Origin: Spirobacillus cienkowskii
Lineage (GTDB): Bacteria > Bdellovibrionota_B > Oligoflexia > Silvanigrellales > Silvanigrellaceae
Reading direction: 5' to 3'
DNA: 50,290 nucleotides
Assembly: GCA_003339605.1 (NCBI GenBank)
Contig: QOVW01000003.1
Span: forward strand, 1-50,290
Shown here: positions 1-50,290 of the stretch, one piece after another
How positions within the stretch are numbered: position 1 is the first letter of the stretch
Layout of the letters: every line of letters starts with the position of its first letter
Position numbers and translations under genes: made by a program
Notes under the pieces: model-generated
The model's input: only the letters and a program-made list of their open reading frames with translations
What the model was told of the DNA's origin: nothing
The model's database searches: none

Positions 1-1
1 A

Positions 2-511
2 AAAAGATGCCAACGATTTGCACAAAGAAAACAATCAAAAAGTAAAAAATATCATTCTCTTCCAAAGTCAAAACAAGAAAGAAAACTGCATGTAAAAGTA
101 GCCAATATAAGACAAGACTATTTGCATAAAGAATCTACAAAACTTGTTAAAAAATGTTCCCTTATTGTTGTAGGTGATGTTCCTTGTAAATTCATGAATC
201 GCAATAAAAAACTAGCAGGAATATCACTCGATTCGGGAATAGGGATGTTTAAAAATATGTTGAAGTACAAAGCCATTTGAGCTGCTTCAATATACAAAGA
301 AATTTCAGAAAGAGATTCAACTCGGACGTGCTCAAAGTGTAGTGAAATACTACCACGGATCGGGCTTGGAGTAAGAACATGGACTTGTGAAAAGTGCAAT
401 ACGATCCATGATCGTGATGTCAATGCGAGTATAAACATACTCAACGCATACAAGAACATGTTCCCTATCGGGCAGGATAGGCCGACTCGTACAAAGAAAA
501 ATTCTAGCTAG
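2..511 (+). pseudogene. tnpB: Truncated and interrupted TnpB (IS200/IS605 family OrfB)
   Basis: One reading frame from base 2 to the TAG at 509-511 gives the C-terminal part of a TnpB/OrfB protein; the 5' part lies outside the window. Recognisable pieces are a basic helix, the RuvC-like block reading DYLHKESTKLVKK then LIVVGDV, and the C-terminal zinc ribbon with CSKC and later CEKC followed by HDRDVNASINIL. The frame carries an in-frame TGA at 278-280, where the family usually has Trp in KYKAxW. A few residues between this point and the zinc ribbon seem to be missing. TnpB is the RNA-guided nuclease of these elements; this copy cannot be made as a full protein and is best read as a decayed remnant. 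No tnpA is visible. Confidence 0.85.
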
Positions 512-584
512 TTTTTCTTTTGTATCTAGGGAATCCCCTTCCTCAAAAAATCGACGTTAGGAGGTTTTTAGGGAGGGGAGGATG
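490..584. mobile_element. Right end of the IS605-type remnant, two hairpins
   Basis: Just after the tnpB stop there is an inverted repeat at 490-524 (TACAAAGAAAAA paired with TTTTTCTTTTGTA). A second, imperfect GC-richer hairpin at about 533-582 pairs CCCCTTCCT with GGGAGGGG. Subterminal hairpins of this kind are typical of the right end of IS200/IS605 elements and overlap the 3' end of the TnpB guide RNA. The right boundary of the element is probably near 584, directly against the stop codon of the next gene. The exact cleavage site cannot be fixed from one copy. Confidence 0.6.
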
Positions 585-1538
585 TCAATATGAGTCAAAC
601 CCAGAAATCCTGTAAATAGGAATTTCTAATACTGGAGTAAGACGTCCTGAGTGCTGCGAATCCACAATCACATTCACTGCATTATTTGCTTCTAATGCCA
701 TAAATGCTAAATTTAAATATTCGTTTTCAAAATTACCTACAATATTATATTTTTCTGATATTTTTTTAACTTCTTCTGCTTTAAATAACTGATCATCAGC
801 AAAAGGGTTATTTTTTAAAATTACTTTTTCTTCTACAAAAGGAAAATTAAATTTATTTAATTGCTCTAAGGTACCAGATCGCATTGTCTTTGCATATCTT
901 CCAGTTAAATAAAAAACAACAATATTTTTATTATTAATTAACCTTACATACTCATTAGAATTTTCTAAAATTTGATCGTATTTTACAAGAGACGCTCCAT
1001 CAAAAAATTTTTTCTTCCACATCCGTTCAATAGAAGAAAAAATACTCATTACTTGCTGATTACGTAAGTCAAATCCCGAATTTTCAAATAAATGAGATAA
1101 ACTATAACCAACATGATTATAATTAATTTTAGAAATTTTTTGAATTAAACTTTTATCAAAATTTAACGGTGAATCTGAGCTCAACCATTCTTTTAAAATA
1201 CCAATAGTTCTATAACCCACATCAAATAAAGTACCATCTAAATCAAAAACACATGCGGGTGGTTTTTTAGATTTTTTACATTTTTTTAAGATAAGATCTA
1301 AAATTTCTTTAGATGTAGAATCTCGAATATCCCAAGTTCTTGGCTCTGAGCGATAAATTCGACTGCGTGGATGGGGGTGGGGAAGTCCCATTGCAACTTG
1401 TTCACTAAAAAATATATCGATAGCCTGTTTAATAGAATCACATGCTCTTTGCAAAACAGGATGATGCGCAGCATCAGTTTCTTGCTTAATTGTGTCTATT
1501 TGTGTTTGTATTTTATGCCAAAGCTCATTAGCGTCCAT
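585..1538 (-). CDS. HAD-superfamily phosphatase-like protein
   Basis: A 317-residue protein with HAD motif I DLDGT at residues 99-103 inside a hydrophobic strand (ACVFDLDGTLFD), and a motif II-like strand ending FYLTGR. A downstream lysine region and NFENEY stand where motifs III/IV are expected. This fits a haloacid-dehalogenase-type phosphohydrolase with a cap between motifs I and II and about 90 extra N-terminal residues. The substrate cannot be read from sequence. The ATG at 1538 lies 16 bases after the folP stop with AGGA upstream, so the gene is probably the last of the tilS-ftsH-folP run. Its stop codon abuts the IS remnant, so its last residues could have been altered by the insertion. 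Confidence 0.75.
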   Translation of the reverse strand: MDANELWHKIQTQIDTIKQETDAAHHPVLQRACDSIKQAIDIFFSEQVAMGLPHPHPRSRIYRSEPRTWDIRDSTSKEILDLILKKCKKSKKPPACVFDLDGTLFDVGYRTIGILKEWLSSDSPLNFDKSLIQKISKINYNHVGYSLSHLFENSGFDLRNQQVMSIFSSIERMWKKKFFDGASLVKYDQILENSNEYVRLINNKNIVVFYLTGRYAKTMRSGTLEQLNKFNFPFVEEKVILKNNPFADDQLFKAEEVKKISEKYNIVGNFENEYLNLAFMALEANNAVNVIVDSQHSGRLTPVLEIPIYRISGFDSY

Positions 1539-1554
1539 ATATTTATATTCCTAT

Positions 1555-2415
1555 TTATGTTAAGCCTAATTCTTCTGGCATAACATGAGTTCTAATTATT
1601 TTAGCACCACTCGCAATGCTTTGCATCTCATATTTTTTAGACATTTCATCACGTAATAAAGGGTTATTAAGCTCTTGATGAACCATACCAATAAAAGATT
1701 TTCTTGATACTCCAATTAAAATTGGGGCATTTAAGTTTGTTAATTTTTTAATAAATGGTTCAGATAAAAGTTCTATATTATGTTCTAGAGATTTACCAAA
1801 TCCAATTCCTGGATCTAAAGCAAGAAATTTTACACCCTCGCTTTGCACATATTGCATTCTTTCTAATAAAAAGTCGTACACTTGCTGTGAACAATTATAA
1901 TATTGCGGATCAAGCTGCATTGTTTTTGGAATTCCCTGCATATGCATAATGATATAACCGAGATCATAATATGCCGCAACTTGAGCTGCATTTCTATTTT
2001 TTGTAATATTTTCGATTTCAATGTTTTCTACACGTCTAGAAGAAAACTGATCGTTAATAATATCTATCAAACTATCTTTAGCGAGTTCATTCATGACAAT
2101 AGGAGAAAAACTATCAATACTAATTAAGACCTTTGATGGTAAAATATTTCTAACGGATTTAATAATATCATAAACCCTTTCGAGTTCAATTTTAGGCTCA
2201 ATGCATTGCGAAAATGGTCTTGTAGAAACACCACCAAAATCAATGATATGAGCGCCATGCTTAACCAAGCTGATTGCTTTTTGAATGGCATTTTGTTTCG
2301 TATTAAATTTACCACCATCACTAAAACTATCTGGAGTTAAGTTAACAATACCCATCCAAACCGGTTGTTTGTCTTCACAAATTTCTTTAAATTTTTCTGC
2401 ACCAGTCAAACACAT
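1555..2415 (-). CDS. folP: Dihydropteroate synthase
   Basis: The 286-residue protein condenses 6-hydroxymethyl-7,8-dihydropterin diphosphate with p-aminobenzoate in folate synthesis. The N-terminal signature MGIVNLTPDSFSDGGKF is nearly canonical, followed by DFGGVSTRP, the strand LALDPGIGFGKS, and GVSRKSFIG near the C-terminus, so it covers the whole TIM-barrel. Length matches the family (about 270-290). The ATG at 2415 has AAGGAC a few bases upstream. It lies directly downstream of ftsH on the same strand, a common order in proteobacteria. A hairpin with a T-rich tail lies between the two genes. Confidence 0.95.
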   Translation of the reverse strand: MCLTGAEKFKEICEDKQPVWMGIVNLTPDSFSDGGKFNTKQNAIQKAISLVKHGAHIIDFGGVSTRPFSQCIEPKIELERVYDIIKSVRNILPSKVLISIDSFSPIVMNELAKDSLIDIINDQFSSRRVENIEIENITKNRNAAQVAAYYDLGYIIMHMQGIPKTMQLDPQYYNCSQQVYDFLLERMQYVQSEGVKFLALDPGIGFGKSLEHNIELLSEPFIKKLTNLNAPILIGVSRKSFIGMVHQELNNPLLRDEMSKKYEMQSIASGAKIIRTHVMPEELGLT

Positions 2416-2440
2416 AAGTCGTCCTTAAATATTTTATTAG

Positions 2441-2482
2441 ACCTAAAATTAAAAACCTCAAATCCCCTATCAAGAATTTGAG
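2441..2482 (-). terminator. Terminator-like hairpin between ftsH and folP
   Basis: On the minus strand CTCAAAT (2476-2482) pairs with ATTTGAG (2457-2463) across a 12-base loop and is followed by GGTTTTTAATTTT. It lies in the 98-base gap between ftsH and folP, so it could partly end ftsH transcription or lower folP expression. The stem is short and AT-rich. Confidence 0.4.
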
Positions 2483-2513
2483 ACTACTTTTGGCAACTTA
2501 ATTACAGATTATT

Positions 2514-4487
2514 TTATGCTGGAGTTGGCGTTGTATTTAAAGAATTAATTGGGTGAGATGACGATTGAGCATCTAATTTTGTACCCGAATTATTATCTCC
2601 TTTTTCATCTTCACTTATCGACTTTTTAGATTGAATTTCTTTAATTTTATCACTATCAGCACTATTATTAATAATTTCTAAAAATTCTTCGCTATCAAGC
2701 GTTTCAACTTCTAAAAGGATATTTGAAACTCGTTCAAACACATCCATATGATCGATTAAAACTTGCTTAGCCAACTCATACTGAGTATTTATAATTTTAG
2801 ACACTTCCATATCAATTTCGTGAGCTAACGATTCAGAATAATTGCGAGCCTCACCCCAATCCCGACCTAAAAATGGATTTTCACTCTTTTGGCCAAAATT
2901 GATTGGCCCTAATCGACTCATCCCAAATTGGCAAACCATACGACGCGCCAAATCAGTTGCCTGTTGAATGTCGTTTGAAGCACCTGTCGTAAACTGCGAA
3001 AACTTAATTTCTTCTGCGGCACGACCGCCCATAGCAAAAGCAATTTTGATTAAGAGGTCATCTTTAGAGTAGCCATAAACATCTTCAGAAGGAAGATAAG
3101 CAGTAACACCCAGCGCTTGACCTCTAGGAATGACTGTAATTTTATGCACGTTTTCTCTTGATTTTAGATAATGTGACACAAGAGCATGTCCCGCTTCGTG
3201 ATATGCGGTGACGCGAATTGTTTCTTTAGGCAATACAGCACTCTTGCGTTCTGGGCCCATAAGGATTTTATCTTTAGCCGCTTCAAAATCCTTTTCTATA
3301 ACCCGCTTAGCACCATTGCGCGCTGCCATTAACGCCGCTTCATTACAAAGATTTTCAAGATCTGCACCAGAAAAACCAGGAGTTCCAAGAGCAATACGTT
3401 CTACGTTAATGTCATCAGAATGTTTAATTTTTTTCATGTGTACAGCTAAAATTTCTTTTCTGCCTTTCACATCTGGCAAACCAACCATCACTCTTCTATC
3501 AAAGCGACCAGGTCTAAGAAGAGCGGGGTCAAGAACATCAGGGCGGTTTGTCGCAGCAATGACAATAACGGCATCATTCGCCTCAAATCCATCCATTTCT
3601 ACAAGTAGCTGGTTTAATGTTTGCTCACGTTCATCGTGTCCACCACCAACTCCTGCTCCACGATGACGACCTACTGCATCAATTTCATCAATAAAAATAA
3701 TACATGGAGAATTTTTCTTTGCATTTTCAAACAAGTCTCTAACTCGAGAGGCGCCCACGCCAACAAACATTTCGACAAAGTCAGAACCAGAAATTGTAAA
3801 AAATGGGACTCCTGCTTCTCCAGCAATTGCACGAGCAAGAAGGGTTTTTCCTGTTCCAGGAGCGCCCATCATTAAAATTCCTTTAGGAATTCGTGCACCA
3901 ATTTCTTGAAATTTTTTATGATCTTTAAGAAACGAGACAATTTCTGTGCATTCTTGTTTTGCTTCTTCTATTCCTGCCACATCCTTAAATGTTACTTTAT
4001 TTGAGCTATCAGGTTGTAATTTTGCACGACTTTTACCAAAAGACATGGCTTTACCGCCTGCACCTTGAACATTGCGAAATAAAAATAGCAATAATCCAAT
4101 TAATAGCAACACTGGTAGCCAGAGAGTCATAAAGCTTAACCAAACACTGCCTTCTTCTGGCTTTTCGTAATTAATCGGAACTTTACGTGTTTCTAAGTCT
4201 TTACGCAATTGACCACGTACACCCTCATCGGGAGGACCATAAGTTGTAATAGTCGAATTATTTTTTAATTTTGCAGTAATTTCGTCTCCGCGTATACTAT
4301 CAGAACGAATGCTCACACTCATAATACTTTGGGGATCGCCCGCTGGTTTTTGAATATAGCTTTGAAACTGCGGATATGTTTTTTGTACATCTTCATGTGG
4401 TTTGTACAAAAATTTTAACGAAAGTACAAATAAGACAATAATAGCCGCCCACACTAACGCAGCTTTTACCCAGGATTCTTTACCCAT
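2514..4487 (-). CDS. ftsH: ATP-dependent zinc metalloprotease FtsH
   Basis: A 657-residue membrane AAA+ protease that degrades misassembled membrane proteins and regulatory substrates. Membrane segments lie at about residues 8-27 and 119-137, with the periplasmic domain between them. Walker A GAPGTGKT is at 208-215, Walker B IIFIDEID at 263-270, the second region of homology RPGRFDR at 325-331, and the zinc site HEAGH at 430-434. All key residues are intact and the length is typical. The last ~40 residues are a low-complexity polar tail rich in Ser, Lys and Asn. The ATG at 4487 has AAGGAG five bases upstream. It follows tilS by about 150 bases and precedes folP. Confidence 0.97.
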
Positions 4488-4633
4488 TCGAGCTCCTTAA
4501 CGTTTCCTTTATGCAGTCTTAAGTTCTAAGACTTGTAGTAAGTATCTTATGTTACTAAACAGGCGAACTCTACACCCTCTTCAACAATTTGCAACCAATG
4601 AGAGGTTAGTCAAGCCGTCGAGAAACATGATTT

Positions 4634-5662
4634 TCAATATTTTTGTTTTAAAAACTGTATCTTTATATTATCATTATCTTTCATTAAACAAGCAACCCAA
4701 TCATTTTTTAATTTGACTTCTTTAAGAATAAGCCTACTTTTTTTTAGAAGCTCCATCTCATGTAAAAGATTTGCCATCACATTTCTACCCAGAATATTTT
4801 TTAATTCTTTGTTTTTATTAATGATTGTTCTATATACATCAGACAGACTCATTCCATTCAAAACCAATATTTGCTGATTTTCCTCGAAGCCATCATCTTC
4901 CACAAAAGTTTCTAAATGTTCTACAACATGCTTTGACAATGATTGAAATGATTTCTCATAGCTGGGTCTTAAATGTTCAAAATGCGGCAGAATGCTGTTT
5001 CTAATATAATTTCTATCATAGTCATTACTTAGATTAGAACTATCCATTCTAAATATGATCTGCTCATCATGACAGTACCTTTGTAAGCACTTGTAAGATA
5101 TATTAAAAAATGGTCTAAAAAACAAATTTTGCTCATCAAACTGCTGAATCCCAACCAACCCATTTAAAGAACATCCTCTTAATATGTGCAATAAAACACT
5201 TTCAACATGATCTCGAGCATGATGGGCAGTGACAATAAAATATTTTCCTATCTTTAAGCTTTTTTGCAATTCTTGACAAAGAGAAATTGCCTGTGATTTT
5301 CTCCAGTTACGCGCATCATTTTGAAAATTTTTTGCTTTCATATCTTTAACTTGCAACTCATTTACGTAAAGAGGAATATTATATTGGGAGCAATATTGAG
5401 ACACAAAAACAACATCTTCTTCTGATTCTTGTCCTCGTTGTTTATGGTTAAAATGTTGCGCAACGAAAACAAATTTTTCTTTATTCTCAAAATGTTTTGA
5501 ATTTAATATTTTAAAAAATGCATTTAACATGCACATGCTATCCATGCCACCAGAAACTTGAAGATTTAAAAGAATTTTTGTATGACAATCTTTACTCATT
5601 AATAGAATTTTTTTTAGTAAGTCATATTCAAATTTGGCTAATTCTTTTTTAAAATTTGTCAT
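4634..5662 (-). CDS. tilS: tRNA(Ile)-lysidine synthase
   Basis: An N-type ATP pyrophosphatase that converts C34 of tRNA-Ile(CAU) to lysidine so that it reads AUA. The PP-loop SGGMDS is at residues 37-42 from the chosen start, and the family block RDHVESVLLHILRG is present. The frame extends upstream to a TTG at 5680, but the ATG at 5662 (MTNFKKEL) better matches family starts. At 342 residues it is shorter than the E. coli enzyme, consistent with a reduced C-terminal substrate-binding domain. Upstream of ftsH on the same strand, a widely conserved pair. The gene is divergent from the aminotransferase at 5835. Confidence 0.9.
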   Translation of the reverse strand: MTNFKKELAKFEYDLLKKILLMSKDCHTKILLNLQVSGGMDSMCMLNAFFKILNSKHFENKEKFVFVAQHFNHKQRGQESEEDVVFVSQYCSQYNIPLYVNELQVKDMKAKNFQNDARNWRKSQAISLCQELQKSLKIGKYFIVTAHHARDHVESVLLHILRGCSLNGLVGIQQFDEQNLFFRPFFNISYKCLQRYCHDEQIIFRMDSSNLSNDYDRNYIRNSILPHFEHLRPSYEKSFQSLSKHVVEHLETFVEDDGFEENQQILVLNGMSLSDVYRTIINKNKELKNILGRNVMANLLHEMELLKKSRLILKEVKLKNDWVACLMKDNDNIKIQFLKQKY

Positions 5663-5733
5663 GCAAAACTCTTTCTGCAACTTCAGCCTAACTTGATCGC
5701 TGTATGTTTTCCTGATAACACAATAAAGATGTC

Positions 5734-5767
5734 TTATATTAAAGACTTAGTTTAAACTTTAATATAA
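5734..5767. promoter_or_regulatory. 11-bp inverted repeat in the divergent tilS/aminotransferase region
   Basis: TTATATTAAAG (5734-5744) is perfectly inverted as CTTTAATATAA (5757-5767) with a 12-base spacer. It sits midway between two divergent start codons, where an operator would be expected. No T-run follows, so it is not an obvious terminator. AT-only arms in an AT-rich genome make chance more likely. Confidence 0.35.
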
Positions 5768-5834
5768 ACTGCGCAATAAAATGAGTTTATATAATTATTA
5801 AAAAAAATCATCAAATTTTATTGAAAGTATAATA

Positions 5835-7034
5835 ATGCAAAGATCAAGTCGAATTGCACACCGCTGGAATGAAACTGGCACAAGCATATTTTCTGAAATT
5901 ACTTCGCTTTCCAATATTTATAACGCTGTTAATTTAGGTCAAGGGTTTCCCGATTTTTATGGCCCCTCTCAAGTTATTGATGCAGTCTCTAAAGAAGTGT
6001 TAACTTGCCATAATCAGTATGCGCCATCGCATGGAGAAGAACGATTACGCCAAGAAATATCTTTATTTGTAGAATCATTTACGGGTGTTATTTATAATCC
6101 TGAGACAGAAATTACAATTACTTGTGGTGCTTCAGAAGCAATTTTTTGTGCAATCAATGCTTTTGTAAATCCTGGAGATCGAGTGCTTCTTTTTGAACCT
6201 GCATTTGATTTATACTACCAAGCTATTGCAAATGCAGGAGGAGTTGCAGTTCCGATTCGACTCCATGCTCCAGATACAGCGGTTGGCATTCGCGGAGGCG
6301 GATGGAGTGTTGATTGGAGCGAATTCGATGCCGCATGTGCTGCGGGGGTGTCACTTGCAATTATAAACTCTCCTCATAACCCTACAGGAAAGGTTTTTAC
6401 AGAAGAAGAACTCGATAGAATTGCTTCAAAATTATTAAAAAAGAATACTCTCATTATTAGTGATGAAGTTTATGAAAATCTTGTTTATGAACCAGCGCGC
6501 CACATCTCACTCTGTTCGATTCCTAAAATTCAGCACCTTGTTATACGAGTCAGTTCTGCAGCAAAAACATTTGGGTTTACAGGATTAAAAACGGGATGGG
6601 TATGCGCTCCGCCACATTTAACCAATGGAATCCGTCTTGTGCACCAAGCAACTGTATTCTGTACAAGCCCATTTACACAATTAGGATTAGCCGCTGCCAT
6701 GTCTAACAAAGTCTGGCTAGATAACTATTTAAAGACACAAAGAGAAAGTTATCAGACAAAAAGAAATTTTTTAAAAAGCATCTTAGAAAGAGCGGGCTAT
6801 TCTGTAAGCAATTCGGAAGGAACCTTTTTTCTTGCCGCAAATTACGAACACCTTGCTGGAGATATGTCTGATACACTATATACAAAACAGCTTATTGAAA
6901 CCTATAAAATTGCAACAATCCCATTGTCTTCGTTTTATAAAAAAGCACCAAAAAGTCTGCCTTGGATACGGTTCGCGTTTTGCAAAAAAGATGAAACATT
7001 AAAACATGTTGCAGACTTATTGCTCAACACTTAG
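5835..7034 (+). CDS. Class I/II PLP-dependent aminotransferase (methionine/kynurenine aminotransferase-like)
   Basis: A 399-residue fold-type I aminotransferase. It shows the N-terminal LGQGFPDF, the block QYAPSHGEERLRQEI, the PLP phosphate-binding TCGASEAI, NSPHNPTGKVF, SDEVYENL, and the Schiff-base lysine K244 in SSAAKTFGFTGLKTGW. The QGFPDF/QYxPxxGxxxLR pattern is that of the kynurenine-oxoglutarate and YbdL-type methionine aminotransferases, so transamination of Met, Phe/Tyr or kynurenine is the best guess. The substrate is not certain. It is divergent from tilS and its last 11 bases overlap the 3' end of aroE on the opposite strand. Confidence 0.88.
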   Translation: MQRSSRIAHRWNETGTSIFSEITSLSNIYNAVNLGQGFPDFYGPSQVIDAVSKEVLTCHNQYAPSHGEERLRQEISLFVESFTGVIYNPETEITITCGASEAIFCAINAFVNPGDRVLLFEPAFDLYYQAIANAGGVAVPIRLHAPDTAVGIRGGGWSVDWSEFDAACAAGVSLAIINSPHNPTGKVFTEEELDRIASKLLKKNTLIISDEVYENLVYEPARHISLCSIPKIQHLVIRVSSAAKTFGFTGLKTGWVCAPPHLTNGIRLVHQATVFCTSPFTQLGLAAAMSNKVWLDNYLKTQRESYQTKRNFLKSILERAGYSVSNSEGTFFLAANYEHLAGDMSDTLYTKQLIETYKIATIPLSSFYKKAPKSLPWIRFAFCKKDETLKHVADLLLNT

Positions 7035-7920
7035 CAGGAAGCACACCTGTCCACAAACGAAAACTTTCTTGCGCCTGAGCAACCAACATCGTTTTTCCGT
7101 TTAAACATCTCATAAGTTTTTTCTGAGCGAGTTTTAGGGGCTTGGTATCAAAATAAACCAAATCAAGATAACATGTTGTCTCTGTATTTAACTGTGTAAT
7201 AAGTTGCTCTGCAAAAAGATTGTTATCTCTATAACTCCCTTCTGCATGTTCTCCTATTCCAAGTGGCAAAGTGTTTACGATAACTGTTAATTTATTTTGT
7301 TTTCTTATGTTATAAATCAACTCATTCAATACAGTTTCATTAAGATTTTTAACAACAAGTTTCTCGTAACATTCTAAATAATCATAATTTTTTATTGTCT
7401 TTTCTGGAGACCGCGTGACACAAAGCATTTGAGAGCAATACGAATTCATCATACCGTAAAACAAGGCCGTGACCGCAGCGCCACCTCCTCCAAGAACAAG
7501 CATTTCAAAATAAGTTTGCGGTTGTATCAGTTGTTCAATCGACTTTGTAAAGCCTATAATATCTGTATTTTCTAGACACAATTGATTGAAAGTATTTTTA
7601 TAAATTGTATTGGCAGATTTAATTTTTTTAACAGTTTCTGACTGAATAACATCATTGAGATTTAAAACACTGCTTTTAAAAGGATGAGTGACGTTAGCAC
7701 CTAAAAAGTTATCTGCTGTAACAATACCTTGTGCAGCAAGCAAAAAATGATTCTGGTTCTTAGAAACAAAAGGCAGATAGACACAATTTAAGTTTAGTGA
7801 TTGAAACCATTTTTTATGAATTTCAGGAGACAAACTGTGGCCAATATTTGTGCCAAATAAAAAACACAGCCGAGTTTTCCCAGCTGGCGCCAAAGAATCT
7901 ACATCTGAAATCCCAGTCAC
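7024..7920 (-). CDS. aroE: Shikimate 5-dehydrogenase family protein
   Basis: Reduces 3-dehydroshikimate to shikimate with NADPH in the chorismate pathway. Family motifs are clear: GHSLSPEIHKKWF, NVTHPFKSSV with the catalytic lysine, ENTDIIGF, the Rossmann loop VLGGGGAA, and a C-terminal block ending AQAQESFRLWTG. The frame extends to a TTG at 8031, which would add 37 residues with a hydrophobic stretch but has no ribosome binding site. The GTG at 7918-7920 has AGGGG seven bases upstream and gives 298 residues, closer to the family length, so I chose it. Sequence between motifs is divergent, so a quinate/shikimate-type paralogue is possible. Convergent with and overlapping the aminotransferase gene. 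Confidence 0.82.
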   Translation of the reverse strand: MTGISDVDSLAPAGKTRLCFLFGTNIGHSLSPEIHKKWFQSLNLNCVYLPFVSKNQNHFLLAAQGIVTADNFLGANVTHPFKSSVLNLNDVIQSETVKKIKSANTIYKNTFNQLCLENTDIIGFTKSIEQLIQPQTYFEMLVLGGGGAAVTALFYGMMNSYCSQMLCVTRSPEKTIKNYDYLECYEKLVVKNLNETVLNELIYNIRKQNKLTVIVNTLPLGIGEHAEGSYRDNNLFAEQLITQLNTETTCYLDLVYFDTKPLKLAQKKLMRCLNGKTMLVAQAQESFRLWTGVLPAKC

Positions 7921-8063
7921 TACATAACCCCTTAAAATAACTAAGAAAAACAAAATAATACAAAAGTTATTTCTTCGCCATTTTGCCAAAATTTCACTAG
8001 AAAGACAATAAGACTCGTAAAATAAACTCAAGCTATTTTTGTAAATGTCGATAATTAATTGAA

Positions 8064-8156
8064 GCGCAAATACAATGCGTCGGGAGGATGCCCATTTGCG
8101 CAGAACGCGTCGAGATGACGCTATGTGGCTGTTTTAAAAAAATCATCCTTGATGAT
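8064..8156 (+). promoter_or_regulatory. Structured 5' leader of the histone-like gene
   Basis: Three stems precede the histone-like gene. GCGCAAAT/ATTTGCGC (8064-8071 with 8094-8101) has 8 perfect pairs and GC content well above the surroundings. GCGTC/GACGC is at 8107-8111 and 8117-8121. ATCATC/GATGAT (8142-8147 with 8151-8156) ends four bases before the ribosome binding region GGGAGAGG. This could be a folded leader controlling translation of an abundant DNA-binding protein. An alternative ATG at 8088 in the same frame lies in the loop of the first stem. Confidence 0.4.
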
Positions 8157-8171
8157 GGGAGAGGAAAACAT

Positions 8172-8543
8172 ATGGTGGTTCGTAGAAGAAAAAAAGCTGG
8201 TACTTCAAAAGCTAAAAAAGTTACAGCTGGTAAAAAACGCAGAAAATCTACTAAGTCTAAAGTAACTAAAAAAAGAAAAGTTACTAAAAAAACGAAAAGT
8301 AGAAAAACCAAAGCTAAACGCACAACTAAAAAAACAACTGCGTCAAAGAAAAGAAAAACGAAAAGAAAAGTTTCAGGTAAACGTAAAACAGCTGCTAAAC
8401 GCAAGCCTACAGCTAAGAGACGTAAATCTAAGCTTTCTCTAGTTTCTAAATCTACTCGCAAAAAAAGCACGAAGAGAAAGGCGACTGCTAAAAGAGTTGT
8501 TGCTAAGAAATCTGCTGATAAGCATCTCAAACAAGCGGGATAA
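8172..8543 (+). CDS. Histone H1-like lysine/arginine-rich protein
   Basis: A 123-residue protein in which 60 residues are Lys or Arg, with most of the rest Ala, Thr, Ser and Val in short repeats of the KKTKAK/KRKTAAKRK kind. This composition is that of bacterial histone H1-like proteins (chlamydial HctB and AlgR3-like tails), which bind and compact DNA without a folded domain. The first ATG with a good ribosome binding site is at 8172, with GGGAGAGG upstream. A longer in-frame start at 8088 would add a cysteine-containing, non-basic segment unlike the family. Single gene with its own leader and several 3' hairpins. Confidence 0.8.
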   Translation: MVVRRRKKAGTSKAKKVTAGKKRRKSTKSKVTKKRKVTKKTKSRKTKAKRTTKKTTASKKRKTKRKVSGKRKTAAKRKPTAKRRKSKLSLVSKSTRKKSTKRKATAKRVVAKKSADKHLKQAG

Positions 8544-8637
8544 ACTTTAAGGTTTATCTTGCTCCTCTTTTGCTACAGATTATTTAAAAATCTGTACCTA
8601 CCTATGAAGAGTTTGATAATTTAATTATTAAACTCTT
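8540..8637 (+). terminator. Three successive hairpins after the histone-like gene
   Basis: ATAAAC/GTTTAT (8540-8557), ACAGATT/AATCTGT (8575-8595) and AAGAGTTT with its inverted partner (8607-8637) follow the stop codon. None has a strong T-run directly after the stem; the third is followed by TCATACATTTTACTT. They may stop transcription or protect the mRNA 3' end. Confidence 0.4.
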
Positions 8638-8700
8638 TCATACATTTTACTTATAAAAAAATAAAACCTAGTAATAAATATTGGTAAAAATAATTAGGTT

Positions 8701-8919
8701 TTAACTTTCTGAATTATTATTTTTGGCGTTACGATTTTTTAAATCATCAGTTAATTTATTTAGTATTTCCGAAGAAATAGCAACAATATCTTTGTCAGCG
8801 AGCCCATATTCTCTTAAATCTTTAAAAAGATTTTCAGCAATAGCTTTTGTTAAATTTGCTGAAGAACTATAATTTGGAGATTGACTAATATTTTTAATTG
8901 TATTTAAAAATGAGTTCAT
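8701..8919 (-). CDS. Small hypothetical protein
   Basis: A 72-residue acidic, helical-looking protein beginning MNSFLNTIKN and ending in an Asn/Ser-rich tail. It has no signal peptide, membrane segment or motif I recognise. It is supported as a real gene by a strong GAGGAG ribosome binding site about five bases before the ATG at 8919 and by normal codon use. Isolated, convergent with the histone-like gene. Function unknown. Confidence 0.55.
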   Translation of the reverse strand: MNSFLNTIKNISQSPNYSSSANLTKAIAENLFKDLREYGLADKDIVAISSEILNKLTDDLKNRNAKNNNSES

Positions 8920-9416
8920 GAATCACTCCTCTTCAAAAAAGATACAAAAACCTCTATTTTTTAAACAAAACTTAAAAATAGAAACTATGTATAACTCTTT
9001 CTAGTAAGCAACATTCATGCCAAATCAAAAACATATGATTTTATAGTAAAAAAAAATAATTTGATACAATTCTTAAAATAAAGTGTATCTTTCTTGATTC
9101 AGGTTATGACAAATGTGTGGTATATGAGACACGTTAAATTTTTTTGCTACTTTTTGAGACACAATCTCAATAACATATAATAAACTAAAATTATTTAAAA
9201 AAAAAAAGAAATATTTTTTTTGCAATTTACAAAGTCAGCCATAAGACAGACAATTCACTTAAAATCAAGGACGATAAGAATCAAAATTCCAAAGAAGCCA
9301 AAAAATTGTCTTGACCATTGCGAGTTAAAGTCGCATGTATTTGTTGCTGAATGTTTTTTAAGCTTGTTGTTTGCTGTATTGTTATTAATAAGAAGAGAAG
9401 CCATCAAGGAGACGCT
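8920..9416. other. 497-base intergenic region with repeated TGAGACAC boxes
   Basis: No convincing gene. It lies between divergent genes, so promoters for both are expected. TGAGACAC occurs twice on the plus strand, at 9125-9132 and 9155-9162. The second copy is part of the inverted repeat TTGAGA-CACAA-TCTCAA (9154-9170). These could be operator sites. The stretch to about 9230 is very AT-rich; the stretch from 9230 to 9400 is less so and could hold a 5' untranslated region. Confidence 0.4.
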
Positions 9417-10061
9417 ATGGATATGCACGAACTGATTAGGCAAATGGAACGAGCTGAAAGGGTATGGCCAGATGAAAGACCATGGGCAATACAAGTCCTT
9501 GCAAGCTACTTACACGTTCAACCGCCTGAATTACTAAATCTATTTCGCCAAATCAATCCAACTTTGGAAACAGAGCGCGATCAGGTTCTTCCTGAAGATT
9601 TGCGCCTTTTAAAAGCATATTGCGAACGTATTATTGAAAGAAATTCTCAAGAAAGTCTTGAAGACAAAAGAAGAGAACAAGTGCGTGCCCGCAAAACTAT
9701 TCAAACTCTTTCCCCCAAAATAGCAGAAATGATTGCAGCGCGCGATCACGTCCGCGCTTTAAATTCATACATTTATTTACTTGGAGAAAGTGGAGAATAC
9801 GCATTGCCCGAAGAAAAGGCTCAATGGTATGAAGAAATGGGACGTCTTTGCTTAAAAGTAAAAAGGCATCCTAATGAAGCAGCGCGCTACTTTCGCTCGG
9901 CCGTTAATGCGTTAAGTCTCTTAGAAGACGCCGACGGTATCCAAGACCTTTTAGAAACATACGATGAAGAATTTCAAGGCGATGAAGCAAGACGTTCGTG
10001 GGACTCTGTGATTTCGACAGGAAAAGAATCTCTTTCAAAACTAACTTGCAGTGTTAGCTAA
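9417..10061 (+). CDS. Conserved-looking cytoplasmic protein of unknown function
   Basis: A 214-residue protein starting MDMHELIRQMERAERVW. The frame extends upstream to 9351, but the ATG at 9417 has AAGGAG five bases before it. It is rich in charged residues and helical throughout, with a repeat-like C-terminal half (LNSYIYLLGESGEYALPEEK, then EMGRLCLKV and AARYFRSAVNALSLL) that looks like degenerate TPR helices. No signal peptide or membrane span. Codon use is less AT-biased than in nearby accessory genes, suggesting a well expressed core protein. I do not recognise the family. Confidence 0.7.
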   Translation: MDMHELIRQMERAERVWPDERPWAIQVLASYLHVQPPELLNLFRQINPTLETERDQVLPEDLRLLKAYCERIIERNSQESLEDKRREQVRARKTIQTLSPKIAEMIAARDHVRALNSYIYLLGESGEYALPEEKAQWYEEMGRLCLKVKRHPNEAARYFRSAVNALSLLEDADGIQDLLETYDEEFQGDEARRSWDSVISTGKESLSKLTCSVS

Positions 10062-10073
10062 TAAAAAACAAAT

Positions 10074-10133
10074 CCAGCAATGCAATCTCTATAATTACAT
10101 ACCGTTTACACTCAATCATTTTAACATTGCTGG
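10074..10133 (+). terminator. Inverted repeat after the 9417-10061 gene
   Basis: CCAGCAATG (10074-10082) is perfectly repeated inverted as CATTGCTGG (10125-10133), 12 bases after the stop codon, followed by AAATTGAATTTTTAATT. The 42-base loop is long for an intrinsic terminator, so it may be an RNA protective or regulatory stem instead. Confidence 0.4.
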
Positions 10134-10195
10134 AAATTGAATTTTTAATTATAATAATAATTTATATAAGATTAATTTTTTCTTGAGGAATTAAA

Positions 10196-10657
10196 ATGAT
10201 TAAAACAGTCAAGTTACTCGGAATTTTTTATGCAATTGGTTCTTTTATGGTTGGGTGCTCAACCTCCAGCAGGTCGATAGAAGAAAACAACAACTTACCC
10301 TCACAAAATGAAATACAGGGTTATAAAATCATTAGTGGTTTAAATAAAGATTCTGTTTCTATCGAAGTTGACAAAGATGATAAAATTGCTGTTGTACTCA
10401 AAGATATTACAACAACATCCTATAATTATCTTGAACCTCGTTTTTCTGGTTCAATGGTAAAGTTTGATGGGAAAAATAAATGCTGTATGCCTAAAGGAGT
10501 GGCTCTTGGAAACTCTGGCAACGTTGTTTACAAATTTTCTTTTATTGGAGAAGGAAAAACAACTATCACTATTGTGGCTCGTCAGAAAAGTGAATCACCG
10601 ACTGCAAAATCCCTTGAAAACGATAAAACTTTTACAATAAATGTTGACATTGATTAA
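10196..10657 (+). CDS. Lipoprotein, possibly a chagasin-like (I42) protease inhibitor
   Basis: A 153-residue protein with a lipoprotein signal: basic start, hydrophobic core and lipobox MVGC with Cys21. Ser at +2 favours outer-membrane sorting. The mature part looks like an all-beta domain. DITTTSYNYLE (70-80) stands where chagasin-type inhibitors have NPTTGY. GNSG (105-108) could stand for the GxGG loop, and the strand TTITIVARQ (122-130) for the one ending in RPW. These matches are loose, so the family call is an inference; lipoprotein export is much safer. TTGAGGAA lies before the ATG at 10196. Convergent with smpB, only seven bases between stops. Confidence 0.6.
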   Translation: MIKTVKLLGIFYAIGSFMVGCSTSSRSIEENNNLPSQNEIQGYKIISGLNKDSVSIEVDKDDKIAVVLKDITTTSYNYLEPRFSGSMVKFDGKNKCCMPKGVALGNSGNVVYKFSFIGEGKTTITIVARQKSESPTAKSLENDKTFTINVDID

Positions 10658-10664
10658 TTGAATT

Positions 10665-11108
10665 TTAACGGCGCAATGCTCTTTGAGCCTCTTTTTTTGC
10701 GTCTTTTTCTTTTGCAGATTCACGCTTGTCATGATGCGCTTTACCTTTTGCAAGCCCCAACTCAATTTTAATTCTATTGTTGTCATCAAAATACATTTCT
10801 AAAGGAATCAATGTATATCCTTTTTGTCTTGTTGCGGCATCTAATTTTTCTATTTCCTTACGCTTTAATAATAACCTGCGCTCACGTCTTTCTGCATGAT
10901 TAAGATAACTGGCATTTTTTAAGGTGGGAATATAAGCGTTCACTAACCAAGCCTGACCTTCTCGAACTAAGGCATAACCTTCTACAATACTGCCATGTCC
11001 TTCTCTCAGTACTTTTACCTCACTTCCTTTTAAACTAATACCAGCTTCAAACTTTTCTTCGATGTAGTAATCATGCCAAGCTTTTCTATTTTTTGAGATT
11101 GATTTCAT
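10665..11108 (-). CDS. smpB: SsrA-binding protein SmpB
   Basis: Binds tmRNA and delivers it to stalled ribosomes for trans-translation. The 147-residue protein has the family start KNRKAWHDYYIEEKFEAGISL, the block GSEVKVLREG, EGQAWLVNAYIP and RRLLLKRKEI, and the basic tail rich in KRE/AKEKDAKKEAQRALRR that inserts in the decoding centre. The frame runs upstream to 11177, but the ATG at 11108 (MKSISKNRKAW) matches the family start. No tmRNA gene is visible nearby. Confidence 0.95.
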   Translation of the reverse strand: MKSISKNRKAWHDYYIEEKFEAGISLKGSEVKVLREGHGSIVEGYALVREGQAWLVNAYIPTLKNASYLNHAERRERRLLLKRKEIEKLDAATRQKGYTLIPLEMYFDDNNRIKIELGLAKGKAHHDKRESAKEKDAKKEAQRALRR

Positions 11109-11222
11109 ATTACACTCGTGTTCAATTCTATTGCATTGCCATATGTAACAAGTAAGATACTGGCAAAAACAGTCCAAGCAGCATAGTTGATTGAATTCTT
11201 TAATTTTGTCAAGGAAAATGAC

Positions 11223-12083
11223 ATGTCTGTTGAATTAAATACATTGAATATTATTATTGGAATATTTATTTTTGCATTTGGAGTTAGTATTGGCAGTTTT
11301 TTAAATGTAGTTGCCTATAGAGTTCCACAAAAAATATCTCTTGTTTCACCAAGAAGTTTTTGCACTCATTGTAAAAAAAATATTCCAAATATAGATCTTA
11401 TTCCTATTATTGGTTTTTTCTTATCAAAAGGAAAGTGCTCAAATTGTAAAACAAAAATCTCATATCAATATCCATTTGTTGAGTTATTAACTGGAATTTT
11501 AACACTTTTTGTATTTTTTAAATTTTTAACTCCATTAGATTTAATAAATATTATACCTTATTTTAATTATGATAATTCAATTCAATTTGGTAAATTTCAT
11601 TTTACTAATTTTGTTCCATTTTTTACTTCATTATGGATTATTTATACAGGTATTGCTTTATCAATTATCGATATAAAACAGAGAATTTTACCAGATTTCA
11701 TTACAATACCTGGAACCATAATTGGCTTTATAATTGGCTCTCTTAACCCAGAACTTGGATGGCTTGAAAGCCTAATTGGAATTGTGGCAGGAGCAGGAGG
11801 ACTCTACGGCATATCTTCTTTATATAAACTCATAAGAAATAAAGATGGAATGGGAATGGGAGATGTTAAATATTTGGGTTTTTTAGGCGCGGTTTTAGGT
11901 TGGAAAGGGATTGTTTTTACTTTATTTTATGCGAGTATAACTGGTGCTATTGTTGGAATAATTTGGGGAATTATAACAAAAAAAGGCTTAAAAGAAGCTA
12001 TTCCTTTTGGACCATTTTTAGGATTTGGAGCCTTTTTAGTCAGCACCTTTGGTGTAGAAATTGCACATTATCTATTTGGATAA
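11223..12083 (+). CDS. pilD: Type IV prepilin peptidase (A24 family)
   Basis: A polytopic inner-membrane aspartyl peptidase that cleaves and N-methylates type IV pilins and type II secretion pseudopilins. At 286 residues it shows GSFLNVVAYRVP near the start and the cytoplasmic zinc loop with C47, C50, C72 and C75. The two catalytic aspartates are D150 (IIDIKQRILPD) and D214 (GMGMGDVKYLG). The ATG at 11223 has AAGGA upstream; an upstream in-frame TTG at 11187 is less likely. It heads a co-directional run ending at rsmI. The usual pil neighbours are absent here. Confidence 0.92.
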   Translation: MSVELNTLNIIIGIFIFAFGVSIGSFLNVVAYRVPQKISLVSPRSFCTHCKKNIPNIDLIPIIGFFLSKGKCSNCKTKISYQYPFVELLTGILTLFVFFKFLTPLDLINIIPYFNYDNSIQFGKFHFTNFVPFFTSLWIIYTGIALSIIDIKQRILPDFITIPGTIIGFIIGSLNPELGWLESLIGIVAGAGGLYGISSLYKLIRNKDGMGMGDVKYLGFLGAVLGWKGIVFTLFYASITGAIVGIIWGIITKKGLKEAIPFGPFLGFGAFLVSTFGVEIAHYLFG

Positions 12084-12093
12084 AAATTGACTT

Positions 12094-14106
12094 ATGGAAC
12101 ATTTACTGCATTCCTTAAATAACGAACAAAAAAAAGCTGTCACAGCGATTAATGGTCCTGTACTTGTTATTGCTGGAGCAGGTACCGGAAAAACTAAAGT
12201 TATCACATCAAGAATTGCTTGGATGATTTATTCAGGAGTTAAGCCAGAATCAATTGTTGCAGTAAGCTTTACCAATAAAGCTGCAAAAGAAATGCATGCA
12301 AGATTAGCTTCTCTTATTGGAGAAAAAATTGCAAAAAAAGTTGAGCTATCCACTTTTCACTCTTTTGCTTTAAAAATTCTTAGAAAATATTATAATTATT
12401 TTTCTCTAAATAAAGACTTTTCAATTTCTGATGAAAATGAAAGTTTAAATATTCTAAAAGACTCATTAAAAGAACTTAATTTAGAAGAAATTTTATCTAT
12501 TCAAGAAGCAAGTCAAAAAATTTCATTTTATAAAGATAACCTTTATACAGAAGATGATTTTAAGAAAAATGGTAATATATTTGATGGTAAAATTTTAGCT
12601 AAATTATTTAATTCATACAATAGAAGACTTAGATTATATAATTTAATAGACTTTGATGACATTGTTTATTTAACACTTTTAGGTCTCAAAAAAAATAACG
12701 AATTATTAAATAATATTCAATCAAAAATTTTATACCTAATGGTCGATGAATACCAAGATACAAGTTATGCTCAATTTAATTTAATTTGCACATTATCTTC
12801 TAAGCTAAAAAATGTTTGTGCAGTGGGAGATGATGATCAAAGCATTTACTCTTGGAGAGGAGCAAGGCCCTCAGTCATTTCTGATTTTATAAAGCATTTT
12901 CCAGAATGTACAAAAATTACACTCGAACAAAATTACAGATGTAGCCCTAACATATTAAATGCCGCAAATTCTGTAATTAGAGAAAACACGGAACGTCTTG
13001 GAAAAGAATTATGGAGCAAACAGCCAAATCTATACCCTATTACAATTTATTCTAGCGAAAACGAAAGAGATGAAAGTATTTTTGTAGCAGAAACAATTAG
13101 CAAACTAAAAAAAGAAATTCATAATTTTAGTTTTGAACAGGTTGCGGTTCTTGTAAGGTCAAATAAACAAACTATTCCTATTGAACAAGTCTTTATTGAA
13201 AAGCAAATTCCATATAAAATTTATGGCGGAAACGAATTTTTTGATCGTAAAGAAGTTAAAGATTTATTTTCTTATTTAAAACTTGCACATAATGGAAATG
13301 ATTTAAATAGTTTATTTAGAATAATAAATACTCCATCAAGGGGTATAGGAATAACTACCCTAGAAAAAATTAAAAATACATATAATCAACAAACGCAAAA
13401 GAACAATAGTACTGACTTTAAAAATGTATTATCAATTTTAGCAAAAAAACATAAAGGTATAGAAGATTTTTTAAATAATTGGAATAAATTTGGTGAAAAA
13501 TTAAAACAAGGCAATAATATTTTTGAGATATCAAATTATCTCAGGGAATGTTATGAGTATTTAGGTTTAAAAAAAGAAATTCTCAGTACTTCTGTAAATA
13601 TGCAGGTTGCAAAATTTAGAATCGAACTTGTTGAAAAAGTATTTAGTGTTATAGAAAAACTTGAACTTAGAGAAGAAAACATACAAGCTGTAATTGATGC
13701 ACTTCACTTGGATAGAGATTTTTTTGGCAAATCTCAAGAATCAACAAACAAGGTTCAAGTAATGACAATGCATTCATCTAAGGGTCTAGAATTTCCAAAT
13801 GTATTTTTAATTGGAGTTGAAGAAGGAATCATTCCTCATGAAAAAAGTATACCTTTTTCTAATTTAGTAGCAGAAGAAAGACGACTTTTCTACGTTGCAA
13901 TTACTAGAGCAAAATATCGATTATTTATTTCTCATTGTGGTTTTAGAAAACAAGGAAGAGCAAATCATAATGATATCGAACCAAAAAAATCTAGATTTCT
14001 TTCTGCAATTCCAAATAATTTAATTAAGATAGATCAAACAGATCCAAACTCTGAAGAAGCCAAACGAATGGACGCTGCCAGAAAGCTTTTTGAACTTTTC
14101 AGATAA
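12094..14106 (+). CDS. UvrD/PcrA/Rep-family ATP-dependent 3'-5' DNA helicase
   Basis: A 670-residue superfamily 1A helicase. It has the Q-motif LNNEQKKAV, Walker A GAGTGKT at 28-34, VSFTNKAAKEM (Ia), the DExx box VDEYQD near residue 218, GDDDQSIYSWRGA (III), LEQNYRC (IV), MTMHSSKGLEFPNVFL (V) and VAITRAK (VI). All helicase motifs are present. Length is close to Rep and PcrA; the C-terminus is short, so whether it is UvrD, PcrA or Rep is undecided. It would act in repair or replication restart. It starts 10 bases after the prepilin peptidase stop. Confidence 0.92.
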   Translation: MEHLLHSLNNEQKKAVTAINGPVLVIAGAGTGKTKVITSRIAWMIYSGVKPESIVAVSFTNKAAKEMHARLASLIGEKIAKKVELSTFHSFALKILRKYYNYFSLNKDFSISDENESLNILKDSLKELNLEEILSIQEASQKISFYKDNLYTEDDFKKNGNIFDGKILAKLFNSYNRRLRLYNLIDFDDIVYLTLLGLKKNNELLNNIQSKILYLMVDEYQDTSYAQFNLICTLSSKLKNVCAVGDDDQSIYSWRGARPSVISDFIKHFPECTKITLEQNYRCSPNILNAANSVIRENTERLGKELWSKQPNLYPITIYSSENERDESIFVAETISKLKKEIHNFSFEQVAVLVRSNKQTIPIEQVFIEKQIPYKIYGGNEFFDRKEVKDLFSYLKLAHNGNDLNSLFRIINTPSRGIGITTLEKIKNTYNQQTQKNNSTDFKNVLSILAKKHKGIEDFLNNWNKFGEKLKQGNNIFEISNYLRECYEYLGLKKEILSTSVNMQVAKFRIELVEKVFSVIEKLELREENIQAVIDALHLDRDFFGKSQESTNKVQVMTMHSSKGLEFPNVFLIGVEEGIIPHEKSIPFSNLVAEERRLFYVAITRAKYRLFISHCGFRKQGRANHNDIEPKKSRFLSAIPNNLIKIDQTDPNSEEAKRMDAARKLFELFR

Positions 14107-14138
14107 CTTACTTAATTAAGATAAGGAATTTAAAAAGT

Positions 14139-15737
14139 ATGAAATTGTTTGTAATTTTACTAAAATTATTTACAATAATAGTTGTTACAGGATGCTGTAT
14201 TACAACAATTGCACTAGTAATTTTTTATCAAAATTTAAAATCTAATACCCCTCAGTTATCTTATCTTGCGCAAAAAGTAGGGAAACCAACGTTTGCAATG
14301 GCATTTAACTACACAAAAAGCGCAAATAATCAGCTTTTTAACTTTTCAAAAAATTTAGGTTTAGAAAATAATAAAGCAAAAGAAATAAGTGAACCACCAA
14401 CTAAAAACATTGGAGCTCAAGGTTTTTTAATTTTTGATATTCAACCACAAAATTCTGCAAAAATTTTTACTATTGTTGACAATATATTAAATGATATACT
14501 CTCATCTACAGAGTCACAAGATGATATTTATTTATATAATCCTATTATTTTTAGAAATAATTTGTACTCTGAATTCGAAGAAAACAATAAACCTTTAATA
14601 GTTGATTCTCAAAACAATGACAGCCCTTTTGCAATGCCTTTAACTTCATTAGTTGAAGAATTGTGGAATGGCAAAACATTATTGTTAGGCGGAGCAACTC
14701 AATTACAACTCACGTTAAAAGAAGATTTATTATTAGCTATTGAAAATAATTTTAAACAAACTTTAAATACATCATCACAAATATTAAAAAATATTATATT
14801 TAATAATTTTCCAGTTTTAGTAAAAAATTTTTTAATAGATCATTCAATTAATATTTCTATAGAACACGTAAATTATGATAAACAAAAAAACATTAATCAC
14901 TCTAAAATTATTTTTTCTATTAAAAACCCTAAACATTTTTTAAATTCTATATGTTCCGAAAAAATAAATCCTTGGGATTTTTGTGGGCGATTTGGTTTCA
15001 AACGAATAGACTTTAGAAAAAACTTTCATAACATTCTTACACTATTAAACAAAGACTCAAGTATTAATCTAGACGTATTTTGGAGTATTCAAGGACACAC
15101 AATTGTTTTTTCTAATCAAAATTTATTTGTCGAAAAATTAGTTCAAAAGCAAGAAAATCAAGATTCAAGTAATATTTTAACTTCTGTTTCATCTTCGGGA
15201 GCAGATTTCTTTTTGCCCACAGAATCATTTAAAAATTATTCTAGCATTACATTTTTATTTGATATGATTTCAGCACAAATTAAAATTATTGACTTTATAG
15301 AAAGGCTCAGAAAAAATTCTTCAATTTTATCTGACTACTTTTCATCTCCATCTGGTGAAATTACTTTCGCAAATTTTGAAAGTACAATTAATAAAATCAC
15401 TAGCTATTCAGAAAATGCATCGATAACATTTGAAACAGATGGTCATAAACTTATTCCAAAAATTAGACTCTATACACCAATTGGTGATTTATTTGCAAAT
15501 AATGGCAAAGAATTAAATCCCGAAACTTTAAATGCTTTAAGAATTTTTATTACAAAATCTATTTCTTTTGGTAACTATGTCCTTCCTAGAGGTTTAATTC
15601 CTTTGCCAGGACCATACATCAATCGCAATGGTCGATGGGTTATTATTCAATCCGAAATTCCAGTTAAATCTATGGCTCCTTTTTTAGAAAGCATTGACCC
15701 TTATGTTGATAGCCACGACAATCCAACAAAATTCTAA
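14139..15737 (+). CDS. Unknown membrane-anchored protein
   Basis: A 532-residue protein with one N-terminal hydrophobic segment (about residues 4-30), consistent with a signal anchor, and a large remaining part predicted outside the cytoplasm. The hydrophobic segment contains TGCC, so processing as a lipoprotein cannot be fully excluded. The rest is Asn, Ser, Phe and Ile rich, with no motif I recognise. AAGGAA precedes the ATG at 14139 with good spacing. Thirty-two bases after the helicase gene and about 20 before the MBL-fold gene, so probably co-transcribed. Function unknown. Confidence 0.7.
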   Translation: MKLFVILLKLFTIIVVTGCCITTIALVIFYQNLKSNTPQLSYLAQKVGKPTFAMAFNYTKSANNQLFNFSKNLGLENNKAKEISEPPTKNIGAQGFLIFDIQPQNSAKIFTIVDNILNDILSSTESQDDIYLYNPIIFRNNLYSEFEENNKPLIVDSQNNDSPFAMPLTSLVEELWNGKTLLLGGATQLQLTLKEDLLLAIENNFKQTLNTSSQILKNIIFNNFPVLVKNFLIDHSINISIEHVNYDKQKNINHSKIIFSIKNPKHFLNSICSEKINPWDFCGRFGFKRIDFRKNFHNILTLLNKDSSINLDVFWSIQGHTIVFSNQNLFVEKLVQKQENQDSSNILTSVSSSGADFFLPTESFKNYSSITFLFDMISAQIKIIDFIERLRKNSSILSDYFSSPSGEITFANFESTINKITSYSENASITFETDGHKLIPKIRLYTPIGDLFANNGKELNPETLNALRIFITKSISFGNYVLPRGLIPLPGPYINRNGRWVIIQSEIPVKSMAPFLESIDPYVDSHDNPTKF

Positions 15738-15757
15738 TAAAAATGAGGCTTAATTTA

Positions 15758-16612
15758 ATGGATATTATATCTCTTGAAGGTAACACCCAAATGCTTGATG
15801 GCGGAGCGATGTTTGGAAACGCTCCTAAAGCAATTTGGCAATCTTGGACAAGTTCAGATTCTTTAAATCGAATTCCATTAGCGTGCCGCTCTCTATTACT
15901 TAAAAATATTAATGGTAAAAATATTTTGCTCGAAGCTGGGGTAGGGGCTTTTTTTGAACCAAAATTAAAAGAACGTTATGGTGTTGTCGAAAACGAGCAT
16001 ATTTTATTAAAAAATCTAGAAAAATATAATTTATCTGATAAAGATATTGATATTGTCATTTTATCTCATCTACATTTTGATCATGCTGGCGGCATTTTAT
16101 CTGCTTACGGCGAAGGTGAAACACGTCTATTATTTCCTAATGCTCAATTTTATGTTGGGAAAGAACATTGGTCTCGCGCTCTCAACCCACATCCACGAGA
16201 TAAAGCTTCTTTTATTCCACTGATTAACCAATTACTTCAAAAATCTGGTCGATTGGTACTTGTAGACAGTCAGAGCCATACAGACTTATCTCCTTTTATC
16301 ACTTTTCGTTTTTCTCATGGACATACACCAGGTCTCATGCTATCCGAAATTCACTTAAATGATGGTCCACTTGTTTTTGCAAGCGATCTGATTCCAGGTT
16401 TTTCTTGGGTTCATGTTCCTATTACTATGGGCTATGATCGCTATCCAGAACTTGTTATCGACGAAAAAAAAACTCTTTTAGAAGACTTAATTAATAAAAA
16501 TGGAAAACTTTTTTTTACCCATGATATTAAAAATCCCATTGGAATTTTAAAAAAAGATGACAATGGAAAATTTTTTGCTGAAGCATTTAATTATAAATTA
16601 GGAACAACATGA
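15758..16612 (+). CDS. Metallo-beta-lactamase-fold hydrolase
   Basis: A 284-residue protein with the dinuclear zinc motif SHLHFDHAGG (HxHxDH, around residue 103). A later His lies in FSHGHTPG, the bridging Asp in FASDL and the final His in FFTHD, so the complete ligand set of an MBL-fold hydrolase is present. The overall layout resembles the lactonase/YtnP-like branch, but the substrate cannot be assigned. An ATG at 15743 is in frame, yet GAGG is well placed only for the ATG at 15758. The stop overlaps the rsmI start (ATGA), indicating translational coupling. Confidence 0.85.
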   Translation: MDIISLEGNTQMLDGGAMFGNAPKAIWQSWTSSDSLNRIPLACRSLLLKNINGKNILLEAGVGAFFEPKLKERYGVVENEHILLKNLEKYNLSDKDIDIVILSHLHFDHAGGILSAYGEGETRLLFPNAQFYVGKEHWSRALNPHPRDKASFIPLINQLLQKSGRLVLVDSQSHTDLSPFITFRFSHGHTPGLMLSEIHLNDGPLVFASDLIPGFSWVHVPITMGYDRYPELVIDEKKTLLEDLINKNGKLFFTHDIKNPIGILKKDDNGKFFAEAFNYKLGTT

Positions 16613-17463
16613 GTAACGGTACTTTATATATTGTCGCTACACCAATTGGTACGTTAAACGACTTTTCACCCCGCGCCAAAGAAATTTTATCAAACGTTAG
16701 CTTTATTGCATGCGAGGATACTAGACATTCTGGAAAATTATTAAATCATTTTGGGATTAAAACACATTTAGAAAGTTTTCATTCACATAACGAAAAAAAT
16801 AAAACGCAGTTTTTAATTGATAAATTATTAAGTTCTCAACTAAAAAATGCGGCAATTATTAGCGATGCCGGAACACCGTGCATCTCTGATCCTGGATCTA
16901 CTCTTATTGCAGCGGCTCATACACATGATATTTTGGTACAAAGTATTCCTGGCCCAAGTAGCATGACGGCTGCTTTAGCTGCTTGTGGATTTTTGCAACC
17001 AAGAAGTATTTTTTCTGCATTTCTTGGCAGAACTCAGAAAGAACAGTTTGAAGAATTTAGACGCTGGAAAAACGTTACACCATGTATTGCAATTTTTTTT
17101 GAAAGCCCTAAAAGATTACTCTCAACATTAAAAAATATAAATGAATTTTTTCAAAACTCAAATTTACAAATTTCAGTATCAAAAGAAATATCAAAAAAAT
17201 TTGAGTCTCATAAAGTTGGAAATATCATTGAAGTAACAGATTTTTTTAAAAATTTGCCCGAAATAATTGGAGAATTTGTTGTTTGCGTTAATATATTTCA
17301 AACTGAACAAATAAACCCCGAAGAAAATTTCTCTACAGCAATTCAAGAAGTTCAAAAACTTATTAAAGAAGGCGTGCATCTTAAATTTGCTTGTAAAGAA
17401 ATCTCTAAGAAATTTAACTTACAATCCAAAGATTTGTATAATTTCATGATAAGCAAAAATTAA
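16609..17463 (+). CDS. rsmI: 16S rRNA (cytidine1402-2'-O)-methyltransferase
   Basis: A 284-residue tetrapyrrole-methylase-fold enzyme that 2'-O-methylates C1402 in the ribosomal decoding centre using SAM. Family motifs are LYIVATPIGTLNDFSPRA at the start, CEDTRHSGKLL, SFHSHNE, ISDAGTPCISDPGS and IPGPSSMTAALAACG. Length is typical. It overlaps the MBL-fold gene by four bases and ends a five-gene co-directional run; a good hairpin follows the stop. Confidence 0.95.
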   Translation: MSNGTLYIVATPIGTLNDFSPRAKEILSNVSFIACEDTRHSGKLLNHFGIKTHLESFHSHNEKNKTQFLIDKLLSSQLKNAAIISDAGTPCISDPGSTLIAAAHTHDILVQSIPGPSSMTAALAACGFLQPRSIFSAFLGRTQKEQFEEFRRWKNVTPCIAIFFESPKRLLSTLKNINEFFQNSNLQISVSKEISKKFESHKVGNIIEVTDFFKNLPEIIGEFVVCVNIFQTEQINPEENFSTAIQEVQKLIKEGVHLKFACKEISKKFNLQSKDLYNFMISKN

Positions 17464-17496
17464 TAAATCAAAAAAACTATGCTCAATTGATTTATT
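17462..17496 (+). terminator. Intrinsic terminator after rsmI
   Basis: AATAAATCAA (17462-17471) pairs perfectly with TTGATTTATT (17487-17496), starting within the rsmI stop codon and followed by TTGATTATATTTTAA. It lies between convergent rsmI and the first astacin gene and may serve both. Confidence 0.6.
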
Positions 17497-17507
17497 TTGA
17501 TTATATT

Positions 17508-18770
17508 TTAATCTACATTAACAAAAAATTTTTCTAGTTTATCTGACCATACATTATTTATAGTATCATATTTATAAGAATGAATTTCTTGTTTACATGT
17601 GCCGTTTTTCTCTGAGAAATATCTATAATAATTTAATGTATTATTTTTATTAATTTTTTTCCAACTACCACTAAATTTCTTATTTTTTTTGCAAGTAATT
17701 ATATCAAATCTATCTTCTGGCATAAATAATTTTGTAGCAGTGTTAGATTTTTCATTATTTTCTTTTTTTGGAGATCTTTTAACTAATGACTTCTCGTCTT
17801 CAGAGTTAGCGTCTTCAGATCTCGTTACTTTTTTGTTTCCAGATAATCTGCTAAATACATCACGGCAATCCACTATATTTGACACTCCTTGTGGTACTCC
17901 ATACATAACCTGCAGCGTGCAAATATCAAGCCTAGTTAACTCTTCGGAAGGATTTGCCATTAATTTTAGCTCATCGCAACCTTCAAGTTTATCTAAATTT
18001 TCATACGCAAATGCTGCTGGGTTATTTAAATATTGTGGTAAACATTTTTTAGGAATCATGATAGGCAAAGTTGTTCCTGACTTTTGAGCTGTATAAGCAT
18101 GATATTGCATTCTTGAAGCATAATCATAATCTGTTACGCTCGAACTAAACTCTTCTTTTCTAATTTTATAATTCAACTGATTTTCCATTTTATCATTAGG
18201 ATGCAAATAATAATTTTCATTCAAATAAATAATATGATCATCCCTATCAGATCGTGTTTGTTCATGATCTACCCCCAAAAGATGCATAATTTCATGCAAA
18301 ATGTACCCATGAAATATTTCTTTTTTATAGGTTTTAGAAAAATTATCATATTTACCATATCTATAAAGACAGCTATCATCAATAAATAATGATTGTATTT
18401 CAGAGATTTTACCAATCCATGATCCACATGTCTGCCATCTTTTGTGTTTTTCATATTTTGTGATATTTACATAACTATTTTGAATACCACTCACTTCTCT
18501 AAATGAAATATTAGCATTTTTTTCAAGATACCTCATAACGCTTTTGATAGCGTTTTTTTCTATTTCATTATACTCGTTCAATGCAAATTGATAAGGAATT
18601 ATTCCATTAGGCCAATACCTAGCCATAATATTTCCAAATGAATCATAAACAACCGAGGGTATTGGAGCACTATCATAACGTAAACCATCTTTAAATTTAT
18701 CATATGATAATGAGTTCTTGCATAACATTGTTGTCATTAAACAAAATGTACTATAAATATATTTTTTCAT
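17508..18770 (-). CDS. Secreted astacin-family (M12A) zinc metalloprotease 1
   Basis: A 420-residue protein with a probable N-terminal signal peptide (MKKYIYSTFCLMTTML). A propeptide of about 30 residues follows, then an astacin catalytic domain entered at RYWPNGIIPYQF. The zinc-binding site HEIMHLLGVDH (159-169) continues HEQTRSDRDD, the family signature, and the Met-turn is SRMQY (219-223). The ~190-residue C-terminal part is Cys-containing and matches the neighbouring gene closely, including LTRLDICTLQVMYG and GTCKQEIH. A secreted endopeptidase is expected. It is 43 bases downstream of astacin 2 and so likely co-transcribed. The two arose by tandem duplication. Confidence 0.9.
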   Translation of the reverse strand: MKKYIYSTFCLMTTMLCKNSLSYDKFKDGLRYDSAPIPSVVYDSFGNIMARYWPNGIIPYQFALNEYNEIEKNAIKSVMRYLEKNANISFREVSGIQNSYVNITKYEKHKRWQTCGSWIGKISEIQSLFIDDSCLYRYGKYDNFSKTYKKEIFHGYILHEIMHLLGVDHEQTRSDRDDHIIYLNENYYLHPNDKMENQLNYKIRKEEFSSSVTDYDYASRMQYHAYTAQKSGTTLPIMIPKKCLPQYLNNPAAFAYENLDKLEGCDELKLMANPSEELTRLDICTLQVMYGVPQGVSNIVDCRDVFSRLSGNKKVTRSEDANSEDEKSLVKRSPKKENNEKSNTATKLFMPEDRFDIITCKKNKKFSGSWKKINKNNTLNYYRYFSEKNGTCKQEIHSYKYDTINNVWSDKLEKFFVNVD

Positions 18771-18813
18771 TTAAATTCCCTGTATTTGATGATAATATTT
18801 TTAATTTATTTTT

Positions 18814-20112
18814 TTAATCTATAATAATTTTTATTATATTTGGATTTTCAGGCCATTTTTTTTCTACTTGATCATATTCATAGGTATGAATTTCTTGTTT
18901 ACATGTTCCATCTTTTTCTGAGAGATAAATATAATAGCTTAATAACATATTACTTTCTTGAAATGTTTTCCAATCACTACTAAATTCCTTCTTTGTTTTG
19001 CAATTAATTATATCAATTTGATCACCTGACATAAATAATTTTGGAGCTATTTTATGTTTTTCATTATTTTCTTGTTTTGAAGATATTTTAATTAATAACT
19101 TCTCGCCATTAGCGTTATTGACTTCATCTTTTGTTACTCTTTTGTTTCCTGATACTCTGCTAAATAAATCGCTGCAATCCACTGGATTTGGTACTTCTTG
19201 TGGGTCTCCATACATAACTTGTAACGTGCAAATATCAAGTCTAGTTAATTCTTCGGATCTATTTATCATTTGCTTTATTTCATCACAGCCAACAATGCTA
19301 AAAACATTACGAATATGAAATATCTCAGGATTCTGACGGTATAACAGTTCACATTTTTTAGGTATCATTACAGTATAACCATCTTTTGATCCCGAATATG
19401 GGTGATATTGCATAATTGAATTAAAATCATACGAAGTTATGCTTGAAGTGAACTGTTCGTGGTTTTTTGTATAATTAATATTTTCCTCAATCTTAGATGA
19501 AGAAGAATTTTCTGGTAACAATACAATATGATCGTCTCTATCCTGTCTACTTTGCTCATGATGTATGCCAAGGGTATGCATCAACTCATGAAGTACAGTG
19601 CTATTATCAGGCAATTCAACTAAATTATAACCCTGGTACAATTTCTTATAAAGACAATTACGCCCTAATGCTAAAACTTGTTTAAAGTCTTTTTTAAATT
19701 TAACAAAATAATCTTGAAGACCAATATCAGATGAACAACCATAGTCCTCCCCTGTTGTTGAATTATATCTTTCAATAATTACATAATATTTTTCTTTATC
19801 AGTTTGTTCTATAAATTTAATTTTAGCGACTTGCTCTATTTTTCTCATGGCACTTAAAATTATTTCTTTTTGCTCTTCGGTATAATGATTCTCTGCAAAT
19901 CTGTAAAAAACCTTACCGTCAGGCCAATATTTTGCTCGATAATGAATTACCCCGTTATGTTCAGGAAAGTAAGACACTTCTGGCATAGGAGCACTTTCTT
20001 GTCTTAATTCTTCAACATTTAAAAAGTTAAAAGAATTTTCATTCGCATACGAAAACAAAGTAACAAATAAAGAACTAGAATATAAAACACAATTTTTTAA
20101 AAAAAAATTCAT
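18814..20112 (-). CDS. Secreted astacin-family (M12A) zinc metalloprotease 2
   Basis: A 432-residue paralogue of astacin 1 with a signal peptide (MNFFLKNCVLYSSSLFVTLF). The catalytic entry is KYWPDGKVFYRF, the zinc site HELMHTLGIHH (175-185) runs into HEQSRQDRDDH, and the Met-turn is SIMQY (232-236). The C-terminal extension shares long runs with astacin 1 (LDICTLQVMYG, FSR.SGNK.VT, NNEK, KLFM, GTCKQEIH), while catalytic-domain loops differ more. This suggests different substrate preference with a shared C-terminal role. AAGGG precedes the ATG at 20112. Confidence 0.9.
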   Translation of the reverse strand: MNFFLKNCVLYSSSLFVTLFSYANENSFNFLNVEELRQESAPMPEVSYFPEHNGVIHYRAKYWPDGKVFYRFAENHYTEEQKEIILSAMRKIEQVAKIKFIEQTDKEKYYVIIERYNSTTGEDYGCSSDIGLQDYFVKFKKDFKQVLALGRNCLYKKLYQGYNLVELPDNSTVLHELMHTLGIHHEQSRQDRDDHIVLLPENSSSSKIEENINYTKNHEQFTSSITSYDFNSIMQYHPYSGSKDGYTVMIPKKCELLYRQNPEIFHIRNVFSIVGCDEIKQMINRSEELTRLDICTLQVMYGDPQEVPNPVDCSDLFSRVSGNKRVTKDEVNNANGEKLLIKISSKQENNEKHKIAPKLFMSGDQIDIINCKTKKEFSSDWKTFQESNMLLSYYIYLSEKDGTCKQEIHTYEYDQVEKKWPENPNIIKIIID

Positions 20113-20436
20113 AAATTACCCTTATTTAAATAAATTAAAAATTGCTTATTAAAAAATAAAATTAAAACCAATTTATTAATAAACAGTTTGTTAAATTATT
20201 TGATTTTTTTTATATGTCAATTGATTATTTATATTTTTTAATAAATAATAAACAAAATTAATTTAATAATTATTAATTTTGTTTATTATTTATAATTATT
20301 ATTTATAATTATTATTTTTTATATTATTTTAAAATTTAATACTAATATTAATTATATAATAATTAATATTAGTATTAGAAAATAATTTTGTATTAATAAA
20401 TTTTTTAACTTTATATCTATATATACAATAAATTAT
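20113..20436. other. AT-only intergenic region with an 18-bp palindrome
   Basis: No gene. This 324-base region between astacin 3 and astacin 2 is almost pure A+T. It holds an 18-base perfect inverted repeat (20337-20354 with 20360-20377, five-base loop), 60 bases after the astacin 3 stop, which can act as a terminator for that gene. Nearby are direct repeats of ATTTATAATTATT (about 20288-20315). The rest presumably contains the promoter of the astacin 2-1 pair. Confidence 0.5.
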
Positions 20437-21531
20437 TTATAAATTTTGCTTATAAATAATTCCTTCTTCAGTTTCAGTCTTAGTCCAATTTCCTTCAGGC
20501 GATTTTACATACATAAAGTAAGTCAATGAACAACTCTCGCTATCTCTAGGCTTGTAAGAATAATAAGTGTGCACCATAGTATTTTCATCTACTGATACCA
20601 ACCATGGACTTTGTTTATTTTCTTTTATGCATGCATTCAACACTTCTTGATGACCGTTTGGTAAAACAAATTTTGCAGGTCCATACATTTTAGCTAAAGA
20701 CATTTTATCTCCTTCGCTCAAATCATTTTTCCAAACAGATATCTTTTTTAATTCATCACAACCTTGTAAATTTTGAACATTATAAAACTCATAGGCTTTA
20801 GGATTTGCTTTATAACTGTTATAGCATCTTGTTGGTAATAAAACAGGTAAATTATTATTTGAACCACTAAAACCATGATAATGCATGATAGAATCAAAGT
20901 CATAGCTCGTAAAACGAGAACTGCCTACATCTTCGTACCTTGTATAATTATGATTTTCGTGAAGTTTACCGCCAGAAAAATTTTCGTTTAATAATTTAAT
21001 GTTATTGTCTCTATCATGCCTTGTTTGTTCGTGGTGCATTCCTAAAACGTGTAATAATTCATGAAGAATGATACTTTTATCAATGCATTTTGATCCTAAA
21101 GTTAATATTTGTTTCCAATCATTTGATACTTTCAATTTTCCGACATGTGCTGAACACCAATATTCTTTACCACTTCCATCATGTTTAACAACTCTAATAA
21201 AATAATTATCAGGGCCCGCTCCTTCTACAAATTTAACCCTTGCAATTGATTCGAGATACTTCATTGATTCTCTAATTACTTTTTTTTCTTCTGGCAAATA
21301 ATGTTCTGGCTCAAATTTATAATAAACTCTCCCATCTGGCCACAAAGCAGTTTGTGGAACTGGAGCACTAAGGCTATCTTTTCCGCTTACCGGTGGTAAA
21401 AGCATATCGTTTTCAAATATATTTAAATAAAAATTTTTCATTACATTTTTATTCATCTCTGCTGATTTAGCTATTGAAATAGTTTGGAACCCTAAAAATG
21501 CAACTAATAAAACTCTAAATTTAACTTTCAT
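20437..21531 (-). CDS. Secreted astacin-family (M12A) zinc metalloprotease 3
   Basis: A 364-residue protein with a cleavable-looking signal peptide (KFRVLLVAFLGFQTISIAKSAEM) and catalytic entry ALWPDGRVYYKF. The zinc site HELLHVLGMHH (157-167) is followed by HEQTRHDRD, and the Met-turn is SIMHY (214-218). It belongs to the same family as the two downstream proteases but is more distant. It lacks their Lys/Glu/Asn-rich C-terminal linker and ends in its own short Cys-containing domain. AGGAGG precedes the ATG at 21531. It is separated from astacin 2 by an AT-rich palindrome, so it is probably its own transcript. Confidence 0.9.
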   Translation of the reverse strand: MKVKFRVLLVAFLGFQTISIAKSAEMNKNVMKNFYLNIFENDMLLPPVSGKDSLSAPVPQTALWPDGRVYYKFEPEHYLPEEKKVIRESMKYLESIARVKFVEGAGPDNYFIRVVKHDGSGKEYWCSAHVGKLKVSNDWKQILTLGSKCIDKSIILHELLHVLGMHHEQTRHDRDNNIKLLNENFSGGKLHENHNYTRYEDVGSSRFTSYDFDSIMHYHGFSGSNNNLPVLLPTRCYNSYKANPKAYEFYNVQNLQGCDELKKISVWKNDLSEGDKMSLAKMYGPAKFVLPNGHQEVLNACIKENKQSPWLVSVDENTMVHTYYSYKPRDSESCSLTYFMYVKSPEGNWTKTETEEGIIYKQNL

Positions 21532-21914
21532 AAAAACCTCCTACAAATTAAAATTATTTTATATCATTTATTAACAAAAAATATTTATTAATTTTATTTA
21601 TTTAATTTTATAAATAAATAAAATAATAAAAATTTTTATGTCAAAATCAAAATACTAAAAGTTATTTTAAGGTAACTTTTAATTTTTAATACAACTTTTT
21701 TTCTTTACGTAAAGAGCATATTAAAACTCTGTTTCGGAAGAAAATAATTCGGGATTACACATTGGATAAAAAAAATAGTCAAAAATAAAATAATCTAATA
21801 ATTTTAGATAAATACAACATTTACATTACTTTTACGTTAAAATGCTTCCAAATCTTATAAAATGTCGAATAAGTGAAAGATTAATTGGGATCTTTCTATT
21901 TAGTCGAGGTAACT
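21532..21914. other. Intergenic region between astacin 3 and the desaturase
   Basis: No gene seen in these 383 bases. A hairpin AAAAGTTA/TAACTTTT (21657-21680) followed on the plus strand by AATTTTTAA lies in the middle and could insulate the two divergent units. TTTACG (21831-21836) and TTATAA (21855-21860), 18 bases apart, are a possible weak sigma-70 promoter for the desaturase. On the minus strand TTGACA occurs upstream of astacin 3. Confidence 0.3.
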
Positions 21915-22871
21915 ATGAAATTAAGACAATCTGCTAACATAACAAAATTTAGCTGGCGAAATTTCCTATGGATTTCAATAGTTCACCTTATAGCCTTGAC
22001 TTTGAGTTGGTACTACTTTTCGTGGTCTGCCTTTATCATATTTATTGTGTTGCATTATTTAACCGGAATGTACGGAATAACGTTTGGATTTCATAGACTT
22101 TTATCCCACAAAGGCTTTAAAGCTGCGTTACCTTTAGAGTATACTGCGGCTTTTTTTGGTACTCTCGCTTGCCAAGGAGGACCCATTTCATGGATAGGAC
22201 AACACCGAGTTCACCATGCCTTTTCTGACAAATCAGAAGACCCTCACAACATCAATAAAGGGTTTTGGCACTCTCATATTGGTTTTATTTTTAACCGAAG
22301 AGCAGACCTAAACTCTAGCGAAGAAGTTGCGTATTATTGCCCAGATATTGCAAAAAATAAGTATTATATGTTTCTTGAGAAAAACATGATTCCGATTCAG
22401 TTTGCGGTTGGTTTTATGCTACTAGGCTTAGGCGGTATTATTGGCCCAAACCCTGGTTTTGACTGGCATAATGCAATCAGCGTTATGATTTGGGGGATAT
22501 TTGTCAGACTTGTTACAGTTTACCATATTACCTGGTTTGTAAACTCAGCAACTCACAAATGGGGTACAAGACCTATTCCAACCAACGATGAGTCCCGTAA
22601 CAACTGGTGGGTTGGAATTCTAGCGTTTGGTGAAGGTTGGCACAATCACCACCATGCGCAACCACGCTCTGCACGTCATGGCTGGAAATGGTGGCAATTA
22701 GACCAAACATGGTTACTCATTAAGTCTTTAGAATTCTTTAAATTAATAAAAGACGTAACGCTCCCCAACACAAGTATTCTAAATAATTCTGTGCAGGTTG
22801 CTCAAAATGAAAACTCTAAATTGCATAAAGTTACTGCAAAAACAGGGTATAATACTAAAAAGATTATGTAA
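21915..22871 (+). CDS. Membrane acyl-CoA (delta-9-type) fatty acid desaturase
   Basis: A 318-residue polytopic membrane di-iron desaturase. The three histidine boxes are HRLLSH (60-65), HRVHHAFSD (from 97) and HNHHHAQPRSARHG near residue 255, the pattern of stearoyl-CoA-type delta-9 desaturases. Hydrophobic segments lie before box 1 and between boxes 2 and 3. It should introduce a cis double bond into acyl chains and adjust membrane fluidity. The frame runs upstream to a TTG at 21885, but GAGG sits five bases before the ATG at 21915, which I chose. Alone in its transcription unit. Confidence 0.92.
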   Translation: MKLRQSANITKFSWRNFLWISIVHLIALTLSWYYFSWSAFIIFIVLHYLTGMYGITFGFHRLLSHKGFKAALPLEYTAAFFGTLACQGGPISWIGQHRVHHAFSDKSEDPHNINKGFWHSHIGFIFNRRADLNSSEEVAYYCPDIAKNKYYMFLEKNMIPIQFAVGFMLLGLGGIIGPNPGFDWHNAISVMIWGIFVRLVTVYHITWFVNSATHKWGTRPIPTNDESRNNWWVGILAFGEGWHNHHHAQPRSARHGWKWWQLDQTWLLIKSLEFFKLIKDVTLPNTSILNNSVQVAQNENSKLHKVTAKTGYNTKKIM

Positions 22872-22991
22872 CCAAATTTAAACTAATAAGTATTTCTCTT
22901 TAGAATTCTATGCTTGATATTTTTAATTTTGTTTAAATGTTGTTATTATTTGTCTTTGCAAAATCAATTATTTTGTTAAGGACAAAATTTT

Positions 22992-23219
22992 ATGGACAAT
23001 AACTCAAAAAACCAAGATTCACCTAAAAAGACCTGCCGTGATGGTTTTGATAGAAACCATCATATGGTTACAGCTAAAGCAGAATACACAGGAATTGGCT
23101 GGTTTCTTGTTACATTTGGCATTACAACAAGACCCACTAAAATAAAATATATTTGTAGAAAATGTGGTGAAACTATTGAAGAAAGCACTCGCTCAGAAGA
23201 TTTAGACAATAACACTTAA
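22992..23219 (+). CDS. Small protein with a CxxC zinc-ribbon half
   Basis: A 75-residue protein with KYICRKCGETIEE near its C-terminus, a single CxxC knuckle like half a zinc ribbon, preceded by a hydrophobic stretch GIGWFLVTFGITTRP. One more Cys (C15) and a His pair (H23-H24) might complete a site. AAGGAC lies before the ATG at 22992. It is separated from the desaturase by 120 bases and from tRNA-Arg by 12 bases on the other strand. Function unknown. Confidence 0.6.
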   Translation: MDNNSKNQDSPKKTCRDGFDRNHHMVTAKAEYTGIGWFLVTFGITTRPTKIKYICRKCGETIEESTRSEDLDNNT

Positions 23220-23231
23220 CTTTATAGGGAG

Positions 23232-23308
23232 TGGCGTCACCAGCAGGACTCTAACCTGCGACCCCTTCTTTAGGAAAGAAGTGCTCTATACAACTGAGCT
23301 ATGGCGAC
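23232..23308 (-). tRNA. tRNA-Arg (anticodon CCT)
   Basis: On the minus strand the sequence folds as a standard cloverleaf. The acceptor stem is GTCGCCA with TGGTGAC and discriminator G. The D-stem is GCTC/GAGC, and the anticodon stem CTTCT/AGAAG has loop TTCCTAA (anticodon CCT, reading AGG). The T-stem is GCAGG/CCTGC. The CCA tail is encoded at 23232-23234. Confidence 0.95.
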
Positions 23309-23319
23309 ATCATCAATAT

Positions 23320-23347
23320 TTTTTACAAAAATATCTCATTCCGTCAA
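23320..23347 (-). promoter_or_regulatory. Possible promoter of tRNA-Arg
   Basis: On the minus strand TTGACG (23342-23347) and TAAAAA (23320-23325) are spaced by 16 bases, ending 11 bases before the tRNA. The -10 match is weak. Confidence 0.3.
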
Positions 23348-23509
23348 GTTTTAAAATAATCGACAAATTATTGATAACAAAACAGCAAAGCTTTTTTAAA
23401 ATTTCTTAGCAAACTGTTTAAAATTTGATCAACACTGCCCAATTATAAGTCACACTACTTAAAAACGACAAAAATTGAGTATAAAAAATTTGTGATTTGA
23501 ACACACCAA

Positions 23510-23544
23510 AACCACGGTTCCGTTCCCCTTTGGAATTGGTGGTT
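23510..23544 (+). promoter_or_regulatory. Hairpin in the leader of the ComEC-like gene
   Basis: AACCAC (23510-23515) pairs with GTGGTT (23539-23544), and the inner GGTTCC/GGAATT can extend the stem with G-U pairs. It lies 25 bases before the start codon and is much more GC-rich than its surroundings. No T-run follows, so it is a candidate RNA regulatory element rather than a terminator. Confidence 0.35.
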
Positions 23545-23569
23545 CAATCAAATATATTGGAATCACAAT

Positions 23570-24673
23570 GTGAAAAAAATGTTTTTTTCGTGCATTATTT
23601 ATGTTTTTTTAATTACAATCAGTTTTGGCATGCCTAATTCTTATTCAGAAACAGTTTTTATTAAAAAATTTATAAATTTATCTACTTTAATAGAGCAAAA
23701 AGCAATTTATATATCTCAAAACTTACTAGAAGAAAATTTGGCTTTAAATTACTTAGGCAATGTTAGAAAACTTAGCTTCTACGAAGCTATTATATTTCAA
23801 AATTCGGGTTTAATGCATTTATTAGCAATATCTGGCGCGCAAGTTGTCCCTTTAGCTCAATTTGTTAGTACATTCATTGGATCAACTTTATACTTAATTT
23901 TAAATATAAAAATTAAACCTCATTGTCTCATGATTTTAATCAACCAGATCAAAAATATCAATTCTCTTGTTATAGCATTTATAATTTGCAGCCTATTTGG
24001 GTGCAGTGGCGCATTAATTCGAGTTGTTGGATTAAATTATTTTTCAAATATTTATTTTATAAAACAACAGTATACAATATTTTTCAAATTTTTTCCTTAC
24101 ATTTTATCAAACACATTTATTAGATTAATTGTTCTTTCTTTTATGTTATTTTATTTTGGTAATATTTTTATTAATTTTTCATTTCTACTCTCTGCGATTG
24201 GAGCTACATCTGCAGAGTTTTCTTTAAGGGTATCAAAAAAACTAGTTAACAAAAAAAATTTAATTATTCAATCGATTTCATCAACCATTTTAACTTCCTT
24301 AGTTATTGGTATAATACTTTTTCCATTTTCTGAAACAAATATTTACAATTCTTGTTTAGCAAATATATTAGCTTCTCCAATTGTTTGTCTATTAATAACA
24401 CCATTATCTTTATCAGCATTAATATTGCCTGATACAATATTTTTTTACGATTATATTATTTTAAATTTAGATTATTCGCTTTTTTTATTAAAAAAAATCG
24501 CCTTATACTTTAATAACAATAACTTAATCGATCCCTATAAAAACTCCAATATTTTATTTACAAATATCGGAGTTTTTTATTTAAACTTTATACTGATTTT
24601 ACTTTGGTTATTGTCTGATTTTTTAAAAGAAAAAAAGATGACTCTATTTAAAAATAAATTTCTTTCGTCATAA
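23570..24673 (+). CDS. ComEC/Rec2-type competence membrane protein, core domain only
   Basis: A 367-residue hydrophobic protein with the ComEC core signature FQNSGLMHLLAISGAQVVP and the later block SLFGCSGALIRVVGLNYF, in the position of the ComEC GxSPSxxRA-like segment. About seven to nine membrane helices follow. ComEC is the inner-membrane channel that imports single-stranded DNA in natural transformation. This protein keeps only the membrane core; the N-terminal OB domain and C-terminal MBL-fold domain of the usual 700-800-residue protein are absent. The GTG at 23570 or ATG at 23579 could start it; ribosome binding is weak. Its last six bases overlap the 3' end of ligA on the other strand. 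Confidence 0.75.
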   Translation: MKKMFFSCIIYVFLITISFGMPNSYSETVFIKKFINLSTLIEQKAIYISQNLLEENLALNYLGNVRKLSFYEAIIFQNSGLMHLLAISGAQVVPLAQFVSTFIGSTLYLILNIKIKPHCLMILINQIKNINSLVIAFIICSLFGCSGALIRVVGLNYFSNIYFIKQQYTIFFKFFPYILSNTFIRLIVLSFMLFYFGNIFINFSFLLSAIGATSAEFSLRVSKKLVNKKNLIIQSISSTILTSLVIGIILFPFSETNIYNSCLANILASPIVCLLITPLSLSALILPDTIFFYDYIILNLDYSLFLLKKIALYFNNNNLIDPYKNSNILFTNIGVFYLNFILILLWLLSDFLKEKKMTLFKNKFLSS

Positions 24674-26638
24674 CTTTTCTGCAAATTCATTTTCATTGAT
24701 TATTGTAACATTATATTTTAATGCATCTTTATATTTTGACGAAGAAGAGACTTCATTACAAACCAAAAAATCTGTTTTTGAACTTACCGAAGTAACAAGT
24801 TTAGCTCCAACATTATCAAGAATTTTTTTGTACTCATCACGAGGTCTTGATAAACTTCCGGTTATACAAATATTTTTTCCAAAATAAGGATGCTGATTCT
24901 GGGATTTAATTTTTAAACTGCTGTCATCATCTAATACAGTAACAAATTTTAAAAGATTTTTAATAATATTTTTTTTATCATGCAATGATTGAATAAAATC
25001 TTCTGCAGACTTTTGTGCCCAGCCTTTTTCTTGCACAAGTTCTTCTAATGAAATTTGTAACACCTTTTCTAAACTTCCACATTTACGAGCAACTTCTTGA
25101 CATTTAACTGCACCTCCTCTCTTTAAACCTAAGGAAGTTAAAAATTTTGCTAGTGGTATATTTTTAGAATTTTTTATCGCAGCAATGACGTTATCTGATG
25201 ATTTTTTTGCAAAACCCTCAATTTGTAATAAATCTTCAACAGTTAATTTAAAAAAATCTGCTGGCTCTTGCACCAAACCTGCTTCTCTAATTTTTAAAAC
25301 AATTTTATCAGAAACACCTGTTATATCTAAAGATGACACAAAATAAACAAGGCTTTCTTGATCTTTAAAATTACAAGATCTTTTTTCTAAACACATCAAA
25401 TCAGGACCTTGCCTTGTTAAAGGAAAACCACACTTACATTTTGTTGGCAGCTGAAATGGCTTATCTGATGGCTCAATAAGTCTTACAATTGCTGGAATGA
25501 CTTCTCCACTTCTAATAATTTCGACTTTTGCTCCAACTGAATACTTTCCATGCTCAATAAACTCTGCATTATGCAATGTTGCATAAGAAATTTTAGCTCC
25601 AGATAGATCCACTGTTTTTAATTTTGCTCGAAAAGTAATTTTACCACTTCTTCCAACATTTTCTTCGATATCTAAAATTTCAGTTTCTGCTGTTTCTCCT
25701 GCTTTTTTAAACGCCAGACTACCTCTAGGATGATGAGATGTATTGCCTAAATTTTCCCAAATCACTTCATCATTAATTCTAAAAACAAGTCCATCAATAG
25801 AATAATTTCTTTGCTTTAAATACCAATTATCAATATATATTCCTAATTCAGTGCTATCTTTTGGTAACAAGAATTCTTGCATATGATCAAAATTATCTGT
25901 AAATCCAAGTTTTTTTAACAAGTACATTTTTTCTAAATAAATAGGACTAATATTTAATATTTTTTTTAAATCACTTGCTTTAACCAATTCACCATCATTG
26001 TCATAAATTAAAAAATCGTAAACACAAAAATTTAGCACTCTCAAAACATCTACTGCTTCGTCAACTTCTTTTCGACCTAAAGTTCCAGGAACAGCATTTC
26101 TAAAACTATCAAACCGTTCTGCAAAGTTTTTAAATTCGTTTAATGGAAAATAAACTTCTCCTCGAATTTCAAATTTAAATTTATCAAATGCTGCATCAAT
26201 GTTTAATTTTTTTGGTATATTTTTGATGTGATAGACATGCTCAGACACATCTTCTCCAAGTATACCGTTTCCTCGAGTTGATGCCCTTAAAAAACTACCG
26301 TTTGAATTGTATTCAACAGATAAAGCCATGCCATCAATTTTATCCATAACCACACAACTATTTTTACCCAAAAATTCGTATAGCTCTTCAATGCTATAAG
26401 TTTTTGCTAAAGATAACATTGCAGTTTTTCTAGAAATTTTTTTTCCCGTATGTTCAAATTTATAGCCAACCAACGATAAAACCGGATGGTTAGGTGAAAG
26501 CATTCGCAAATCGTTTTCTAAGGCATCGTAAACAGCATCGCTAATCACACTTTTACCTGAATAATAAAGTTTTTTGTGGTATAAAAGCTCAGAAGCAATA
26601 TGCTCTATTTTATTTTTATTTTCGGTACTTAGAGACAT
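24668..26638 (-). CDS. ligA: NAD-dependent DNA ligase LigA
   Basis: A 656-residue enzyme that seals nicks in replication and repair using NAD. The N-terminal Ia-like region (YHKKLYYSG) is followed by the adenylation site DKIDGMALS with K100, then TRGNGILGEDVSEH and GLVFRIND. The OB-fold has SYATLHNAEFIE, a four-Cys zinc finger sits around PTKCKCGFPL to RSC, helix-hairpin-helix repeats follow, and the C-terminal BRCT domain has GKNICITGSLSRPRDE. All domains are present. The ATG at 26638 is preceded by AGGAGG that forms the 3' arm of a hairpin. Third gene of the ftsK-rodZ-ligA run. Confidence 0.95.
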   Translation of the reverse strand: MSLSTENKNKIEHIASELLYHKKLYYSGKSVISDAVYDALENDLRMLSPNHPVLSLVGYKFEHTGKKISRKTAMLSLAKTYSIEELYEFLGKNSCVVMDKIDGMALSVEYNSNGSFLRASTRGNGILGEDVSEHVYHIKNIPKKLNIDAAFDKFKFEIRGEVYFPLNEFKNFAERFDSFRNAVPGTLGRKEVDEAVDVLRVLNFCVYDFLIYDNDGELVKASDLKKILNISPIYLEKMYLLKKLGFTDNFDHMQEFLLPKDSTELGIYIDNWYLKQRNYSIDGLVFRINDEVIWENLGNTSHHPRGSLAFKKAGETAETEILDIEENVGRSGKITFRAKLKTVDLSGAKISYATLHNAEFIEHGKYSVGAKVEIIRSGEVIPAIVRLIEPSDKPFQLPTKCKCGFPLTRQGPDLMCLEKRSCNFKDQESLVYFVSSLDITGVSDKIVLKIREAGLVQEPADFFKLTVEDLLQIEGFAKKSSDNVIAAIKNSKNIPLAKFLTSLGLKRGGAVKCQEVARKCGSLEKVLQISLEELVQEKGWAQKSAEDFIQSLHDKKNIIKNLLKFVTVLDDDSSLKIKSQNQHPYFGKNICITGSLSRPRDEYKKILDNVGAKLVTSVSSKTDFLVCNEVSSSSKYKDALKYNVTIINENEFAEKL

Positions 26639-26670
26639 TAAAAAAACCTCCTTTAGGCTTAGAGGAGGTT
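26639..26670 (-). terminator. Intrinsic-terminator-like hairpin containing the ligA ribosome binding site
   Basis: On the minus strand AACCTCCT (26663-26670) pairs with AGGAGGTT (26645-26652). Three more inner pairs, one of them G-U, leave a four-base loop. A run of seven T follows. The 3' arm carries AGGAGG, the only ribosome binding site for ligA, whose ATG begins at 26638. The element can therefore end transcription from the RodZ-like gene and also hide the ligA start. Confidence 0.65.
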
Positions 26671-26702
26671 ATAACAAGGTCATTTATAATTCTGCAAGTG
26701 AG

Positions 26703-28088
26703 TTAATCAACATATGGCTTAGCATTAAGGATTATTTTTCTTTTTCTACCAGGATACCCCAAAGACCCATGATTAATGCCTTCATAAACTAAACTAACCT
26801 TCGAAGCATCAGAAATTACGATTTCTGCTTTATCTTTAAAAGGAACATCTAATACTCCAGAATCCCGAGTGCCTGAGTAAACCTGCTTGCCATCAGCCTC
26901 AACCGTAATTGTAACTTTAGAAGAAATATTTAATTTCGCGATTCTTTCTACCTCTAAAGTATTTGAGAGTTTTTGAGAGGGAGATAGTGTTGTTGTTTTT
27001 GTTTGAGAAGCAGTGTCTTTTAATTTTTCAGTGCTTCCTGCAGATTTTTTATCTTTTGAATTGTATTCGCTAATTTGTGAATTTGTCAGAGATTCTGACT
27101 CTCCAATATTTGTTTCTATCTGTTTAGCGGTCAAATTAGTAACTTTAATTTGACCAGAATTTCTTGAAAATAAAAATAAACTTACAAAAATAAAAATCAT
27201 CATGAATCCCATGACTCCAATAATTTGAAGTGGGTTCAAGTCAATTTTAAGTTTTTTCTTTTCTCTCATAACTTCAGAATGATTATTTTTATTTAAACTC
27301 ATATTTAAATCTTTTTTAAATTGAATCTTTGGCTCTATAATTTCTGTTTGATTTACAACATTTTTTTCAACATCTTCTATTGATTCCTGTGGATAAGTAA
27401 ATTTTTTAATTGGTTCTGCAGTGGGTAATGTTCTTTTTGCCGCAACTGTTTCTTTAGTTTTAGCTTCTACATTTAACTTAGTATCAGGAGCTTTTTCTTC
27501 AACTTCTAAGCCCAATACTTCATAAATATTTGGAGTTACAATAGGACTTGATGCGTTTGTCACGTTATTTTGTGAATATAGAGGTTTTGAGTAAATTTTT
27601 GTATTACGAGCCTGAGCAAAACTTGGTTCATCGCTTGTGGATGAATGATACTCAGGGTGTTCAGATTGAGCATTTTTTTGATATTCTTTTCTAGAAATAG
27701 AACGAATCACTTCTGCAGACTCTTCTGCTGCTGGGTGATATTTAGATTTTTTTGATGACGCTTCCATTAAACTTTCTGATTGTTTTTCAACCATTATTGT
27801 TTGCAAATGATGAAACGCTTCAAACTCAGGAATAGAAACTCCAAGTTCCCTCGCATACAACCGAATTAAGCCACGCCCATTTAAGCCAGGTGGCAAAACA
27901 TCCCAATCTCCAATTTCAATTGCATCAATATAACGATCTCTAATTTTAACACGAGCAGAAACCTGAGAGGGTGATAATTTTTTGAGTTCACGAGCGTGAC
28001 GCAAACGGCTACCAACGAGAGCGGCCGTTTCATAAGTAACGCCAAGTGCATTTTTATCGTTCTGGTATGCTTCTTGGGTCAATTTCAT
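26703..28088 (-). CDS. rodZ: RodZ-like protein with N-terminal helix-turn-helix and C-terminal DUF4115-type domain
   Basis: A 461-residue bitopic membrane protein. The N-terminal Xre-type helix-turn-helix (about 25-95) reads LRHARELKKLSPSQVSARVKIRDRYIDAIE. A long polar linker leads to one membrane span at about 288-309, and the C-terminal beta domain (about 385-458) contains VTVEADG-like and YPGRKRKIILN strands. This is the architecture of RodZ, which links MreB to the peptidoglycan elongation machinery. The linkers are Ser/Lys/Glu-rich and poorly conserved. It lies between ftsK (28 bases away) and ligA (64 bases). Confidence 0.8.
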   Translation of the reverse strand: MKLTQEAYQNDKNALGVTYETAALVGSRLRHARELKKLSPSQVSARVKIRDRYIDAIEIGDWDVLPPGLNGRGLIRLYARELGVSIPEFEAFHHLQTIMVEKQSESLMEASSKKSKYHPAAEESAEVIRSISRKEYQKNAQSEHPEYHSSTSDEPSFAQARNTKIYSKPLYSQNNVTNASSPIVTPNIYEVLGLEVEEKAPDTKLNVEAKTKETVAAKRTLPTAEPIKKFTYPQESIEDVEKNVVNQTEIIEPKIQFKKDLNMSLNKNNHSEVMREKKKLKIDLNPLQIIGVMGFMMIFIFVSLFLFSRNSGQIKVTNLTAKQIETNIGESESLTNSQISEYNSKDKKSAGSTEKLKDTASQTKTTTLSPSQKLSNTLEVERIAKLNISSKVTITVEADGKQVYSGTRDSGVLDVPFKDKAEIVISDASKVSLVYEGINHGSLGYPGRKRKIILNAKPYVD

Positions 28089-28116
28089 AATAAACGGATC
28101 CTTTTGTTGAAGAACC

Positions 28117-30468
28117 TTAAAATCGTTTTAAAACAGGTCTCGGTTTACCAGAAGATTCTGCCTGCCCAACAATTCCTTCCAAAATCATTCTATCCATAAG
28201 ACGAGCGGCTCTATTGTAACCTATTCGGAACTCTCTCTGAATACTTGATGTGCTCACGTTTCCAATTTCTTTAGCAAACTCTACAGCTCTATCATAAAGT
28301 GTGTTTTCATCGATCGTCTCATTATCATTAGATAATGAAAGTGTAATACTTTCAGTAGATTTGTCATTTTTTTGTCTAAGATCCAAAGATGCTCGTTCAA
28401 TTTCTTGAATTATATGAGTTTCATACGTTTGAGGATAAAGGGTTTTTAGCTCTTTTACTGTTGCTGCAATTTCTTTGTCTGTCACAAAAGCGCATTGCGC
28501 ACGGATCACTTTATTAACTCCAGGCTGTAAAAATAACATGTCACCTTTACCTAAAAGTCGTTCAGCTCCTATGGTTTCTATGACCGTACGGCTATCATGG
28601 CGAGAAGCAACCTGAAAACTTAAGCGACAAGGCAAATTTGCTTTAATCACTCCAGTTAAAACATCAACACTTGGGCGTTGGGTTGCAAGAATAAGATGAA
28701 TCCCAGCCGCTCTCGCTTTTTGTGCAAGCCGTTGAATACTATCTTCTACATCTTTTGGTGAAGTCATCATCAGATCGCTCAATTCGTCTACAACAACAAC
28801 AATATGTGGTAAAATATCGACCTTTTGTAAGTTCTGATCAGTTTGCTGAAATTCACCATTTAAAATGGCATTATTAAACGCCATAATATTTCTCACCTGG
28901 TAATTTTTCATCAATCGATATCTGCGTTCCATTTCCTCAATCGCCCATTTTAATGCTCCTGCCGCCTTATCTGGCTCGGTGACAACAGGCATGAGAAGGT
29001 GGCCTATTCCATCGTATACCGATAATTCAAGCATTTTAGGGTCAACAAGCAATAAACGAAGCTGCCTTGGCGTTTTACTGACCATTAAACTTATCAACAT
29101 TGCATTAATACAAACACTCTTACCCGCTCCTGTCGCACCAGCAACAAGCAAATGAGGCATTGCCGCCAAATCAGAAATGAGCGGAGATCCTTCTATATTT
29201 TTTCCTAATGCAACAGGTAAAGACATGTTTTTACCTAAAAAAACTTCTGATTCCATAATTTCTCGTAACGAGACTGTTTCTCGATTGTGCGCAGGAAGCT
29301 CAATACCTAAAGAACTTTTACCAGGTTGGAGCCCAATCAAAACACTTTGCGCCTTGAGCGCGAGCGAAAGATCATCTTGCAAGGAAAGAACTTTATTTAC
29401 TTTTACCCCTGATGCCGGTTCAAATTCATGCAAATTGATAACCGGGCCATTTAAACTTCTTGTTACAAATCCTTTAACGCCAAAAGTTGCAAATTTTTCT
29501 TCTATTAATTTAGCTTCCTCTTTAAGTTTTAGTTGTTCTAATTCCATGTTTTTCTTAGAATTTAAATTTTTGTGATACTCTAAACAAGACAGGAGTTTAT
29601 CAAAATCTGTTTGGCTAACATAAGATTCAGTTTGATTTATATTATTATTTAAATTTAAAATTTTTTTTTCGCCCAAGATACTTGCAACAAAATTTTCTGA
29701 TTCTTCAAATATATTTTGATCTTTTTTTTGGCTAATTTTATGTGATGTCAGATCGTGAGTTTTTTTTAATGCACTCTCTGCATTGTGCTGTGCTATTTCC
29801 TTTTCTATGCCTTGATCAGAAATTGCGCCTGCCATTTTTTTAGCAAATTTAAAAGGTATTAATGATAATAAATATGCGCCAGAAGTAATTGGTCTTATTC
29901 CTAAAGCAAGCGTTAAACTTGCAATCATCCCAAAAGAAAGTGAGATAAATGCCCCTGTCTTTCCCACAAAAGAAACAAAAAACTGGGCAATTGAATGACC
30001 AATCACACCGCCTGTGTATATGTAAATGCCTCTAAAATGAAACTCTGTGGTAACAAGTGAAAGCAAACCTAAATAACAAATAATCAACTGAGGATACCCA
30101 AAAAGACGAAGTGCGAAGCGACTTTTTTGTTTTGGTCTTTTAAATGTATTTAATAATTGAATCATAAACACCATTGTAAAAACAATTGAACCTAAACCAA
30201 AAATTTGAAAACCCCAATCCGCAACAGACGCTCCAAATAAACCAAAAGTATTAGTTACTTGAGCATGATTTTGAGATGCTACAGAACTAATATTAAATGA
30301 GCTTGGATCTGCTGGATTATATGTAATCACCGACACAAAAACACAAAACACTATTGCTAGAAGTATTACATGAACATATTCTTTAACATACTCTAAATCA
30401 TCTGGCTCATTTTTTTGAAATGTGTCACTTAAAGGTGCTTTATTTTGTAATTCTGTGGATGATGCCAT
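28117..30468 (-). CDS. ftsK: DNA translocase FtsK/SpoIIIE
   Basis: A 783-residue septal DNA pump that clears chromosome termini and activates XerCD recombination. Four or five membrane segments lie in the first ~205 residues, followed by a charged linker. The motor has Walker A GATGAGKS (444-451), Walker B VVVVDELSDLMM, the KARAAGIHLILATQRPS block, and the C-terminal winged-helix gamma domain (last ~65 residues, SSIQREFRIGYNRAARLMD) that reads KOPS sites. Length matches the short-linker form. GGAG precedes the ATG at 30468; it heads the ftsK-rodZ-ligA run and is divergent from the EI24-like gene. Confidence 0.95.
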   Translation of the reverse strand: MASSTELQNKAPLSDTFQKNEPDDLEYVKEYVHVILLAIVFCVFVSVITYNPADPSSFNISSVASQNHAQVTNTFGLFGASVADWGFQIFGLGSIVFTMVFMIQLLNTFKRPKQKSRFALRLFGYPQLIICYLGLLSLVTTEFHFRGIYIYTGGVIGHSIAQFFVSFVGKTGAFISLSFGMIASLTLALGIRPITSGAYLLSLIPFKFAKKMAGAISDQGIEKEIAQHNAESALKKTHDLTSHKISQKKDQNIFEESENFVASILGEKKILNLNNNINQTESYVSQTDFDKLLSCLEYHKNLNSKKNMELEQLKLKEEAKLIEEKFATFGVKGFVTRSLNGPVINLHEFEPASGVKVNKVLSLQDDLSLALKAQSVLIGLQPGKSSLGIELPAHNRETVSLREIMESEVFLGKNMSLPVALGKNIEGSPLISDLAAMPHLLVAGATGAGKSVCINAMLISLMVSKTPRQLRLLLVDPKMLELSVYDGIGHLLMPVVTEPDKAAGALKWAIEEMERRYRLMKNYQVRNIMAFNNAILNGEFQQTDQNLQKVDILPHIVVVVDELSDLMMTSPKDVEDSIQRLAQKARAAGIHLILATQRPSVDVLTGVIKANLPCRLSFQVASRHDSRTVIETIGAERLLGKGDMLFLQPGVNKVIRAQCAFVTDKEIAATVKELKTLYPQTYETHIIQEIERASLDLRQKNDKSTESITLSLSNDNETIDENTLYDRAVEFAKEIGNVSTSSIQREFRIGYNRAARLMDRMILEGIVGQAESSGKPRPVLKRF

Positions 30469-30516
30469 TAAAAGTCTCCATAAGTCACTTACATCTATGG
30501 TTTGGAAAGAGGTAAC

Positions 30517-31245
30517 ATGTTAAACTCACCGTTGCATCAAATAATTTTAGGGTTCAAATCCCCACTGCATTCTCTCAAATTTTTCCGGCGTAATAAAGCT
30601 ATGTTGATTTTAGGCATTACGCCCCACTTTGTAAACATGATTATTTATTTTTGGATCCTACGAAATATCGTTATCGGAAAATGGCTCGTCCCCTTATTTA
30701 ACTCTCTTGCCGTAAAATGGGATGGAACTTTTTTAGCACCAATGTTTCAACCTTTCTTAATTGAAATTGTCATGTGGTTTTTAGGAATCATTTTTTATAG
30801 TATCTTTGGCACAAGCTTTGTGAATGCTGTTGCGAGTCCAATATACGATATTATAGCACAAAATTGCTTTGAAAAAACAGCCTTAAAAAAAATACCAAAA
30901 CAAACTCTTATGGATTTTATTGATAGTATACTTTCAGAAATAACTAAGGCAATTATAGTTTTTTGTATTTTTATTATTACTTTTTTTGTGCATATTTTTG
31001 CTCCAATTGTGATTTTAGCAGGAGCATGGTATCTCGGTTGGAACCACATTGATAGAACGCTTCTTCTTTTAAACTTACCTCTTAAAAAAAGAATATCTTT
31101 TGGAATCAATAATTTTTGGACTTGTGTTGGTCTTGGCATCTGGAGCTATATTCCAATAATAGGTACAGTCTTTTCTTTTTCGATGGCTGCAGCAGGCGCA
31201 ATTATTGTTGCAAATATTTCGACTTCGTCAACCCCAGTTGAGTAA
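30517..31245 (+). CDS. EI24/CysZ-like integral membrane protein
   Basis: A 242-residue polytopic membrane protein with four or more hydrophobic segments and the EI24-domain layout: an N-terminal GFKSPLHSLKFF, a membrane pair, FVNAVASPIYDIIAQ, and a C-terminal NNFWTCVGLGIWSYIPIIGTVFSFSMAAAGA. CysZ members take up sulfate, but many bacterial EI24-domain proteins have unknown cargo, so no transport role is assigned. GAGG lies just before the ATG at 30517; an in-frame TTG at 30502 is less likely. The stop is 15 bases from the convergent DUF1003-like gene. Confidence 0.75.
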   Translation: MLNSPLHQIILGFKSPLHSLKFFRRNKAMLILGITPHFVNMIIYFWILRNIVIGKWLVPLFNSLAVKWDGTFLAPMFQPFLIEIVMWFLGIIFYSIFGTSFVNAVASPIYDIIAQNCFEKTALKKIPKQTLMDFIDSILSEITKAIIVFCIFIITFFVHIFAPIVILAGAWYLGWNHIDRTLLLLNLPLKKRISFGINNFWTCVGLGIWSYIPIIGTVFSFSMAAAGAIIVANISTSSTPVE

Positions 31246-31260
31246 AAACAACAAAACAGC

Positions 31261-31815
31261 TTAAGCAGTTATATTTTCGTTATTTTCATTTTGTCTTAAA
31301 TTAAGTTGCTCTCTATTTTTTGTATTTGTTGTTAAAAATTCTTTATTACTTTCTACCGTCGGCAACACATTTTTAATACTTTCTTTATGTGTTTTTCTTT
31401 TGTGTTTTAGGCTTCTAGTAAATTTGCTAATTTTTTTTAGTTCTTGCAAATACACATCATTATTTTCTTTTAATTGTTTTTCTAGATTTTCAATTTTTTT
31501 ATAAATTTTCTTTTCCAATTCAAAGTCTTGTTCAAGTATACTTTTTCTATATTCTGTAGATTTTCTGCTATATAAAAGCAAAATAGGGGCTTGAATGGCT
31601 CCTAGCAATGCCAACACAGTTCTCAATCCATTAAAAGGGTAGGGATCAAACACTAGAGCGTTAAGTGGCATAAATGCATTCCACAGAACACAACCCCCAA
31701 TTAATGAAATAAAAAAACAAAGACCCCACCACGAAGTGGAAAATTCATAAAAACGAGATCCAGATTTATCTCTAATTTTTCGAAATGAATCTATTTTTTC
31801 TTTTGTGAGTCTCAT
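31261..31815 (-). CDS. DUF1003-like membrane protein
   Basis: A 184-residue protein with two membrane helices (about 27-47 and 62-80). Between and after them is the DUF1003 pattern FDPYPFNGLRTVLALLGAIQAPILLLYSRKS, followed by an acidic/basic coiled-coil segment (DFELEKKIYKKIENLEKQLKE) and an Asn-rich tail. DUF1003 proteins are conserved but uncharacterised. AAGGA precedes the ATG at 31815. Confidence 0.8.
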   Translation of the reverse strand: MRLTKEKIDSFRKIRDKSGSRFYEFSTSWWGLCFFISLIGGCVLWNAFMPLNALVFDPYPFNGLRTVLALLGAIQAPILLLYSRKSTEYRKSILEQDFELEKKIYKKIENLEKQLKENNDVYLQELKKISKFTRSLKHKRKTHKESIKNVLPTVESNKEFLTTNTKNREQLNLRQNENNENITA

Positions 31816-32122
31816 AAAAATCCTTGGAGATTGACTGAAATACTACAGGCGTTTGAAAGAGCATCTTACACCGTACACCTTCGACAAGAATTTGTAAATA
31901 TTTTGTGACAAATATGTGACAATGAGGTTTATTATTTAGCAAAACCTTATTTCAACCTACTTTAATCACTATAAATATTTAATTTAAATCACTTAAAAAT
32001 TCTTTTTCAAACAAAATAGACTTTCTCAACGTGATGAACTTTGTTACAAACAACTCAGAATAAATTATTCCATAATTCTAAAAATTTGGGATAATCTTAA
32101 CTTCCATTTTTTGAGGAAATCC
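31816..32122. promoter_or_regulatory. Divergent promoter region upstream of leuS with TGTGACAA repeats
   Basis: No gene in these 307 bases. TGTGACAA occurs twice, at 31904-31911 and 31915-31922, 11 bases (one helical turn) apart, which suggests a regulator binding site. GATAAT at 32090-32095 is a possible -10 element for leuS but lacks a clear -35. There is no T-box or leader peptide that I can see. Confidence 0.35.
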
Positions 32123-34573
32123 ATGTCTTATCAGCACAAGCAAATTGAACCACATTGGCAAAAATGCTGGAAAAACAGCAGCCTATTTAAAACTCTCGAT
32201 CACTCCTCTAAACCTAAATACTATGCTTTAGACATGTTTCCTTACCCGAGTTCATCGGGGCTTCATGTTGGACACCCTATGGGGTACACAGCCACAGACA
32301 TCGTTGCTCGTTTTTACCGCATGAAAGGCTACAACGTTCTCCACCCTATGGGCTGGGATGCGTTTGGACTTCCCGCAGAACAACATGCAATTGATACTGG
32401 TGAACACCCATCAAAGGTAACTTACAACTCAATTGAAAACTTTAAAAAACAATTACAAAGCCTTGGTTTTTCTTACGATTGGGAAAGAGAAATTGCCACC
32501 TGCGATCCAAAATATTATCATTGGACTCAATGGATATTTTCTTTGCTTTATAAAAAAGGTTTGGCGTACGAGGCAGAAGTCTTTGTAAATTGGTGCCCAG
32601 CGCTTAAAACTGTGCTTGCCAACGAAGAAGTTGTTGAAGGCAAAAGCGAAAGAGGGGGGCATCCTGTTTATCGCGTCCCCATGAAACAATGGATGCTAAA
32701 AATCACATCATACGCAGATCGTTTGCTCGATGATTTACATAAACTTGATTGGCCTGAATCCACCAAAGAAATTCAGCGCAATTGGATCAAAAAATCGACG
32801 GGTGCAAAAATTAAATTTGCCGTTCAACATTTTAATGAAGAAAAAATTGAAGTCTTTACAACCCGCCCAGACACATTGTTTGGCGCAACCTATTTGGTTT
32901 TGGCGCCAGAGCATCCACTTGTTCTTAAAATCACTAGCGCAGAGCAACTTTCAGTTGTAAAAGATTATCAAAAAGTTACTTCGCAAAAAAGCGACCTCGA
33001 TCGCACAGAGCTGAATAAAGAAAAATCAGGTATTTTTACTGGTGCTTTTGCAGTGCATCCTTTAACAGGAAATCCTATACAAATTTGGATTAGCGACTAT
33101 GTTTTAACAGGCTATGGAACAGGTGCAATTATGGCTGTTCCTGCGCATGATCAAAGAGACCATGAATTTGCTAAAAAATTTAATTTAAATATCATTCAAG
33201 TTATCTCTTCGCCTAACAGGAATATTGATATCAATAATCAAGCTTATACTGATGATGGCACAATTATAAATTCGCAATTTTTAAACGGTCTTGACGTTGA
33301 GCAAGGCAAAGAAAAAATGATAGAATATCTTGCTCAAAATAATCTTGGTGAAAAAAATACCACATATAAACTTAGAGATTGGGTTTTTAGTCGTCAAAGA
33401 TATTGGGGCGAGCCAATTCCTATTTTAAAAGATTCTTCTGGAAATGTAGTGAGAAGTCTAGAGGAGCATGAGTTACCTTTAACTCTGCCAGAAGTTACAA
33501 GCTACGAACCGACAGGAGATGGCCAAAGCCCACTCGCAGCAATTACAAGTTGGGTGCAAAGAAAAAATGCGCAGGGCGAAATAGAATTTGTCGAAACAAA
33601 TACAATGCCTGGCACAGCAGCAAGCAGTTGGTATTTTTTACGTTATATTGACCCCTGCAACTCAAAATGCCTTGCAGATTATGAAAAACTCAAATACTGG
33701 ATGCCAGTAGATCTTTACATTGGCGGACAAGAACATGCTGTTAGCCATTTGTTGTATGCGCGCTTTTGGACAAAAGTTTTATATGATGCAGGCATATGTC
33801 CAGTTGATGAACCATTTCAAAAACTTGTACACCAAGGCATGATTTGCAAAGATGGCGCAAAAATGTCTAAATCTAAAGGCAACGGAATTAACCCTGACGA
33901 TGTTGTAGAACAATATGGAGCCGATGCATTGCGTGTTTACGAAATGTTTATGGGGCCTTTAACCCAAACCAAAGAATGGGATGACAGCAATCTTGCAGGA
34001 GTGCATCGCTTTTTAAGCAGAATTACGCGTTTCTTTCTTTCTGATGACGGCAAGAGTCAACTTAACAACGAACCTGCTTCACAACAAGATTTAAAAATTC
34101 TTCATAAAACTATTAAAAAAGTAACAGAAGACATAGAAAACCTAAGTTTCAATACTTCGGTTGCACAGATGATGATATTTTTAAACTCAATTGCAGAAAC
34201 ACAATGTAAAAATAAAGAAGTACTGGGTCAGTTTTTAAAAATTTTATCACCCTTTGCACCTCACCTTGCAGAAGAACTTTGGTACAAATGCATTGTTGAA
34301 GAAAAAATATCTCCAGAAAGTAAGGATTATCCTTTTGTATCCACAAGTGAGTGGCCTAGCTTTAATCCTGAGCTTACTCAAGATAACGAAATCAAAATTG
34401 GTGTGCAGGTAAATGGCAAACACAGAGGAGAAATTTGTTTAGCCGTTAACGCTTCTCAAGAAGAAGCTGTTGCAACTGCAATGCAAAATGCCAATGTGCG
34501 TTCTTTACTCGAAGGCAAACCTATTAAAAAAACCATTTATGTTGCTAATAGAATATTAAATTTTGTAATTTAA
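32123..34573 (+). CDS. leuS: Leucyl-tRNA synthetase
   Basis: An 816-residue class I synthetase that charges tRNA-Leu. The HIGH motif appears as HVGH near residue 48 within FPYPSSSGLHVGHPMGYT, followed by HPMGWDAFGLPAEQHAI. The CP1 editing domain has the TTRPDTLFGATYLVLAPEHP block and the GTGAIMAVPAHDQRD site. KMSKS is at about 580-584 and the C-terminal VNGKHRG region is present. All domains are intact. GAGGA lies before the ATG at 32123; an in-frame TTG at 32111 overlaps it and is rejected. The stop codon lies inside a strong hairpin. Confidence 0.97.
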   Translation: MSYQHKQIEPHWQKCWKNSSLFKTLDHSSKPKYYALDMFPYPSSSGLHVGHPMGYTATDIVARFYRMKGYNVLHPMGWDAFGLPAEQHAIDTGEHPSKVTYNSIENFKKQLQSLGFSYDWEREIATCDPKYYHWTQWIFSLLYKKGLAYEAEVFVNWCPALKTVLANEEVVEGKSERGGHPVYRVPMKQWMLKITSYADRLLDDLHKLDWPESTKEIQRNWIKKSTGAKIKFAVQHFNEEKIEVFTTRPDTLFGATYLVLAPEHPLVLKITSAEQLSVVKDYQKVTSQKSDLDRTELNKEKSGIFTGAFAVHPLTGNPIQIWISDYVLTGYGTGAIMAVPAHDQRDHEFAKKFNLNIIQVISSPNRNIDINNQAYTDDGTIINSQFLNGLDVEQGKEKMIEYLAQNNLGEKNTTYKLRDWVFSRQRYWGEPIPILKDSSGNVVRSLEEHELPLTLPEVTSYEPTGDGQSPLAAITSWVQRKNAQGEIEFVETNTMPGTAASSWYFLRYIDPCNSKCLADYEKLKYWMPVDLYIGGQEHAVSHLLYARFWTKVLYDAGICPVDEPFQKLVHQGMICKDGAKMSKSKGNGINPDDVVEQYGADALRVYEMFMGPLTQTKEWDDSNLAGVHRFLSRITRFFLSDDGKSQLNNEPASQQDLKILHKTIKKVTEDIENLSFNTSVAQMMIFLNSIAETQCKNKEVLGQFLKILSPFAPHLAEELWYKCIVEEKISPESKDYPFVSTSEWPSFNPELTQDNEIKIGVQVNGKHRGEICLAVNASQEEAVATAMQNANVRSLLEGKPIKKTIYVANRILNFVI

Positions 34574-34582
34574 TATTCTATT
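34547..34582. terminator. Bidirectional intrinsic terminator between leuS and the Cof-type gene
   Basis: A perfect 16-bp inverted repeat (34547-34562 with 34567-34582) with loop TTGT, followed on the plus strand by ATTTAGTTATTTTTTT. It spans the leuS stop codon (34571-34573) and lies between convergent genes. Confidence 0.8.
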
Positions 34583-34588
34583 ATTTAG

Positions 34589-35401
34589 TTATTTTTTTAA
34601 AAAATGGTTTTCTAAAAATCTTGCGACACCATCTTCATCATTACTTAAAGTAACATGTTTAGCAGCCATTTTTGCACGCTCAGAAGCATTTGACATAGCA
34701 ATACCAAAACCACAATTTTTTAGCATGAGCTCGTCATTGTCTCCATCGCCAAATGCCATAATATTATCTACAGAGATATTTTTTAATTTGGCATATTCAA
34801 AAACACCAGAATACTTAGTTACATTTTCTGCATTTATTTCAAGATAATCTGGTTTTGAAAGAACAGCATTTAATTTAATTTTACTATCTTTTATAAATTT
34901 TATGATATTTTGAATACAATCTGGATTTGCGACGATCATAATTTTTTCTGCACTTTCAATATTAAAGGCTTCTTTTCCTACAATATCTGGAGAAAAACCT
35001 ATAGTTTTAATTTCAGTTTGTGCACTCTCAGTATAAAAAGGAATTAGCCATTTAAATTCAGAATAAATATGAACCGTAACTTCTTCTTTAGGATTAGATT
35101 TTGTATAATGACTAATTGTTTCCCAGGTATCTGCAATAATATTTTTAGGAATTGATTTTTTATATAAAATTTCTCCAGAAAAATTTGCAATCAATGCTCC
35201 ATTGGAGGCTATTATAAACTGGTCTTCCATGCCACCAATATCTTTTGCTATTTGTAATACAGATCGAACAGGTCTAGCACTCGCTAGCACAACTTTAATT
35301 CCTATTTTAGAAATATCATTTAAAATTCTTTTAGAATAATCAGATACTAAATTTTTACTATTTAATAACGTACCATCTAAATCCAGAGCAACAGCTTTCA
35401 T
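34589..35401 (-). CDS. Cof-type HAD-IIB phosphatase
   Basis: A 270-residue HAD hydrolase with motif I ALDLDGTLLNSKN at the N-terminus, motif II in VVLASARP, a HAD-IIB cap, and motif IV GDGDNDELML followed by FGIAMSNASERAK. This is the Cof/YidA/YbiV type, which dephosphorylates small phosphosugars or cofactors; the substrate is not predictable. AAAGGAT precedes the ATG at 35401. The gene upstream, a Nudix protein, is 13 bases away, so the two form an operon. Confidence 0.92.
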   Translation of the reverse strand: MKAVALDLDGTLLNSKNLVSDYSKRILNDISKIGIKVVLASARPVRSVLQIAKDIGGMEDQFIIASNGALIANFSGEILYKKSIPKNIIADTWETISHYTKSNPKEEVTVHIYSEFKWLIPFYTESAQTEIKTIGFSPDIVGKEAFNIESAEKIMIVANPDCIQNIIKFIKDSKIKLNAVLSKPDYLEINAENVTKYSGVFEYAKLKNISVDNIMAFGDGDNDELMLKNCGFGIAMSNASERAKMAAKHVTLSNDEDGVARFLENHFLKK

Positions 35402-35414
35402 TTAATATCATCCT

Positions 35415-36062
35415 TTAAAAATTAATTAATGTTTTAATTTTTTGTAATTGCCTAGAAATACTTACTTCTTTTGTATAATAATGTATTTCAGAAAATGAGA
35501 TCCACTTTAAGTCAATTGATTCGTCACTTATTGTAACATGACTCTGTTCATCAGCTGTCAAAAGATAGCAGACATCATAATGAAAATGACTAGGCTCATT
35601 TTTTCTAGCTGGTATAAAATGAATATCAATATCAAAAGGGATAGGGTGTATTTTATTTAATGTTGCATCAGAATAAAATTTTGGAAAATTAAATAAATCT
35701 AAGTAATAAAAATTTTCTAAACCCGATTCTTCTTTTGCTTCTTTAATTGCGACATTATGAACCAAAAAATCACCATCACAATGCCCTCCCAATTGCAACC
35801 ACTTTTTTAGTTTTGCATGATAAGTAAACAAAACTTTATTTATTTTTGAATTAATAATAAAAGCTGATCCTGTTAGATGGCCTTTTAAACATGTTCTATC
35901 AAAACAATTAGGATTCTTTTTTATAAAACTATCAAACTCTTTAATATTATTTAAATTTTCAAATTCATAATTTTTAAATAATCCATTTACAATCTGAGTT
36001 TCATAATTATAAAGCGAAGATAAAATAAATTTTCTATTTCCATATTGTTCATAATCTAACAT
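35415..36062 (-). CDS. Nudix hydrolase family protein
   Basis: A 215-residue protein with a Nudix box GGHCDGDFLVHNVAIKEAKEESGL. The core KEAKEESG keeps the metal-binding glutamates, while the first Glu of the textbook box is replaced by Phe, as in the GGHxDGD subgroup. It follows a ~45-residue N-terminal helical part. The substrate is unknown. It is followed 13 bases later by the Cof-type phosphatase, suggesting linked nucleotide or sugar-phosphate clean-up. Confidence 0.82.
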   Translation of the reverse strand: MLDYEQYGNRKFILSSLYNYETQIVNGLFKNYEFENLNNIKEFDSFIKKNPNCFDRTCLKGHLTGSAFIINSKINKVLFTYHAKLKKWLQLGGHCDGDFLVHNVAIKEAKEESGLENFYYLDLFNFPKFYSDATLNKIHPIPFDIDIHFIPARKNEPSHFHYDVCYLLTADEQSHVTISDESIDLKWISFSEIHYYTKEVSISRQLQKIKTLINF

Positions 36063-36361
36063 GTTCTATACCAACATCTTTTTAATCTTAAATAAAAGTT
36101 TAAAATATTAAAACCAAAAAAGGTTTATAAAAATTCAGTTCAATTAGTATCACAACATTCAATATAATTGCAAATATTCTCAATAAAATACAAAAAGCCA
36201 AAAACAGCTCTCAATCATTAAAATTTAAAAATTTTACCCGAAATTACCAGAACAAAAGATAAATTTCTATTCATATTACAAAAAAATAAAAAATCTCTTC
36301 ACATTAGGCTAAAATAGAGGTTAAATATTTCGTGGTATATCAAAATTATGGAGCACATTAT
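36063..36361. other. Divergent intergenic region, nothing else identified
   Basis: About 300 AT-rich bases between the Nudix and pepQ genes. It must hold promoters for both. AAAATTTAAAAATTTT (about 36219-36234) is palindromic, but I see no clear promoter pair, RNA or small gene. Confidence 0.3.
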
Positions 36362-37687
36362 ATGATTAATTTAGATACACTTTTTAAAGAACATCTTCAA
36401 AAAAGAATGGTCGATGCAGACAAAATCTTACAAGCACAAAATTACAAGTCACTTCTTTTAGGCGCTGGAGAACCTTTTACGTACTTTTCTGACGACTCCG
36501 AAGCTCCGTTTAGAGTTAACCCACATTTTGCACACTGGTGTCCTGCAAATGGGCCCTATCACGTTATTAAATATGAATCAGGAAAAAAACCTATTCTTGT
36601 CTATTATTCTCCTGATGACTATTGGCATTTCCATACCAAACTCGAAAACTCGTTTTGGACTTCAGAGTTTGAAATTAGAGAAGTGACAACTATTGATAAA
36701 ATTTGGGAATCTCTTGGAGATCTGTCTTATAGCGTATTTATTGGTAACGATACCAAATTCGCTGCGACAAAAAACATCAAGCTCAATTGCGAGCTTGTTG
36801 AAGCGCGCCTTAACTGGTACAGGCGTTTTAAATCTAATTTTGAAATATTTTGCCTCTCAGAGGCCAATAAAATTGCCGCAAAAGGACACAATGCTGCAAA
36901 AGTTGCTTTTTTAAGCGGAGCCTCTGAATACGAAATTCATATGGCCTATCTCAATGCAATAGAATGCACCGATCACGAATTGCCTTACACTGGCATCGTT
37001 GCACTCAATCAAAATGGCGCCATACTGCATTATCATGGGCGAAATAAAAACCGCAACGGCCAAGTCCTTTTAATTGATAGCGGAGCAAAATTTTTTCATT
37101 ATGGCTCAGATATTACAAGAACCTATGCAACAAATCAGTGTGATCCCTTATTTCTAGAATTACTTGCTGAAACAGAAAAAATACAACAAGAGCTCTGTCA
37201 TGAAGTAAAGTCGGGGCTTTATTTTCCTTCTTTACACGAACAATGTCACATTAAATTAGCTAGAGCACTAGAAAAAGTAGGAATTCTAAAAATTGCTGGA
37301 GATTATGAACTCGCACTAAAAGAAGGAATTACAAAAGTTTTTATGCCACATGGCCTTGGACATATGTTGGGTGTACAAGTACACGATATTGGCGGAAAAC
37401 AGCTAAATGAAAGCGGCAATTTTGCACCAGAAAACCCCCCAAATGTTTTATATCGCTCTTTAAGGTTTGTTGGAACCTTAGAAAATTCGGTGATTGTTAC
37501 AATAGAACCAGGCATCTACTTTATTCAATCATTGCTTAACCAATTTAAACAAAATAATAAACATGCTAACAAAATAAATTGGGATATAATTGAAAAACTC
37601 ACTCCGTATGGAGGTATTCGCATTGAAGATAACGTTGTGCCACTGCAAAATTCTTACCGAAATTTAACAAGAGAACATTTGCCATAA
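36362..37687 (+). CDS. pepQ: Xaa-Pro dipeptidase (proline dipeptidase)
   Basis: A 441-residue M24B metallopeptidase that cleaves Xaa-Pro dipeptides, with a creatinase-like N-terminal domain and a pita-bread catalytic domain. Metal ligands are in IDSGAKFFHYGSDITRTY (two Asp), HGLGHMLGVQVHD (His), VTIEPGIYFI (Glu) and GGIRIEDNVV (Glu). Length agrees with E. coli PepQ (443). The frame begins at a GTG at 36332, but the ATG at 36362 with GGAG upstream fits the family length. Its stop directly abuts the stop of maeB on the other strand. Confidence 0.93.
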   Translation: MINLDTLFKEHLQKRMVDADKILQAQNYKSLLLGAGEPFTYFSDDSEAPFRVNPHFAHWCPANGPYHVIKYESGKKPILVYYSPDDYWHFHTKLENSFWTSEFEIREVTTIDKIWESLGDLSYSVFIGNDTKFAATKNIKLNCELVEARLNWYRRFKSNFEIFCLSEANKIAAKGHNAAKVAFLSGASEYEIHMAYLNAIECTDHELPYTGIVALNQNGAILHYHGRNKNRNGQVLLIDSGAKFFHYGSDITRTYATNQCDPLFLELLAETEKIQQELCHEVKSGLYFPSLHEQCHIKLARALEKVGILKIAGDYELALKEGITKVFMPHGLGHMLGVQVHDIGGKQLNESGNFAPENPPNVLYRSLRFVGTLENSVIVTIEPGIYFIQSLLNQFKQNNKHANKINWDIIEKLTPYGGIRIEDNVVPLQNSYRNLTREHLP

Positions 37688-39967
37688 TTACATTCCATTT
37701 TGTACCCTATGAACTGTAAATGTTATTAAATTAACAATTTCATCGATGTCCGAATTTCGCGCTAAAACATTAACAGGTTTTTTCATTCCAGTCAGAATTG
37801 GACCAATTGATGTTGCACCTCCTAATTTTCCTAAAAGCTTGTAAGCAATATTTCCTGACGTCAAATCAGGAAATATCAAAACATTTGCAGGACCTTTAAG
37901 AGTTGAAAAACCATAAGAATGTTCTAATAATTCTGATGAAAGCGCAAAATCTGCTTGCATTTCTCCATCAATTTCTATGTCTGGGCGCAGTTTTTTTACA
38001 ATACCTGTAGCCTTACACACTTTATCAGACTCTGGATGCTTGGTACTGCCAAAATTACTAAAACTTAGCATAGCCACTCTTGGCTGCTCACTTAAATATA
38101 TTTTAGCCATGTCATGCGTTTGAATTGCGATTTGCGCCAATTGTTCTGCATTGGAGTTAATATTCACTGTTGTATCAGCAACAAATATGCTTCTTTCTTT
38201 CCACAGCAACATATAAATACCAGCAAGAACTTTATCTGTTTGGGTACCAATTATTTGTAAGGCAGGTCTTATTGCATCTCCATAATTATGATGCACTCCA
38301 GAACAAAACGCATCGGCATCACCTGTTTCAACCATCATTGTTGCAAAGTAATGATGATCACCCGTAACAAGTTCATATGCCCCCATACGTGTCACACCTT
38401 TTCGCGCTCTTTTTTCTAACAACAATGAAGCATATTTTTCTGATCTTTTATCTTCTGATGGGTCAATAATTTCAACCTGAGTTAAAAGTTTATCTAACTT
38501 TGCATCTTGAATTAAACTTCTAATTTTTTGAATATCACCAATTAAAATTGGCTCACAAATTTCTTCGGCACAAACAATTTCTGCAGCTTTTAAAATTTTT
38601 AGGCTAGCACCTTCTGGCAACACCACTCTTAGTTTTTTGCCGCTTGTTCTATTTGCCACAACAACACTTCTTTTAATTTTTCGAGTTACTGATTGCAGGA
38701 CACCCAAACGAGACTCCAACAAATCAACATAATGCTCAATATCGATGTTTTTTCTTGCCACTTTTGTTGCAAGCGCAGCTTTTGCCACAGCGGGCGCCAC
38801 ACGCAATAAAAGCCTTGGATCAAAAGGTTTAGGAATTAAGTATTCTCTGCCAAAACCTTGCAATGTACTGCTTGCATAAGACTTCGTGACACTCTCTGGA
38901 ATATCTTCTTTTGCTAAAGCCGCTATGGCATGCACAGCCGCCATTTTCATATCTTCGTTGATACGAGTTGATAAAACGTCCATGGCTCCTCTAAAGATAT
39001 AAGGGTAACCAAGAACATTGTTCACTTGATTGGGATAATCTGATCTTCCTGTGGCAATTATTGCATCACTTCGCACTGACTTAATATCAGCCGGAGAAAT
39101 TTCTGGGTCAGGATTTGCCATAGCAAATATAATAGGGTCTTTAGCCATGGACTTAACCATTTCTTTAGTAACAGCCCCTGCAACACTTAAACCACAAAAA
39201 AAATCGACCCCTTTGATTGCTTCGGCAAGAGTTCTTTTTTTAGTGTCGTTTTCAAAGCGAGCCTTATATTTATTCATTCCTTCTGTGCGGCCTTTATAAA
39301 CAACACCCTTAGAATCGCATAAAATTAAATTTTCCTTTTTGAGCCCTAAGTTTATATACATTTGCGCACAAGCAATAGCTGCAGCACCTGCACCATTCAC
39401 AACACATTTCACATCAGAAATTTTGCGTTTTGTAATTTCGCATGCATTTAATAAAGCCGCACCGCTTACAATTGCCGTACCATGCTGATCATCATGAAAA
39501 ACAGGAATATCTAACTCTTCTCGCAATCGTTCTTCGACTTCAAAACATTCAGGCGCTTTAATGTCTTCTAAATTAATGCCACCAAAAGTCGGTTCTAACA
39601 TTTTACATGCACTAATTATTTCTTCTGGAGTTTTAGCATTCAATTCAATATCGTAACAATCAATATCTGCAAACATTTTAAAAAGCACTGCTTTACCTTC
39701 CATAACAGGCTTTCCTGCTAATGGACCAATCGCTCCAAGACCCAATACCGCCGTTCCATTTGTAACAACCGCGACTAAATTACCTTTAGCGGTGTACTCA
39801 TAAACCAAAGAAGGATCTCTTGCGATTTCTTTGCAAGGTTCAGCAACGCCAGGAGAATATGCTAAGGTAATATCTTTTTGATTTTTACACTCTTTGGTTA
39901 TACCTGTTTCAATTTTTCCTTTACGCCCTTTACGATGATAGTGCAAAGCTTCTTCTTTTAAACTCAT
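37688..39967 (-). CDS. maeB: NADP-dependent malic enzyme, MaeB type with phosphotransacetylase-like domain
   Basis: A 759-residue fusion. The N-terminal malic enzyme (about 1-430) oxidatively decarboxylates malate to pyruvate with NADP; motifs are [53 protein letters not shown] and [16 protein letters not shown]. The C-terminal PTA-like domain (about 445-759) has the RVVLPEGAS start and the [14 protein letters not shown] block. This domain usually has a regulatory acetyl-CoA-sensing role rather than transacetylase activity. All motifs are intact. GAGGAC precedes the ATG at 39967. Confidence 0.96.
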
Positions 39968-40106
39968 ATTTAATGTCCTCTTTTTGTGTTACAAACAAAA
40001 CGGCAATTTGGAAGATCGGTAAACAATACTCCGTCACTAAATTTCTTGCAATATGATAATTAAATTATAAATATTTAAAAATAAAAATCAAAAATAATTA
40101 AAATTT

Positions 40107-43100
40107 TTAAATACCATTGATTATTGCTGTTTTAATTGTATCAAATTCATTTATAATAGTTAAATGCGTCGCAGAAGGAACATCAATAATTTTTAATTTA
40201 CTCACATCATCTAATAAATTAGAAATATTATTATCTTTTAAAAGAATAGAATAATTTAAATAATTATTTACATTTTTTAAATTACCACTTTTCCTAAATT
40301 TTAAAGCCTTTAATAAGGTAACATTAGAAAATTTCAGCTTACAAGAAATTTTCTGCGATAAAAACCCATCTTCAATATCATATATGGTACAAATTTTATC
40401 AATATAACTATTATCAAATCCTAAAAAATTAAAATCCTGTTTACCATATTTTAAAAATGTTTCGAGATTCATTTTATTTTTATTCATATAATCGTCAAAA
40501 TAAAATGAATCAAGTAAAAATAAATTTATATTTCTATGCCCCATAATTTCTAAAAGCGATGCAATCTCAAGACAAATAAAACCACCCAACGACCATCCCA
40601 AAAAATAATAATTTTGCTGCTTACATTTTAGCATATATGTTTCTATATGTTTAAGATAATAATCAGAAAGATGATTTAAACTTGTAATTTTATCATTATT
40701 ATTAAGATTATAAGAATCCACTCCTAAACAATAAAAATGATCTTGCAAATGTTCTGCTAATTTCGCATAAACTTCACAGCCTGAGCGTGCAGGATGCACC
40801 ATAAACATGATAGGATTTGAGGATTTTTTGTTTAATTCTACAATTGGTGTGTAATTTTTTGATTGATGCGTAATTTTTAATGCAATATTTTTAATATTTT
40901 TACTCACAAAAATATCTGAAAGCTTAATATCAAAACTTAAATTATTATTAATTTTATTTAAAAGCTTAATTGCAAATAAACTATTTCCTCCCAAATCAAA
41001 AAAGCTAGAATTTATACTAATTTTACTTTTAGAAATATTTAATATCTCACTCCAATAATCTAATAATTTAATTTCAATATCATTACTTGGAAGCTCAAAT
41101 TTAACTGTATTATGTTTATCAATTTTTGGTAAAGCAGCGACATCTAGTTTGCCGTTTGCTGTTAAAGGCAGTGCATCAATTTGCAAAAAATACTGTGGCA
41201 TCATATATGTAGGAAGTTTTGCTTGAACATAATTCCGTAAAAAATTGTGATCAATCAATAAATCAGATAAATCAGATAAATAATATGCAACCAAAAATTT
41301 ATTATTTTCAGAAAGTATCACAACTGAGTTTTTTATTCCAGAGTAAGAATTTATTACATTTTCTACCTCTTGCAACTCTACTCTAAATCCATTTAACTTT
41401 ACTTGAAAATCAATTCTACCATAATATTCTAATTCGCCATTTGGCAACCATCTTACAAGATCGCCTGTTTTGTACATCTTACGAAATAAAGATTTACCAT
41501 CATCTTGTATAGGAATAAATGGATTTTCAATAAAACTTTGTTTAGTAAAATCTTCATTTTTCCAATAATAATTTGCTAAACTTGAACCAGAAATACACAA
41601 TTCACCAACTGTATTAATTGGCAATAAATGTAAATTTTTATCTAAAACATAAGCTTTTAAATATCCAAATAATTTGCCAATAAATATACGCCCAAAATAT
41701 AAATCATGATTTAAATTATTTATTAAAAATTCTTTATATGTAACCTCTCCTGTTTCGGTTGGACCATAATAATTTATAAATCTAATACTATCCAAATATT
41801 TATTAATTAATCTTATATCTAATGGCTCACCACTTAAAACTATTCTATTAATTGACTTTAAATCAAATAAATTAACCAACTCCGCAAAAACCTTAAATTG
41901 AGATGGTACAAAATGACAAATATTTACCAAATGTTTTTTTATCAAAAATTCAATTTCGGAAATATCAAAATGGTTTTCTGTAACAACCAAAGAGCCTCCA
42001 GAAGTTAGCGTTGTAAAAATATCAGAAAAAGAAACATCAAAAATATAATTTGTTTTAAAAAGATAAACATCTTTTGATGACATTTTATTAATAGAAGCCA
42101 TTTTATTAATTCTTAAAAGGCAACTTTCATGAGGCATTGCAACACCTTTAGGTACGCCTGTAGTTCCAGAAGTATAAAGTAAATATGCCAAATCATTTAT
42201 TGCTACACTGGTGCTAATATTTTCTGAAGAATACTCTGAAATTTTATCTATAACAATATTCACATTTACAAAATTATTATAACAATTATTAAATATTTTA
42301 ATATTATAAGAATCAATTAAAACTATAATAGGATCAGCATCCTTTAATATATAATCAATACGATCTTTTGGCGTATTTGGATCTATTGGTAAGTATGCTT
42401 TACCAAGCTTTAATATTGCTAAAATAGATATTATCATTAAATCACTTCTATTTTGAATAATAGCAACAAAATGACTTTTAGAAATATTAAAATTAATTTT
42501 GATATAATTTGCAAGCTGATTGGATTTACAATTTAATTCAAAATAATTTATTATTTTATCTTTAAAAATTAAAGCATTATTATTACTATAATTTATAACA
42601 CAGTTCTCAAATAAATCTATAATACTGCTGTACTTAGTAAAATCAATATCAGTAGAAATATTTAAATTTCTCACCAAATTTTCTTGCTGAGTATTGATAA
42701 ATGAAACTTTTTTAAATATTTCTTCGGGGTAAATAACAACTTTATTCAAAACGCCTACAAAATATTCCAACATCTCATCTATGATTAGATCTTCAAATAG
42801 CTCACCTGCATACTTAATTTTAAACTGTATTCCATTTTCTAATTTATAAACTATAGCAGATAAAGGATAATCTAATGTCTCATAAACTTCATCAAAACAT
42901 ATAGATAAAGATTCATCTATTTTGTTAATAAATTGCATTGGATAATTTTCATAAACAAAAATAACATCAAATAATCTATTTTCTCCATTATAAATTTTAA
43001 AAAAATCAGCATGACTTTTTTCATTCATTTCATTAATTTTATCTTGTAATAATTTGATTATTTCGATAATTTTAGTATTACTTGTTTTTGCAAGGTTTAT

Positions 43101-46100
43101 ATAAAAAGGAAGTGTATTAATCAGTAGACCAACAACATTTTCTACTCCAAAAATAGGCAAGTTTCTTCCTGATACAGTAGTTCCTATAACCATTTTTTCT
43201 GCATTTCCATATACACTTAAAAGTTTACAAAAAGCGAAAAAAACAATCGCATTAATTGTCACAGAATATCTTACAGATAAAGATTTAATATTATCAAAAG
43301 TAGAGTTATCAATATTTAAAATTTTTTCTTTTTGTGTTCTAATATGTCTATAATTAGCAAAATATAATTTATTATTTTTTGCACTATTACAAAATAAGCA
43401 CGATAAATCAAGATTATTCTCCATAGTTTTAATGCAATTATTCCAATAATCAATATTTTTATCCATTTCTTTACTAATAAGCTTAAATGTATCGCTATAT
43501 ACTGTATCATATTTATTTTTTATTATTTTCTCGCCTTTATTGTATAAATCGTGCACCTCACTCAATAAAATAGCAATACTCCATCCATCTATTGCAGAAT
43601 GATGCGCACTAAATAAACAAGTGTACAAATTTTTATATTGTTTAATAATACAAATTCTAATTAATTTTCCATTTTTTAAATTAAAATATTCTAAACGATC
43701 TTTGGTTTTATAATTTTTTATAAATTGATTTTTTTGTAGTATATTTTTCTCGCTGATATCGATATAGCGCCAATCTAGTTTTGTATTCTTATCGATAATT
43801 TGAATAATTTCTTCGTCCCACGCAAATCTTAATCTAAAAATTTCATGTTTTTTAGCAGTATTTTCCCATGCAATTTTTAGTTGTTCTAAATTTAAATTTC
43901 CTTCATAATTAAACGAAATTTGATTAAAATATGCACAATCATCATATTGTTTATTGAGCGAATGATAAATTAGCCCACTTTGCAAATAAGTTGTTGGTAA
44001 TATATAATCAATTTCATTTTTAAATTGTATGTTATTTAAATAATTTTGCGATATAAAAAAATCAACATCGCTTAAAGTTAAATATTTTCTGTCATATTTT
44101 GCAATTTCATTAATAGAGTCAATTAAATATTTTTTAAATAACACACCAAAATTATTTAAAGAATTTATTATAATTTGACCTTCAAAATAAACATATAATT
44201 TTTGATTAAATATTAATGAATTGCAACATATATAAAAATCTTTAAATTTAGACGAATAAAATGAGCGACCACTATTCTCTTGAACAAGACTCCATTTGTT
44301 ATCTTGACTATTAAAAATTTCTTTATTTTGCTCAATAGTACCAAAATAATTAAATAATATTTTAGGGGACAATTTACTAGAATAAGAATAAAATGCACCA
44401 TATCCAATACCATTATTGGGCACTTTTTTAAAATAATCTTTTACATAACAAATTTGCTCTGCAAAAGTTTTTTTGACTTCTAATTTTACAGGAAACATGT
44501 TAGAAAACCAACCAATTGTATCGAGTATGTCAAAAGTAGAATCTACTTCGTTACGTCCATTTCCCTCCATCATAATATAATGCTCTTTAGCATGTGTAAT
44601 ATTATACAAAGCAGAAACCATTGCTGAAATTAAAAGATCTTGAACTGTAGTATTAAAAATAGGATTTACTTTATCGAGAATTAAACGTGTTTCAGATAAT
44701 TCAAAATCAACAGTACAATAATTTATATCTTTACTTTTATTTATTAATAAATAACTCATTAAATAATTATTTATTAATTTAAAATTATTTAACACATCAT
44801 CCCAATATTTTTTTTCGTTAAAATTTTCTGATGAATAATTTTTAATTTTTTCTGCCCATTTTAAATAACTCGTTCTTTTTAATAATAATTCATTATTATA
44901 ATATAAATTAAACAAATCGTTTTGTATTATTTTCCAACTAATAGTATCTATTAATAAATGATGAACTGCAACAAATATTCTAGCTGTATTATTATTAAAC
45001 CCATAAATATATCCAAAAGAATAGAGTGGCCCATGCTCTAAGTTAAAATTATTTTGCCAATCTTTTAAAACATTTAATAGCTCATTATTAAAATCTATAG
45101 ATTCCTCAAAGCTAATTAAATCTTTAATATTTAATATTTTTAAGTCAGTATCAATTTTTTTGTCTTTATAAACCTGAATCCAATTATTGTTATTTTTTTT
45201 AAAACTTATCTTAAATGTATCGTGAATATTAATTAACTTATTAATAGACTGTTTTAAATTTTCTAGATCAAGTATACTTGTTTTGATTAAAAAATAATGA
45301 TTCCAATGTTCAAAATTAGCAAATTTATTAGCAAAAAACCATTTCTGAATTGGCAATAAAGGATATTCACCAGATGCAGCTTCAATATTAGACAAATAAT
45401 TTAAACTAGATTGTTTGTTTAATAGCAATTCAATATATTTTGAAATATTTTCTATAGTTTTTAATTTAAGAATGTCTTTAACATTTAATGTTAATTTATA
45501 ACTACTTCTAATTCTGCTTACTGCTTGAATTGCTTTAATGCTATCTCCGCCCAAACTAAAAAAATCAGAATGGATTCCAATAAAACTTATATTTAATCCC
45601 AAAATTTCGGCCCAAATAGAGCATAATTTTTGTTCTATACTATTTCTGGGTGTAACAATATTTAAACTTTCTTTAATTTCTGGATTAGGCAGTAATTTAA
45701 TATCTATTTTTCCATTATTATTTAATGGAAATTTATCTAAGTTTATATAAAATTTTGGAATCATAAAATGTGGTAATACTTTTTGTAAATATTCTATTAT
45801 TTGGTTATCTTGAATAGATATATCAGATACATAATAGCAAATAATTGTTTTATTGTAATTTAAACTTGGTGTATCTAATTTTTTAGCAAGTATATAAACT
45901 TTTTTTATTCCTTTTATACTTAAAATTGTATTTTCAATTTCTTCTAGTTCTATTCTAACTCCACTAATTTTAACTTGAAAATCGTTTCTCCCAATGTATT
46001 CAATTATTCCATTTGATAATCTTCTAACCAAATCTCCCGTTTTATAAATTTTAGAATTTATATTATGTTTAATTTCATTTTCATTCTGAAATGGATTTTT

Positions 46101-48587
46101 AAGAAATTTTACTTGGTTTAATTTGTCTCTATTTAAATAACCAGCACAGAGTCCAACGCCTGTAAGATACAACTCTCCTATTGCTCCATCAGGTAATGGT
46201 TGCAAGCTATTATCTAAAATATATGCCTTATGATTATACACCAAGCTACCAATACAGTTAGCTTCTAAAAAATTAGTATACTTATGCATAAAACACATAA
46301 CAGTATTTTCTGTTGGCCCATATGCATTATAAATAACTTTATTTTCCTTTAAATACTCTTTAACTATTAAGCTATTTGTTTTATCACCTGCTACAAACAA
46401 CACATCTAAGTTTAATGGCCTTTCTTTATTGAGTATAACCGGTGGAAGTACAGCTAAATTTATGCCATTATCATCAATAAATTTAGCTAATAAATTATAA
46501 TCTTGTCGAGTTTCTTCATCTACAAGGTACAATTGATTTCCCAATAACAGTCCACTGATCAATTCCCAAACATGAGCATCAAATACAAAACTCGAAAAAA
46601 ATAAGACTTTTATTTTTTTATTAAAAAATTCATTTTTTAAATTATTTTTTTGAAATTCAATTAAATTTGATACACTTTCATTTTTAATTAAAACTCCTTT
46701 TGGCTTCCCAGTTGTTCCTGACGTATAAATTAAATATGAAATATCTTTTTTTCCAATATTAATATTAGGATTATTTCTATATTTAATTATATTATTTGTA
46801 TCTAAAAATTCATCATTAAAAATTAAATTATTTAGCAAATTAAAGTTATTTTTAATTTTTTGTGTTATTCTTATATTACTATTCATTATTAGTATATTTA
46901 ATTTTGTATCATCAATAATAAATTTTATTCTATCAAATGGATATTCTGGATCAATTGGTACATAAACCGCTCCAGATTTTAATACAGATAAAATCGCAAT
47001 TATTAAATGCTCACTTCGCTCCATTAGCAATCCAACATAATCACCTTTATGAACATTAAATTTATCAATTAGATAATTGGATAAAATATTTGCCTTATTA
47101 TTAAGTTCAGAGTAGCTCATATTTTTACCATTAAAATGCAATGCATTATTTTTTGGAAATTTAACTACATGATTTTCTAAATATTCTATAGGTTTTTTAT
47201 ATTTAAATTTTTTTTCATATTTTTTATTCCAATCATAAATTACTTTTTTTTCTTCGCATTTATCCAAGAGATGCAGCTGGTTTATTTTTAACTTACTAAA
47301 TTCATCGCTTTTACTAAACATAAAATCAATTATTTGATTAAAAATATTTTTATAATTTTTACATAAATTTTCTATTAATTGTTTAGAAATTTTTTTATTT
47401 TTATAATTAATTCTAAATTTAATTTCATTAGAAAATTGCTGAACTTCAAAGACAAAATCATGGGTAAGTGCAATATTTGAATTTTTTGTTGGCTGCACAT
47501 TTAAATTATTAAAATTAAATGATGTTTGCTGCAAAAAAGCGCTTGAAAAACCAATAGAACTAAATTTATTACTCTTTTTTGAAAATACGTTATACATTGG
47601 AAAATAGTTTAATCTATATTCTTCGTTTTTTAGTGATTTTAAAAAAATCTTTGTTTCTAAAATCAATTCTTTAACAGTTTTTTCACCATTAATATTAAAT
47701 GGAATAAAATTTATATTTACGTTAGCTCCGTAAAATAATTCAATTCCCTCTTTAATAGAAATGGGATATGCAATTATAAAATTATTTTGATTTGTATATT
47801 TATACAAAGTAATGGCATACACAATTTTTGAAAACAGATAGTTTGTAATTGCAAATTTTTTTCTTATCGCAGACATTTTGTCAAAATATTCTCCTGTAAT
47901 AGAAAAATAGATTTCTTCAATTCCAAAAATTTTTTGATTTGTTAATTCTACTCTATCATTTTTACTAAAATCAGTATTTTCTATTAGAAATTCTATGTTT
48001 AATACGTCATAATTTTCTATTTTACTCATCCAAAAATCATAACATATGTTATAGTATTTTTTAATTTCATTTTCCAATTTTAAAGAAAATTCTATTATAT
48101 TATTTTTTTGATCATCAATAGAAATTGGGTATCGGTAATTATTTAAATTATAATATTTCGAAACTTCAGCATAAAATTGCTCTGCAGATGCACCATCAAT
48201 AATTGCATGATGTAAAATATAAATTAGTCTATACTTATTTTCATCAATTTTAAATAATCCATATCTATATAATGGACCACTTTCTAAGTTAAATTCTCTT
48301 TGCAAAAAAATTTTAATTTCACTGTTAATATTTTTATCAAAATATTCTAAATCTAATACTTCATTATTTTTTTTCCAGTAAAATTTTTCATTTATCTCAA
48401 CAACATGTGCATTAAAAATAAAAATATCTTTTATCATATTTTTTAAACAAATATTAAGTTTTTTGTAATTAATTTCTCCTTCAATAGTTTGATCGATCAC
48501 CATGTGATAATCTGTTCTTTGAGGATTTAATTTCCATTCAAAGTAAAACACGCTCTGAAATGGAGATAATGGAATACTCTGATCCAT
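40107..48587 (-). CDS. Dimodular non-ribosomal peptide synthetase, C-A-T-E-C-A-T-TE
   Basis: A 2826-residue NRPS. Domains: C1 about 5-440 (HHAIIDG 126-132). A1 465-965 (core YTSGTTGKPKG 621-631, A10 lysine K960). T1 with carrier Ser1016 in LGGDSI. E 1070-1500 (HHLLIDTISW 1209-1218, EGNGR 1341-1345, TIGWFSN, FNYFGTIE). C2 1525-1960 (HHSAIDG 1662-1668). A2 1985-2485 (core 2138-2148, K2480). T2 with Ser2536. TE 2590-2826 with GWSLGG (Ser2666) and a late His2808. All core motifs are intact. Predicted product: a two-residue peptide with D-configured residue 1, released or cyclised by TE. The leading C domain suggests N-acylation or input from another protein. A1 pocket reads D-A-W-V-F-A-A-V-M-K (Leu/Phe-like); A2 reads D-V-S-H-V-S-Y-E-V-K, not recognised. 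It is Asn/Ile/Lys-rich with strong AT codon bias and has no tailoring genes beside it. Confidence 0.95.
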   Translation of the reverse strand: MDQSIPLSPFQSVFYFEWKLNPQRTDYHMVIDQTIEGEINYKKLNICLKNMIKDIFIFNAHVVEINEKFYWKKNNEVLDLEYFDKNINSEIKIFLQREFNLESGPLYRYGLFKIDENKYRLIYILHHAIIDGASAEQFYAEVSKYYNLNNYRYPISIDDQKNNIIEFSLKLENEIKKYYNICYDFWMSKIENYDVLNIEFLIENTDFSKNDRVELTNQKIFGIEEIYFSITGEYFDKMSAIRKKFAITNYLFSKIVYAITLYKYTNQNNFIIAYPISIKEGIELFYGANVNINFIPFNINGEKTVKELILETKIFLKSLKNEEYRLNYFPMYNVFSKKSNKFSSIGFSSAFLQQTSFNFNNLNVQPTKNSNIALTHDFVFEVQQFSNEIKFRINYKNKKISKQLIENLCKNYKNIFNQIIDFMFSKSDEFSKLKINQLHLLDKCEEKKVIYDWNKKYEKKFKYKKPIEYLENHVVKFPKNNALHFNGKNMSYSELNNKANILSNYLIDKFNVHKGDYVGLLMERSEHLIIAILSVLKSGAVYVPIDPEYPFDRIKFIIDDTKLNILIMNSNIRITQKIKNNFNLLNNLIFNDEFLDTNNIIKYRNNPNINIGKKDISYLIYTSGTTGKPKGVLIKNESVSNLIEFQKNNLKNEFFNKKIKVLFFSSFVFDAHVWELISGLLLGNQLYLVDEETRQDYNLLAKFIDDNGINLAVLPPVILNKERPLNLDVLFVAGDKTNSLIVKEYLKENKVIYNAYGPTENTVMCFMHKYTNFLEANCIGSLVYNHKAYILDNSLQPLPDGAIGELYLTGVGLCAGYLNRDKLNQVKFLKNPFQNENEIKHNINSKIYKTGDLVRRLSNGIIEYIGRNDFQVKISGVRIELEEIENTILSIKGIKKVYILAKKLDTPSLNYNKTIICYYVSDISIQDNQIIEYLQKVLPHFMIPKFYINLDKFPLNNNGKIDIKLLPNPEIKESLNIVTPRNSIEQKLCSIWAEILGLNISFIGIHSDFFSLGGDSIKAIQAVSRIRSSYKLTLNVKDILKLKTIENISKYIELLLNKQSSLNYLSNIEAASGEYPLLPIQKWFFANKFANFEHWNHYFLIKTSILDLENLKQSINKLINIHDTFKISFKKNNNNWIQVYKDKKIDTDLKILNIKDLISFEESIDFNNELLNVLKDWQNNFNLEHGPLYSFGYIYGFNNNTARIFVAVHHLLIDTISWKIIQNDLFNLYYNNELLLKRTSYLKWAEKIKNYSSENFNEKKYWDDVLNNFKLINNYLMSYLLINKSKDINYCTVDFELSETRLILDKVNPIFNTTVQDLLISAMVSALYNITHAKEHYIMMEGNGRNEVDSTFDILDTIGWFSNMFPVKLEVKKTFAEQICYVKDYFKKVPNNGIGYGAFYSYSSKLSPKILFNYFGTIEQNKEIFNSQDNKWSLVQENSGRSFYSSKFKDFYICCNSLIFNQKLYVYFEGQIIINSLNNFGVLFKKYLIDSINEIAKYDRKYLTLSDVDFFISQNYLNNIQFKNEIDYILPTTYLQSGLIYHSLNKQYDDCAYFNQISFNYEGNLNLEQLKIAWENTAKKHEIFRLRFAWDEEIIQIIDKNTKLDWRYIDISEKNILQKNQFIKNYKTKDRLEYFNLKNGKLIRICIIKQYKNLYTCLFSAHHSAIDGWSIAILLSEVHDLYNKGEKIIKNKYDTVYSDTFKLISKEMDKNIDYWNNCIKTMENNLDLSCLFCNSAKNNKLYFANYRHIRTQKEKILNIDNSTFDNIKSLSVRYSVTINAIVFFAFCKLLSVYGNAEKMVIGTTVSGRNLPIFGVENVVGLLINTLPFYINLAKTSNTKIIEIIKLLQDKINEMNEKSHADFFKIYNGENRLFDVIFVYENYPMQFINKIDESLSICFDEVYETLDYPLSAIVYKLENGIQFKIKYAGELFEDLIIDEMLEYFVGVLNKVVIYPEEIFKKVSFINTQQENLVRNLNISTDIDFTKYSSIIDLFENCVINYSNNNALIFKDKIINYFELNCKSNQLANYIKINFNISKSHFVAIIQNRSDLMIISILAILKLGKAYLPIDPNTPKDRIDYILKDADPIIVLIDSYNIKIFNNCYNNFVNVNIVIDKISEYSSENISTSVAINDLAYLLYTSGTTGVPKGVAMPHESCLLRINKMASINKMSSKDVYLFKTNYIFDVSFSDIFTTLTSGGSLVVTENHFDISEIEFLIKKHLVNICHFVPSQFKVFAELVNLFDLKSINRIVLSGEPLDIRLINKYLDSIRFINYYGPTETGEVTYKEFLINNLNHDLYFGRIFIGKLFGYLKAYVLDKNLHLLPINTVGELCISGSSLANYYWKNEDFTKQSFIENPFIPIQDDGKSLFRKMYKTGDLVRWLPNGELEYYGRIDFQVKLNGFRVELQEVENVINSYSGIKNSVVILSENNKFLVAYYLSDLSDLLIDHNFLRNYVQAKLPTYMMPQYFLQIDALPLTANGKLDVAALPKIDKHNTVKFELPSNDIEIKLLDYWSEILNISKSKISINSSFFDLGGNSLFAIKLLNKINNNLSFDIKLSDIFVSKNIKNIALKITHQSKNYTPIVELNKKSSNPIMFMVHPARSGCEVYAKLAEHLQDHFYCLGVDSYNLNNNDKITSLNHLSDYYLKHIETYMLKCKQQNYYFLGWSLGGFICLEIASLLEIMGHRNINLFLLDSFYFDDYMNKNKMNLETFLKYGKQDFNFLGFDNSYIDKICTIYDIEDGFLSQKISCKLKFSNVTLLKALKFRKSGNLKNVNNYLNYSILLKDNNISNLLDDVSKLKIIDVPSATHLTIINEFDTIKTAIINGI

Positions 48588-48892
48588 TGTAACTTCCTAA
48601 TGTTTAATTTTTATATGACTATTTTTATATTTTATAAAAATTAGTATTAATAAAATTTTACCTAGATCTTTTAAACTTTATATAATTTAAATTTTTATAA
48701 AAAACTTGATATTATCCAATTAATAAATAACTATTTTAAACTAAAATTTGTAAAATTCAAAAATCAGTATAGCATATCTTTTCTTAAAAATAAAGAAACA
48801 CTAATAATTTTATTGTATTATTTTTTAATTGGTCTTAATTTTTTAAATAAACAGACGATTGCTTAAAAGTACAAAGGAGTGAATATTAAAAC
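48588..48892. promoter_or_regulatory. Divergent promoter region of the NRPS and the chemotaxis receptor
   Basis: No gene in these 305 AT-rich bases between two divergent starts. AGGAAG lies before the NRPS ATG on the minus strand and AAAGGAG before the receptor ATG on the plus strand. Several TATAAA/TATAAT-like boxes occur (for example near 48640 and 48680), too many in this AT context to choose a promoter. Confidence 0.35.
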
Positions 48893-50290
48893 ATGCTTAT
48901 TGAAAACAAAGCATTAAACAGCAAAATATTAATTGTTATTTTACCTATTTTTGCTTTAACAATAGGAATTCACTTTGTTTTTCAAATTTTTCAGACTAGC
49001 AATCAATTTCAAGAAGAATTTGATAAATCCATAAAAAATTCTTTAAAAATTTTATCCCCCGCGCTTTCTTTAAACATTTTTAATTTGGATAAAGCTGGTG
49101 TGACTTCTTCTTCAAAGGGATTGTTTACTAACGATTCTATTGAAAAAGTTTTAGTGTTTTCTGATAAAGGAAAATTTTTTAGTGGGGTTGAGCGCAAAAG
49201 TGATCAAAGTCTTGTAGATCTTGAAGGCGCTAATCAAAATTTAGAAGTTTATACAAAAGAGCAAAATCTTAGTAAATTTAATGATATTGAGGTTATTCTT
49301 AAAGATAACACGACCCGCGTTTATATTTCATCAATAGTAGATACCAAGTCTACAAGAATTGATGGTCTACTCGTGGTAGAAACCACAACAAAAAACTTAA
49401 GTATTCGGACTTATTACATGATAATAAGTTCTATTTTAAGCTTGTTAATTAGTTTGTTTGTTGCTGGTATTAGTTCATACTTTATTATCAAAAGAACAAT
49501 CTCTAAGCCGCTTGAAAAACTCGGTTCTGATATTGGAGTCGGCTCTAACGAAATTTTAAGTACCAGTAACAATCTCAATAAAGCCTCTGTTGATCTATCT
49601 GATTCTATTAAAAAACAAACCTCTGCGATTGAAAAAACGTTAGAACAAATTCAAAATATGGAATCGGTTGTCGAAGAAACCCGAAAAAATGCAGCAGAAT
49701 GTACCTCTGTTGTGGGTGTTCTTAATGATAAAACTAAAGAAGGTAACACTACCATTGATGCAATGATGATTTCTATTGAAGCTATTAAAAAATCTAGCAA
49801 AAACCTCGAAAAAATTTCTGCTATTATTAAAAACATCTCCCAAAAAGCTGTTGTTATCAATGAAATTGTTTCTAAAACAGAACTTCTGTCCCTCAATGCC
49901 TCGATTGAAGCCGCTAGAGCCGGCGAATTTGGCAAAGGCTTCTCTGTGGTAGCAGAAGAGGTGGGTAACCTTGCTAAAGTGAGCGGAGACGCTGCAAAAG
50001 ATATTGAAAACCTTATTGGTGAAAGCATTAAAGTGTCTGAATTGGTGATTAACGAAATGAACAATAGTGTGCAACGCGTGTTAAAAGACTCTGAAAAGGT
50101 ATCTGCCTCATTTCAACAAATTGCATCAGGAGTTACCAATATTTTTGACAATACTATGAACATCCAAAAAGCAACGGATAAACAAAACGATTCCATTAAA
50201 GAAGTGTTAGACTCCACAAACTTTCTCAATAACTCAAACAAAGTCACACACTCTGCCACCGAAAAATCTTTGCTACTTGCTAAAAATCTC
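48893..50290 (+). CDS. Methyl-accepting chemotaxis protein (3' end outside window)
   Basis: The first 466 codons of a chemoreceptor, in frame to the window edge. Membrane helices lie at about 10-31 and 172-196, enclosing a ~140-residue periplasmic sensor domain with no recognised ligand motif. A HAMP-like linker begins at [11 protein letters not shown] and the cytoplasmic coiled coil follows. The signalling tip [35 protein letters not shown], near residue 340, is nearly canonical and contacts CheA/CheW. AAAGGAG precedes the ATG at 48893. It is divergent from the NRPS; a functional link is only speculation. Confidence 0.93.

Follow-up and report, generated by a model that had tools for sequence, protein, structure and literature searches.

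The 50,290-nucleotide stretch of Spirobacillus cienkowskii DNA analysed here (the window) contains a complete nonribosomal peptide synthetase (NRPS) gene, which we read as encoding a self-contained enzyme of two modules that would make a short N-acylated dipeptide and would have arisen via a trimodular ancestor, a reading to which we give slightly more than even weight. The direct evidence consists of the domain content and order, the integrity of the motifs, the classes of the epimerization domain and of the DCL-type condensation domain behind it, the lack of a partner NRPS, and the presence of a PPTase and a FadD-type ligase; our inferences beyond these concern acylation by C1 and its donor, both amino acids, the mode of release and the biological role. 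"Candidatus Spirobacillus cienkowskii" is a red-pigmented, uncultivated pathogen of Daphnia (PMC6284087). The 8.5 kb gene is the sole NRPS in the draft genome of this classic pathogen, and what it makes is a candidate metabolite for interaction with the host or for action against other bacteria.

Architecture and genomic setting

A single unbroken open reading frame of 2826 codons occupies positions 40107-48587 of the minus strand, with an ATG at 48587, a stop codon at 40109-40107 and the ribosome-binding-site-like sequence AGGAAG immediately 5' of the start. Based on Pfam matches, domain boundaries and motifs, the encoded protein has the order C1-A1-T1-E-C2-A2-T2-TE, made up of condensation (C), adenylation (A), carrier (T), epimerization (E) and thioesterase (TE) domains as follows.

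40107..48587, minus: complete NRPS gene, C-A-T-E-C-A-T-TE, 2826 aa (ORF, translation, Pfam)
47268..48587, minus: C1, N-terminal condensation domain, residues 1-440, HHAIIDGAS (Pfam, trees, AlphaFold, Foldseek)
45678..47225, minus: A1, adenylation domain, residues 455-970, code DAWVFAAVMK (Pfam, code reading)
45420..45638, minus: T1, carrier domain, residues 984-1056, LGGDSI (Pfam, motif)
44058..45365, minus: E, epimerization domain, residues 1075-1510, HHLLIDTIS and EGNGR (motifs, TIGR01720 below cut-off, trees)
42678..44006, minus: C2, DCL-type condensation domain, residues 1528-1970, HHSAIDGWS (Pfam, trees)
41118..42620, minus: A2, adenylation domain, residues 1990-2490, code DVSHVSYEVK (code and motif reading)
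40863..41081, minus: T2, carrier domain, residues 2503-2575, LGGNSL (Pfam, motif)
40110..40826, minus: TE, type I thioesterase, residues 2588-2826, GWSLGG, LLD and ATH (Pfam, motifs)
48588..48892, no strand: intergenic region between the NRPS gene and a divergent MCP gene (promoter signal no higher than by chance)

Whole-protein E-values were 3.9e-138 for Condensation (three matches: C1, E and C2), 1.7e-121 for AMP-binding (two), 1.9e-28 for PP-binding (two) and 3.7e-12 for Thioesterase (one); since the scores lie far above the curated cut-offs, chance matches can be dismissed. Besides the condensation-fold, carrier and thioesterase motifs listed above, both A domains contain the A3 motif YTSGTTG, YGPTE and the A10 lysine, and C, A and T domains with catalytic motifs follow one another in series, as in a type I modular NRPS. 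The preliminary description of this DNA, which had proposed two full modules, an epimerase and a thioesterase within one 2826-residue protein in the order C-A-T-E-C-A-T-TE, is borne out by the reading frame, Pfam and the motifs; the strand, which it did not give, is minus. The gene is poor in GC (23.1%, with 14% at third positions) in comparison with the window (30.5%). A promoter scan returned 85 sites against 83.3 expected from shuffled sequences, which is no excess, and a terminator scan found none.

The neighbours of the gene in the window are housekeeping genes (maeB, pepQ, an MCP gene, leuS and others), and, as had been noted before, no tailoring, transport or carrier-activating gene accompanies it there. 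The window also holds three tandem genes for astacin-family (M12A) metallopeptidases with signal-peptide-like N-termini (17508-21531, minus strand), which could possibly encode secreted host-tissue proteases of the Daphnia pathogen. The genome behind the window comprises 2,736,227 bases in 126 contigs and is approximately 96% complete, which leaves a small chance of a missing piece; the published draft is described as 126 contigs, 2,739,001 bp and 32.1% GC (PMC6284087). A search of this genome for the condensation family returned only three stretches, all of them inside the NRPS gene, so that its stand-alone status holds and an upstream NRPS partner can be rejected for the window strain. Further PF00501 matches in the genome correspond to one FadD-type and one acetate-CoA ligase, together with an unclassified protein of 404 aa; C1 thus has no upstream peptidyl donor in the approximately 96% of the genome covered.

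A candidate carrier-arming enzyme is encoded on another contig, where a 229-aa Sfp/EntD-type PPTase represents the sole PF01648 match in the genome; its 4PPT_N and ACPS domains score above the Pfam cut-offs and NCBIfam models score below theirs. A missing PPTase was thus rejected. No MbtH gene was found in the search for one, nor was a fatty acyl-AMP ligase or an exporter linked to the NRPS. PADLOC gave no match, and a defence-system reading of the locus was rejected for that reason. The main text of the two genome papers on S. cienkowskii (PMC6284087, PMC12321486) mentions no NRPS.

Domain classes, substrates and the proposed pathway

Trees were built from 265 condensation-fold domains of the window, its relatives and 80 loci, labelled by their place in the protein; a second tree also included labelled bacillomycin D domains of Bacillus velezensis, among them labelled LCL and DCL domains and no labelled starter (Cs) domains. 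The E domain grouped with E domains (support 0.998) and with the labelled bacillomycin E domains (0.992), C2 grouped with DCL domains, i.e., those that follow an E (0.949), and neither placement changed when the labelled BamB and BamC domains were added. These assignments uphold the logic of a D-configured first residue that the preliminary description had put forward. The post-E model TIGR01720 matches the E domain below its cut-off. Where HHxxxDG is expected, the E domain has HHxxxDT, and its relatives carry A, V, S or T at the glycine, so that HHLLIDTIS is a family trait rather than damage; EGNGR stands where several relatives have EGHGR. The LGGDSI form of the carrier motif, present in T1, usually precedes an E domain.

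C1 falls within a long-branched, lineage-specific clade made up solely of N-terminal C domains (eight of eight family members at support 1.0; 10 of 10 at 0.84-0.89 with two others included), and the labelled LCL and DCL domains lie outside this clade in both trees, which hold no labelled Cs. Its identity to relatives in the same genus is 36-49%, a FYFEWKL-like N-terminal motif is common to them, and the domain is kept in every family member, including the decayed ones. Outside the family, matches among the genome contigs searched reach at most approximately 30% identity; a metagenome bin (L035) carries a family member whose C1 is 35% identical. Like a starter domain, C1 is N-terminal, stands ahead of the first A domain and has no upstream NRPS partner. 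An AlphaFold model showed a good C-domain fold (pLDDT 79.7, pTM 0.80), and Foldseek ranked TycC, Txo2, CmnI, SrfA-C and the starter domain of RzmA close together, RzmA being tenth among near-equal matches; despite the good model, Foldseek fails to separate C subtypes, and a subtype assignment from the fold was rejected. By sequence, RzmA scored approximately 25 bits, versus 43-59 for BacC, TycC and TycB.

The preliminary description had left two roles for C1, an N-acyl start or acceptance from an upstream partner. The second falls away with the lack of any other C domain, which makes N-acyl initiation the likelier of the two, and C1 is probably an acyl-accepting starter domain. The pairing of an LCL-type C1 with a second NRPS in the genome, which the same description regarded as contrary evidence, was not what was found. 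In the starter domains of RzmA and HolA, the position of R148 and A149, respectively, sets acyl length, and HolA Cs is C8-selective (PMC7804268). The corresponding residue in C1 is Ala135, as in HolA, and, if C1 works like these domains, this would suit an acyl chain of medium length.

A motif-anchored reading gave the codes DAWVFAAVMK for A1 and DVSHVSYEVK for A2, in which positions 330 and 331 (E and V) were taken from the ungapped motif YGPTETGEV. The A1 code is presumably nearest to those for Phe (DAWTIAAICK) and Leu (DAWLYGAVMK), and A1 most likely loads a hydrophobic residue, Leu or Phe. For the A2 code we know of no match among known codes. Its pocket residues H278, S301, Y322 and E330 are polar, three homologues conserve the form DVSH[V/M]SYEV in the A domain of module 2, and the combination Y322/E330/V331 occurred in no other of 242 A domains screened. 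In the literature searched for A-domain codes, the GrsA code alone was found, once.

Taken together, these features are consistent with the following pathway. The PPTase encoded elsewhere would arm both T domains, after which A1 would load its hydrophobic substrate (Leu or Phe being the likeliest). C1 would then N-acylate the loaded residue, probably from acyl-CoA, and the E domain would convert the acylated residue to the D form. The DCL-type C2 would couple this D residue to the second one (X2), loaded by A2, and the TE would free N-acyl-D-X1-X2 as a linear acid; a ring could form instead if X2 supplied a nucleophile or if two units were linked. Among the release products proposed earlier, a simple diketopiperazine would be improbable with an N-acylated first residue, whose amine would be blocked. 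A bolder extension, namely that the clade of C1 represents a so far undescribed kind of initiating C domain confined to Silvanigrella-like bacteria, that the A2 code stands for an unassigned building block and that the product is a new type of acyl-dipeptide, is possible but rather doubtful.

Relatives, origin and alternative readings

The NRPS family was searched for in six further genomes from this GTDB genus, one of them that of Fluviispira multicolorata. F. multicolorata 33A1-SZDP (contig NZ_WFLN01000004) and genome G004 encode a 4409-aa homologue with the order C-A-T-E-C-A-T-C-A-T-E-TE, and G004 has further copies, a trimodular one of 3930 aa and a 2399-aa C-A-T-C-A-T-TE protein. In the 3406-aa homologue of G006 (L020:4249-17284), the second A domain is degenerate and module 3 has no A, which makes it either decayed or an unusual assembly line; a separate C-A protein, which might load modules in trans, follows it, and the homologue is similarly GC-poor (23.0%). 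G002 has a C-A-T protein. Members of this Silvanigrellaceae family, of which the literature searched gives no description, are alike in the distinctive C1, in homologous E, C2, A2 and TE domains and in the A2 code, which is kept in the trimodular enzymes. They differ in order, being C-A-T-E-C-A-T-C-A-T-E-TE, C-A-T-E-C-A-T-C-A-T-TE, C-A-T-C-A-T-TE or decayed, whereas the window gene consists of module 1, E, module 2 and TE.

The A2 domain of the window has its orthologues in module 2 of the trimodular homologues (A domains, bootstrap 95), so that the gene looks like a trimodular synthetase minus module 3. Its starting module and TE group with the 2399-aa version from G004 (97), and the two differ in their second modules, the window gene retaining module 2 and the 2399-aa version a module-3-type C domain. 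On the simplest reading, a trimodular ancestor in the Silvanigrella/Fluviispira group gave rise to the window gene by loss of module 3 and to the 2399-aa version by loss of both E and module 2; since support for the order of the deeper branches is low (53 and 55), this direction of module loss is likely but unproven. The relatives form a compact natural series of module loss, from three to two modules by two routes, plus decayed copies, and the series keeps the start and end domains, which makes it useful for locating NRPS recombination. Each family member found sits at a different genomic place, and the maeB-adjacent site has no NRPS in the relatives examined. At this site, which the NRPS gene occupies in S. 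cienkowskii, G006 has a Pfam-confirmed three-gene RND efflux operon (L152:3567-8964), and in G004 the position is taken by three ORFs of corresponding size (L151:2270-7664).

A second S. cienkowskii genome (G056; one contig, 2.81 Mb), which we infer to be that of the Finnish strain, carries the NRPS gene at the same locus (L135:3522-11876), with 97.2% protein identity. Here, the TE is cut short by a frameshift of one base, so that its final 42 residues, among them the catalytic His, are lost; the rest of the frame is open. The Finnish assembly is described as nanopore-based (PMC12321486), which means that the frameshift may be a sequencing error as well as strain decay. Between the two strains, dN/dS was 0.36 overall, with 0.11 for TE, 0.20 for C2, 0.24 for E and 0.43 for C1; the value of 1.08 for A1 is rough, resting on only 4.5 synonymous changes. 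The gene is under purifying selection between the two strains; the neighbouring maeB and pepQ show zero amino-acid changes. G056 has one additional condensation gene, which encodes a partial NRPS protein (C-T-C, 689 aa) and lies with an ABC transporter in an island of approximately 4.9 kb (L136:6300-11233). The flanks of the island lie approximately 44 bp apart on one contig of the window strain (L144, G000:C71), and so it is truly absent there.

Several findings weigh against the N-acyl reading itself: RzmA-type Cs domains were not favoured as matches, no acyl-AMP ligase, MbtH or exporter is linked, the TE of G056 has no His end in its assembly, A1 appears unconstrained, and no relative has a known product. 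If C1 were inactive or idle, A1 would start the chain as in GrsA or TycA, and a free dipeptide or a D,L-diketopiperazine would result. TEs and dimodular NRPSs that release dipeptides are known in general, and the lack of a close match to known starter C domains fits an idle C1; yet the HHxxxDG motif is intact, the 36-49% identity and the FYFEWKL-like motif extend across species, and the domain has been retained in every family member with a dN/dS below neutrality, all of which makes an idle C1 unlikely. It is somewhat less likely still that C1 takes a non-fatty starter, such as an aromatic or polyketide acid from a type III PKS-like enzyme, to yield an aryl- or polyketidyl-dipeptide. A chalcone/stilbene-synthase-like gene with a methyltransferase (L016:1214-3471) does lie just upstream of the 4409-aa homologue in G004, and a homologue of the PKS-like gene is present in the window genome (G000:C90). 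However, no such pair accompanies the NRPS in Fluviispira, in G006, at the other copies of G004 or in the window, identity to the Spirobacillus copy is only 32%, and every genus member searched has similar copies, including some with differing NRPSs.

An equally small chance is given to the gene being a decaying remnant that is kept by chance and makes no current product. Its low GC content, the A1 ratio, the TE frameshift in G056 and the clearly decayed versions among relatives, such as that of G006 (degenerate A2, no A3), all point that way, but in the window strain 2826 codons are open with every catalytic motif in place, the overall and TE dN/dS values indicate constraint, the remaining frame in G056 is open, and the frameshift sits in a nanopore-based assembly. 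Iterative use, in which the TE would join at least two N-acyl-dipeptide units into a cyclic dimer by the logic of gramicidin S or enterobactin, appears highly improbable. The TE is of type I with an intact triad, as iterative NRPSs such as EntF and GrsB have type I TEs; however, N-acylation would block head-to-tail dimerisation unless the X2 side chain is nucleophilic, and no feature separating cyclising from hydrolysing types was found in the TE sequence.

Comparison with known synthetases

The module order of this NRPS is already known, and the nonribosomal peptides of its lineage appear to be undescribed in the literature searched. NCBIfam models for individual synthetases scored far below their cut-offs (aureusimine 899/2500, myxochelin 495/2300, enterobactin 531/2400 and solanimycin 699/2200 bits) and were rejected. 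A plasmid search returned thousands of generic matches, all below 60% identity, and was useful only for labelled bacillomycin genes. The analysis as a whole turned up no characterised homologue sharing this C1.

A known homologue of the same architecture, which the preliminary description had considered a challenge to its reading, does exist as far as the order is concerned. BamC, ItuC and MycC of the iturin family (for bacillomycin D, L147) have the order (C)-A-T-E-C-A-T-TE, in which the TE of BamC is presumably a family feature, the TE profile having given no match on the BamC record. BamC and the window NRPS are 28% identical over 2559 columns, and the labelled E and DCL domains group with those of the window NRPS. 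In contrast to the window NRPS, BamC comes at the end of an assembly line with seven modules, in which BamA and BamB feed it; only part of its first C domain is present in the record (L147), and it has no starter C. Since it belongs to a larger assembly line, its product is not transferable to the window NRPS, and a terminal synthetase of the iturin family was rejected because the genome, with no other C domain, has no BamA/BamB-type subunit.

The starter C domains of RzmA and HolA (rhizomide, holrhizin) resemble C1 in standing N-terminally before the first A domain, in the HHxxxDG motif and in the equivalence of Ala135 with A149 of HolA (PMC7804268), but identity by structure alignment is approximately 14%, with no special closeness in sequence or fold. 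Synthetases of the EntF/AB3403 type (C-A-T-TE) share the N-terminal C domain and release by a type I TE, and differ from the window NRPS in having a single module and no E domain.
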